In this document: positions 1 to 45,366 of the stretch, in pieces
Position numbering within the stretch: the first letter of the stretch is position 1
Layout of the letters: each line of letters opens with the position of its first letter
NCBI GenBank assembly: GCA_019636815.1
Contig: JAHBWT010000028.1
Span: 1 to 45,366, forward strand
DNA length: 45,366 bases
DNA from: Nitrospira sp.
Lineage (GTDB): Bacteria > Nitrospirota > Nitrospiria > Nitrospirales > Nitrospiraceae
Direction of reading: 5' to 3'
Made by a program: the position numbers and the translations under genes
Notes under the pieces: generated by a model
Database searches by the model: none
The model's input: the letters and a program-made list of their open reading frames with translations, nothing else
Told to the model about the DNA's origin: nothing

Positions 1-39
1 GGACAAACTGCGTTCGGTTGACGGATTAGGAGTAACGAC

Positions 40-351
40 GTGAAAGTCGATCAGCGAATCAGAATTAGGTTGCGAGGGTTCGACTACCGAGTCCTCGATC
101 AGTCTGTGAGTGAAATTGTTGAGACTGTCCGGCGGAGTGGGGCAAGAGTGGTTGGGCCGATTCCGCTTCCCACTCGAATCGAAAAAATTACGGTTCAGCG
201 ATCGACACATGCCGATAAGAAATCACGCGAACAATTTGAAATGCGCACGCACAAGCGATTACTCGATATCATGGAGCCGACGCCTGAGACGATGGATTCT
301 CTGATGAAGCTCAATTTGGCAGCTGGAGTGGATGTCGAGATAAAGTTATGA
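40..351 (+). CDS. rpsJ: 30S ribosomal protein S10
   Basis: Small-subunit head protein, also NusE in transcription antitermination. The 103-residue length matches the family (about 102), and the usual S10 features are present: an N-terminal [15 protein letters not shown] strand and an internal RTHKRLLDI segment. The start is GTG at 40, preceded by a TAGGAG ribosome binding site at 27-32. It is the first gene of the ribosomal run. The promoter and any upstream genes (tuf or fusA would be usual) lie outside the window. Confidence 0.97.
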
Positions 352-418
352 GCCTCGAGTGTTAAGGAGTGAATTCTAAAGGGTAGTGCATAGGGAGTAC
401 GTAGAGTACTGGACGAAT

Positions 419-1039
419 ATGACAAATGGACTGATCGGGAAGAAGCTCGGGATGACGCAAGTGTTTGAGGAGAGTCGTTTGACGCCTGTGACAGTCATTG
501 AAGCTGGTCCTTGTAGAGTTGTGGCTGTGCGAACAAAGGAGCGAGACCGGTACGAAGCGATTCAGCTTTCGTTTGGTGAAGTCAAGGAGCGTAAGCTTTC
601 TAAATCTGAACTTGGTCACCTGAAGAAAAATCAAGCCCCCCCCAGCCGTATTTTGCGCGAATTCAAGAAAGAGGGCGAAGCGACGGTGGGACAGCTGGTC
701 ACGGTCGATATGTTTAAAAAAGATGATTGGGTCGATGTGATCGGCGTATCGAAGGGGAAAGGGTATCAGGGCGTTGTCAAGCGGCATCACTACGCTGGCG
801 GTCCTGAATCTCATGGGTCCATGTTTCACCGTGCTCCAGGATCGATCGGAGCAAGTTCATTCCCGTCTCGTGTCTGGAAAGGGAAGACGTTGCCAGGCCA
901 TATGGGATCAGAGCGGGTCACGGTTCATCGCTTGAAGGTCATTGAGTCGCGATTGGAAGAAAATCTCCTGTTTGTGCGCGGGGCAATCCCCGGGGCGGCG
1001 AACGGGGTTGTTGTCGTGCGTAAGTCAAAGAAGAGCTAG
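419..1039 (+). CDS. rplC: 50S ribosomal protein L3
   Basis: Large-subunit protein that binds 23S rRNA near the peptidyl transferase centre. The start was placed at ATG 419 because [14 protein letters not shown] aligns with the canonical L3 N-terminus; the open frame extends back to GTG 386 but would add 11 atypical residues. That gives 206 residues against about 209 in E. coli. The central loop with [12 protein letters not shown] and [11 protein letters not shown] is intact. A run of eight C at 636-643 lies inside the gene but does not break the frame. One base separates it from rplD. Confidence 0.96.
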
Positions 1040-1040
1040 C

Positions 1041-1664
1041 ATGCCTACTATCGATCTGGTGGATCTGCAAAAAAAGAAGGTGGGGACGGTTGATCTGTCT
1101 CCCCAGGTCTTCGGTTGCGAGCCTCGTGCCGCTTTGGTGCATGAAGCAGTGATTATGCAGCGTGCATGCGGACGTAGGGGTACGGCATCGACTTTGCGTC
1201 GAGGTGAGGTGAGTGGGTCTGGGAAAAAGCCATGGAAGCAAAAGCATACCGGGCGTGCCCGAGCTGGCTCGCTTCGTTCTCCGGTCTGGCGCCACGGAGG
1301 GAGCGTCTTTGGACCGAAGCCAAGGAATTACGGCTATTCGATGCCGAAGAAAAAGTACAGGGCCGCTCTCCAGAGTGCATTATCGGCCAAGGTGGCCGAG
1401 GGTAAATTGTTTGTGGTGTCAGGTCTATCTTTGCAGCAGCCTAAGGCGAAACTATTGTCCCAAGCATTGAAGCAATTCGGCCGAGGTGTTCACGTTTTGG
1501 TAGTCAGCGGGAAATCACAGACGGACATCTTTCAGGCTGCTATGAATTTGACTGATGTTAAAGTCCTCAGCGCGGATCAGTTGAACGTCTATGACATTGT
1601 TCGTGCCAACGTGATTCTGCTCTCAGAGCGAGAGCTTGGTCCTGTGAGTGAGGCCTGGTCATGA
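1041..1664 (+). CDS. rplD: 50S ribosomal protein L4
   Basis: Large-subunit protein lining the exit tunnel; in enterobacteria it also represses the S10 operon. It has 207 residues, the normal family length. The start is ATG 1041, immediately after the rplC stop, although the frame is open back into rplC. The tunnel loop with GSGKKPWKQKHTGRARAGS (about residues 58-76) is clear. The last four bases overlap rplW, suggesting translational coupling. No S10-type leader for L4 autoregulation can be assessed because the operon 5' end is not in the window. Confidence 0.96.
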   Translation: MPTIDLVDLQKKKVGTVDLSPQVFGCEPRAALVHEAVIMQRACGRRGTASTLRRGEVSGSGKKPWKQKHTGRARAGSLRSPVWRHGGSVFGPKPRNYGYSMPKKKYRAALQSALSAKVAEGKLFVVSGLSLQQPKAKLLSQALKQFGRGVHVLVVSGKSQTDIFQAAMNLTDVKVLSADQLNVYDIVRANVILLSERELGPVSEAWS

Positions 1665-1954
1665 AGGTGGGTATGCATAGGGTCTTGGTTCAGCCGTTAT
1701 TGACTGAGAAGATCACCGGACTTCGAGAGAAAACCAATACGGTAAGTTTCGTGGTTCACTCCGAAGCAAATCGTGTTCAGATCAAGCAAGCGGTGGAGGT
1801 TCTGCTCAAGGTTAAGGTCGAAAAGGTCAATGTCATGAATGTCCGCGGCAAGGTGAAACGGCTCGGTCGTTTCTCTGGTAAGCGTTCCGATTGGAAAAAG
1901 GCTTTTGTCACGCTCAAAGAAGGTGAAAAGTTAGAGATGTACGAAAGCGCCTAA
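1661..1954 (+). CDS. rplW: 50S ribosomal protein L23
   Basis: Exit-tunnel protein that docks SRP and trigger factor on the ribosome. It has 97 residues, with the family signature [15 protein letters not shown] near the N-terminus, a [16 protein letters not shown] helix and a [15 protein letters not shown] loop. The start ATG overlaps the rplD stop (ATGA). A 49-base gap follows before rplB. Confidence 0.96.
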
Positions 1955-2003
1955 TGTTTGGGTACGGTCGACTCGCTGGGGATTTGAGCGCAAGGGGTGT
2001 CGC

Positions 2004-2846
2004 ATGGGTTTGAAAGTGTATCGTCCAACATCTGCAGGCCGTCGAGGCATGACGGCTGTGGTGTCCAAAGAACTCACCAGTAAGAAGCCTGAGAAGTCGT
2101 TAACCTCGTTCCACTTGCGGAGTGGTGGCCGGAACAATAATGGACGGGTGACGGTCCGGTTTCGTGGCGGTGGACATAAACGACTATATCGGGTGATTGA
2201 TTTTCGTCGAGACAAAGTTGGTGTTCCTGCAAGGGTTGCGTCGATCGAGTATGATCCAAATCGATCTGCAAGGATTGCACTGCTGAAATATCGAGATGGC
2301 GAAAAGCGCTATATCTTAGCTCCTGTGGGGCTTGGTCTGAACGACGAAGTCCAATCAGGTCCGCAAGCAGAGATTCGACCTGGGAATGCGCTTCCGTTGG
2401 TCAACATGCCTCTTGGTACGACCATCCACAACCTCGAATTGAAGGCCGGCAAGGGTGGGCAACTGATTCGAAGTGCCGGTGGCTTCGCGCAAGTTATGGG
2501 ACGTGACGGCGACTATGTGCAGGTTCGCCTGAAGTCCGGTGAGATGCGCCGGGTTTTGGGTGTCTGTATGGCGACAGTCGGACAAGTCGGGAACGTTGAT
2601 CATGAGAATGTCAGCGTTGGAAAAGCTGGACGGAGTCGATGGAAAGGAAAGAGGCCGCACGTTCGCGGTGTGGTCATGAACCCAGTTGATCACCCGCACG
2701 GAGGGGGCGAAGGAAAGTCGGGACAGGGAAACCCGCATCCTGTCTCTCCATGGGGTCTTCCAACAAAGGGCTACAAGACCAGGCAGAACAAAAGGACCGA
2801 GAAGTTTATCATCGCTCGACGGAAATCAGGAGTGCGCAATGCCTAG
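2004..2846 (+). CDS. rplB: 50S ribosomal protein L2
   Basis: One of the most conserved large-subunit proteins, needed for subunit joining and peptidyl transferase activity. It has 280 residues (typical 273-277). The C-terminal [15 protein letters not shown] motif, which carries the histidine near the catalytic centre, is present. The N-terminus starts at ATG 2004 with [15 protein letters not shown], which aligns with MAVKKYKPTSPGRR of the family. The gene end overlaps rpsS by eight bases. Confidence 0.97.
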
Positions 2847-3126
2847 ATCGGTGAGTAAGGGGGCGTTTGTCGACGGTCATTTGCTTAAGAAGGTTGAACA
2901 GATGAATCAGACGAAGGACCGTAAGTTGATCAAGACGTGGTCACGTCGTTCGACGGTCATCCCTGATATGATCGGTCATACCTTCGCCGTTCACAATGGG
3001 AAAAAATTCATTCCGGTATTTGTGACTGAGAATATGGTCGGTCACAAGTTGGGTGAGTTTGCTCCGACGCGTTTTTTTAAAGGGCATGGTCAGGCAAAAA
3101 CCGAGAAAGCTGTTGCGCTGAAGTAG
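2839..3126 (+). CDS. rpsS: 30S ribosomal protein S19
   Basis: Small-subunit head protein that contacts S13 and the A-site finger. It has 95 residues (family 91-93). The start was set at ATG 2839 ([15 protein letters not shown]), inside the rplB end, rather than the longer open frame from 2686. The signature [17 protein letters not shown] is at the C-terminus. Confidence 0.96.
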
Positions 3127-3167
3127 AAGATTAATGGTATCGGTTCACTGATTACAGGGTTTTGAAG

Positions 3168-3524
3168 ATGACTGAAGCACATGCAATTTTGAGGTTTGTT
3201 CGTGTCGCGCCGCGCAAAGCGAGGCCGGTGATTGATATGATTCGTGGCAGCCAGGTGCCGATGGCGTTGGCCATCTTAAAGCACACGCCTCGACATGCCG
3301 CTCGAGTTGTGGAAAAAATCGTCCGCTCCGCCGTGGCGAATGCTGAGTTGAAGGAAATGGGAGATAGTGAATCCATGGTGATCTCCAAGGCCTTCGTCAA
3401 TTGCGGTCCCACATATAAACGCGTCCGTGCTAGGTCGATGGGGAGGGCTAACGCAATTCAGAAGCGTACGAGTCACATCACTGTCGTAGTCACGGTGCCA
3501 GAGAGTCAGAGCAAGCGAAAATAG
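3168..3524 (+). CDS. rplV: 50S ribosomal protein L22
   Basis: Exit-tunnel protein whose beta hairpin lines the constriction with L4. The start was chosen at ATG 3168 (AGGG about eight bases upstream), giving 118 residues; TTG 3162 is an alternative two codons earlier. N-terminal RFVRVAPRKARPVIDMIRG and the C-terminal tunnel hairpin with RVRARSMGRANAIQKRTSH are canonical. Confidence 0.95.
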   Translation: MTEAHAILRFVRVAPRKARPVIDMIRGSQVPMALAILKHTPRHAARVVEKIVRSAVANAELKEMGDSESMVISKAFVNCGPTYKRVRARSMGRANAIQKRTSHITVVVTVPESQSKRK

Positions 3525-3555
3525 ACTCATTCTTCCTTATTGAGGCATATAACGC

Positions 3556-4227
3556 ATGGGGCAAAAAACACATCCTATCGGTTATCGTCTTGGCTATAAC
3601 TATACATGGAGCTCTCGTTGGTATGCAGGGAAGGACTATGCCAAGCTTCTCCATCAAGACGTCAAAATTCGAAAGATGGTCAAGGGGCGGCTCTACCACG
3701 CTGGAGTGGCAAAGGTCGAGATTGAGCGTTCCGGAGACCAGACCAGAGTGATCATTCATACCGCTCGTCCAGGTATCATTATCGGCAGGAAGGGCGCGGA
3801 AGTCGATAAGTTGAAGGCCGACCTCGAAAAGCAATACGGAGGACAGGTCTACATCACCGTTAAGGAAATCAAAAAGCCTGAACTGGATGCTCAGCTTGTG
3901 AGTGAGAATGTGGCGACTCAACTTGAGAAGCGAGTAGCGTTTCGTCGAGCGATGAAGCGCAGTGTTCAGTCCGCCCTGAGGCTTGGTGCTCAAGGTATAA
4001 AGATTATGGTAGCGGGTCGGTTGGGTGGTGCGGAGATTGCGCGGACAGAGTGGTATCGGGAGGGACGTGTCCCTTTGCACACGCTGCGTGCTGAAATCGA
4101 TTATGGTTTCGCTGAAGCGCATACGACGATGGGACAAATCGGAGTGAAGACATGGATTTATAAGGGAGAACTCCTTCCTGTTCAGCCTATGAAAGCAGAA
4201 TCATCATTGGATCGCCGGTTTGGGTGA
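3556..4227 (+). CDS. rpsC: 30S ribosomal protein S3
   Basis: Small-subunit protein at the mRNA entry site. It has 223 residues (typical 210-230). The KH RNA-binding loop appears as [15 protein letters not shown] about one third in, and the C-terminal domain has [20 protein letters not shown] followed by [13 protein letters not shown]. The N-terminus [13 protein letters not shown] is canonical, which fixes the start. Confidence 0.97.
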
Positions 4228-4239
4228 GGAGATCGAACA

Positions 4240-4656
4240 GTGTTAGCGCCTAAGAAAGTTAAATTCAGGAAAATGCAGAAAGGCCGGATGACGGGAAAGG
4301 CTTATCGCGGTGGGCGAATCACTCTGGGGGAGTTCGGCTTAAAAGCCTTAGAGCCAGGATGGATCACCAGTCGTCAGATTGAAGCCGCACGCATTGCTAT
4401 TACCAGGCACGTGAAGCGAGGTGGCCAGGTGTGGACACGTATTTTCCCAGACAAGCCTATTACCAAAAAGCCGGCAGAAACGCGAATGGGGAAAGGAAAG
4501 GGTAATCCCGAGTATTGGGTGGCTGTTGTGAAGCCGGGCCGGATTCTTTATGAGATGGATGGAGTTACTCAGGAAACTGCAAAAGAGGCGTTTCGGCTTG
4601 CGTCTCATAAGTTGCCGATAGCGACAAAGTTGGTTGTTCGCGGTGAGTTTGGGTAG
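4240..4656 (+). CDS. rplP: 50S ribosomal protein L16
   Basis: Large-subunit protein near the A-site tRNA elbow. It has 138 residues, starting at GTG 4240 with a GAGGAG site at 4226-4231. Family motifs include [37 protein letters not shown] and [19 protein letters not shown]. It lies 12 bases after rpsC and before rpmC. Confidence 0.97.
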
Positions 4657-4692
4657 GTTCTTGCAGGTGGAACACAAGCCAGGAGTGGGCAT

Positions 4693-4908
4693 ATGGCGCT
4701 AGATGTCAAAGAGCTGCGGAATATGACGGTAGACGAGCTTGCTGAAAAAGAAAGGCAGCTGGTGCAAGAACTGTTCAATCTGCGTTTTCAGTTTGGTACT
4801 GGCCGTCTTGAAAATCCTATGCAGATTCGGAAAACCAAGAGGAATATCGCCCGGGTGAAGACGATTCTTCAGCAGGGGATGGACCGAGTTGAAGGGCCTA
4901 AGAGGTAA
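4693..4908 (+). CDS. rpmC: 50S ribosomal protein L29
   Basis: Small two-helix protein at the tunnel exit beside L23. It has 71 residues. The signature LFNLRFQFGTGRLENP followed by RKTKRNIARVKTIL is clear. Start at ATG 4693 with an AGGAGTG ribosome binding site about nine bases upstream. Eight bases separate it from rpsQ. Confidence 0.95.
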   Translation: MALDVKELRNMTVDELAEKERQLVQELFNLRFQFGTGRLENPMQIRKTKRNIARVKTILQQGMDRVEGPKR

Positions 4909-4916
4909 AGGACGCT

Positions 4917-5183
4917 ATGGCTGAAGTAGTGAAGCGTCGTCATTGGTATGGCGATGTTGTCAGTAACAAGATGCAAAAGACCGTCGTCGTGGTGGTTTCA
5001 CGGTCTGTCGTTCATCCGGTCTATAAAAAGGTTCTCAGGCGGGTGACAAGATTGAAGGCTCACGACGAAAGCGGCATCTGTAAAGTAGGAGATCGAGTCA
5101 AGCTTGTCCAGAGCAGACCGCTAAGCAAGGAAAAGAATTGGCGTGTCGTTCAGGTCATGGAAAAGGGGCAACCGGAAAAATAG
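4917..5183 (+). CDS. rpsQ: 30S ribosomal protein S17
   Basis: Primary 16S rRNA binding protein with an OB fold. It has 88 residues. Family features: GDVVSNKMQKTVVVVVSR at the N-terminus and CKVGDRVKLVQSRPLSKEKN towards the C-terminus. Start at ATG 4917, eight bases after rpmC, with an AAAGGA site just upstream. Confidence 0.96.
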   Translation: MAEVVKRRHWYGDVVSNKMQKTVVVVVSRSVVHPVYKKVLRRVTRLKAHDESGICKVGDRVKLVQSRPLSKEKNWRVVQVMEKGQPEK

Positions 5184-5234
5184 AAGAGACTTTTTCTGGG
5201 CTTCTCCGCTTGTAATACCTGTGGAAAGATTGCA

Positions 5235-5603
5235 ATGATTCAGAATTATACCTATATGGATGTGGCTGATAATTCCGGAGCCAAGCAGGCCATGTGTTTT
5301 CATGTTTTCGGAGGCACAAGGCGACGCTATGCTTCGTTGGGTGACGTTGTGGTGGTGGCCGTCAAAGAAGCTATCCCTCAGGCGAGTGTTAAGAAGGGTG
5401 ATGTGAGTCGAGCTGTGATTGTGCGAACGACGAAGGAAGTTCGCAGGGAGGATGGGTCGTATATCAAGTTCGATCGAAATGCGTGTGTCCTGATCAATAA
5501 AGAGGGAGAGCCGATTGGAACCCGTATTTTTGGCCCTGTTGCCCGGGAGCTTCGCTGGAAGAAATTCATGAAAATCATTTCCTTGGCACCTGAGGTTTTG
5601 TAA
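5235..5603 (+). CDS. rplN: 50S ribosomal protein L14
   Basis: Large-subunit interface protein, also the docking site of ribosome silencing factor RsfS. It has 122 residues, exactly the usual length. Motifs [38 protein letters not shown] and [13 protein letters not shown] are canonical. A 51-base gap separates it from rpsQ, and the start ATG 5235 is well supported by the N-terminal match. Confidence 0.97.
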
Positions 5604-5622
5604 AGAGCGAGCGAGGAGTATC

Positions 5623-5952
5623 GTGGAAGCGCTGAGAAAAAGCAGAATTCGAAAAGGAGATACGGTGGTCGTGGTTTCTGGCCGTGAACGAGGGAAGACG
5701 GGCAAGGTGCTTTCAGTTGACCTCCATGCGGGTAAGGTGATCGTGGAGAAGTTGAATATAATCAAACGACACACAAAGCCAAATCAAAAGGTAAAGCAAG
5801 GAGGCATACTGGAGCGGGAGGCTCCTCTGCCGATCTCCAACGTCATGTTTTTTTGTCCGGTGACACAAAAGGGCACACGGGTCGGGGTTCGCATTTCAGA
5901 AGATGGACGGCGAGTACGCTTTAGTAAGAAATCCAATGAGACCGTAGGTTAG
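5623..5952 (+). CDS. rplX: 50S ribosomal protein L24
   Basis: Assembly-initiating large-subunit protein with a KOW motif (RKGDTVVVVSGRERGKTGKV, residues about 10-29). It has 109 residues (typical 102-110). The start is GTG 5623 with a GAGGAG site at 5612-5617. The KRHTKPNQ segment that contacts 23S rRNA is present. Three bases separate it from rplE. Confidence 0.95.
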   Translation: MEALRKSRIRKGDTVVVVSGRERGKTGKVLSVDLHAGKVIVEKLNIIKRHTKPNQKVKQGGILEREAPLPISNVMFFCPVTQKGTRVGVRISEDGRRVRFSKKSNETVG

Positions 5953-5955
5953 GTA

Positions 5956-6603
5956 ATGGCCAAGCAACTGAAAAATCGAGCGGGCAAACCATCTGAGCGA
6001 AAGACTACGAAGAAGGAAAGTTCATCCCCACAGTTGGACCAGGGCAGTGAAGAGTCGAAGTTCCGTCCACGACTTCGCGATATGTATGAGCAGCAAGTCG
6101 TTCCAGCGCTCATGAAGGAATTTGGGTATAGAAACGTGATGCAGGTGCCGAGGCTCGAGCGCATGGTGCTGAATGTCGGGATAGGTGAGGCTATCCAGAA
6201 TGTCAAACTTCTGGAGAGTGCGGTAACCGAATTGGGGATGATTACGGGTCAAAAACCAGTCGTCACGAGAGCGAAAAAAGCCATCGCCGGTTTCAAGCTG
6301 AGGCAAGGGCTGCCGATTGGTGCCAAGGTGACACTCCGTAGTCGGCGGATGTACGAATTCTTCGATCGGCTGGTTACGCTGGCGCTTCCTCGTATCCGTG
6401 ATTTTCGCGGAGTTTCTCCGAAAGCATTCGATGGTCGCGGTAATTACACGCTAGGGCTGAAAGAGCAGCTTATCTTTCCAGAAATCAAGTACGACGAGGT
6501 GGCTTCGATTCATGGCATGGATATTACGGTGGTCACCACAGCCAAGACGAACGACGAAGGAAAGTCTCTTTTGAAGCACCTCGGCATGCCGTTCCGTACA
6601 TGA
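5956..6603 (+). CDS. rplE: 50S ribosomal protein L5 with N-terminal extension
   Basis: Large-subunit protein that binds 5S rRNA. The core is canonical: [57 protein letters not shown] and [15 protein letters not shown]. At 215 residues it is about 35 longer than the usual 179-180. The excess is a lysine-, serine- and glutamate-rich N-terminus (residues 1-36) before [13 protein letters not shown]. The start at ATG 5956 lies three bases after the rplX stop, with only a weak AGGT upstream. ATG 6082 would give a protein lacking the first helix, so the long form or an unseen intermediate start is more likely. Confidence 0.93.
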
Positions 6604-6649
6604 GGATGGCTGGACTGCGAAGGATTTTTTCGGAATAGGAGGAGTGCTT

Positions 6650-6835
6650 GTGTCACGATTAGCGCTGAGAAATAAGGCAGCGGCGAAGCCAAAGTTTTCC
6701 ACGCGAGAGTATCACCGCTGTGGTGTTTGTGGCCGAGTACGCGGGTATCTGCGTCGCTTTCGGATGTGTCGGATTTGTTTTCGAGTGATGACGTTGCGTG
6801 GAGAGATTCCCGGCGTTCGGAAATCTAGTTGGTAA
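6650..6835 (+). CDS. rpsZ: 30S ribosomal protein S14, zinc-binding type Z
   Basis: Small-subunit head protein in its short zinc form. The chosen start GTG 6650 sits seven bases after a perfect AGGAGG (6637-6642) and gives the canonical 61 residues; GTG 6644 would add two residues but is too close to the site. Zinc ligands are in CGVCGR and CRIC, and the family C-terminus [13 protein letters not shown] is intact. This is the zinc-dependent (C+) version, not the longer zinc-free S14. Confidence 0.96.
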
Positions 6836-6884
6836 CTGGTGCTGTTGCGCCGATGACCGTCAAGGGAGGGTAGAAGGGTGTTGT

Positions 6885-7280
6885 ATGGGTACTGATCCAG
6901 TCGGTGATCTTCTTGTTCGTTTGAAGAATGGTGCTCAGCGCCGTTTTGAAACGGTCACAGTTCCAACCTCAAAACTGAAGCGCGCGATTTTGGAAATCTT
7001 GAAAAGGGAAGGTTATGTTGATTCGGTTGAGGATGAGGTGCGGGATGGTCATCCCGTTCTGAGCGTCCGGCTTCGATACGTAGGCGAGGGGCAGCCTATG
7101 ATTACCGGCTTGGAGCGTATCAGTAAGCCGGGGCGCCGTGTCTATGTTGGTAGTCAGGAGATCAAAAAAGTTCGCAATGGTATCGGTTTATCAATCCTCT
7201 CCACCTCAAAAGGAATCATGACGGATCAGGAGTCCCGTAAGAATCATCTGGGAGGCGAGGTTCTTTGCTCGGTGTGGTGA
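6885..7280 (+). CDS. rpsH: 30S ribosomal protein S8
   Basis: 16S rRNA binding protein of the central domain; in E. coli it represses the spc operon. It has 131 residues from ATG 6885 (MGTDPVGDLLVRLKNG). The GGGAGGG at 6864-6870 is distant, so GGGTG just upstream may serve as binding site. The C-terminal STSKGIMTD and GGEVLCSVW are typical. The frame is open further upstream to 6798 but that part does not resemble S8. Confidence 0.95.
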   Translation: MGTDPVGDLLVRLKNGAQRRFETVTVPTSKLKRAILEILKREGYVDSVEDEVRDGHPVLSVRLRYVGEGQPMITGLERISKPGRRVYVGSQEIKKVRNGIGLSILSTSKGIMTDQESRKNHLGGEVLCSVW

Positions 7281-7315
7281 GCTGGTTCAATCTCGACTGA
7301 AGGATAGAATAAGCC

Positions 7316-7852
7316 ATGTCTCGCATTGGAAAAAAACCAATTGCCATTCCTGGTGGAGTGGAAATCAAAGTTGCTGGATCAACTGTATCGGTGAAGGGGC
7401 CTTTAGGTAAGTTGGATTGGTCTCTCCAGGATGGCGTGAAAGTGGTGGTCAATAATGGCCAGCTTGTCGTTGATCGTGCAAGCGAGGATCGAAAGGTGAG
7501 AGCGTTGCATGGCCTGACTCGTGCCGAGCTGAACAATATGGTTCAGGGTGTTACAAAAGGATATGAGCGTTCGCTCGAAATTACTGGAGTTGGTTACAAG
7601 ACTCAGCTCCAGGGTCGGACGTTAAGCTTCAATGTTGGTTACATTAACCCGGTGATTTATCAGGTTCCGGCAGGCATTGATGTCAAGGTTGATAAGCAGA
7701 CGCTTATTAATCTCAAGGGAGTCGATAAACGATTGATAGGCCAAGTTGCGGCTGACCTACGCGCCATTAAACCGCCAGATGTCTACAAGCAAAAGGGCGT
7801 CCGGTACGCCGGTGAAGTATTACGCAAAAAAGAAGGTAAAACAGGGAAGTAG
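7316..7852 (+). CDS. rplF: 50S ribosomal protein L6
   Basis: Large-subunit protein near the factor-binding stalk base. It has 178 residues (typical 177-180). The N-terminus MSRIGKKPIAIPGGVEI and the C-terminal signature IRAIKPPDVYKQKGVRYAG-like segment (AIKPPDVYKQKGVRYAGE) are canonical. Two repeated L6 domains are recognisable. Nine bases separate it from rplR. Confidence 0.97.
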   Translation: MSRIGKKPIAIPGGVEIKVAGSTVSVKGPLGKLDWSLQDGVKVVVNNGQLVVDRASEDRKVRALHGLTRAELNNMVQGVTKGYERSLEITGVGYKTQLQGRTLSFNVGYINPVIYQVPAGIDVKVDKQTLINLKGVDKRLIGQVAADLRAIKPPDVYKQKGVRYAGEVLRKKEGKTGK

Positions 7853-7861
7853 GAATCAACA

Positions 7862-8227
7862 ATGAATGCGGCAAACAAGGTTCGACAGCTTGAGCGACGA
7901 CGGCGGCGAGTGAGGCGTGTCATTCTAGGAACGGCAGAGCGACCTCGATTGAACGTCTTTAGGAGCACGGCTCACATCTATGCTCAAATTATTGATGATA
8001 TTCAGGGTACGACACTAGCCGCTGCTTCCTCTCTTGATAAGTCGCTTCGAAAATCCCTCACGTCAACTGGTGGAATTGAAGCTGCGAAAGCAGTCGGAAA
8101 ACTGATGGCAGATCGAGCGAAGGCTGCAAAGATCACCTCGGTGGTTTTTGACCGGGGTGGGCGGATGTATCACGGCCGCATTAAAGCACTCGCCGATGCA
8201 TCCCGTGAAGGGGGATTGAAGTTTTAG
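7862..8227 (+). CDS. rplR: 50S ribosomal protein L18
   Basis: 5S rRNA binding protein of the central protuberance, partner of L5. It has 121 residues with [19 protein letters not shown] in the first third and [20 protein letters not shown] at the C-terminus. Start at ATG 7862 with an AGGAA site close upstream. An 87-base gap follows before rpsE and holds no gene. Confidence 0.96.
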
Positions 8228-8314
8228 GCTGAAGATGAGGTCAGAGGTTCGCACCGTGTCGGGGGCAAGCCTGTTGATGAATGGTCGGAGAATTTAGGAC
8301 TGAGGGGTGAGAGC

Positions 8315-8824
8315 GTGCGAGTCAATCCCGATGAATTGAGTCTGAAAGATAAAGTGGTATTTATCAACCGTGTCGCTAAGGTTGTGAAGGGTGGAAAGCG
8401 GTTCAACTTCTGTGCCCTCGTGGTTGTCGGTGATGGCCATGGGTGGGTGGGTATCGGGAAGGGAAAAGCTGCCGAGGTTCCCGTTGCAATTTCCAAAGCT
8501 GTCGAACAGGCGAAAAAGCATCTCGTTCACGTTCCACTCAAGGGCGGAACTATTCCGCATGAAGTGCACGGTCTATTCGGAGCAGAGCACGTGTTGCTGA
8601 AACCTGCTGTTGACGGAACGGGCATCATCGCCGGGGGGGCGGTGCGCGCCGTTGTGGAATTAGTCGGTGCGCACAACATTATTGCGAAAACTCTTGGGCG
8701 TGGCAATCCATTTAACACAGTTCGTGCAACACTCGACGGTTTAACCCAGCTGAGAAGTTTAGATGATGTCATTCGCTTCCGCCGGCAGGCTGTTGTCGAG
8801 GGGCGGGAAAGGGCAACGGTTTAA
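8315..8824 (+). CDS. rpsE: 30S ribosomal protein S5
   Basis: Small-subunit fidelity protein at the mRNA entry site. It has 169 residues from GTG 8315, with GAGGGGTGAG upstream at 8301-8310. The double-stranded RNA binding signature appears as [19 protein letters not shown] and [17 protein letters not shown]. The [12 protein letters not shown] and [16 protein letters not shown] segments are also canonical. Its TAA stop abuts the rpmD start with no gap. Confidence 0.96.
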
Positions 8825-9043
8825 ATGGGGGCGGCACAGCTATTAAAAACTCCAGAATCGAAAGCTACGAACGTGCGGGTGACCTTGAAGCGTAGTCCGA
8901 TTGGAACGCCAGAGCGCCATCGCCTTGTCTTGCGGGGATTAGGCCTTCGACGCATTCGTCAGACGGTCGTCCATCCTGATACACCGCAAGTACGAGGGAT
9001 GATTCATAAGGTTGGTTACCTGCTTGAGGTTGTCAGGCCATGA
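8825..9043 (+). CDS. rpmD: 50S ribosomal protein L30
   Basis: Small large-subunit protein. It has 72 residues against about 59 in E. coli, with roughly a dozen extra residues before the core [17 protein letters not shown]. The core [19 protein letters not shown] is typical. The start ATG 8825 directly follows the rpsE stop. The last four bases overlap rplO (ATGA), so translation is probably coupled. Confidence 0.94.
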
Positions 9044-9489
9044 ATCTTCATGATTTGGCCCCAGCAAGAGGGGCAAAGAAACGACGTAAGCGCATTGGAC
9101 GTGGGCCTGGTTCCGGTCATGGCAAGACCGCGACCAAAGGACATAAGGGACTCTTGGCTCGTTCAGGTGGAGGCAAACGTCCGGGTTTCGAAGGTGGCCA
9201 GATGCCGTTGGTGCGTCGGCTCCCAAAGTTTGGTTTCACAAACCCATTCCGAGTGGAATATACGATTGTGAACCTCGCGAGTTTTGCCGAATGGAGAGGG
9301 AGCGACATAGTTACTCCGCAGGCCATGGTCGATGCTGGGTTGGTGAAGCGGAAAAAGCTGCCGATTAAGATTCTGGGCAATGGTGAGCTCAAGAAGCCAC
9401 TCGTCGTTCAGGCTCATAAGTTCAGCAAGTCAGCAGAGGCGAAAATCCAAGCAGCCGGAGGGCGAGTCGAGGTCATCGGCGGTGCTTGA
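9040..9489 (+). CDS. rplO: 50S ribosomal protein L15
   Basis: Late-assembly large-subunit protein. It has 149 residues (typical 144-148). The N-terminal region is glycine- and arginine-rich with [20 protein letters not shown], followed by [17 protein letters not shown]. The C-terminal [16 protein letters not shown] is a family hallmark. The gene overlaps rpmD by four bases and secY by eight. Confidence 0.96.
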
Positions 9490-10801
9490 ACGGCTCCTCA
9501 CCAGTTTTCAGAATATCTTTAAGATTCCCGAGCTGCGTACTCGAGTTCTATTCACGCTCGGAATGTTGGTTGTCTATCGGGTCGGGTCTCATATTCCAAC
9601 TCCTGGTATCAACGGAGACGCGCTATCCGAATTCTTGCAGAAACAGGGTGGAGCTCTGTTGGGGTTCCTCGATATTTTTTCAGGCGGCTCGTTGTCTCGT
9701 CTGACGATCTTTGCGCTGGGCATCATGCCATATATCAGCGCCTCGATTATTCTTCAATTGCTGACGGTCGTCATTCCGCATTTGACCAAGTTAGCCAAGG
9801 AGGGTGAACGAGGCCGCAAAAAGATTATTCAGTACACGCGGTTTGGAACGATCGGCATTGCCCTGATTCAAGGATTCGGTATTGCGGTTGGGTTGGAACA
9901 AATGAATCAAGGGGCCTTTGTCCTCAGCGCAGGATGGGGGTTCCGTCTTATGACGGTGATCACGCTTACAGCCGGTACAGGGTTCTTGATGTGGCTCGGT
10001 GAGCAGATCACTGAGCGAGGAGTTGGGAACGGGATCTCATTAATCATTTTTGCAGGGATCGTCGCTCGGCTCCCATCGGCGGTGGCCCAGACTTACAATC
10101 TGTATGAGATCGGCCAACTCAATGCGTTCTTACTGGTGGCTCTAGCTTTCTTGATGATCGCTGTCGTGGCAGCAATCGTGTTTTTGGAAAGCGGACGGCG
10201 AAAGATACCGGTACAGTATGCGAAGCGAGTGATCGGGCGGAGGGTGTATGGGGGGCAAAGCACACATATTCCATTGAAGATCAATACAGCCGGTGTGATC
10301 CCTCCCATATTTGCCTCGTCGATCATTGCGTTTCCTGCGACCATCGCAGGGTTTTTTGAGACACCGTGGGTAAAATCTATCGGGATGCATTTGGCTCCTG
10401 GATCGCTACTCTACACTCTCCTGTATGTGGGGTTGATCATTTTTTTCTGTTTCTTCTACACTGCGGTCGTCCTTAACCCCGTCGATATGGCCGACAATAT
10501 GAAAAAATACGGAGGATTCATCCCTGGGATCAGGCCTGGGCAACGAACTTCCGATTATATCTACAATGTACTGACGAAGATCACATTCGCGGGCGCGATT
10601 TATCTCGCCATTGTCTGTGTGATCCCTGAACTCCTGATTTACAAGCTGAATGTCCCTTTTTACTTCGGAGGGACTTCGCTGCTGATTGTCATTGGTGTTG
10701 GGCTCGACACTGCGCAGCAGATTGAATCCCACATGTTGATGCGTAACTATGAGGGGTTTTTGGGTAAAGGCATGGCTCCATTACGCGGGCGAAGCGGGTA
10801 A
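9482..10801 (+). CDS. secY: Preprotein translocase subunit SecY
   Basis: Channel-forming inner-membrane subunit of the Sec translocon, working with SecE, SecG, SecA and ribosomes. GTG 9482 was chosen ([19 protein letters not shown]), giving 439 residues, close to the usual 430-445; the frame is open to 9380 but that part lies inside rplO. About ten hydrophobic segments are visible. Family motifs include the plug region with FLDIFSGGSLSRLTIFALG, then GIMPYISASIILQLL, and GQRTSDYIYNVL near the end. It sits in the standard spc position between rplO and adk. Confidence 0.96.
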   Translation: MLERLLTSFQNIFKIPELRTRVLFTLGMLVVYRVGSHIPTPGINGDALSEFLQKQGGALLGFLDIFSGGSLSRLTIFALGIMPYISASIILQLLTVVIPHLTKLAKEGERGRKKIIQYTRFGTIGIALIQGFGIAVGLEQMNQGAFVLSAGWGFRLMTVITLTAGTGFLMWLGEQITERGVGNGISLIIFAGIVARLPSAVAQTYNLYEIGQLNAFLLVALAFLMIAVVAAIVFLESGRRKIPVQYAKRVIGRRVYGGQSTHIPLKINTAGVIPPIFASSIIAFPATIAGFFETPWVKSIGMHLAPGSLLYTLLYVGLIIFFCFFYTAVVLNPVDMADNMKKYGGFIPGIRPGQRTSDYIYNVLTKITFAGAIYLAIVCVIPELLIYKLNVPFYFGGTSLLIVIGVGLDTAQQIESHMLMRNYEGFLGKGMAPLRGRSG

Positions 10802-10803
10802 GG

Positions 10804-11454
10804 ATGATGCGGCTTGTGTTTCTTGGTGCTCCAGGGGTTGGGAAAGGGACCCAGGCTGATAAGGCTGCCGCTCAGTTTGGTATCTGTAAGATCTCGACCG
10901 GTGATCTACTTCGAGAGGCGGTTCGCAACAAGACGTCGCTTGGTATTGAGGCAAAAGGGCACATGGATCGAGGAGGGTTGGTGCCTGATTCGGTGGTCAT
11001 CGGATTAGTACGAGAGAAGCTGGCAGATTCATCCAATGCTTCTGGGTTTATCTTGGATGGGTTTCCACGAACGGTTCCTCAGGCTGACGCGCTCGCGAAC
11101 GTGCTGAACGAGCGAGGTGAGAGTCTGGATCGCGTAATTAGTTTCGAGGTTCCTCGGGAAGAAATCGTAAAGCGTCTGAGTGGGCGTCGAAGCTGCCCAA
11201 AGTGCCAGGCGACGTATCACATGGATTTTGCTCCATCAAAGATGGGAAATGTCTGTGAACGGTGCGGAGAAGCATTAATGCAGCGCAGTGATGATCAACG
11301 GGAGGCAATTGAAATGCGGCTCCGCGTGTATGAAGAGCAAACGGCGCCGTTGATCAGTTTTTATGAGAACCAACGTGTGTTATCGCGTCTCAATGGTGAC
11401 GAGTCAGTGGATGTCGTCTACGAGAGCCTTATCCGAACGCTGGCGGCACACTAG
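10804..11454 (+). CDS. adk: Adenylate kinase, zinc-type lid
   Basis: Interconverts AMP, ATP and ADP in the cytoplasm. It has 216 residues. The P-loop is GAPGVGKGTQADKAA near the N-terminus, followed by KISTGDLLR and the AMP-binding FILDGFPRT motif. The LID has four cysteines in CPKCQATYH and CERCGE, so it is the zinc-stabilised long form common outside enterobacteria. The start is ATG 10804 or the adjacent ATG 10807. It follows secY by two bases. Confidence 0.97.
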   Translation: MMRLVFLGAPGVGKGTQADKAAAQFGICKISTGDLLREAVRNKTSLGIEAKGHMDRGGLVPDSVVIGLVREKLADSSNASGFILDGFPRTVPQADALANVLNERGESLDRVISFEVPREEIVKRLSGRRSCPKCQATYHMDFAPSKMGNVCERCGEALMQRSDDQREAIEMRLRVYEEQTAPLISFYENQRVLSRLNGDESVDVVYESLIRTLAAH

Positions 11455-11459
11455 ACGGC

Positions 11460-12209
11460 ATGATCATTTTAAAAACGCCTGCCGAGGTTGAAGTTATGGC
11501 ACAGGCGTCAAGAGTCGTCGCTGAGGCGTTGGACATTGTGTGGAAGGCAGTCCGACCAGGCATCAGCACGGAAGAACTGGATTGCATAGCCGAACAGGAG
11601 ATACGAGTAAGGGGAGCGCTCCCAGCATTCAAAGGCTATCGGAACTATCCCAGGACTCTTTGTGCCTCAGTGAACGAACAGGTCGTTCATGGTATCCCTT
11701 CAAAGCGAAAGTTGAAAGAGGGGGACATCATTGGGCTTGATCTCGGAGCCATTGTTGGAGGCTTCTATGGTGATTCTGCTGTGACCGTAGCAGTTGGATC
11801 CGTTCCTGGCACAACAGAAAAACTGGTTCGGGTGACGAAAGAGGCGCTTTACTTGGGTATTCAACAGGCCGTGGTGGGTAATCGTCTGTCGGATATCTCC
11901 TCTGCCGTTCAGCAGCACATTGAATCATCAGGGTTTTCAGTCGTGACTGAGTTTGTTGGCCATGGGATTGGGCGACAATTGCACGAAGAACCTCAAGTTC
12001 CCAACTACGGAAAACCTGGCCAGGGCCCTCGATTGCAGCCGGGGATGGTGTTGGCCATTGAACCCATGGTCAATATGGGGCGAAGCGCTGTTCGTATTCT
12101 CGATGATCGATGGACGGCCGTCACGGTGGATGGTAGTCTGTCCGCCCACTTTGAACATACGATTGCTATACAGGCAACCGGAGGGCCTCGTATTTTGAGC
12201 CAGTTGTAG
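11460..12209 (+). CDS. map: Methionine aminopeptidase type I
   Basis: Removes the initiator methionine from nascent proteins. It has 249 residues, typical of the short type I enzyme without an SH3 zinc extension. Metal ligands and active-site segments appear in GLDLGAIVGGFYGDSAVTVA (two aspartates), EFVGHGIGRQLHEEP (histidine), LAIEPMVNMG (glutamate) and SAHFEHTIAI (glutamate). The conserved substrate histidine is in NEQVVHGIP. It follows adk by five bases. Confidence 0.97.
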   Translation: MIILKTPAEVEVMAQASRVVAEALDIVWKAVRPGISTEELDCIAEQEIRVRGALPAFKGYRNYPRTLCASVNEQVVHGIPSKRKLKEGDIIGLDLGAIVGGFYGDSAVTVAVGSVPGTTEKLVRVTKEALYLGIQQAVVGNRLSDISSAVQQHIESSGFSVVTEFVGHGIGRQLHEEPQVPNYGKPGQGPRLQPGMVLAIEPMVNMGRSAVRILDDRWTAVTVDGSLSAHFEHTIAIQATGGPRILSQL

Positions 12210-12250
12210 TACATGTAGAGACGGATTCATAAGAAAGAATACGACACGAC

Positions 12251-12469
12251 GTGGCAAAAGAAGACATTATTGAAGTGCAGGGGTCGGTAGTGGAAACGCT
12301 CCCCAATGCCATGTTTCGAGTCAGACTCGAGAATGGCCATGTCATACTGGCTCATATCTCGGGGAAAATGCGTATGCACTTTATCCGTATTCTTCCCGGC
12401 GATAAGGTCACGGTGGAAATGTCACCGTATGATTTGACGAGAGGCCGGATCACCTATCGCTTTAAATGA
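12251..12469 (+). CDS. infA: Translation initiation factor IF-1
   Basis: Binds the 30S A site with IF-2 and IF-3. It has 72 residues with a single S1/OB domain: [33 protein letters not shown] and [14 protein letters not shown] are all canonical. The start is GTG 12251. It precedes rpmJ by 19 bases, the usual order. Confidence 0.97.
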
Positions 12470-12488
12470 ATGGGAGTTGGGAATTGGT

Positions 12489-12602
12489 ATGAAAGTCAAA
12501 TCATCAGTGAAGCCCATTTGTGCAAAATGCAAAGTTGTCCGCCGTCGTGGGGTTGTCCGCATTCTCTGTATGAACCCGCGGCACAAGCAGCGACAGGGAT
12601 AG
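12489..12602 (+). CDS. rpmJ: 50S ribosomal protein L36, zinc-binding
   Basis: Short 37-residue protein. [19 protein letters not shown] is the classic N-terminus, and the protein ends NPRHKQRQG. Zinc ligands Cys11, Cys14, Cys27 and His32 are all present, so this is the C+ form. The start is ATG 12489, four bases after a GGGAATTGG stretch that may hold a weak binding site. The 119 bases that follow, before rpsM, hold no recognisable gene. Confidence 0.96.
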
Positions 12603-12721
12603 CTGAAGGAGAGAGTGCCGAGGAACGAGTGAAACGCCAGACCATGGGCTGGCAGGACGGGCACAGTCGGCGAGAGGTCGGTCCAATAGATTACTGCTGA
12701 AAACGGATAGTTGGAGGAAGA

Positions 12722-13117
12722 ATGGCACGTATTGCTGGCGTCGATCTGCCAAGGAACAAGCGAACTGATATTGGGTTGACATACATCTACGGGATCGGGA
12801 GGGCATCTGCCCGACGGCTTCTCGATGAAGCTGGTATTGATGGAACGATTCGTGTCAAGGATCTGAGCGAAGACAAGATCGTCAAGTTGCGCGAAATCAT
12901 CGAGCGCGATCATCGAGTCGAAGGGGACCTTCGTAAGGAAGTGTCCCTCAATATCAAGCGGCTAATTGACACGGGCACATACCGAGGGTTGCGCCATCGC
13001 AAAGGATTACCGGTCCGGGGGCAGCGTACCAAAACCAATGCCAGAACACGTAAGGGACGTCGTGCAGGCGTAAGTAGTAAACCGCGACCAACGGGGTCAA
13101 AAGCGGCGGGTGCCTAG
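12722..13117 (+). CDS. rpsM: 30S ribosomal protein S13
   Basis: Small-subunit head protein contacting P-site tRNA and forming bridges to L5. It has 131 residues (typical 118-126). [34 protein letters not shown] and the C-terminal [18 protein letters not shown] are canonical. A GGAGGAAG binding site precedes ATG 12722. Confidence 0.97.
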
Positions 13118-13143
13118 TCTGCTGGAGCGTTAGGAGGGGGGCC

Positions 13144-13527
13144 ATGAGCGTCAAAAAGGGGAAAAAGAAAGAACGTCGAATCGTTCAGAGTGGAGTCGCG
13201 CATGTGCAAGCGTCATTTAACAATACGATAGTGACGATCACAGATATGAGCGGCAATACGGTGGTGTGGGCGAGCGCCGGTAACCAAGGGTTTAAAGGAT
13301 CGCGCAAGAGTACCCCCTTTGCCGCACAACGAGCTGGAGAAGCTGCAGCCCGCAAGGCCATGGAAAGTGGGATGAGACAAATCGATGTGTATGTCAATGG
13401 TCCAGGTTCGGGCAGAGAGTCCGCGATTCGTTCACTCCAGGGGGCTGGCTTGCGGATCAATCTCATTCGTGATGTCACGCCGATTCCACATAATGGATGT
13501 CGGCCGCCCAAACGACGGCGCGTTTAA
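13144..13527 (+). CDS. rpsK: 30S ribosomal protein S11
   Basis: Platform protein at the mRNA exit. It has 127 residues, typical length. [34 protein letters not shown] and the C-terminal [18 protein letters not shown] are canonical. A TAGGAGGGGG site precedes ATG 13144. A 93-base gap separates it from rpsD. Confidence 0.97.
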
Positions 13528-13620
13528 GTAGTTAGTATGGGGCAATGAATTCGTCTCTTTTGAAAGTCCAGCGAGGCCATGTTTAGGTGAGTCTGTAAGC
13601 TAATTCTCGAGGAGGACGCA

Positions 13621-14247
13621 GTGGCAAAGTATCGTGGTCCTGTGTGTCGGTTGTGTCGACGAGAAGGTGAGAAGCTCTTTCTCAAGGGGACTCGCTGCAT
13701 GACGGAGAAATGTGCCGTCGAACGGCGAAGTTATCCGCCTGGGCAACACGGGCAGGGGCGTCAACGCACCTCCGACTATAGCCTTCAGCTTCGAGAGAAG
13801 CAGAAGTTGAGACGCATCTATGGACTTCAGGAGCGCCAGTTCCGCGGTGTGTTTGAACGTGCGGAACGACAGACGGGCGTCACCGGTGACGCTTTGCTCC
13901 GTCTCCTCGAATGTCGATTGGATAATGTTACCTATCGTCTGGGATTTGGCGCCTCACGCAAGCAGGCGCGTCAAATGGTCAGTCACGGTCATTTCACGCT
14001 CAATGGCAAGAAGATTACGGTGGCCGGTGCACTGGTGAAGCCGGGCGATGTGATTGAAATTCGGGAAAGAAGTCGTGATTTGGCTGCAATTCAAGCCGCA
14101 TTGGAATCCGTCGATAGTCGAGGAATTCCCGACTGGCTTCAACTAGATAAAGGTGCATTCAAGGGAATTGTGCGGTCTTTGCCGGCGAAAGAGCAGATCG
14201 CGTTACCGGTGAACGAACAAATGGTGGTGGAATTGTATTCACGCTAG
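13621..14247 (+). CDS. rpsD: 30S ribosomal protein S4, zinc-binding type
   Basis: Primary 16S rRNA binding protein that starts 30S assembly, and an antitermination factor and alpha-operon repressor in E. coli. It has 208 residues from GTG 13621 with a GAGGAGGA site. Four cysteines in VCRLCRREG, TRCMTEKCAV form a zinc site, so it is the C+ variant. The S4 RNA-binding domain contains LDNVTYRLGFGASRKQARQM and VSHGHFTLNGKKI. Confidence 0.97.
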   Translation: MAKYRGPVCRLCRREGEKLFLKGTRCMTEKCAVERRSYPPGQHGQGRQRTSDYSLQLREKQKLRRIYGLQERQFRGVFERAERQTGVTGDALLRLLECRLDNVTYRLGFGASRKQARQMVSHGHFTLNGKKITVAGALVKPGDVIEIRERSRDLAAIQAALESVDSRGIPDWLQLDKGAFKGIVRSLPAKEQIALPVNEQMVVELYSR

Positions 14248-14325
14248 GCCGCCTCGGCATTTCGTTCCGTCGGTTCAGTGTCATCTGTCAATGTGTGTGT
14301 TACTCGATGGTATGGAGGGTCGGTC

Positions 14326-15330
14326 ATGATCAAAGCGATGAAAGACTTTCAGATCCCGATGCGGGTGGAAGTCGACAGGGATGCACAGTCGCCCACATTC
14401 GGGCGGTTTACAACGGAAGCGTTCGAGCGAGGGTTCGGCACGACGATTGGCAATGCCCTCCGTCGCATTTTGTTGTCGTCGCTTACGGGGGCTGCCGTGA
14501 CCACCGTGAAGATCGAAGGAGTCGTCCACGAATTCTCGACGATCGCCGGTGTGACGGAAGATGTTACGGCGATTATTCTGAACATTAAGAGTCTGCGGTT
14601 GGCTCTCCACACGGATAAACCGAAGACGATTCGGCTGAAGAAGAAGGGGCCAGGAGAAGCAAAGGGCTCAGACATCCTCCATGACGCTGATGTGACGATT
14701 TTGACGCCTGATCTGCATATCGCCACGCTCGACAAGGATGCGACGTTGGACATTGAAATGACCATCAAGCATGGGCGTGGCTATGTGCCGGCAGAGCGCA
14801 ATAAAGAAGAAGGGTTGCCGATCGGAGTGATTGCGATCGACTCTATTTTCTCGCCGATCAAACGAGTAAATTTCTATGTGGAGAATGCGCGCGTCGGACG
14901 CATGACCGACTATGACAAGCTGACCATGGAGATCTGGACGGATGGCACCATCAGTCCCAGAGACGCCCTATCAACAGGGGCCGGTATCTTACGTGAGCAT
15001 TTGGATATCTTTATCAATCCCGAAGAACGAAGCGAAGGAAAGAGCGAAGCGGGTTATGAGGAGTCCCAACGAGAAGTGAATAGAAATCTCTCGCGCAGTG
15101 TCAATGAATTGGAGTTGTCTGTTCGAGCGGCCAATTGCCTCAAGAATGCCAATATCAAAACAATTGCCGATCTCGTGCAAAAATCGGAAGGCGAAATGCT
15201 CAGGACGAAGAACTTCGGGAAAAAGTCTCTCAATGAGATCAAGGAAATTCTTACAGAGATGGGACTTTCGCTGGGGACTAAAATAGAGGCTGGGTCTTCG
15301 CCGCACAATGGAAGCCCAAAGTCTGAATGA
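14326..15330 (+). CDS. rpoA: RNA polymerase alpha subunit
   Basis: Assembly platform of RNA polymerase and target of activators. The start ATG 14326 follows GGAGGG (14314-14319) by six bases and gives 334 residues; the frame is open to 14278. The N-terminal domain has [19 protein letters not shown] and [13 protein letters not shown]. The C-terminal domain, which contacts UP elements, has [20 protein letters not shown] and [20 protein letters not shown]. It sits between rpsD and rplQ as in the alpha operon. Confidence 0.97.
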
Positions 15331-15354
15331 CGTTTTTTAGCCGAGGGGAACACC

Positions 15355-15789
15355 GTGCGACATAGGAAAAAAGGACGACAACTTGGGCGGCAGACCAAGC
15401 ATCGAGGGGCACTATTCAGAAACTTGGTCACCTCATTATTGGAGCAGGAGCGGATCGAAACGACCGGAGCTAAGGCCAAGGAGATACGGGGATTTACCGA
15501 TCGTATGATTACGCTGGGTAAGGAAGGCACTCTGCCGGCGAGACGACGGGCTCTTGGATTTCTTCGTAGCAAGGCAGTGGTCTCCAAGCTATTCAACGAC
15601 GTCGCAGCACGGTTCAAGGATCGAGCAGGCGGGTACACCAGGATCATCAAAACGCGTCGCCGTGTTGGTGACGCGGCGGAAATGGTCGCTATCGAGCTGG
15701 TTTCCCGCCAGGAGATCCCCCACAAGAAAACAACGACTGCTTCCACAGCGCAGCCAGCGTCAGAAGGAGAGTCGAAATCATCGACATAG
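15355..15789 (+). CDS. rplQ: 50S ribosomal protein L17
   Basis: Large-subunit protein near the tunnel exit. It has 144 residues; the family core ends at about residue 118, and a low-complexity threonine- and serine-rich tail follows. [17 protein letters not shown] and [20 protein letters not shown] are canonical. The start is GTG 15355 with AGGGGAA upstream. It is the last gene of the ribosomal run, followed by the palindrome at 15817. Confidence 0.96.
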
Positions 15790-15816
15790 CCTTTCTGGAC
15801 TAATCCGCTCGACAAG

Positions 15817-15862
15817 AACTAAACAGACTCCCACATGTGCACATGTGGGAGTCTGTTTAGTT
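15817..15862 (+). terminator. 46-bp perfect palindrome, probable terminator of the ribosomal run
   Basis: Two 23-base arms are exact reverse complements, meeting at 15839/15840 with no spacer. The left arm begins AACTAAACAGACTCCCAC and the centre is CATGTGCACATG. In RNA this would fold into a very stable hairpin with the central bases forming the loop. There is no long U tract; only TTTCTAG follows. It lies 27 bases after the rplQ stop and just before the lptC promoter. Termination is inferred from position; a processing or bidirectional role is also possible. Confidence 0.75.
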
Positions 15863-15880
15863 TCTAGACCCAGACGGACG

Positions 15881-15909
15881 TTTACATGATAGCTTGTGCA
15901 TGCTACGAT
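15881..15909 (+). promoter_or_regulatory. Sigma-70-type promoter for lptCAB
   Basis: TTTACA at 15881-15886 and TACGAT at 15904-15909 are 17 bases apart, close to the consensus. The site lies between the terminal palindrome and lptC, 45 bases before the lptC start, so it would drive the LPS transport genes separately from the ribosomal run. Confidence 0.6.
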
Positions 15910-15954
15910 CGTGCCAAGTATCGTTGTGAGCTTGTTCTGGAGCACACCTAACTC

Positions 15955-16527
15955 ATGTGGGAGATTATCGCGAGACGTACTCTTCTCGCAGCGAGTGTGT
16001 TATTGGCCGTCTTCCTCGGATATCTTCTCGTCAGAAATGCAGATTCAGTGCCGACTAACCGACCGGTTGTTCCTGAAGCCATGGAACAAGCCGATGCCAA
16101 GCTCTCGGAATTTACTTTTAAGCAATCGAAAGGCGATGTGGTGCAATGGCAAGTCCAGGCGAAACAGGCGCGAGTATTTGAACAAGAACAGCAAGCCTTC
16201 CTCCAGGATGTTGCTCTCACTTTCTATGGGGAAGAAGGTGAAAAGGTGACGGTCTATGGCGATGAGGGAACACTCGATACTGCGAGCAAGGATTTTGCTC
16301 TGTCGAATCGCGATGTGCCCGTCATCGTGACAACCAGGAGCGGATACACGATTTATACCAACCATTTGGTTTGGACGGATAAATCCAGAGAAATTCGGAC
16401 AGAAGATCCTGTCCGAATTGTTGGGCATGGGTTGGAGATACGAGGTCTTGGATTGCTCGGAAAAATGGAGTCGGAAGAATTTGAGGTTCTACGCGATGTT
16501 CATGTGGATCTCGTTCCTGCTTCTTAG
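15955..16527 (+). CDS. lptC: LPS export protein LptC
   Basis: Bitopic inner-membrane protein that passes LPS from LptBFG to periplasmic LptA. It has 190 residues with one N-terminal transmembrane segment (about residues 7-26, TLLAASVLLAVFLGYLLV) and a periplasmic beta-jellyroll of the LptC/YrbK type. The repeated strand pattern and segments such as VTVYGDEGTLDTASKDF and VPVIVTTRSGYTIYTNHLVW fit the family. Identification also rests on the following lptA and lptB. An 11-bp inverted repeat lies in its 3' part, and lptA overlaps its end by 32 bases. Confidence 0.85.
   Translation: MWEIIARRTLLAASVLLAVFLGYLLVRNADSVPTNRPVVPEAMEQADAKLSEFTFKQSKGDVVQWQVQAKQARVFEQEQQAFLQDVALTFYGEEGEKVTVYGDEGTLDTASKDFALSNRDVPVIVTTRSGYTIYTNHLVWTDKSREIRTEDPVRIVGHGLEIRGLGLLGKMESEEFEVLRDVHVDLVPAS
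16392..16419 (+). repeat. Inverted repeat inside lptC
   Basis: Two perfect 11-base arms, AATTCGGACAG and CTGTCCGAATT, are separated by AAGATC. It lies in coding sequence about 75 bases before the lptA start. The stem could affect mRNA stability or lptA translation, but it may also be chance, as the encoded residues (IRTEDPVRI) look ordinary. Confidence 0.6.
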
Positions 16528-17107
16528 TGTCATATGTGCAGAAAGCGCGTCCGCCGCTCTTTCCACGGAGTCAGGGACCCTGAAGCAGAGCGTTGAGGCG
16601 CCGGGTGTCCCAACCACCATTACGTCTAAGAAAATGACCGTCCGCAATCAAGATAGCCAGGCAGTATTTGAGGGGATGGTGGTATTGACGCGAGGTTCTC
16701 TGGTTGTTCACTCAGACAAAATGATTGTGTCGTTTCATTCTCGAAAGCGTGACCTTATACAGCCATTGTCCGGTAACGCGGATCATGGAGAGTCGGCGCA
16801 GGGCCTCCCCACACCAAAAGCAGGCGGCGCCGCATCGACGATTTCGAATCGTTCCGTCAGTCGGATCGAGGCGACCGCGGACACGCACCATGTGAAGATC
16901 GAGTATGAGAATGGCAACGCCACATGTCAAAAAGCCGTCTATTTCGTCGACGGTGAAAAAGTAGTGCTCACCGGTGATCCAGTGGCATGGGAACGGGGAA
17001 CGCGTGTCAGTGGTAAACGGATCACAATTTTTCTGGCCGAAGAACGAAGCGTGGTAGAGGGAGGTTCTCACGTTCGCATCGAAGGTGAGGGAACGAATAC
17101 GCCATGA
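16496..17107 (+). CDS. lptA: LPS transport protein LptA (OstA-like)
   Basis: Periplasmic bridge protein that carries LPS to the outer membrane LptDE. The start ATG 16496 was chosen because it has GAGG at 16483-16486 and begins directly with a signal peptide (MFMWISFLLLSVICAESASA); the frame is open to 16418. That gives 203 residues. The OstA domain includes ITSKKMTVRNQDSQAVFEG and GSLVVHSDKMIV, then a proline- and glycine-rich insert, then VVLTGDPVAWERGTRVSGKR. It overlaps lptC by 32 bases and lptB by four. Confidence 0.87.
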   Translation: MFMWISFLLLSVICAESASAALSTESGTLKQSVEAPGVPTTITSKKMTVRNQDSQAVFEGMVVLTRGSLVVHSDKMIVSFHSRKRDLIQPLSGNADHGESAQGLPTPKAGGAASTISNRSVSRIEATADTHHVKIEYENGNATCQKAVYFVDGEKVVLTGDPVAWERGTRVSGKRITIFLAEERSVVEGGSHVRIEGEGTNTP

Positions 17108-17886
17108 CCCAGAGTGTTCACGCGATACCTGATTCCCTGCTCAATTCAAACTCGACACACAATGCCGACTGTCTACGGGCCACTGGACTGGTCAAGAGTT
17201 TCCGTGGTCGAAAAGTTGTCAAAGGCGTGGCAATCGAAGTCTACGCTGGTGAAGTGGTAGGCCTTCTCGGTCCTAATGGTGCGGGGAAGACCACTATTTT
17301 CGACATGGTCGTGGGTCTCTGCCAGCCTGATGAAGGGGACATAACCTTCAAAGGAGAGTCTGTCACTGACTTGCCAATGTATAAGAGAGCACGGAGAGGA
17401 ATAGGATATCTCCCTCAGGAATCATCGGTCTTTCGCCGGCTTTCGGTAGAACATAATGTCTTGGCGATTCTTGAAATGCTGGGGTATGCTCGTAAAGAGC
17501 GGAGTCAACGGGTGGACGCTCTCCTCAAAGAATTAGATCTGCTCCATATTCGTAAGAGCATGGCCTATGCCCTGTCAGGGGGAGAACGTCGACGTCTGGA
17601 GATTACGCGGGCCTTGGCGGCCACACCGTCATTCATGCTACTGGATGAGCCGTTCGCAGGGATTGACCCCATTGCTGTTGCAGATATTCAACAGATCATT
17701 ACCCGGTTGAAAGATAAAGGGATTGGAATATTGATTACCGACCACAATGTGCAGGAAACGCTCTCGATAGTCGACCGAGCGTACATCATTAACGAAGGGT
17801 TGATTCTGGAATCCGGATCTCCGGAAGTTATCGTACAGAGTGAAACCGCTCGAGCGGTTTACCTCGGTGAACAATTCAAGTTGTAG
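17104..17886 (+). CDS. lptB: LPS export ABC transporter ATP-binding protein LptB
   Basis: Cytoplasmic ATPase that drives LPS extraction by LptFG. It has 260 residues, about 20 longer than E. coli LptB because of an N-terminal extension. Walker A is GPNGAGKTT, the signature is LSGGERRRLEITRALA, Walker B with the catalytic glutamate is FMLLDEPFAGIDP, and the H-loop is ITDHNVQETL. YKRARRGIGYLPQESSVFR is typical of LptB. The start overlaps the lptA stop (ATGA). LptF and LptG are not in the window. Confidence 0.93.
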   Translation: MTQSVHAIPDSLLNSNSTHNADCLRATGLVKSFRGRKVVKGVAIEVYAGEVVGLLGPNGAGKTTIFDMVVGLCQPDEGDITFKGESVTDLPMYKRARRGIGYLPQESSVFRRLSVEHNVLAILEMLGYARKERSQRVDALLKELDLLHIRKSMAYALSGGERRRLEITRALAATPSFMLLDEPFAGIDPIAVADIQQIITRLKDKGIGILITDHNVQETLSIVDRAYIINEGLILESGSPEVIVQSETARAVYLGEQFKL

Positions 17887-17903
17887 AGGATCTGCACTTA
17901 GTC

Positions 17904-19409
17904 ATGAAGCTGCGTCTTGACCTGAAGCTCAGTCAAAAATTGATCATGACGCCACAGTTGCAGCAGGCAATCAAGCTGTTGCAGCTGTCACGACTTGAGC
18001 TGCAACAGAGTCTTACGCAACATCTTCTTGAGAATCCATTGTTGGATGAGATCCAACCCGACGGGGAGGAAAATGAATCGTCGATCAATGAAGAGAAGGT
18101 GGAGGAGATCTCCGCGTCAGCTGGACAAGAACAGGTGAGTACAGCGGAGACACCAGAAGAGCGGGGGTCTCCGGAGGAATTTTCCGCGTCGGGATGGGAA
18201 GAATACTTCGGCAGGGATCGGCGAGACGGGCAGTCTGAATACTCATCAGCGTCTGACGATTTCCCTTCGTATGAACAGACGGTAGCAAAGGCGATGTCTC
18301 TTGAAGAGCATCTTCTCTGGCAGTTGTCTCTGTCTACACTCTCTGATCGAGACAAAGAGCTTGGTCGTTTGATTATCGGCAACCTGGATGATGATGGCTA
18401 TCTCCGCACTCCTTTGGCCGAGATTGTGGACGGTTCTATATTTACGGAACCTGAAGCCGAATCTGTGCTCACGGATATTCAAACTTTCGACCCTACTGGA
18501 GTCGCCGCAAGAGATTTAGTGGAATGTCTTTTGCTGCAACTAGGACATTTAGGGCGCAATCTTTTCGGTTCGCTCGGATCTCCTCCGGGAGCGCTCAAAG
18601 GATCAGTCATCGAGAGCATTATTAAGCACCACTTGAAAGATTTAGAGAAAAAACAGTATCCAAAAATCGCGAAAGCCTTAAATGTCACTATCGAAGAAGT
18701 CTTCCAAGCTACCAAGATTATCGGTGAGCTTGAGCCCAAGCCGGGACGGCCGTTCACGAATACCCAGAACTATGTGATCGTACCGGATGTGTTTGTGGTC
18801 AAGAATGAAGGAGAATGGGTTGTACTGTTAAACGATGATGGGCTACCACGGATGAGGATCAGCCCATACTACAAACAACTCATTTCCTCGGGGCAGGGGG
18901 AAACTCCTGAAACCAAAGCATACATGGATGAGAAATTACGGGCTGCTCAATGGGTTATTCGAAGCATCGAGCAACGCAACAGAACGATCGTCAAAGTGGT
19001 TTCAAGTATTGTGAAGTTTCAGGAACAGTTTTTTGAGCATGGCGTGCAGCATCTCAAGCCGCTAGTCCTCAAGCAGGTGGCTGAAGATATTGGCATGCAT
19101 GAATCCACGATTAGCCGTGTGACGGCCAACAAGTACATGTACTGTCCACAAGGCATGTTGGAACTCAAATTCTTTTTTAATGCCGGACTCCAACGAACCG
19201 ATGAGCCGTCGGGTATGCATTCTTCCATATCCGTCAGAGATATGATTAAAAGCATGGTGGCGGAGGAGGACGGAAAGCGTCCGTTGAAAGATGAGGAGAT
19301 TGCGGCCAGGCTGAGCACCCAAGGAGTACGCATTGCGAGGAGGACCGTGGCCAAGTATCGAGCTGAATTGAATATTCTGTCGGCCAGTCAGCGCAGACGA
19401 TTCTTTTAA
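17904..19409 (+). CDS. rpoN: RNA polymerase sigma-54 factor
   Basis: Alternative sigma factor that recognises -24/-12 promoters and needs AAA+ activators. It has 501 residues. Region I is glutamine- and leucine-rich (LKLSQKLIMTPQLQQAIKLL), region II is acidic (about residues 45-115), and the core-binding region follows. The DNA-binding region has a helix-turn-helix with HESTISRVTANKYMYCPQG and the RpoN box ARRTVAKYR near the C-terminus. The order lptB-rpoN-hpf is the standard arrangement. GAGGA lies 14 bases before ATG 17904. Confidence 0.97.
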   Translation: MKLRLDLKLSQKLIMTPQLQQAIKLLQLSRLELQQSLTQHLLENPLLDEIQPDGEENESSINEEKVEEISASAGQEQVSTAETPEERGSPEEFSASGWEEYFGRDRRDGQSEYSSASDDFPSYEQTVAKAMSLEEHLLWQLSLSTLSDRDKELGRLIIGNLDDDGYLRTPLAEIVDGSIFTEPEAESVLTDIQTFDPTGVAARDLVECLLLQLGHLGRNLFGSLGSPPGALKGSVIESIIKHHLKDLEKKQYPKIAKALNVTIEEVFQATKIIGELEPKPGRPFTNTQNYVIVPDVFVVKNEGEWVVLLNDDGLPRMRISPYYKQLISSGQGETPETKAYMDEKLRAAQWVIRSIEQRNRTIVKVVSSIVKFQEQFFEHGVQHLKPLVLKQVAEDIGMHESTISRVTANKYMYCPQGMLELKFFFNAGLQRTDEPSGMHSSISVRDMIKSMVAEEDGKRPLKDEEIAARLSTQGVRIARRTVAKYRAELNILSASQRRRFF

Positions 19410-19454
19410 TGCTCGCTGCTCTGCATCCAACGACATGCATAAATTGGAGGTGGC

Positions 19455-19766
19455 ATGAACTTGAGAATTACGAGTCGGCACATGGATCTTACTCCTGCCC
19501 TGAGAAGCTATGTGGAAACGAGGTTTGGTCGCCTGGATCGCTATGGGTTGAAGGTTGGATCCCTTCAGGTCGTATTGGGAGTTGAGAAGCTCCAGCATAA
19601 GGCCGAAGTCACCGGTGCGGTGAATGGGAAGCGGATACAAGCCAAGACGTCGACTCCCGAGATGTATGCGACCATTGATGCACTTGTTGACCGTGTGGAT
19701 GCACAGTTTCGCAAATGGAAAGATCGCCTCGTCAATCATAAGCCGGAAAAATCGAAGCGTTTGTGA
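19455..19766 (+). CDS. hpf: Ribosome hibernation promoting factor, short form
   Basis: Binds the 30S decoding region in stationary phase and blocks translation. It has 103 residues, so it is the short HPF without the C-terminal dimerisation domain of long HPF. MNLRITSRHMDLTPALRSYV and VDRVDAQFRKWKDRLVNHK fit the family. GGAGGTGGC precedes ATG 19455. Its position after rpoN matches many Gram-negative genomes. Confidence 0.94.
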   Translation: MNLRITSRHMDLTPALRSYVETRFGRLDRYGLKVGSLQVVLGVEKLQHKAEVTGAVNGKRIQAKTSTPEMYATIDALVDRVDAQFRKWKDRLVNHKPEKSKRL

Positions 19767-19971
19767 TCAGTTGATCTGAACAATCGCGGGATGAACCGTC
19801 ATGAGAATTCTTCTTGACGTCGTGTTCAAATGAATGGTTGCTCGATGCGGGAAATCTGGATCGAGAGATCGCCCTCGTTAACTCGTATCTGGAACAACTG
19901 TCATGGGGGGATGTTTCTGTGGGCCGAGAGTGATGAGGTAGCTCGCATCTCTGCTGGGGCGGTCTGCTTTT
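19767..19971 (+). other. Gap between hpf and rapZ with a possible small open frame
   Basis: In proteobacteria ptsN usually lies here. No ptsN, hprK or other known gene can be read in the 205 bases. An open frame from TTG 19814 to the stop at 19931-19933 encodes 39 residues including WLLDAGNLDREIALVNSYLE, with natural-looking composition but no clear ribosome binding site. It may be a small protein, a gene remnant or chance. Confidence 0.35.
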
Positions 19972-20838
19972 ATGGCGCGACTAAACCTTGTGATCATCAG
20001 CGGTGTATCTGGATCGGGAAAATCCTACGCTCTCAAGGCGTTCGAGGACGCCGGCTATTTCTGCGTTGATAATCTTCCTCCCGCTCTGCTTCCGACCTTT
20101 GTCGACCTCTGCGATCAACAGCATGATGAAATTGCCAATGTCGCTCTCGGTATCGATATACGAGAACGTGTGTTCTTCTCCGATCTCGTAGGCATCCTGG
20201 AACGAGTCAAAACAATGGGCCAGTCGGTCAAGTTGTTATTCCTTGAGGCGCGTGAGGAGGTCCTGATCAGGCGCTTTTCAGAATCGAGGCGCCCGCACCC
20301 GCTTTTGCCGCATCTTCCCGTTCTGGAAGGGATTCGATTCGAAAAAGAGCGGTTGACTGAACTTCGGCGCCGCGCAGATCGAATCATCGATACCTCAGAC
20401 CTTACGGTTCATGAACTTGGGGAGCTGCTTGCAAAGGAGTTCCAACGAGAATCATCAGAGCGACGACTGACCATTACATTCTTAACCTTCGGATATAAGT
20501 TCGGGGTACCCTATGATATTGACCTTTTGTTCGATGTACGATTTCTAAAGAACCCTTTCTTTGTGCCTGACCTCAAGCCACTCCCCGGGAACGACCCACG
20601 GGTTCGTCACTTCGTATTGACGGACCCAGAGGCCGCCGCCTTTGTTGACCACGTCGAAAATTTACTGAAGTTCCTTCTCCCACTGTTTCAGAGGGAGCGG
20701 CGGAGTTATCTGACCATTGCCATTGGATGCACCGGAGGGCGCCACCGGTCCGTAGCCATCGCCAGCCATCTCTGTGAAAGCCTCGTGACGTTGGGATATG
20801 AAGTCGGGCTCAAACACCGAGATATCGATAAAACCTAA
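19972..20838 (+). CDS. rapZ: RNase adapter / nucleotide-binding protein RapZ
   Basis: RapZ-family P-loop protein. In E. coli it binds the small RNA GlmZ and directs RNase E to it, controlling glucosamine-6-phosphate synthase. It has 288 residues (typical 284-290). Walker A is GVSGSGKS near the N-terminus, followed by FCVDNLPPALLPTF. The C-terminal domain has FLTFGYKFGVPYDIDLLFDV and GCTGGRHRSVAIASHL, both hallmarks. The RNA-related function may not carry over to this phylum. No strong binding site is seen before ATG 19972. Confidence 0.94.
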   Translation: MARLNLVIISGVSGSGKSYALKAFEDAGYFCVDNLPPALLPTFVDLCDQQHDEIANVALGIDIRERVFFSDLVGILERVKTMGQSVKLLFLEAREEVLIRRFSESRRPHPLLPHLPVLEGIRFEKERLTELRRRADRIIDTSDLTVHELGELLAKEFQRESSERRLTITFLTFGYKFGVPYDIDLLFDVRFLKNPFFVPDLKPLPGNDPRVRHFVLTDPEAAAFVDHVENLLKFLLPLFQRERRSYLTIAIGCTGGRHRSVAIASHLCESLVTLGYEVGLKHRDIDKT

Positions 20839-20899
20839 GGTATTTGAGCAGTAGCAGCACTCCCGTTCCTGCCAAAAATTGTTGATTGAAGCCCTTTCC

Positions 20900-20927
20900 T
20901 TGACAGGTAGAACATATTGACTATACT
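20900..20927 (+). promoter_or_regulatory. Strong sigma-70-type promoter before the mini-MerR gene
   Basis: A perfect TTGACA at 20900-20905 and TATACT at 20922-20927 are 16 bases apart. The start of the small MerR-type gene lies 48 bases downstream. Shortly after the -10 element is GACTATCAACAGTC (20937-20950), with matching ends GACT and AGTC, which could be a binding site for the encoded protein. The promoter probably also feeds pilMNOPQ. Confidence 0.65.
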
Positions 20928-20974
20928 TAATTTTGTGACTATCAACAGTCTTATACTTCGATAATAATACGCAA

Positions 20975-21187
20975 GTGAAAAAACCTAGAAATGTACCGAA
21001 GCATGAAGGATTCAAGGCATATGAAATATGCGACTTGTTCGATATTTCTAAGGCCACACTTTTTCGATGGGAGCGGGAGGGAGTTATTACACAACCGGGA
21101 CGCGACTGGAGAAACTGGCGCCTTTACACAAAAAAGAATGTGGATGAAATCGAGAAAGTCATTCGCGCTCGCAAGGCGGTGGTATAG
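20975..21187 (+). CDS. Small MerR-type helix-turn-helix protein
   Basis: A 70-residue protein consisting only of a MerR-like winged helix: YEICDLFDISKATLFRWERE is the helix-turn-helix and WRLYTKKNVDEIEKVI the wing and second helix. Ordinary MerR regulators continue into a dimerisation coiled coil and an effector domain, both absent here. The start is GTG 20975, and no good ribosome binding site is seen. It ends 15 bases before pilM in the same direction, so it is probably co-transcribed and may regulate the pilus genes. The target is unknown. Confidence 0.8.
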   Translation: MKKPRNVPKHEGFKAYEICDLFDISKATLFRWEREGVITQPGRDWRNWRLYTKKNVDEIEKVIRARKAVV

Positions 21188-21202
21188 CGCAACAGGTAAC
21201 GC

Positions 21203-22312
21203 ATGATGATGGATTCACTTAAAAAGCTCGTTGAGACAGACATTATTTCAATGCTGACGCCTCGACGACAGCTTGTCGGACTGGATATTGGGTCAAGCGC
21301 GATCAAGGTTGCTCAGCTGAAGGAATCGAAGGGGCGGTACTTCCTGCAAAAGTTTGGGGTCAAACCCCTTGAGCCTGAGGTCATTGTTGACGGGACTGTC
21401 ATGGACGAGGGCCGTGTGGTTGCGGCTATCCGAGAACTATTCCATGAAGCGAACATCAAGAACAAACATGTGGCCATCTCGATCTCAGGGCATGCCGTTA
21501 TCGTCAAGAAAATTAGTTTGCCGCCCATGCCGGATGAGGAATTGGAAGGCCAGGTAAAATTAGCTGCGGAGCAGTATATTCCCTTTGACATCAACGAAGT
21601 CAACATCGACTTCCATGTGTTGCCTCCTGATGAGTTGAACGATGAACAGGGTGACATGGCGGTGATCCTGGTTGCTGCGAAGAAAGACAAGATCAATGAA
21701 TTGACGGAACTGGTCAAGGCGGCTGGGTTGATTCCAATGGTCATGGATGTGGATGCCTTTGCCATCGAAAATATGCATGCGATCAACTATCCGATGGCAC
21801 AAGAAGAAACGACCGCGCTGGTGAATCTGGGAGCCAGCGTGATGAATGTCAACATTATCCGAGCGGGATATTCCCTATTTACTCGCGATATTCCTTTAGG
21901 TGGAAACCGCTACACAGAGGCGATTCAACGCGAGATTGGGCTGTCGTTCGAAGAGGCGGAAGAGAGCAAGAAAAAAGACCGGGCCAGTGATTCCGGCGGA
22001 GTTTCGGTTGGCAACGTCCTCGACAGCGTGAATGCGGAAGTCGCGTCGGAGATAGCCAGGACCGTGGACTATTTTAAGAACTCAACCGCCAATTCCGAGC
22101 TCAGTCGTGTTCTGTTGTGTGGTGGTGTGGCCAGGGCCAAGGGCTTGATTCAGCAGCTTGGTGATCGGATGCAGCTCCCTGTGGAAATGGCGGACCCCTT
22201 CGCAGAGATCGACATCTCAGGGTGTGATGTCGACCCGGGCCTCCTAGCCGATATGGCTCCGTCTGCAGCGGTCGGCGTCGGGCTGGCATTACGAGCGGTG
22301 GGTGACAGATGA
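21203..22312 (+). CDS. pilM: Type IV pilus assembly protein PilM
   Basis: Actin-like cytoplasmic ATPase that binds the PilN N-terminus and anchors the alignment complex. It has 369 residues (typical 350-370). GLDIGSSAIKVAQLKES is the phosphate-1 motif of the actin fold, and LCGGVARAKGLIQQLGDRM is near the C-terminus. VKISLPPMPDEELEGQVKL-like sequence and EQYIPFDINEVNIDF are typical. Three adjacent ATG codons (21203, 21206, 21209) make the exact start uncertain. It overlaps pilN by four bases. Confidence 0.95.
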   Translation: MMMDSLKKLVETDIISMLTPRRQLVGLDIGSSAIKVAQLKESKGRYFLQKFGVKPLEPEVIVDGTVMDEGRVVAAIRELFHEANIKNKHVAISISGHAVIVKKISLPPMPDEELEGQVKLAAEQYIPFDINEVNIDFHVLPPDELNDEQGDMAVILVAAKKDKINELTELVKAAGLIPMVMDVDAFAIENMHAINYPMAQEETTALVNLGASVMNVNIIRAGYSLFTRDIPLGGNRYTEAIQREIGLSFEEAEESKKKDRASDSGGVSVGNVLDSVNAEVASEIARTVDYFKNSTANSELSRVLLCGGVARAKGLIQQLGDRMQLPVEMADPFAEIDISGCDVDPGLLADMAPSAAVGVGLALRAVGDR

Positions 22313-22863
22313 TTCGAATCAACCTACTTCCCGGCGGGCCAAAGGGGCGACCAGCAAAGCCTCAATATGATGTTCGCGCACAAGCATTGCTTGGTGTGGG
22401 AGTTATCCTGATCACGCTGACCGGTTGCTGGTGGTATTCATCTGCCTTGGATGACGAACTGGAAGCTCGGCAAGCGGAAAAGCAGGATAAGGAAAGGCAA
22501 GTCGCCCAGCTGAAGGAGCAGGTCAAGCAGGTCCAGGACTTCGAGCAACGAAAAAAGCTACTGGAGGATAAGAATCGTATTATTGATCAGCTTGAGCAAT
22601 CAAGAATGGGACCTGTGAAAGTTCTTGACCACGTGAGTCAGAGCTTGGAGCCGCTTAAAGTATGGCTCACGCGGTTGGGCGTAGCCTCCGATATGGTTGA
22701 GTTGGAGGGGAAGGCGCTCACGAATGACGATGTGGTTGAATTCGTCAATAATTTGCGCCGTACAGATTATTTTACCGGCATCAATCTCCAGGAAAGTAAA
22801 GCCACGGTCGAAAACAAGGTCAATCTGTATCAGTTCCGCTTAGCCTTTCGGTTGAAGGGGTAA
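22309..22863 (+). CDS. pilN: Type IV pilus assembly protein PilN
   Basis: Bitopic inner-membrane protein of the PilMNOP alignment complex. It has 184 residues. The N-terminal MIRINLLPGG is the PilM-binding motif. A membrane segment (about residues 24-44, QALLGVGVILITLTGCWWYS) is followed by a coiled coil rich in glutamine, lysine and glutamate, then a periplasmic ferredoxin-like domain. It overlaps pilM (ATGA) and is two bases from pilO. Confidence 0.94.
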   Translation: MIRINLLPGGPKGRPAKPQYDVRAQALLGVGVILITLTGCWWYSSALDDELEARQAEKQDKERQVAQLKEQVKQVQDFEQRKKLLEDKNRIIDQLEQSRMGPVKVLDHVSQSLEPLKVWLTRLGVASDMVELEGKALTNDDVVEFVNNLRRTDYFTGINLQESKATVENKVNLYQFRLAFRLKG

Positions 22864-22865
22864 GA

Positions 22866-23510
22866 ATGACGTTGCCACAATTAAACCTGGATGCGCTTCG
22901 CAACGTGCCGGCTACCCAAAAGGCCGCGCTCTTATTCCTTCTCGTCGGTGGCATTATCGCAGGATTTTACTTTTACATCGCGGAGCCTAAGTCCGAGATC
23001 ATTGCCGTGCTGGAGGCCGAGAATAGTAAGTTGGATGGCGAAATCCAAACACTCACGATCAAAGTGAAGCATCTTGATGAATTAGTAGCGGCGAACAAGC
23101 AGCTCGAAATTGAACTGGCCAAAAAGAAGGAACGCCTTCCGCCGGAAGAAGAAGCCATCATGCTGCTCAAGCAGGTATCTGACCTTGGCGTGCGGTTGGG
23201 GCTCGATATCAAGCTATGGAAGCCTGGGGCGCCGACAGAAGATGCGTCGAAGCTCTTTGTCAAAATGCCGGTCAATGTTGAAGTGGCGGGGGTGTATCAC
23301 ACCGCTGCGCTGTTCTTCGATCGGATTAATCGACTACCCCGTATTATTACAGTCTCGGGTCTAAAGATTGGTTCTCCAAAGGTTGACCAGGGGCGAATCG
23401 TATCGCAAACGACGTTTGATCTTGTGGCATATGCCGCTCCACAAGAGAAGCCAGTTTCGGGAGCGCCTCCATCAGCGAAGGCTCCCAACGTTGCCCAAGC
23501 CGGTAAGTGA
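22866..23510 (+). CDS. pilO: Type IV pilus assembly protein PilO
   Basis: Bitopic inner-membrane partner of PilN. It has 214 residues: one membrane segment (about residues 18-37, AALLFLLVGGIIAGFYFYIA), a coiled coil to about residue 90, and a periplasmic domain including HTAALFFDRINRLPRIITVS, a PilO hallmark. The C-terminus is proline- and alanine-rich. It is followed by pilP after three bases. Confidence 0.94.
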   Translation: MTLPQLNLDALRNVPATQKAALLFLLVGGIIAGFYFYIAEPKSEIIAVLEAENSKLDGEIQTLTIKVKHLDELVAANKQLEIELAKKKERLPPEEEAIMLLKQVSDLGVRLGLDIKLWKPGAPTEDASKLFVKMPVNVEVAGVYHTAALFFDRINRLPRIITVSGLKIGSPKVDQGRIVSQTTFDLVAYAAPQEKPVSGAPPSAKAPNVAQAGK

Positions 23511-23513
23511 GGG

Positions 23514-24149
23514 ATGCTCTATATGCAGCAATTGGGTATGAGTGCGAGGAAGGCTTGGAACTATTTGTTGATGGCCGGTATGGGCATGGCGTGGTTGTGG
23601 AGCGTCGCGGTCTTGAGTCAGCACGTTCAAGCTGAGCCTTCCCCTATACCTGGACAGATAGCGCCTCTGAAGCAAGGGACGATCGCAATCCCCTCCGTCC
23701 CCGACGTTCCTCGGACGGCGCCCGCTACCATGGAAGCGCCGGCATTGCACGAAGACTCACCGATGACTCCTCAGTTGCCATTAACAGACGGTGTGGCGGG
23801 TGTTGGATACGATCCATCGGGCCGCCGAGATCCATTCGCTCCCATCATTCAGGAACTGCAGCCGGGAAAGGTGGATATGACCCTTCCACCATTGCAACGC
23901 GTCACCCTCACCGAGCTCAACCTTATCGCCATTGTGTGGGGTGCGTACGGGTATACCGCGATGGTTCAGACTCCTGAAGGTCATGGATACACAATTCGTC
24001 GAGGCACAAGGATTGGGCAGAACAATGGAGTGGTCAGCGCAATCACTGAACGTGGCATTATCGTGCAGGAACGGTTCACGGATGTGTATGGCAAGAAGCA
24101 GGAGCGAGAGTATGTCAAGCTCCTTCATCCCAAAGAGGGCTCAGAATGA
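23514..24149 (+). CDS. pilP: Type IV pilus assembly lipoprotein-like PilP
   Basis: Periplasmic protein linking PilNO to the secretin PilQ. It has 211 residues. A hydrophobic N-terminal segment (about residues 14-33) is followed by a proline-rich linker, then the PilP domain with GRRDPFAPIIQEL, LTELNLIAIVWGAYGYTAMV and GTRIGQNNGVVSAI. Unlike many PilP proteins, no lipobox cysteine follows the hydrophobic segment, so it may be a plain signal or anchor. It overlaps pilQ by four bases. Confidence 0.92.
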   Translation: MLYMQQLGMSARKAWNYLLMAGMGMAWLWSVAVLSQHVQAEPSPIPGQIAPLKQGTIAIPSVPDVPRTAPATMEAPALHEDSPMTPQLPLTDGVAGVGYDPSGRRDPFAPIIQELQPGKVDMTLPPLQRVTLTELNLIAIVWGAYGYTAMVQTPEGHGYTIRRGTRIGQNNGVVSAITERGIIVQERFTDVYGKKQEREYVKLLHPKEGSE

Positions 24150-26128
24150 AACCACTAATCTCTCGAGCAGATAGCGTCCTGACGACTCGATGCGTCATCG
24201 GAGCCTGGGGGCTCGTGTTCGTCGCTCTCAGTGTAAGTGTGGAGACGAGGGTTCTTGCCAATGAGACCGACGCGGTGATGAAGCAAGCGGGTATCACACG
24301 AGCCGGAACGCCTCCTGTGCGAGTCCTCGCTCAAGCGGTGACTGCTATTGAGGTGCGCCCCGAAGCAGAGCTGGTGACGGTGACTATCGCCGGCGATGGA
24401 CAGCTGTTCCCCGAGGCTAATTTTTTGGATGAATCCCGCTTGATCGTCGATATTCCAGCCGTATCGTCCACCCTCAGACGGTCAGTGATCCGGGCCGACC
24501 ATTATCTGCTCAAGAAGATTAGAGTGGGACATCATGCCGATAAGATCAGGCTGGTATTCGATGTTCCAGAACGGCCTCTCTATTCGATGACCCGTGAAGC
24601 CAACAAGGTCTTCATTACACTGAAACCGGGTGAGCCAAGGGCTCTCTCCGCGATGGTGACGAAAGTTCATACGCAGGAGAGCGTGCTAGATCTCCCTCGC
24701 TCAAAAAAAGCGACACGTGAAGCAAGAGATCAGACGGTCAGAAAGGCGGCACGAATTGTCAAGCCTGCGCAGCCTCAGTTCAAGGTACAGCGAGCTCAGA
24801 TGACCGAAGAAAGCGCTTCCGCTGAGAAGGAGGATCGATCCGATGACCTTGTGATAGGAAAAACCAGATTTGTCGGTCGGCGCATCTCCCTTGACTTCCA
24901 GCAGGCGGACATCACCAACATCCTGCGATTGATCGCCGAGGTCAGTGGTTTCAACATCGTTGTCGGAGAAGGCGTCAAGGCGAAGGTCACGATGAAGATG
25001 GTGAATGTGCCGTGGGACCAGGCATTGGACATGCTTTTAAAAATGAATGGTCTCGGCATGTTTCGTCAAGGGAGCATCGTCTGGGTCGATTCCTTGGCGA
25101 ATCTTTCCAAACAACAGGATGAAGAAGCACGAGCCAGAGATTCCAAGACGAAGGCTGAACCGGTGATCGACCGTGTTTTCTACATCAGGCATATCCCGGC
25201 GCAAGAATTGATGCAATCGCTCAGACAGAACCTGAGCCCGCGCGGTCGCATGCAATTTAATAACGGAAGTAACGCATTGGTTGTGCAAGACACGGAATCA
25301 AAGCTGGCCGTCATTAAGCAGCTGGTCGACGGGTTGGACCTGGAGGTTCCTCAAGTTCAGATTGAGGCGCGCATCGTGCAAGCTGATACTGTGTATGCCC
25401 GAGGGATGGGGATTCAGTGGGGATTTAAGACCTCACAGTTTAATCCGAGTGATTTTCATTTAGTTGGAAACCCCACAGGTGGGTTTGCGCAAGCCGGCGG
25501 AACTGGGGCCACGACGATTGCCAGAGACTTCTTGGTCAATTTGCCGGCCCAGGTCGGGGGGTTACCAGCTGTTCCTGGAATCGGCTGGACCTTTGGAAAG
25601 CTAGCTGATGGATTTGCGCTGGACATGAGGCTCTCGGCCGGTGAATTGCTCGGTTTGACCAAGGTGATTGCGGCGCCGAAGATCACCACGTTGGACAAAC
25701 GGGAAGCGAAGATTTCTCAAGGCGAATCGATTCCCTTTCAGACCACATCCTTGCAGGGTACGCAAACGACATTTGTCGATGCGAACTTGGAGTTGAATGT
25801 CACGCCACAGATTACGTCGCGTGATCCCAACGAAGAGTACAAACGAATCTTGATGCGTGTACGGGCGACTCGCAATGCCGTCGGCGCACGGAGTAACCCG
25901 GCTGGGCCCAGCATCGATCGACGCGAAGCGACGACACAAGTCATCGTTCGAGACGGAGAAACCATGGTGATCGGCGGAGTCTTCGTCGATACGCAGTCCA
26001 ACAACGTGCAAGGCGTTCCGTATCTTTCTCGCATGCCCGTCCTGGGCTGGTTGTTCAAGAATAAGTCTGAATCGGTCGGTAAACAAGAGTTGCTGATCTT
26101 CCTCACACCCAGCATCATCAAGACGTAG
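24146..26128 (+). CDS. pilQ: Type IV pilus secretin PilQ
   Basis: Outer-membrane secretin that forms the pilus exit channel. It has 660 residues with a signal peptide (about 1-35), an AMIN peptidoglycan-binding domain (about 65-165) and a lysine-rich linker. N-domains with RISLDFQQADITNILRLIAE and VPWDQALDMLLKMNGL follow, then the secretin core (about 440-655). VPQVQIEARIVQ, TLDKREAKISQGESIPFQTT and GETMVIGGVFVDTQSNNVQG are typical. The C-terminal KQELLIFLTPSIIK closes the barrel. A 246-base gap follows before aroB. Confidence 0.96.
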   Translation: MKPLISRADSVLTTRCVIGAWGLVFVALSVSVETRVLANETDAVMKQAGITRAGTPPVRVLAQAVTAIEVRPEAELVTVTIAGDGQLFPEANFLDESRLIVDIPAVSSTLRRSVIRADHYLLKKIRVGHHADKIRLVFDVPERPLYSMTREANKVFITLKPGEPRALSAMVTKVHTQESVLDLPRSKKATREARDQTVRKAARIVKPAQPQFKVQRAQMTEESASAEKEDRSDDLVIGKTRFVGRRISLDFQQADITNILRLIAEVSGFNIVVGEGVKAKVTMKMVNVPWDQALDMLLKMNGLGMFRQGSIVWVDSLANLSKQQDEEARARDSKTKAEPVIDRVFYIRHIPAQELMQSLRQNLSPRGRMQFNNGSNALVVQDTESKLAVIKQLVDGLDLEVPQVQIEARIVQADTVYARGMGIQWGFKTSQFNPSDFHLVGNPTGGFAQAGGTGATTIARDFLVNLPAQVGGLPAVPGIGWTFGKLADGFALDMRLSAGELLGLTKVIAAPKITTLDKREAKISQGESIPFQTTSLQGTQTTFVDANLELNVTPQITSRDPNEEYKRILMRVRATRNAVGARSNPAGPSIDRREATTQVIVRDGETMVIGGVFVDTQSNNVQGVPYLSRMPVLGWLFKNKSESVGKQELLIFLTPSIIKT

Positions 26129-26374
26129 CGACGACTCGGGCAGGATGACTGACTCAAGGCGTGGCGAGGCCAAAAGAGTTCGCTACGTCTTCATATGTCC
26201 CAGCGGTCGTGCGCGCTACCCATCTCCTACGCCTGAGTAACCTCACAAGAAGGGCATCATCATTTTAGTTTTGTCGGCGCTGTGTTACGATGCAGCACCT
26301 TGAGTATTGCTTGTATGATGGCAGCGTAAAAGTGGTATGAATCCCTACCCTCCTCTTCTCTGCATGGTCACGGA

Positions 26375-27469
26375 ATGACTCCGATCTTCACCGTTCCTGT
26401 TTCCCTAGCCGAACGAAGTTATGAAATTACCATCCGCGCGGGGTTGTTAGAGAGGCTTGGGCGAGAGCTGAAACAACAGGCGGTCAAGGGAAAGGTCGCA
26501 GTGGTGACCGATCGGCGAGTGGCGAGGCATTACCTGAGAAACGTGTCTGAAACGATCAAAAGGCATGGAGTTCAGCCGGTTCCGATCATTCTGGATCCAG
26601 GTGAACGTTCGAAAACATTGAAGACAGTGGCGTTCGTGCTCGACGTCTTGGCGCGCCACCGATTTGAGCGCTCCTCAATGATATTGGCGCTTGGAGGAGG
26701 AGTTGTGGGCGACATAGCGGGATTCTCAGCCTCGATCTACCAACGTGGTATTCCCTATATCCAAGTGCCCACGACGCTTGTCGCCCAGGTCGATTCGAGT
26801 GTCGGAGGAAAGACGGGAGTCGATCATCGGCTGGGCAAGAACTTGATCGGGTCATTTTACCAACCGCGTGCCGTGTGGATAGATCCGTTGGTCCTTCGGA
26901 CTTTGCCCCGGCGTGAATGGGTCGCCGGCCTGGCAGAAGTGATCAAGTACGGAATCATCGCGGATGAAACATTCTTTTCCTACCTGCAGCAACACATGCC
27001 GGATCTTCTTAAGCAAGTACCGAAAGTCGTGGCCACAGTGGTGAAACGATCGTGTGAGATTAAAGCCGAGGTTGTTTCGACTGATGAGCGAGAATCCGAT
27101 CGTCGGCGAATTCTCAACTATGGCCACACGATCGGCCATGCGCTCGAAGCATTGGGTGGCTATCAGTCGATGGTCCACGGAGAAGCTGTGGGAATCGGGC
27201 TGGTCCAGGAGGCTGACCTTGCCTGTTTTCAGGGGTTGTGTAGCCGTGAGGTGGTCGTAGATATTCGGCGCATCGTGAAGGATGCGAGGCTGAGCGACCG
27301 AATGCCGCGGTGGACACCCTCCAAGGTATGGAAGGCGATGCTTCATGATAAAAAGGTTTCGGGGGGCCGGGTAATCGGAGTATGGCCCTCGCGCATTGGG
27401 GAGGTCTGCATAGGCCCGTTAGAGAAGCATGTGTTTAATCGATGGTATGCTGCGTCGCGGCCAATATGA
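26375..27469 (+). CDS. aroB: 3-dehydroquinate synthase
   Basis: Second step of the shikimate pathway, converting DAHP to 3-dehydroquinate with NAD and a divalent metal. It has 364 residues (typical 355-370). LALGGGVVGDIAGFSASIYQ, IPYIQVPTTLVAQVDSSVGG and KTGVDHRLGKNLIGSFYQP are the classic motifs. Metal ligands lie in the AEVIKYGII, YGHTIGHALE and MVHGEAVGIG segments. It follows pilQ, a linkage also seen in proteobacteria, where aroB follows aroK and pilQ. Confidence 0.96.
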   Translation: MTPIFTVPVSLAERSYEITIRAGLLERLGRELKQQAVKGKVAVVTDRRVARHYLRNVSETIKRHGVQPVPIILDPGERSKTLKTVAFVLDVLARHRFERSSMILALGGGVVGDIAGFSASIYQRGIPYIQVPTTLVAQVDSSVGGKTGVDHRLGKNLIGSFYQPRAVWIDPLVLRTLPRREWVAGLAEVIKYGIIADETFFSYLQQHMPDLLKQVPKVVATVVKRSCEIKAEVVSTDERESDRRRILNYGHTIGHALEALGGYQSMVHGEAVGIGLVQEADLACFQGLCSREVVVDIRRIVKDARLSDRMPRWTPSKVWKAMLHDKKVSGGRVIGVWPSRIGEVCIGPLEKHVFNRWYAASRPI

Positions 27470-27586
27470 CTCATTCAGCGATTGTTCCCTGCATGTTCTC
27501 GTTGAGGAATCTCGCAAAGGGAAGCCGGATTTCCTTCTAACTCAGGGCTGGTGTCTTGTGCTGGAGCCCGGTCAAGCTGGTGCGCG

Positions 27587-29365
27587 ATGAGAGTGTTGCG
27601 AATCGCCGTTGCACAGATGAACCCCACAGTCGGGGATCTGAACGGGAACGTCCGCCGGATCATAGAATGGCTCGGTGAGGCGCGAAAAGCTCAAGTCGAC
27701 CTGGTTGCCTTCCCTGAGCTCGCCATTACCGGCTACCTTCCTGAAGACCTTCTCTTCAAACCGCGGTTTGTGAACGACAATGTACGTGCGCTGCAGGAGG
27801 TCGTCCAAGTCTGTCACGATGTGGTTGCCGTGGTCGGGTACGTGGCTCGAAGTGCTCAAATCGAGTCAGAAGTGTCTCGACCATCGATTGATTCAAACGC
27901 TCGGCAGCCGCTCTATAACGCGGCGGCGCTGATCGCCCGGTGCAAAATTGTTGGAAACTGTCACAAAAGGTATTTCCCGAGCGATGGAGATGAACGCCGA
28001 TATTTTCGATCCGGCCAACAGCCTCCAGTACTCGTGGTTAACGGTATGACGATCGGTGTGACCATCGGCGAAGACCTGTGGCATTCGGATGAATTCACCC
28101 AAGCGCAAGTGGCCGCTGGAGTGGAGGTGATGGTCAACCTCAGCGCCTCTCCCTTTCAGGTCGGGAAAAGCCGTTCACGGGAACGATGTCTGACGACCTG
28201 GGCGCATACAAACGGAGTTATTGCGACCGTGGCGAATATGGTTGGCGGGCAGGATGAGCTCGTCTTCGACGGGAATAGTCTCATCCTTGATCAATCAGGC
28301 CGGGTGATCGCGCGTGGTGGGGCCTTCAAGGAAGAGTTGCTTATGGCCGATGTGAGTCTGGATTCTGTCAAGCACGGAGGTAGAGCCAGTGGACGGAATT
28401 CGGTACGGTCCCAAAAAATCGTCTCGGCCGTCGATCGTTGTCTGGTCACGCTGCCGATGACGAAGGGAAAGCGGACTCCCATCGTGCCGGGATTGGCTGA
28501 GCCTTTGGGGGAGATCGAGGAAATGTATCAGGCCCTGGTTCTTGCTGTGAAAGATTATGTCCAGAAGAACGGGTTCAAGCGGGTGGCCATTGGGCTGAGC
28601 GGCGGAGTCGATTCGGCATTGACGGCAGTGGTTGCCGCGGATGCACTCGGGGCCGCGAACGTACTCGGGATCTTCATGCCGTCTCCCTATACGTCACATG
28701 AAAGCGAGGAAGATGCCGTAGAGCTTGCGCGGAGCCTCGGTATCGAGTTAAGCATCATTCCAATTACTCCAACATTTGAAGTCTATCGACGATCCCTGGC
28801 TCCGTCTTTCGACCAGCGGCCGCCGGACAGGACGGAGGAGAACCTCCAGGCGCGTGTTCGCGGCAATATCCTCATGGCTGTGTCCAATAAGTTCGGGCAT
28901 TTGGTTTTGACCACCGGGAACAAGAGCGAGTTGAGTGTGGGGTACTCGACGCTGTACGGCGACATGGCCGGTGGGTTTGCCGTCATCAAGGATGTCTCGA
29001 AATCGAGGGTGTATGAGTTGGCAAGGTTCCGCAATGCTCAAGGCCCGTCTCCGGTGATCCCTCAGCGTACGTTAGATCGACCACCGAGTGCCGAGCTGAA
29101 ACCCGATCAAAAGGACGAAGATACGCTGCCGCCCTACACGGTTCTCGATCCCATCCTTCAGGCCTACGTGGAAGAAGATCGTTCGCTGGAGGAAATCGTC
29201 GAGGCGGGGTTCGATCGCGCAACGGTCGCTCGTGTGATGAGAATGGTCGATCACAGTGAATTTAAGCGACGGCAGGCACCTATCGGGGTCAAGATCACCT
29301 ATCGTGCCCTTGGGAAAGATCGTCGGATGCCGATCACAAACGGGTACTGCGGTCTCGAAGAGTAG
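27587..29365 (+). CDS. nadE: NAD synthetase of the glutamine-dependent type, glutaminase nucleophile missing
   Basis: Last step of NAD synthesis: amidation of nicotinate adenine dinucleotide. It has 592 residues from ATG 27587 (MRVLRIAVAQMNPTVGDL); the frame is open to 27551. Residues 1 to about 280 form a nitrilase-like glutaminase domain. Its catalytic glutamate is in AFPELAITGY and its lysine in CHKRYFP. The usual motif GVxICEDxW reads GVTIGEDLW, with Gly161 (GGC at 28067-28069) instead of the nucleophilic cysteine. The neighbouring PNYGVFDE-type loop is also shortened to PSDGDE. The C-terminal synthetase domain is intact, with the P-loop IGLSGGVDSALTAV and TGNKSELSVGYSTLYGDMAG. It probably uses free ammonia. 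Confidence 0.95.
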   Translation: MRVLRIAVAQMNPTVGDLNGNVRRIIEWLGEARKAQVDLVAFPELAITGYLPEDLLFKPRFVNDNVRALQEVVQVCHDVVAVVGYVARSAQIESEVSRPSIDSNARQPLYNAAALIARCKIVGNCHKRYFPSDGDERRYFRSGQQPPVLVVNGMTIGVTIGEDLWHSDEFTQAQVAAGVEVMVNLSASPFQVGKSRSRERCLTTWAHTNGVIATVANMVGGQDELVFDGNSLILDQSGRVIARGGAFKEELLMADVSLDSVKHGGRASGRNSVRSQKIVSAVDRCLVTLPMTKGKRTPIVPGLAEPLGEIEEMYQALVLAVKDYVQKNGFKRVAIGLSGGVDSALTAVVAADALGAANVLGIFMPSPYTSHESEEDAVELARSLGIELSIIPITPTFEVYRRSLAPSFDQRPPDRTEENLQARVRGNILMAVSNKFGHLVLTTGNKSELSVGYSTLYGDMAGGFAVIKDVSKSRVYELARFRNAQGPSPVIPQRTLDRPPSAELKPDQKDEDTLPPYTVLDPILQAYVEEDRSLEEIVEAGFDRATVARVMRMVDHSEFKRRQAPIGVKITYRALGKDRRMPITNGYCGLEE

Positions 29366-29484
29366 CTGTTCATAGAAAAAAGACGGACTTCCCTTCCTCT
29401 TTCGTGCGTGTAAGCACCGAAATCTTCGGGTTCTGTCCAGACGAGAATGTGCGAGATTTTGCGGGCTTTGCGCTATTTCAACCA

Positions 29485-29513
29485 TTGAGACACGGGAGAG
29501 GATGGGCTATGAT
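29485..29513 (+). promoter_or_regulatory. Sigma-70-type promoter for glnB-glnA
   Basis: TTGAGA at 29485-29490 and TATGAT at 29508-29513 are 17 bases apart. The site lies in the 265-base gap between nadE and glnB, about 118 bases before the glnB start. I looked for a -24/-12 sigma-54 site (TGGC with TTGC) in the gap and found no convincing match, even though rpoN is encoded nearby. Confidence 0.55.
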
Positions 29514-29567
29514 GACCACCCCAAAGCTAAAGACTATGGCAGCGTGGCCATCGCATTGGCTTCCTGA

Positions 29568-29969
<402 letters not shown>

Positions 29970-30027
29970 CGCGAAGGATTCTCACGATGGCGGGTCATTG
30001 TAGGGAATCTCTCAAAGGAGGATGGGA

Positions 30028-31437
30028 ATGAACGTGCGCGAGGTGTTGGAGTTTGCCAAGAAGCACAGGGTGCGTATGGTGGATGTGAAATTCGTCGACT
30101 TGCCGGGCGTGTGGCAGCACATGACCATCCCCGTGAGCGAGCTGACAGAAACCCTGTTCAAGGACGGCTCCGGCCTCGATGGATCATCAATTCGTGGCTG
30201 GAAGGCCATCAACAACAGCGACTTGTTGGTGGTTCCCGACCCTGAGACGGCCTGCTTGGATCCCTTTACGGCAGTCCCGACGCTCAGCATGACCGGCAAT
30301 GTCGTGGATCCGATCTCACGCGAGAATTACGAGCGCGATCCGAGATTTATCGCGCAGAAAGCGGAGAAATATCTCCAACATACCAAAATAGGGGACAGCT
30401 CATTCTGGGGACCTGAGTCGGAGTTTTTCATCTTCGATCATGCCCGTTACGACCAGACCAGCCATAGCGGTTTTTATTATGTCGATTCCGAAGAAGGCGC
30501 GTGGAACATGGGTCAAGAGGGCATCAACTTGGGGGGCAAGATCCGCCATAAACAAGGCTATTTCCCCGTTGCTCCGGCCGACACCCAGCAGGATATCCGG
30601 AGTGAGATGGTCCTGGAAATGGAAAAGGTCGGCATCGTGGTGGAAAAACATCACCACGAGACGGCTTCGGCCGGGCAAGCCGAGATCGATATTCGTTTTG
30701 ATTCTCTCGTACGAACCGCGGACAAGATGATGATGTACAAGTACATCGTCAAGAACGTGGCTCGTCGGCACGGGAAGACCGCGACGTTCATGCCGAAACC
30801 GCTGTTCAGCGACGCCGGGTCCGGCATGCACACCCATCAGAGCATCTGGAAGGATGGGAAACCGCTCTTTGCCGGAAAGGATTATGCCGGCATTTCGCAG
30901 ATTTGTTTGTATTATATCGGAGGGATTCTCAAACATGCGCCGGCGTTGGCGGCGTTTACCAACCCAACGACGAACTCCTACAAGCGCATCACGCCGGGAT
31001 TCGAAGCGCCGGTGCTCCTCGCCTATTCCAGCCGGAACCGATCGGCCGGTGTCCGTATTCCGATGTACTCCCCGAGCCCGAAGGCCAAGCGCATCGAAGT
31101 ACGGTTTCCTGATCCTTCGTGCAATCCATACTTGGCGTTTTCCGCGATGCTCATGGCGGGGTTGGACGGTATTCAGAACAAGATCAACCCTGGTGAGCCG
31201 GCCGAAAAAGACCTCTATGATCTTGATCCAAAAGAAGCCGCCAGCATACCCACCATGCCCGGGAGCCTTGATGAAGCGATCAATAGTCTCGAAAAAGATC
31301 ACCAGTTTCTTCTCAAGGGGGAGGTGTTTACCGAGGATCTGATCGAGGCCTGGATCGGCTACAAGCGAAGCAGGGAAATCGATCAGATGCGTCTTCGACC
31401 GCATCCCTATGAGTTTTTCTTATATTACGACGTCTAG
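30028..31437 (+). CDS. glnA: Glutamine synthetase type I
   Basis: Forms glutamine from glutamate, ammonia and ATP in a dodecamer. ATG 30028 was chosen because AGGAGG (30016-30021) sits six bases upstream, while ATG 30022 would touch it. This gives 469 residues, the length of the E. coli enzyme. [40 protein letters not shown] and [17 protein letters not shown] are typical. Tyr397 in DLYDLDP (TAT at 31216-31218) is the adenylylation site of class I-beta enzymes, so adenylyltransferase control is expected. It ends 41 bases before a convergent gene. Confidence 0.97.
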
Positions 31438-31478
31438 GTTGACGGGACGGCCGGCGCGCTGCAAACGCGTTCAACACG

Positions 31479-31868
31479 CTAGCGCGTCTCGCAAGCGGCT
31501 TTCCAGAGAACATAATTGGCGCTGAGTGCTTCAACGGGTTGCCAGCCGCCGTTTTGGATGTAGCCGGCGGTGGAGCGGCCGGCGCCCATCTGGCGAGAAA
31601 ACTCTATGACCTGAAGGACGCGAACGCGTGATCTTTCACAGTCGAATTCTTTGTGTGTCTTGGAAGACAGAAATCGTGTCGTGCTGTTCCATGTGATATC
31701 GGTCAACTGCCACAGCGTCACCCGCCCGCCTTCTCGGTGAATCGTATTCGGGTCAAAGTACACCGTTTCAAGACCGGTCGGTTGGTACGGCTTTTCGAGG
31801 GCGACCCAACCCGCATAGACCGGGTGGTAACTGAATATGATCAAGGCGATGAGGAACAGGCGTGTCAT
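31479..31868 (-). CDS. Secreted protein resembling surface-adhesin protein E
   Basis: A 129-residue protein with a signal peptide (MTRLFLIALIIFSYHPVYA, cleavage near residue 19). The mature part has the pattern of the adhesin-E domain: VYFDPNTIHREGGRVTLWQL followed by SSKTHKEFDCERSRVRVL and a C-terminal cysteine (KAACETR). Two cysteines could form a disulfide. The family name comes from a Haemophilus laminin-binding protein, but the role in this organism is unknown. The start at 31868 was chosen for the signal peptide; no strong ribosome binding site is visible. It converges on glnA. Confidence 0.7.
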   Translation of the reverse strand: MTRLFLIALIIFSYHPVYAGWVALEKPYQPTGLETVYFDPNTIHREGGRVTLWQLTDITWNSTTRFLSSKTHKEFDCERSRVRVLQVIEFSRQMGAGRSTAGYIQNGGWQPVEALSANYVLWKAACETR

Positions 31869-32001
31869 GTCGACTGAACCCGTTAGGGGTCTCGGTGCAA
31901 CGGTTGATGAACGTTCAGAGGGAATGGCATAAACAGCGACCATCAAAAAATCAAGCGATAAATTCAGGCGCTGTGATCTTGGCAAAGCCTCTCGCCGGCC
32001 C

Positions 32002-32030
32002 TTGAGCCTCGTGCCGGCTTGGGGTATTCT
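32002..32030 (+). promoter_or_regulatory. Sigma-70-type promoter for the CBS-domain gene
   Basis: TTGAGC at 32002-32007 and TATTCT at 32025-32030 are 17 bases apart. The -10 element lies 28 bases before ATG 32059, leaving a short leader that includes the strong GAGGAGGGG binding site. Confidence 0.55.
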
Positions 32031-32058
32031 CCCGGCTACAAAACAGAGGAGGGGTGTT

Positions 32059-32820
32059 ATGCCGAAGCGAGTTCGAACTGGGCTGACGAGAAGCGATATT
32101 CTTGATCGGTATGTCGAGCGGTTCAAGCAGCAGCTCGTCAAATTCCAGCCTTTCCTCTCCCGCAAGCGCGGGTCGGCGTCGCTTGAAGATTTCGACGAAA
32201 CGGCCGAAGAGCTGATCGCACAGGTGTTCGGTGGCGCGTCCGATGAATCGGAGGCCTACTTCTTTGCGAAGACAGGGGAGTCCGCACTCTTACCCGAAGA
32301 AGCGCAGGAAAGTGGAACCCACGATGTCGAACGCGGAGGCCTTCACCAACGTCGGCAAGTACTGGAGAGTTGCCTGGCTGATCTCGAAATGCGCCGTCGG
32401 CTGCAGGCAACCAGGCAGGGCAAAGGAGTAGGGCGGACGCTGGTGGAAGACTATATGTCGCACGACGTGCGGAGCATCCACAAAGAAGCGACGATCAAAC
32501 AAGCGGGACAGCTCTTACAGAAGCACAAGATCGGTTCGCTGATCGTCGATGACGGGTCCCGTTATATCGGAATCATCACTGAGTCGGACCTCACCCGCAG
32601 AGCGGTTGCCAAGGGCCTCGATCCCAACGCGACGAGCGTCGCCGCCTGCATGAGCCGGTCTCTGATCACGATCGAGGAAGACGAATCGTTGTCCGATGCC
32701 AGGTTGCTTATGAAGAAGCACGGCATCCGGCATTTGCCTGTCACCGCCGACGCCACGATCATCGGAGTCCTTTCCGTTTCGGACCTCCTCCGCGCCTTCG
32801 AAGAGCAGCGATCCTCGTAA
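32059..32820 (+). CDS. Tandem CBS-domain protein
   Basis: A 253-residue protein with two CBS domains. CBS1 covers about residues 130-185 (VEDYMSHDVRSIHKEATIKQ, GIITESDLTRRAV) and CBS2 about 193-250 (CMSRSLITIEEDESLSDARL, GIRHLPVTADATIIGVLSVS). CBS pairs usually bind adenine nucleotides and sense energy state. The first 125 residues are charged and helical and match no family I recognise. GAGGAGGGG at 32046-32054 supports ATG 32059. The partner protein is unknown. Confidence 0.85.
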   Translation: MPKRVRTGLTRSDILDRYVERFKQQLVKFQPFLSRKRGSASLEDFDETAEELIAQVFGGASDESEAYFFAKTGESALLPEEAQESGTHDVERGGLHQRRQVLESCLADLEMRRRLQATRQGKGVGRTLVEDYMSHDVRSIHKEATIKQAGQLLQKHKIGSLIVDDGSRYIGIITESDLTRRAVAKGLDPNATSVAACMSRSLITIEEDESLSDARLLMKKHGIRHLPVTADATIIGVLSVSDLLRAFEEQRSS

Positions 32821-32941
32821 ACCCCCTTCATGCCTCCCTGTTCAGCGGGTCACCGCTGCAGCGACAGGTCGGCGGTGATCAACGCAGGGAAGGCGTGCCT
32901 TCCAAACGCGGCGGCATGATCGCATGGCGATGCAAGACCGC

Positions 32942-34618
32942 TCAGCCAAGGTGTTGCGAGAGCCGCAAGGCGAGTCCAACTAGGGTGCGCACCGGATTGG
33001 CTGCAGAGCTTAGCGGCATCACCGACATATCGCACACATAGAGACGATCCGTCCCAACGACACGGAGGTCTTCGTCCACCACTGAATGGTCTGCAAACGG
33101 CGCGTCGAGCTGCGGCCGGTACGGCATCCGCAGGCTGCCGACCGCGTGGTGCACGGTGCCCCAACCAAACCCTTTACCGCCTTGTCCGTACCGGGCGTTG
33201 TCGGCCGGCTGAGCCGGTTGGCCGTTGAACTGAAACTGCGAGAAAATTCGCAACGTCACCTCGTTCAGCACGTCCCAGATTTGCTCGGGATTCTTCTGCC
33301 ACCTGGCCAGCGCGGGAAACCGTGACCCGGCCAGGTAATCGGCCCAACTCTGGTTCCGAAACGCAATCTCCGGAACGTACCCGAACGGAGGGGCCGGTTT
33401 CACCTCGTTGTTCTCGTCGAGACAGTTGCCGAAGCTGAACTTGATATCGATCCGCGCCTCGCCCCCGGTTGGAGGTGAGGGTGCCGCCTGGGGGTCGTTC
33501 TCCCTCAGGTGCCAGTACTCGTGGTTCAGATTCATCTCCACGTTGAACGGATAGCGGACCTCGTTGTTTGCGTCGCGCAGGCCGCGGGAGTAGAAGACGA
33601 TCTTGGCGTGATCATCCTGTCCCAGCGGGACGCTGCCGATGTTCGTGACGAACGTCGTGATCTCGTTCGAGGTGGGATGGTCCGTGAGTCCACGGCCCAC
33701 CAAGTCCTTCACGTCTTGCGGCAACCATGGAAACATGCTGGAGCGGCGAAGCAGCTTCGGGCTTTCGATCGATCCGGCGGCGAGCACGACCGTCCCTGCC
33801 GTGAAAAATCTGGCTTGCCCTGTCCTCGTATTACGGGCGACGAGCGCCAAATGGCCGCCGTGATTCTGCACGTCCTCGACGTAATGGTTCAGCAGCAAGT
33901 GGAGGCCCGGCCCGTCTCCATGGCTCACGCCAGGAGTGAGGCCAACCTGATTCACGAGTAGCTCGGCCGTATTGAAGACACCTGTACCTTCAGTGAAGAA
34001 CTCATCGTTCGGCGTGCCATCGGGTTTCAAATAAGGCTGGTGGAGGGCACGTGGGGTTTCCTCGATGACAAAGTCGTTGTTGAGCGAAGACTCCCGCAAC
34101 CGGTCGACCACGGCCTGGGCGGTAGCCCCCATCGAGGTCGACTCGTTCATTGTCAGCCCGGCCTCATCCAGCAGACCGCTCGCTAAGTCCTGCCGAACCT
34201 GCGGCGGAAAGTAGTCCAGCTCCCAGCTTTGAATACTCGGGATCAGCCCTGACCAAAAGATCGACCGGCCACCGAAGTTCAGCTGCGGCTTTTCGCCGAT
34301 GTAGTTCTGGGCGCCGTTGTGCCCGGCCTGCCAGAACGTGTCGCAGCCGAAGTGTCTTGCCAGGCTGCTGTTGGGAATGCGGGAGATGTTATAGACGTGG
34401 GTGGGGTAGAGGAACGATCCGGCCTCCAGTACGAGAACCCGCTTCTGCGAACCGAGCCGGTCCGCCAAATCATCAGCCAGCACCCCACCGCCGATTCCTG
34501 AACCGACGATGATGATGTCGAAATCCTCGCGCCATCCGATGTACTCGAGAAACAGGCGCTCCCGGGCCGCCGTGTCCTCCGAGACGAAATTCACATAGGT
34601 CGAAGGGGTAAAGGTCAT
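32942..34618 (-). CDS. GMC-family FAD oxidoreductase
   Basis: A 558-residue flavoenzyme of the glucose-methanol-choline family. The FAD-binding Rossmann motif is IIVGSGIGGGVLADDLADRL (about residue 35), followed by LVLEAGSFLYP. An internal VVLAAGSIESPKLL segment and the C-terminal HHAVGSLRMP, VVDEDLRVVGTDRLYVCDMS and SAANPVRT are typical, with the catalytic His and Asn of the family likely in the last two regions. There is no signal peptide, so it is probably cytoplasmic. The alcohol or sugar substrate cannot be told. It stands alone, with 447 bases of non-coding DNA upstream. Confidence 0.88.
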   Translation of the reverse strand: MTFTPSTYVNFVSEDTAARERLFLEYIGWREDFDIIIVGSGIGGGVLADDLADRLGSQKRVLVLEAGSFLYPTHVYNISRIPNSSLARHFGCDTFWQAGHNGAQNYIGEKPQLNFGGRSIFWSGLIPSIQSWELDYFPPQVRQDLASGLLDEAGLTMNESTSMGATAQAVVDRLRESSLNNDFVIEETPRALHQPYLKPDGTPNDEFFTEGTGVFNTAELLVNQVGLTPGVSHGDGPGLHLLLNHYVEDVQNHGGHLALVARNTRTGQARFFTAGTVVLAAGSIESPKLLRRSSMFPWLPQDVKDLVGRGLTDHPTSNEITTFVTNIGSVPLGQDDHAKIVFYSRGLRDANNEVRYPFNVEMNLNHEYWHLRENDPQAAPSPPTGGEARIDIKFSFGNCLDENNEVKPAPPFGYVPEIAFRNQSWADYLAGSRFPALARWQKNPEQIWDVLNEVTLRIFSQFQFNGQPAQPADNARYGQGGKGFGWGTVHHAVGSLRMPYRPQLDAPFADHSVVDEDLRVVGTDRLYVCDMSVMPLSSAANPVRTLVGLALRLSQHLG

Positions 34619-35065
34619 GGCATTCTCCCATCGTTGGGGTGAGCCGTTGCATATTGCAGCCGCTGTTCGTCCTGCTCAACGGAAAAGCTGATAGTGTAGA
34701 CAATCAGAGGAATGATAGGAGAGTTAGAGGCGAAAGTCGATGAGCTTGTTGCGGGTGGGAAGGAAAGATTGCCCACGTAGGGTTGGTGGAAATATCTGTT
34801 GGCAACGCTAACGGCTGAAGCGGATAGGCTCATGCACAGAGTAAGATGTGACTCCAAATCCACGGCACTTATTCTTCTATAGAAGTCGGCAACTGGGGTT
34901 GAAGGGTATGTTCTGGCTGAGATGGATACTGCGAGAACGAACATGCATTCCGCTGCATGCACGATTCAAGATCTGGCCCCCAAGTCGCTGGCCCCCAAGT
35001 CGTGACTGCGATGTTCCGGCATGACAGAATTCGTCGGGCTGAGGTCAGAGGCCGCTATCGTCTGT
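34619..35065. other. Non-coding stretch with a 15-bp tandem repeat
   Basis: No gene is recognised in these 447 bases between the PIN toxin stop and the GMC oxidoreductase start. Open frames here look unlike proteins. The unit CTGGCCCCCAAGTCG occurs twice in direct succession at 34973-35002. The part next to 34618 should hold the promoter of the oxidoreductase, but no clear site was found. Confidence 0.6.
34973..35002 (+). repeat. Two direct copies of a 15-bp unit
   Basis: CTGGCCCCCAAGTCG is repeated exactly, 34973-34987 and 34988-35002, in non-coding DNA. Such a duplication can arise from slippage or recombination at an insertion scar. No longer array was seen. Confidence 0.85.
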
Positions 35066-35521
35066 TTAATCTGGTTTCCCGGACAATTGGGTTGTGTCAT
35101 CGGCATCGTGGGGCTCCTGCACATAGTCTCCGGGTTTGAGAACCGGAATCCTCCGAAACGGATTGAGCATCAACAGATCGTGGTCGTCGCTGACAATCAG
35201 CTCTGCATCGCCGTTGACCGCGACCTCCAAAATCCGGTTGTCCGTTTTGTCGCGGCACTCGTGCACCGCTGTCACGATCGGTACCATCTCGGCTACCCGC
35301 AGCACAACCCGCACGAATTCTTCCCGGTCCTCCACGCTGAGATAGCAGTCGAATTTCTTGCGCGACAACACATCCGCCAGCTCATACAGGCTTTCCTCGG
35401 ACATCAGCATTAAGTCTTCGTCGACCGCCTTTCGCACCGCCTGTCCGGGTACAGAGTCGCCCAGCAGCACACCGCTGACCAGCGTGTTAGTATCCAGTAC
35501 TACCCGCCGTCTAGCCTCCAT
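35066..35521 (-). CDS. PIN-domain toxin
   Basis: Probable RNase toxin of 151 residues. PIN acidic residues are in RRVVLDTNTLVSGVL (N-terminal Asp), SEESLYELADVLSRKKFD (Glu), CRDKTDNRILEVA (Asp) and ELIVSDDHDLL (Asp), so the metal site looks intact. The subgroup resembles putative toxin proteins of the COG1569 type. The start ATG at 35521 overlaps the end of the antitoxin gene by 11 bases; an earlier ATG at 35536 is less likely. The C-terminal 20 residues after VLKPGDYV are not typical and may be an extension. Confidence 0.85.
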   Translation of the reverse strand: MEARRRVVLDTNTLVSGVLLGDSVPGQAVRKAVDEDLMLMSEESLYELADVLSRKKFDCYLSVEDREEFVRVVLRVAEMVPIVTAVHECRDKTDNRILEVAVNGDAELIVSDDHDLLMLNPFRRIPVLKPGDYVQEPHDADDTTQLSGKPD

Positions 35522-35762
35522 CGGCCAGAATCTCATGGAGTTTCTGTTCCGTCAGACCCTGCGCCTTGGCTTTCTTGCTCACCCGATCCGAAAACCGCAG
35601 GAACTCTTCCCGGTTCATGGCGCACACCCGCTCATACTCCTGTGCCGACAGCAGCACGGCGACATCCCGTTTCTGGCGGCGGATCATCACGGGCTCCCGT
35701 TGCGCCGCATCCAGGATCGCCGCCAGTTTCTGCTTGGCATCGCTTGCCGAGACATATCGCAT
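35511..35762 (-). CDS. Phd/YefM-type antitoxin
   Basis: An 83-residue antitoxin that would bind its operator through the N-terminal domain and neutralise the PIN toxin through its C-terminal helix. MRYVSASDAKQKLAAILDAA and REPVMIRRQKRDVAVLLSAQ are typical of the Phd/YefM fold. The start ATG at 35762 has GAGGTGAT just upstream; an open GTG at 35780 is possible. It precedes and overlaps the toxin gene, the normal order for this type. Confidence 0.87.
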   Translation of the reverse strand: MRYVSASDAKQKLAAILDAAQREPVMIRRQKRDVAVLLSAQEYERVCAMNREEFLRFSDRVSKKAKAQGLTEQKLHEILADGG

Positions 35763-35788
35763 GGTTATCACCTCACACACTTAGTATA

Positions 35789-35834
35789 TCTATTTTAGAT
35801 AAAATAGACAGTTTTAGTAATTGATAATATTATC
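35789..35834. promoter_or_regulatory. AT-rich palindromes, probable operator of the Phd/PIN pair
   Basis: TCTATTTT and AAAATAGA form a perfect inverted repeat around AGAT (35789-35808). A second perfect palindrome, GATAATATTATC, lies at 35823-35834. Both sit just upstream of the antitoxin start in DNA far richer in A and T than the surroundings. Autoregulation through such sites is the rule for Phd/YefM operons; here it is inferred from position. Confidence 0.65.
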
Positions 35835-36098
35835 TATATATATTAATGGTTTAATATGCAGTATCGGCGTTGTATCGGTTCAAGCAACACATTTATCCCT
35901 TACTATACTGATGTCGGCATGAGGGGAGACCCGAGCAATTCTGTCCGACGACATCCGACATACCATGAATGTTTACACAAACGATGGGGGGCGGACCTTG
36001 AATCGTGCATGCCTCAGGACTGGAGATTCGGTCTTGCTCTCCAACTTCCCCAACCGACGCTGCGCCCTCTGGCCGGAGTTCCGAGCCTGTGTTTCCAG
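35835..36098. other. Non-coding stretch between the two toxin-antitoxin loci
   Basis: Together with the operator region this leaves 336 bases without a recognised gene (35763-36098). A plus-strand open frame of 87 codons (35856-36119) has no family resemblance, no ribosome binding site and an odd composition, so it was not called. Base composition shifts from very AT-rich near the antitoxin to GC-rich near 36050. Confidence 0.5.
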
Positions 36099-36409
36099 CT
36101 AGGCAGCTCCTTTGTGTGATTCTGTGTGTAGGGCTTCGGCTACCGCGCGTGGATTACGTGCAGCGACGCGGAGGAGGGCAAGCGCTGGCCCATCGGGAGT
36201 TCGGTGCCCCTGTTCCCAATTCCGTAAGGTGGCCACGCTGATGCCAATTATCAGCGCAAATTCCGTCTGTGAGGCGTTGCGTTTCTCACGGATGCTCTTC
36301 ACATCAGCCGGTCGAAACGTCGTGACTCTCGATGGCTTGAGCTTGCCTCGTCGAATCTTTCGGCTTGTCTGATGCTCGTCAACAGCGCTTGGAATGCCAC
36401 ATCTTTCAT
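36099..36409 (-). pseudogene. NadS/HigA-type antitoxin with a one-base frameshift
   Basis: Starting at ATG 36409 (AGGGA upstream) the reading MKDVAFQALLTSIRQA matches the N-terminus of NadS-type antitoxins. It then runs out of frame and stops after 36 codons. Moving one frame at about 36360-36361 restores KIRRGKLKPSRVTTFRPADV and continues into the helix-turn-helix SQTEFALIIGISVATLRNWE and DGPALALLRVAARNPRAVAE. So a single base is missing compared with the ancestral gene. A shorter protein of 67 residues from GTG 36302 keeps the DNA-binding part and might still be made. A sequencing error cannot be excluded. Confidence 0.85.
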
Positions 36410-36499
36410 TTGAATCCCTTGTTTGTCTCGGCCTGGAACCCCCCAGCGTATCCTGCGCAGCCCTGCGTGGGTTCTCAGTGGAACTTCCTCGCGCAGGCT
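36410..36499 (-). pseudogene. Fragment of a RelE/HigB-type toxin
   Basis: The frame directly upstream of the broken antitoxin encodes GLRRIRWGVPGRDKQGI, which resembles the conserved core strand region of RelE/HigB toxins (pattern GxRKxRWxxPGRGKRGG). Both the N-terminal half and the following VIYYW-type C-terminal part are missing. The toxin gene normally precedes the antitoxin in this family, which fits. The remnant ends at the lipoprotein gene, suggesting a deletion up to that point. Confidence 0.6.
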
Positions 36500-37088
36500 A
36501 CTCGATGGCATGCCCTTCCAGGAAGATTGTTTGTTCCAGGGTGCGGAAGAACTGCTGGTAGGGCACGGGATCTTCGACGGCGCGGAGGTAGAACTGCGCG
36601 CTGGCACGGACGATGAGTTGCGACTCGTTGCGGTCGCGGACAGTAACGGTCAGGCGCACGAGGTCGCTGCGGTGATAGAAGGGGCCCCACGCGCGGTAGT
36701 TCCTGGTGAGAAACAGGAGCGTGTCGGGACGGTACAGGATATAGGACGGATCAAGGAAGGTCGGTCGCTCGAGATCGACGTACTTCTTGGCGGACACGAT
36801 CCCCAGCTCCTCATCGAGCACCTCGATTTTGCAGTTCAGGTCCTGCAAGGTCATGACGATCGCCCGGAGCATTTTGTGCCGGTCTTTGGTGTCGAACACG
36901 CGTGTCTGCGCGGCCCGGACCTTGACCTGACTTTCCTCGGACAACCAGATCTGCGTCCGTGCGTCCGATTGATTCTCGTGCCGCATTTCGTAGGGCGAAC
37001 AGGCCGTGAACAGCGCCGATCCGGCGAGCACCGTCGTCAGCAGCACTCGCATAGACAGTGACGAACTTAGGGATTTGCCGACGATCAT
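36498..37088 (-). CDS. Lipoprotein, third member of a tandem paralogous family
   Basis: A 196-residue protein with a lipobox (LAGSALFTAC, cysteine at about residue 30), so probably lipid-anchored. The mature part starts with QTRVFDTKDRHKMLRAIVMT and LQDLNCKIEVLDEELGIVSA, shared with the two genes upstream. It ends with DPVPYQQFFRTLEQTIFLEG. It carries an extra insert (about residues 105-135, YILYRPDTLLFLTRNYRAW). ATG 37088 overlaps the preceding stop (ATGA); ATG 37052 is an alternative. No known family is recognised. Confidence 0.8.
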   Translation of the reverse strand: MIVGKSLSSSLSMRVLLTTVLAGSALFTACSPYEMRHENQSDARTQIWLSEESQVKVRAAQTRVFDTKDRHKMLRAIVMTLQDLNCKIEVLDEELGIVSAKKYVDLERPTFLDPSYILYRPDTLLFLTRNYRAWGPFYHRSDLVRLTVTVRDRNESQLIVRASAQFYLRAVEDPVPYQQFFRTLEQTIFLEGHAIE

Positions 37089-37549
37089 GGTGATGGTGTT
37101 GACTCCTGAGAGAGAAATAATGCCCTTTGCAGGGCGGCGAAGAAGTTCTGGTACACCTTCGGGTCTTCGATGGGTCTGTTGTTGTAAATGGCGTTGGCAC
37201 GAAAGCTCATCTTCTCTGCCGTCTCTTGCCGTACCGTCACGGTGATCGTGACGACGTCATAATAGTTGGGTTCGGCGAATCGCGCCGCAGTGACAAGGCC
37301 GAGACCTTCGTTGGCCCGTTCGATGATGAAACCTAGGTCCTGCAGGGAGGTAATGACGCCTCGAATAGCGGCATTCCGGTCCGTCAGATCGAAGCTTCTG
37401 GTTTGGAGACTTCGGATCTTCATCTGCGCCTCGGTCGGGGCGAGCAAGTCCGGTGTCGCTTGCGGGGCGGCGCAGCCCTGCAGGGAGAGGGTTCCGGCGA
37501 ACAGCAGGCCTACGGCGATCAATGTGATGCGTATCGTGAATGTGTTCAT
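37085..37549 (-). CDS. Lipoprotein, second member of the paralogous family
   Basis: A 154-residue protein with a signal peptide and lipobox (LFAGTLSLQGC, cysteine at about residue 26). LQTRSFDLTDRNAAIRGVIT and SLQDLGFIIERANEGLGLVT align with its neighbours, as does DPKVYQNFFAALQRALFLSQ near the end. It is the shortest and may show the minimal fold: an N-terminal alpha/beta unit, then strands such as VVTITVTVRQ. It lies nine bases after the first member. Function unknown. Confidence 0.82.
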   Translation of the reverse strand: MNTFTIRITLIAVGLLFAGTLSLQGCAAPQATPDLLAPTEAQMKIRSLQTRSFDLTDRNAAIRGVITSLQDLGFIIERANEGLGLVTAARFAEPNYYDVVTITVTVRQETAEKMSFRANAIYNNRPIEDPKVYQNFFAALQRALFLSQESTPSP

Positions 37550-37558
37550 GCCACGTCC

Positions 37559-38149
37559 TCAGATTCGATGGGCTTCCAAAAACACGGCCTTGGAAAGTTT
37601 GGCGAAAAATTGCTGATAAATCTCCGGATCGCGGATTATTTCCATATATTGCTCACCAGGGGGGATGTACTGATTGTCGACTTGTCCGTCTCCCTTCCAC
37701 ACGACCCGATAGAACATGATGCGGACTTCCTGGCGGGTGGCTTCGGGATTGAGCGGGCGGGCGATGAGGGATGCGGCGATCTTCTGATGGAGGTCCACCG
37801 GCTGCATGACCTTTCCGAGGGAGAGGAGCAGCACCAGAACTTGCTTGACATACTGGCCATACTCCCGAGCGCTGCGTTCCTTCGCGGCGCGCAGGAAGCC
37901 GACTTCCCGCTGGCTTTCTTCGACCTGAAACCCCAAGTCTTGGAGCACGGCAGCCGAGGCTGAGAGGAGTTCCCGCTCATTCGGCGTTTCGAACATACGG
38001 GTCTGCATCGCCCGGTTCTTGGGGATGTCCGGCGTCAGGGCGAAGAGTTCGGCGGGGTCGGTATGGGCGACGCAGCCGCTCAGGAGCATCAGGGCAAGGA
38101 TTGTGGCAGCCGGTGCATCCGTTCCAATGATGGCGCGGATCTGTCTCAC
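37559..38149 (-). CDS. Lipoprotein, first member of the paralogous family
   Basis: A 196-residue protein from GTG 38149 with a lipobox (ALMLLSGC, cysteine at about residue 24). MQTRMFETPNERELLSASAA and VLQDLGFQVEESQREVGFLR match the two paralogues, and it ends DPEIYQQFFAKLSKAVFLEA. An insert around residues 95-140 is specific to it. The frame is open upstream to 38353, but that part overlaps the BamE-like gene in another frame, so the GTG was preferred. It follows that gene by seven bases. Confidence 0.78.
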   Translation of the reverse strand: MRQIRAIIGTDAPAATILALMLLSGCVAHTDPAELFALTPDIPKNRAMQTRMFETPNERELLSASAAVLQDLGFQVEESQREVGFLRAAKERSAREYGQYVKQVLVLLLSLGKVMQPVDLHQKIAASLIARPLNPEATRQEVRIMFYRVVWKGDGQVDNQYIPPGEQYMEIIRDPEIYQQFFAKLSKAVFLEAHRI

Positions 38150-38156
38150 CGGCGGA

Positions 38157-38546
38157 TCAGAACTGAGTATAGTTGTAGGCAAAGTCCCGGACCGTCTTCT
38201 CTTCGTCGTATTTGATGATGATGGTGAGGGTCCGTTGACGCTGTGAGCTTGAACTGTCGCGTGAAGTAGTGCCAAGAATGATAATGCTTGCAAAGGAAGA
38301 GCTGCTTGTGTCCACGCGATCGGTCGAGACCTTGTCGTAGATCCAGACCTCACGCCGCTTCCCGTCCGTGGTCACGATATTGGGACTTCCCAGAAGTTCG
38401 GCCACCTGGGAAGCGGGCATCCCGACCTTGATTTCACCCTGCACTTTGCCGACGGTGAGGCGGTCTTCCTTGATTTCGGCCTTCCCACCGCAGCCTATGG
38501 CGGTTATGAACACACAAAGACTCAGAATCCTCCATGTCGCGTTCAT
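38157..38546 (-). CDS. BamE/SmpA-like small lipoprotein
   Basis: A 129-residue protein with a lipobox (VFITAIGCGG, cysteine at about residue 19). The region EIKVGMPASQVAELLGSPNI followed by REVWIYDKV has the pattern of the SmpA/OmlA (BamE) fold, a domain found in outer-membrane assembly lipoproteins. The later part is serine-rich (DTSSSSFASIIIL). AGGGG precedes ATG 38546. It heads the operon with the three paralogous lipoproteins, so it may act with them in the envelope. It is too divergent to be called BamE itself. Confidence 0.7.
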   Translation of the reverse strand: MNATWRILSLCVFITAIGCGGKAEIKEDRLTVGKVQGEIKVGMPASQVAELLGSPNIVTTDGKRREVWIYDKVSTDRVDTSSSSFASIIILGTTSRDSSSSQRQRTLTIIIKYDEEKTVRDFAYNYTQF

Positions 38547-38606
38547 TGATGGCGTCCCCTTTCTGTCGTCGCTGTGTGACGCGGACTCATATGTGAAAAC
38601 AGGCTA

Positions 38607-38626
38607 CTCCTCATCAGATTGAGGAG
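38607..38626 (-). terminator. Short hairpin between two lipoprotein genes, possible terminator
   Basis: CTCCTCA and TGAGGAG are perfect 7-base arms with a six-base loop. It lies between the end of the gene at 38663 and the start of the operon at 38546. On the minus strand it is followed after a few bases by TTTT. The stem is short, so termination is uncertain. Confidence 0.35.
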
Positions 38627-38662
38627 GAGGCGAGTCATGAGGGTTTCGCCGCCGACAGAGCC

Positions 38663-39097
38663 CTATTTCAGGGCCTGCAGCGAATCGTGGGTCTCACGGA
38701 GTTCCGTCAGAAACAAATCCAGATGCTGATCTCGCTGCGGTTGAACGTCTTTGAATTTCCGAATTCGTTTGAAAATAGCCTTCAGCTCCTTGGTATGCGT
38801 CACCGTCAGGGCATAGGCCGGTGTCTCCCGCGTGCTGTCATCGAAATCGCGGAGTATCTTGCGAAAGGCGTGAGACTGATCATGCAAGTCTTTGAGGGCT
38901 TGACTGTCGCCTTTCACCCCTTTTGCCGCGGTTGCACTCGCTTCCATCATGGCCGCCAAATTCTCCAGGGTCTCCACCGGGGTTGTCCCTTTGGCCTTCG
39001 CCGAAAATTCTTTGGCGTGAGGAGCGTGCAGCGCCGTGCAGCCGCCGAGTCCGAAGAGTAGGAGTGAGCATGCGAAAAACCCAATGATCTGTTTCAT
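38663..39097 (-). CDS. Small helical lipoprotein
   Basis: A 144-residue protein with a signal peptide and lipobox (LLLFGLGGC, cysteine at about residue 20). The start ATG 39097 has GAGGAGG about nine bases upstream; the longer open frame to 39268 lacks this. The mature part looks all-helical, with segments such as TLENLAAMMEASATAAKG and HTKELKAIFKRIRKFKDV and a C-terminal DLFLTELRETHDSLQAL. I do not recognise a family. It is separate from the paralogous trio. Confidence 0.75.
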   Translation of the reverse strand: MKQIIGFFACSLLLFGLGGCTALHAPHAKEFSAKAKGTTPVETLENLAAMMEASATAAKGVKGDSQALKDLHDQSHAFRKILRDFDDSTRETPAYALTVTHTKELKAIFKRIRKFKDVQPQRDQHLDLFLTELRETHDSLQALK

Positions 39098-39370
39098 AAG
39101 AAACCTCCTCGTGTTCGGTGAACGGCAATCGTTTCGGGCGATCCTCCACCATCGTTCAACATGGTCCAGTTGCGCTTGTCTGGAGGCTATCGTGTCGCGA
39201 TTGCCCATAATCAAACCATACCGGACCCTTTGCTGACCATATGCCCTGACCACGAATAAATCAAGCAACCCTCAGACCCGCCGTGCGACGGAGACAGGCG
39301 TCACTCACCTTTACAGAAAAAAGATCCCCGTTTGCTCTGCTCGATCAGATACACTGTTCGGCACCTATTT

Positions 39371-41206
39371 ATGCCGCCGATCATGCTGCTCAGTTGCGAA
39401 TCCGTCGAGAAGAGTTACGGAGTCAAACCGTTATTCACCGGTTTGTCGATCGGACTGTGCGAAGGCGACCATGTGGGATTGATCGGCCCCAACGGCTCCG
39501 GGAAATCCACGTTGCTCAAGATCTTGGCCGGCCTTGAAGAGCCGGATAGCGGGACGCGATCTGTCAGGCGGCAGGTTCGCATCGGCTATGTTCCGCAAGA
39601 ACCGTCGTTTGCCGAACAGCACTCGATCGAAGACGCATTGGCCCAAGTTCTCCTTGATGAAGGTCTTGATCCGCATGAGCAGGGCGGTCGAGTAGCCAAA
39701 GCGCTCGGTCTCGGCGGATTTGTCCGTTCCGACCAAGCTGTCTCAGCGCTATCAGGAGGGTGGAAAAAACGGCTGGCGATCGCGCGGTCGCTCATGCTGG
39801 AACCGGACGTGTTGCTCCTGGACGAGCCGACCAATCACCTGGATGTCGAGGGTATCCTCTGGCTTGAAGGTTTGCTGAAGGCCGAACCCCATGCGTTCAT
39901 CGTGATCAGCCATGACCGGCGGTTCTTGGAGTCGGTGACCACGCGGATCTGGGAATTGAACCGAAGTTATGCCAACGGTGTGTTTCAGGCGAACGGTCGG
40001 TATAGCGAGTTCCTTGAGCAGCGTGAGGCGGCGCTGCAAGCCCAAGCCGATTATCAGGCTTCGTTGGCCAATCGGGTACGGCGAGAGGTGGAATGGCTCA
40101 GGCGAGGGCCTAAGGCCCGCACGACCAAAGCCAAGGCTCGGATCGATTCTGCAGGTCGGCTGATCGATGAACTTCACGATATGGAGTCGCGACAGGCGCA
40201 GGCGTCCGCCGGGATCGATTTTACGGCTTCCGGACGAAAGTCGAAACAATTGCTGGTTGCGAAGGGGCTCGAGAAATCGCTCGGCAGTAAGCTGATCGTA
40301 TGTGACCTTGATCTTTTACTGGGCCCAGGCGAACGGATCGGCCTGCTTGGACCCAACGGCAGCGGCAAGACAACCCTTCTGAAACTCGTGGCCGGTACGT
40401 TGGAGCCGGATTGCGGGACCATCACGCGGGCGGATCGGCTCCGAGTGGTGACCTTCGAACAACACCGAGAATCGCTGGACCAGCAAGCCACATTGCGGCG
40501 CGCCCTTGCCCCGGCCGGCGGCGATGCCGTCGTCTACCAAGATCGGTCCATTCATCTCGTTTCGTGGGCCAAGCGCTTTCTCTTCAAACCGGAGCAGCTG
40601 GATCTCCCGGTCTCACGCCTCTCCGGTGGAGAACAGGCCCGGTTGCTGATCGCGCGGCTGATGCTGGAGCCGGCCGATCTTCTGATCCTTGATGAGCCGA
40701 CGAATGATTTGGATATTCCGACGCTCGATGTGCTGGAAGAGAGCTTGTTGGAGTTTGCCGGAGCGCTTGTTCTGGTGACGCACGACCGGTGGCTGTTGGA
40801 CCGTGTCTCCACCAGACTCCTTGCGTTGGACGGGACGGGGCGTGCCGAGTGGTTCGCTGATTATGCTCAATGGGAAGCGGCGCAGGTGAAAAAAGCTCCG
40901 GAGGAGAGCCGAGCACAGTCCACGAGGGAACGTGTTGCGAGGCCGGGTTCAGGCAAACGGAAAGGCCTCTCATACCATGAGCAGAGGGAATGGGAGCAGA
41001 TCGAGACGAGAATTCTCGCGGCGGAGGAAGTTGTCGCCGCCTGCCAAGCCGCCGTGAACGATCCGGCGATCGTCTCATCCGCCGAAGAGCTTCAGGAGCG
41101 CTACGCGGCGCTTCATGCCGCGCAGGTCGAGGTGGAGCGGCTCTATGCGCGGTGGGCGGAGTTGGACGGGAAGCGAGCGCAATCGATCAGCGGCGTCCAA
41201 CGGTAG
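39371..41206 (+). CDS. uup: ABC-F ATPase of the Uup type
   Basis: Soluble duplicated ABC ATPase without membrane segments; ABC-F proteins act on ribosomes, and Uup also affects transposon excision and branched DNA in E. coli. It has 611 residues from ATG 39371; ATG 39383 is equally possible, and neither has a clear binding site. Two ABC cassettes have GPNGSGKSTLLK and GPNGSGKTTLLK, signatures LSGGWKKRLAIARSLM and LSGGEQARLLIARLML, and Walker B LLLDEPTNHLD and LILDEPTNDLD. A charged C-terminal coiled coil (about residues 530-605, with YHEQREWEQIETRILAAEE) is typical of Uup. Confidence 0.9.
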   Translation: MPPIMLLSCESVEKSYGVKPLFTGLSIGLCEGDHVGLIGPNGSGKSTLLKILAGLEEPDSGTRSVRRQVRIGYVPQEPSFAEQHSIEDALAQVLLDEGLDPHEQGGRVAKALGLGGFVRSDQAVSALSGGWKKRLAIARSLMLEPDVLLLDEPTNHLDVEGILWLEGLLKAEPHAFIVISHDRRFLESVTTRIWELNRSYANGVFQANGRYSEFLEQREAALQAQADYQASLANRVRREVEWLRRGPKARTTKAKARIDSAGRLIDELHDMESRQAQASAGIDFTASGRKSKQLLVAKGLEKSLGSKLIVCDLDLLLGPGERIGLLGPNGSGKTTLLKLVAGTLEPDCGTITRADRLRVVTFEQHRESLDQQATLRRALAPAGGDAVVYQDRSIHLVSWAKRFLFKPEQLDLPVSRLSGGEQARLLIARLMLEPADLLILDEPTNDLDIPTLDVLEESLLEFAGALVLVTHDRWLLDRVSTRLLALDGTGRAEWFADYAQWEAAQVKKAPEESRAQSTRERVARPGSGKRKGLSYHEQREWEQIETRILAAEEVVAACQAAVNDPAIVSSAEELQERYAALHAAQVEVERLYARWAELDGKRAQSISGVQR

Positions 41207-41313
41207 AGAGAAGCCCACTGTTTTTGCACTCCGTAGTCCTGGTATCGTAGGCCCGGTCGTTCGACTTCTCGAAGGAACAGCGTCGGTCTTGGAGCGTGGG
41301 AAAGGAGGCTGCT

Positions 41314-42873
41314 ATGGTGCTCATGTCCAGATACCATGTCGTGGCGACGATGGGGGTGCTCCTGTCGCTGACGAGTTGTGCTGATACGGACTTTGTCATG
41401 CGCCCGCCCGCGCCGGAGAAACTCCCGTCGGCAGAAGCGCCGACCTTTGAGATCACGGATTCCGTCATCAACGTCCCGGTGCAGCTGGATCTTTCGGGTT
41501 TTCTCCATGCCGCAAACGATCCGAAGGTGACTCCGAAGAAGTTCGATCATTGGGGAAGTTTTATCAAGCATCCGAAGGGTGGGGACTACAAATATTATGC
41601 GGAACGGGAGGACTTCGCGGTAGAGCCGTTCGACTTTCCCCAAGCCGGTCGCGCGGAGCCTGGCGTGTCGATCCAAGATAGGTCGCTCCGCGATTGGTGG
41701 AAAGACGTCGAGCTCTCCGGGTCCTCTCTATTTGTGAGCGCCCCCCTTCGCTATAAAATCGGCCTGCGTCCGCATTCTGTCGGTGGCACATCTGGGCAAT
41801 GCGGCGAAGGGAATGAATGGCCAAAACGAGCCGCACTCAACGGAAACATCGCCATGGCGATGACCCCGAATTATGGCGTATCGGCATCTCTGCGTGGCGT
41901 CACAGCCAATCCTCTTGATCCGTGCAGGTTGCCCACCGCGGATCTGGATGTACAAGAGGCGGTCAACGCCAAACTCTCAGATCACGCCAAAGACGGACTC
42001 ACTCACGCCGTCTCGCATCTCAACGGACTGACCGTCAAATCTCACGCGGAGGATGTCTGGAGCGCGCTGCGCAATCCCATCCAATTGGAACAGGACGCCT
42101 GGCTCCTGCTCAACATCGACACTGTGGGGCATCGTGGATTTTCAAAGGACGGCCACATCGTCAAGAACACCCTGGAGATCACCGCGCATCCGGTGATCGT
42201 CTATGGAGCTGAACCCCCTGCGACGCCCGCGGCCCTTCCCTCGCTCGAAACAGAACCGACGTCCGCGGAATTTCGCGGCGTCGCCGATGTCCAGAGAGCC
42301 TATCCTGGAAGGCAGCCAAGCTCTCGAGGATTCCACGTCCTAGCCGATACCCGAGTCGATTACAGCACGCTCTCCACGTCGCTTTCGAACCGGCTCAGGG
42401 GGAAACGCGTCGTCCATAAAGGGTATGCTGTTCAAATGACCGGCGCGAAGATTTCGGGCCTGGGTGCCAATCAAGTGCTTCTGCGTGTTGATTTTACCGG
42501 AGATGCGCGGGGCCACGTCTATTTGATCGGAAAGCCGGAGATCAACGCAATGACACAGACGGTCTATCTCAGTGGCCTTCGCTATGATCTCAAGACCGCA
42601 CACCTGCTCCAGTCAACGGCCCCCGATTGGCTCTATCACGCGCCGCTCAGAGAGGCGATTACTCCTGAAATCGTACTCGGTGTGACACCGATCATCGACC
42701 GATTACACGACCTTCTGAAGACCGGGCTCAATCGAACGCTGAGTCCGATCGTCTCGATGCAGGGGGCAGTGACATCGATGCCAGGCATCGCCGTGTTCGC
42801 CGATATGGACGCGCTCTCTATTCGCGCGATGAGCAACGGAACGCTCACGGTGACAGTAGACGGCACGCCCTAA
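41314..42873 (+). CDS. DUF4403-family lipoprotein
   Basis: A 519-residue protein with a signal peptide and lipobox (TMGVLLSLTSC, cysteine at about residue 22). ATG 41314 has AGGAGG five bases upstream. The sequence starts with FEITDSVINVPVQLDLSGFL, and later parts such as LSTSLSNRLRGKRVVHKG and GKPEINAMTQTVYLSGLRYD fit the DUF4403 family, whose members look like lipid-binding tubular (TULIP-like) envelope proteins. The function is not established. It follows the ABC-F gene by about 107 bases in the same direction. Confidence 0.75.
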   Translation: MVLMSRYHVVATMGVLLSLTSCADTDFVMRPPAPEKLPSAEAPTFEITDSVINVPVQLDLSGFLHAANDPKVTPKKFDHWGSFIKHPKGGDYKYYAEREDFAVEPFDFPQAGRAEPGVSIQDRSLRDWWKDVELSGSSLFVSAPLRYKIGLRPHSVGGTSGQCGEGNEWPKRAALNGNIAMAMTPNYGVSASLRGVTANPLDPCRLPTADLDVQEAVNAKLSDHAKDGLTHAVSHLNGLTVKSHAEDVWSALRNPIQLEQDAWLLLNIDTVGHRGFSKDGHIVKNTLEITAHPVIVYGAEPPATPAALPSLETEPTSAEFRGVADVQRAYPGRQPSSRGFHVLADTRVDYSTLSTSLSNRLRGKRVVHKGYAVQMTGAKISGLGANQVLLRVDFTGDARGHVYLIGKPEINAMTQTVYLSGLRYDLKTAHLLQSTAPDWLYHAPLREAITPEIVLGVTPIIDRLHDLLKTGLNRTLSPIVSMQGAVTSMPGIAVFADMDALSIRAMSNGTLTVTVDGTP

Positions 42874-43004
42874 GTCGTCTACCCAGTGTCCTCTTGGCTC
42901 TTCTGCTTCTCTCTCAAAGAGACTCCAGAGTACAGTTTCGCCCGCTCTATGGGTTTCCCAACCAGATCGCTGCCGTGTCTACCTGCTGAGTAACGATCCG
43001 ATCC

Positions 43005-43032
43005 TTGCAGTCTAGCGCTGATCAGCTACACT
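43005..43032 (+). promoter_or_regulatory. Sigma-70-type promoter for the HDOD gene
   Basis: TTGCAG at 43005-43010 and TACACT at 43027-43032 are 16 bases apart. They lie in the 284-base gap after the DUF4403 gene, about 125 bases before the HDOD start, implying a leader of roughly 115 bases. Confidence 0.45.
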
Positions 43033-43157
43033 GTGAAAGGAAGGGAAAACCTGGACATTTCATTCGGAGGCGCTGCACAACGGTTCTATCCATTCGTGCC
43101 TGTAGGCTAAAGGGCGGGCGTTTGTCTCTCGACAGAGATCGGGGAGGATTCTGCACC

Positions 43158-44015
43158 ATGCCATTGGCGAGCGAACTGGTCCAGTCTTGTACCTCTGTCT
43201 TCACATTGCCGGCGCTGTACTCCCACGTGCGGGATGTCGTGGACGATCCCAATTCGCCGATGGAGGAGCTAACCAACATCCTGAAGTTGGACCCGGCCAT
43301 CTCGGCAAGACTGCTCCGTATCGCCAACAGCCCTTCTTATGGGGGTCCCAAACAGGTCGACACCATCTCCCGCGCGGTCAACCTGATCGGTGTCCAGGCT
43401 GTGAGGGACCTCGTGGCGGCGACCACGATCGGCCAGACTTTTTCCGGGATGCCGCCTCAATTCATGGATGCCGCCAGATTCTGGCGCAAGAGCTTATTCT
43501 GCGCGTTGGTTGCCGAAAGGATGGCAACGTCGTGTGGTGTCGACGACAGCGAGCGCTGTTTTGTCGAAGGCCTATTGCGTGACATCGGGCACTTCGTGCT
43601 TTATCAAACGGTCCCCCAGCGGGCACAGTCTGCGCTGATCGAAGCCGGGTACCTCGAAGCCTCGCTGGCCGAGGTGGAGCAGTCCAATATCGGTTGTGAT
43701 TTCGCTGAAGTAGGGGCTGAACTCATCCGCTCTTGGGAGATGCCCCTGCATATTGAGCAGGCCATCCGTTGTCAGCTGAGTCCGAAGGATGCCGGAGAAT
43801 TTGCTCTCCATGCGTCTCTTATTCATCTGGCCGGCATCGTCGCCGACCATGAAGAACTTGAGCCAAGCCGCCGCCCTGCCGTGTTACCGTTCAGTCCCCA
43901 CGCGATCACCGCCACCGGGTTTGTCCTCACCAACCTTCCGGCATTGCTCACCGATCTCCGCGCACAGCTGCGCGACACTCTGGTGCGCATCTACCCGCAG
44001 GCCGTGGCGGCGTAG
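43158..44015 (+). CDS. HDOD-domain signalling protein
   Basis: A 285-residue protein made almost wholly of an HDOD domain, a degenerate HD phosphohydrolase relative found in bacterial signalling. FTLPALYSHVRDVVDDPNSP, LDPAISARLLRIANSPSYGG and AVNLIGVQAVRDLVAATTIG are typical. A later RDIGHFVLY segment keeps a histidine, but the full HD metal site is not present as in active phosphodiesterases. The start ATG 43158 has GGGGAGG upstream; the frame is open to 43005. There is no attached receiver or GGDEF domain. Confidence 0.88.
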   Translation: MPLASELVQSCTSVFTLPALYSHVRDVVDDPNSPMEELTNILKLDPAISARLLRIANSPSYGGPKQVDTISRAVNLIGVQAVRDLVAATTIGQTFSGMPPQFMDAARFWRKSLFCALVAERMATSCGVDDSERCFVEGLLRDIGHFVLYQTVPQRAQSALIEAGYLEASLAEVEQSNIGCDFAEVGAELIRSWEMPLHIEQAIRCQLSPKDAGEFALHASLIHLAGIVADHEELEPSRRPAVLPFSPHAITATGFVLTNLPALLTDLRAQLRDTLVRIYPQAVAA

Positions 44016-44060
44016 TATGTCGGAACATTGCCGAAAAACACGAAGAAGTTGGTGGTACGT

Positions 44061-44735
44061 TCATGATGATGTCTGGGTCTGGTTGATGAGGTAGCTTGGC
44101 CGTTTATCCAACCGCCAGATGTGTTCCGTTGCCGAGCACTTTCCCTTGAGCCCGCCAGGGACTTCCAGGCGGGCCAGCGGTGTGAGGGCATAGCCATCGC
44201 TGTAATGGCGATGGAGCTCGTCGGCGGTGATGGAAAACGGAGGTCCTGCCACGACGGTTTGGTCGTACTCATAGCCGATAACGAGTTGGGGCGCCAATGC
44301 CGTGATGGCCTTGAGATGCGCCGCGTACCGTGCCCGCATGGCCTCCGGGAGCGCGACGAGGGCGGCTCGGTCATAGACTGCATCGACAGGGCCGAGGATC
44401 TCGCGAGACAGGTCAAAGATATCACCCACGAAAATGTTGATCCGCTTTCCGCGAAAGAGTTTGTGCTTCCCGATCTCTGAAATACGGGCTTCCATTCCTA
44501 GCTCGGCAAAGAGCTGCGTCACGGCCAGTTCGCTGAGTTCCGCCCCAACCACTGCATAGCCCTGAGACAACAGCCAGCCGAGATCGAGCGACTTGCCGCA
44601 GAGCGGCACAAACACTCGCCCACCTGGAGGTACATTCAGCGAAGAAAAGTGTGTGATGAGCAGCGGATTGACGGCACGCTCGTGCCATCCTGTCTGGTTC
44701 GTTTGCCAGCGGGTGTGCCAAAAAGTTGCTTCCAT
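44061..44735 (-). CDS. tpm: Thiopurine S-methyltransferase
   Basis: S-adenosylmethionine-dependent methyltransferase of the TPMT family. In bacteria members methylate thiopurines and also tellurite or selenite. It has 224 residues (typical 215-225). MEATFWHTRWQTNQTGWHE, VFVPLCGKSLDLGWLLSQGY, VVGAELSELAVTQLF, VDAVYDRAALVALP and GPPFSITADELHRHY are canonical. It converges on the HDOD gene with 45 bases between the stops. Confidence 0.94.
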   Translation of the reverse strand: MEATFWHTRWQTNQTGWHERAVNPLLITHFSSLNVPPGGRVFVPLCGKSLDLGWLLSQGYAVVGAELSELAVTQLFAELGMEARISEIGKHKLFRGKRINIFVGDIFDLSREILGPVDAVYDRAALVALPEAMRARYAAHLKAITALAPQLVIGYEYDQTVVAGPPFSITADELHRHYSDGYALTPLARLEVPGGLKGKCSATEHIWRLDKRPSYLINQTQTSS

Positions 44736-45000
44736 GTGAATCCCTCAATGGATGGACGGTCGGTCGACTGTGAGCGCCATCCTAAAGGGCATGGGTGAAG
44801 AGAGACAAGATGAGGGAGGTTTAGAGGGAAATCCAGGTAGAACGGATCTCGCCGTACGCCAGCTCTTTCACCCATGTGACGGGGAGTTCACAAGCAGCAA
44901 GCCTCCTCAATGCCTAGATTGCCATGAACGGGGCGTCCGAGGAATGTCCACTATGAAGATGGTTCGCAAATACAGTAAGTCCAACGGCGTGCATGTTTCT
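44736..45000. other. Intergenic stretch upstream of tpm
   Basis: These 265 bases between the permease end and the tpm start hold no gene I can support. A plus-strand open frame (44752-45102) runs into the permease gene on the other strand and resembles no family. The tpm promoter should lie here, but no clear site was found. Confidence 0.5.
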
Positions 45001-45366
45001 TTATTCCGCCTTCACTCGGTTACACCAGAGCCCAATCGCGATCAGTGCAAGCGTCAGCGCCTGCGGCACGAGGCTCTGCACAGTCGGGTGGATCCCCAGT
45101 AACGGCAGCGAGACGAAGCGAACCCTCGTCACATCCAGCACACCGGCTTCTTGCAGCGCCGCAACACCGTTCCCCACAAAGATCACGGCCATGACCGCCA
45201 GCAGGCCCGATGCGACCGTGAAGAACGGCCCGATCGGCAGACGCACACTGTAGCGAAGGATCGCGCCCCCAATCAGCACCAGGAGCAGCGCTGCAGCGGC
45301 GAAGCCCCACAGCACCGAAGCATGCCCAAGCGCTCCGGCCTGTGACCACAAGGTCTCGTAGAAGAG
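45001..45366 (-). CDS. FTR1-family iron permease, C-terminal part
   Basis: The visible 121 residues are the end of an integral membrane protein; the frame stays open to the window edge, so the N-terminal part is missing. Residues LFYETLWSQAGALGH at the open end, then three hydrophobic segments (VLWGFAAAALLLVLIGGAIL, FFTVASGLLAVMAVIFVGNG and LTLALIAIGLWCN), resemble the last helices of FTR1/EfeU high-affinity iron permeases. The REXXE iron motifs would be in the missing part, so the assignment is probable rather than certain. Confidence 0.75.
   Translation of the reverse strand, partial: LFYETLWSQAGALGHASVLWGFAAAALLLVLIGGAILRYSVRLPIGPFFTVASGLLAVMAVIFVGNGVAALQEAGVLDVTRVRFVSLPLLGIHPTVQSLVPQALTLALIAIGLWCNRVKAE

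Follow-up and report, generated by a model that had tools for sequence, protein, structure and literature searches.

The window analysed here, a stretch of 45,366 nucleotides from a Nitrospira genome, carries rpoA and rplQ followed, according to NCBIfam models, by lptC, an lptA-like gene with a score under the curated threshold, lptB, and rpoN. Between rplQ and lptC lies a perfect palindrome, which starts 27 nt past the rplQ stop codon and ends 18 bp upstream of a conserved promoter-like element of lptC (Table 1). Chance alone would yield one promoter-like site of this kind when the region is shuffled; the conservation of the element is the stronger point. The block around it (15875-15920) was missing in L077, where the contig ends, and in L079, L108, and L210. 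In one relative (G011), the block is located on contig C3 and rplQ on contig C1; an LptC of 71 % identity is encoded just downstream of the block there (L124), and, judged from this genome, lptC and the promoter-like block seem to have been relocated as a unit. Another relative (G019, contig C4, 2595-2948) has a second stretch that resembles L17 but is diverged (47 % identity) and carries an internal stop, perhaps as a contamination of that bin.

Table 1 Features of the rplQ-lptC region and of the palindrome located in it
Feature	Position	Strand	Remarks
rplQ, ribosomal protein L17	15355..15789	+	NCBIfam TIGR00059, E 1.7e-40; directly upstream of the hairpin
Perfect 46-bp palindrome	15817..15862	.	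Putative hairpin of an intrinsic terminator for the rplQ operon
Stem 5' arm, 21 nt	15817..15837	+	Pairs through its outer 9 nt with the T-rich side
Tetraloop TGCA	15838..15841	+	Self-complementary
Stem 3' arm	15842..15862	+	
T-rich tract TGTTTAGTTTCT	15854..15865	+	8 T in 12; aligns with TTTTTGTTTC in relatives; overlaps the palindrome arm
Promoter-like TTTACA-17-TACGAT before lptC	15881..15909	+	81 of 85 distinct spacers match a pattern for the block
lptC, first downstream gene	15955..16527	+	NCBIfam TIGR04409, E 5e-23

An inverted-repeat search bore out the palindrome as it had been described in a sequence-only reading of this DNA: its two arms (15817-15839 and 15840-15862) comprise 23 nt each and are 100 % complementary, with no spacer between them. 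The runner-up in the window, among inverted repeats with arms at most 60 nt apart, has 20 nt and 85 % complementarity. About 6e-10 palindromes of this kind would be expected in 45,366 random bases (4^-23 × 45,366), and the longest perfect arm in 20 Markov shuffles of the window was 12 nt. A sample of the genome consisting of the window and 40 stretches (673,565 of 4,010,948 bases, 17 %) contained 26 perfect hairpins with arms of at least 11 nt and loops of 0-10 nt, among which the palindrome stands first with an arm of 23 and the next follows with 16. An Rfam scan of the window at gathering scores gave no matches.

The sequence-only reading had also proposed to look for further copies in the genome, and the palindrome proved to be single as far as it was searched for: its 28-base core, with up to three mismatches allowed, gave no second match in that search, and a DNA search of both strands of the own genome returned it at one place only. 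The exact 24-base core was absent from viral contigs. Perfect palindromes are typical of REP or MITE-like repeats and of assembly artefacts, and the perfection of the present one would be in line with an inserted repeat or an artefact. Such repeats would, however, be expected in many copies, and dozens of separate assemblies have a related hairpin at the orthologous site, as described below, which makes this origin very improbable.

In its RNA form, the palindrome offers 21 Watson-Crick pairs and one G-U pair, closed by the loop UGCA, and the stem continues through AGAA/UUCU when one bulge is allowed. It is because the central TGCA is self-complementary that no spacer is visible in the DNA palindrome. 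The fold energy of the region 15790-15900 corresponds to a z-score of -5.73. A stable GC-rich hairpin is thus present 3' of rplQ, as is usual for an intrinsic terminator, and a T-rich tract follows directly 3' of the GC-rich core, as it does in the relatives. The tract of the window is weaker than that of most relatives set beside it, with 5 T in the first 8 positions after GAGTC. The first description had missed it, stating that there was no long T tract; it lies mostly inside the right arm and seemed to be lacking because the arms had been drawn to take in most of TGTTTAGTTTCT.

The stretch following rplQ was read in 81 loci, i.e., the one in the window and the best 80 of 352 found, giving 80 distinct spacers. 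When the top-scoring hairpin of each spacer was considered, it comprised 12 or more pairs and began 20-50 nt from the first base of the stop codon in 55 spacers. The 25 others divide into 11 whose hairpin of this size lies at 81-89 nt, 5 with one at 3-13 nt, and 9 without any. Stem positions 1, 2, 4, and 6-12 are paired in all of the 46 hairpins that have a tetraloop (46/46), and most of these always-paired positions vary in sequence. Cut-outs of 45 of these hairpins were aligned with MAFFT, resulting in 44 distinct rows. Pairing was observed in 95.9 % of the 660 cells compared with 80.2 % in shuffles, cells with changes on both sides numbered 107 compared with 27, and the covariation score was 0.543 compared with 0.238; for each of these measures, 0 of 500 shuffles came as high. 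The count of stem pairs that had changed on both sides (12 of 15; shuffled mean 9.3, 5 of 500 as high) stands closer to the shuffles than do the pairing and covariation scores. Each row had been trimmed to the surroundings of its best hairpin, which biases the alignment toward pairing; slid versions of the alignment, which share the same cut, pair at 37-63 %, a far lower score that does not by itself remove this bias. In the 44 rows, pairing is thus kept by compensatory changes, as would be expected of a terminator, and the comparison with relatives that had been recommended earlier came out in favor of a conserved stem.

These changes also bear on the notion that the palindrome is a dyad DNA site for a regulator, for instance of the promoter-like element of lptC. 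Its perfect symmetry and its closeness to that element would suit such a site. However, the arm sequence changes in a compensated fashion among the relatives, the core is present in a single copy in the genome, and a regulator would not call for the T-rich 3' asymmetry seen at this site. A regulator site is therefore highly unlikely, and the protein binding site that had been among the roles first offered does not agree with an arm sequence that varies while its pairing persists.

The asymmetry was apparent from the flanks of the core in the 55 hairpins: on average, 7.8 of the 12 nt that follow it are T, and 4.1 of the 12 nt that precede it are A. In 51 of the 55, T in the 3' flank outnumbers A in the 5' flank, and the two are equal in 3. 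Many rows gradually lose their pairing past stem position 15, where the 3' side is mostly T (45 of 46 at position 20), whereas the 5' side drifts and does not remain A. A T-rich 3' side combined with a drifting 5' side points to an intrinsic terminator that acts in the + direction.

Alternatively, the hairpin could be an RNase III processing site, which was also among the roles first offered, or a stem that stabilizes the 3' end of the mRNA, with termination taking place elsewhere or by Rho. A stem of 21 bp corresponds to approximately two helical turns and is long enough for RNase III, and an RNase III gene is present in the genome. So is a gene for Rho, which could do the termination at the end of rplQ instead, and terminator-like sites are few, with 23 on both strands of the 673,565 sampled bases, compared with 7 in one shuffle, two of the 23 being the palindrome element on its two strands. 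Against this stands the observation that 36 of the 55 hairpins at the site have just 14-16 pairs, G-U pairs included, and that a T-rich 3' side, for which processing has no need, is common to the 55. A role in processing or stabilization is therefore considered unlikely, and none of the present results spoke for RNase III processing in particular.

Termination, which was among the roles suggested in the sequence-only reading, is strongly supported by the position of the hairpin, its covariation, and its conserved T-rich 3' side. Judged from the sequence, the palindrome is, with a probability of roughly 90 %, a Rho-independent terminator of the ribosomal protein/rpoA/rplQ transcript. RNA polymerase that has moved past rplQ would transcribe the GC-rich core GACUCCCACAUG-UGCA-CAUGUGGGAGUC, and the folded core would halt transcription over the ensuing U-rich UGUUUAGUUUCU. 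In the window genome and those closest to it, the flank 5' of the core is complementary to the U-rich side, so that the stem extends through it and looks like a perfect palindrome. We infer the formation of one transcript by the upstream genes, its termination at the palindrome, and the efficiency of this step. The palindrome most likely belongs to a common class of element that recurs at this site in Nitrospira, its stem being exceptionally long. In this way, an odd perfect palindrome finds its explanation as a probable operon terminator.

A standard terminator scan of 15300-16600 returned no terminator, where 1.2 were expected in shuffles, and we think that it missed the element because the stem takes up the T tract. 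A separate scan scored the core plus its tail as a terminator on both strands. Simple terminator scans can thus miss elements whose stem incorporates the T tract. Elsewhere in the window, a terminator-like hairpin followed by TTTTTT (10333-10351) was seen inside a 473-aa ORF (9380-10801), presumably secY; this hairpin is probably there by chance. In L083, L087, L094, L095, L102, and L103, a different hairpin of 19-21 pairs with a T tail is located approximately 81-131 nt past the rplQ stop codon, and, judged from these hairpins, one terminator seems to have given way to another in the course of Nitrospira evolution.

For the comparison of stems and loops, 121 loci were read, which gave 85 distinct spacers, 71 of them with a hairpin in the range used. 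On a tree of 69 of these 71 rows, built from upstream genes, the window falls in a clade of seven genomes with a support of 100/100. If stems are confined to uninterrupted Watson-Crick pairs and loops to 3-8 nt, the window has 21 pairs and five other members of the clade have 19-20; in the seventh (L036), 16 perfect pairs are followed by a bulge and more pairing. The longest perfect stem outside the clade, among the 85 rows, has 16 pairs, and perfect stems of more than 16 bp are found only in six of the seven clade genomes. With G-U pairs and up to two mismatches allowed, 19 of the 71 hairpins reach at least 19 pairs, and as 13 of these are located outside the clade, long stems are not special to it under looser pairing. 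The lower stem varies between the clade genomes but is fully paired in six of them, and pairwise alignments revealed that each arm of the window is one base longer than its counterpart in L036 and L032. The perfect symmetry had been ascribed to selection or a recent origin; both are partly borne out, selection by the pairing kept in many Nitrospira genomes, and a recent origin by the extra perfect length in one clade.

Loops that are exact reverse complements of each other recur among close relatives, in four cases when separated by eye on the tree. The loops of L075 and L076 are GAGA and TCTC, with only 6 other differences in 166 positions; those of L033 and L174 are AACT and AGTT on identical 20-pair arms, and the same two loops distinguish L033 from L032. 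L051 differs from L057 and L189 by GTTC/GAAC, and L095 from L102 by TGT/ACA. The arms are nearly or fully identical in L075/L076 and L033/L174, and have a few changes in L095/L102 and several in L051/L057. Exact inversion of a loop between conserved arms is what hairpin template switching would produce, and the inversions exceed the number expected from loop composition: 5 of 86 close tetraloop pairs are inverted, compared with 0.62 when loops were shuffled among rows (P 0.0014), a count in which the pairs are not independent and reduce to the four cases on the tree. Where two close relatives have loops that are equally long but not the same (196 pairs), the loops are reverse complements in 6 pairs, reverses in none, and complements in 2, TGT/ACA being both a reverse complement and one of the 2 complements. 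The corresponding numbers for 1,362 distant pairs are 6, 5, and 7. Two of the four cases require only two base changes, and the argument therefore rests most on L075/L076, with four, and then on L095/L102, with three. The loop of the window is self-complementary, and an inversion would thus be invisible there.

As a control, other hairpins were compared in one pair of sister genomes. In 400 kb, 28 hairpins with arms of at least 9 nt were found, of which 23 had an ortholog (1 partial) and 22 were compared. No inversion was observed among these 22, a comparison of little power, since 20 of the loops were the same and 2 had changed. Arm pairs had changed on one side in 13 instances and on both sides in 1.

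The recurrent inverted loops may be the signature of hairpin template switching or of inversion. During replication, the nascent strand would copy one arm off the other, by which stems would turn perfect and lengthen at their outer end into the T tract, and loops would be inverted. Template switching would explain both the loop inversions and the perfect arms, and recombinational inversion between the arms would account for the loop inversions as well; as far as sequence comparison can tell, we infer that either process helps to keep the arms perfect. At somewhat less than even odds, mutation templated by hairpins shapes the operon terminators of Nitrospira, and the 46-bp palindrome would be a mutational product that is tolerated by selection for termination. 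If so, terminator loops would form a natural record of the frequency of template switching in a wild bacterium and, should the inversions hold up, conserved terminators could serve as a simple reporter of this process in wild bacteria. Among the open-access papers searched, judged by title and the opening of the abstract, no paper was found on template switching at bacterial terminators, and none of the matches listed dealt by its title with the palindrome site itself.

The palindrome resembles known intrinsic terminators in its GC-rich hairpin, tetraloop, and T-rich 3' side and in its position after the last gene of the run. With its A-rich 5' and T-rich 3' flanks, it is similar to the terminators called bidirectional in the TERMITe paper (PMC12207403). 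Median hairpin lengths given there are 20-35 nt for the species treated, and the palindrome differs from these in having 42 nt in Watson-Crick stem pairs. A further difference from intrinsic terminators is that its T tract is interrupted and paired into the stem. Template switching has been documented with reporters in the laboratory (PMC7202029) and has been proposed for rRNA hairpins (PMC8794818). In the latter paper, hairpins maintained by template switching were reported from rRNA and microRNA genes (Monttinen and Loytynoja 2022), and its Table 1 gives "loop inversion only" and "multiple compensatory mutations" as enriched over simulation, whereas single compensatory changes and a compensatory change combined with loop inversion were not enriched. 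The Nitrospira hairpins share with those described there the compensated multi-base changes and the inverted loops between close relatives; they differ in that an operon terminator is concerned instead of rRNA and microRNA genes. Quasipalindrome correction in E. coli, in which an imperfect inverted repeat is made more perfect by one mutational event, as set out in PMC7202029, is similar in its outcome, an inverted repeat that has become more perfect, and differs in having been followed in reporter experiments, where the present case relies on sequence comparison.
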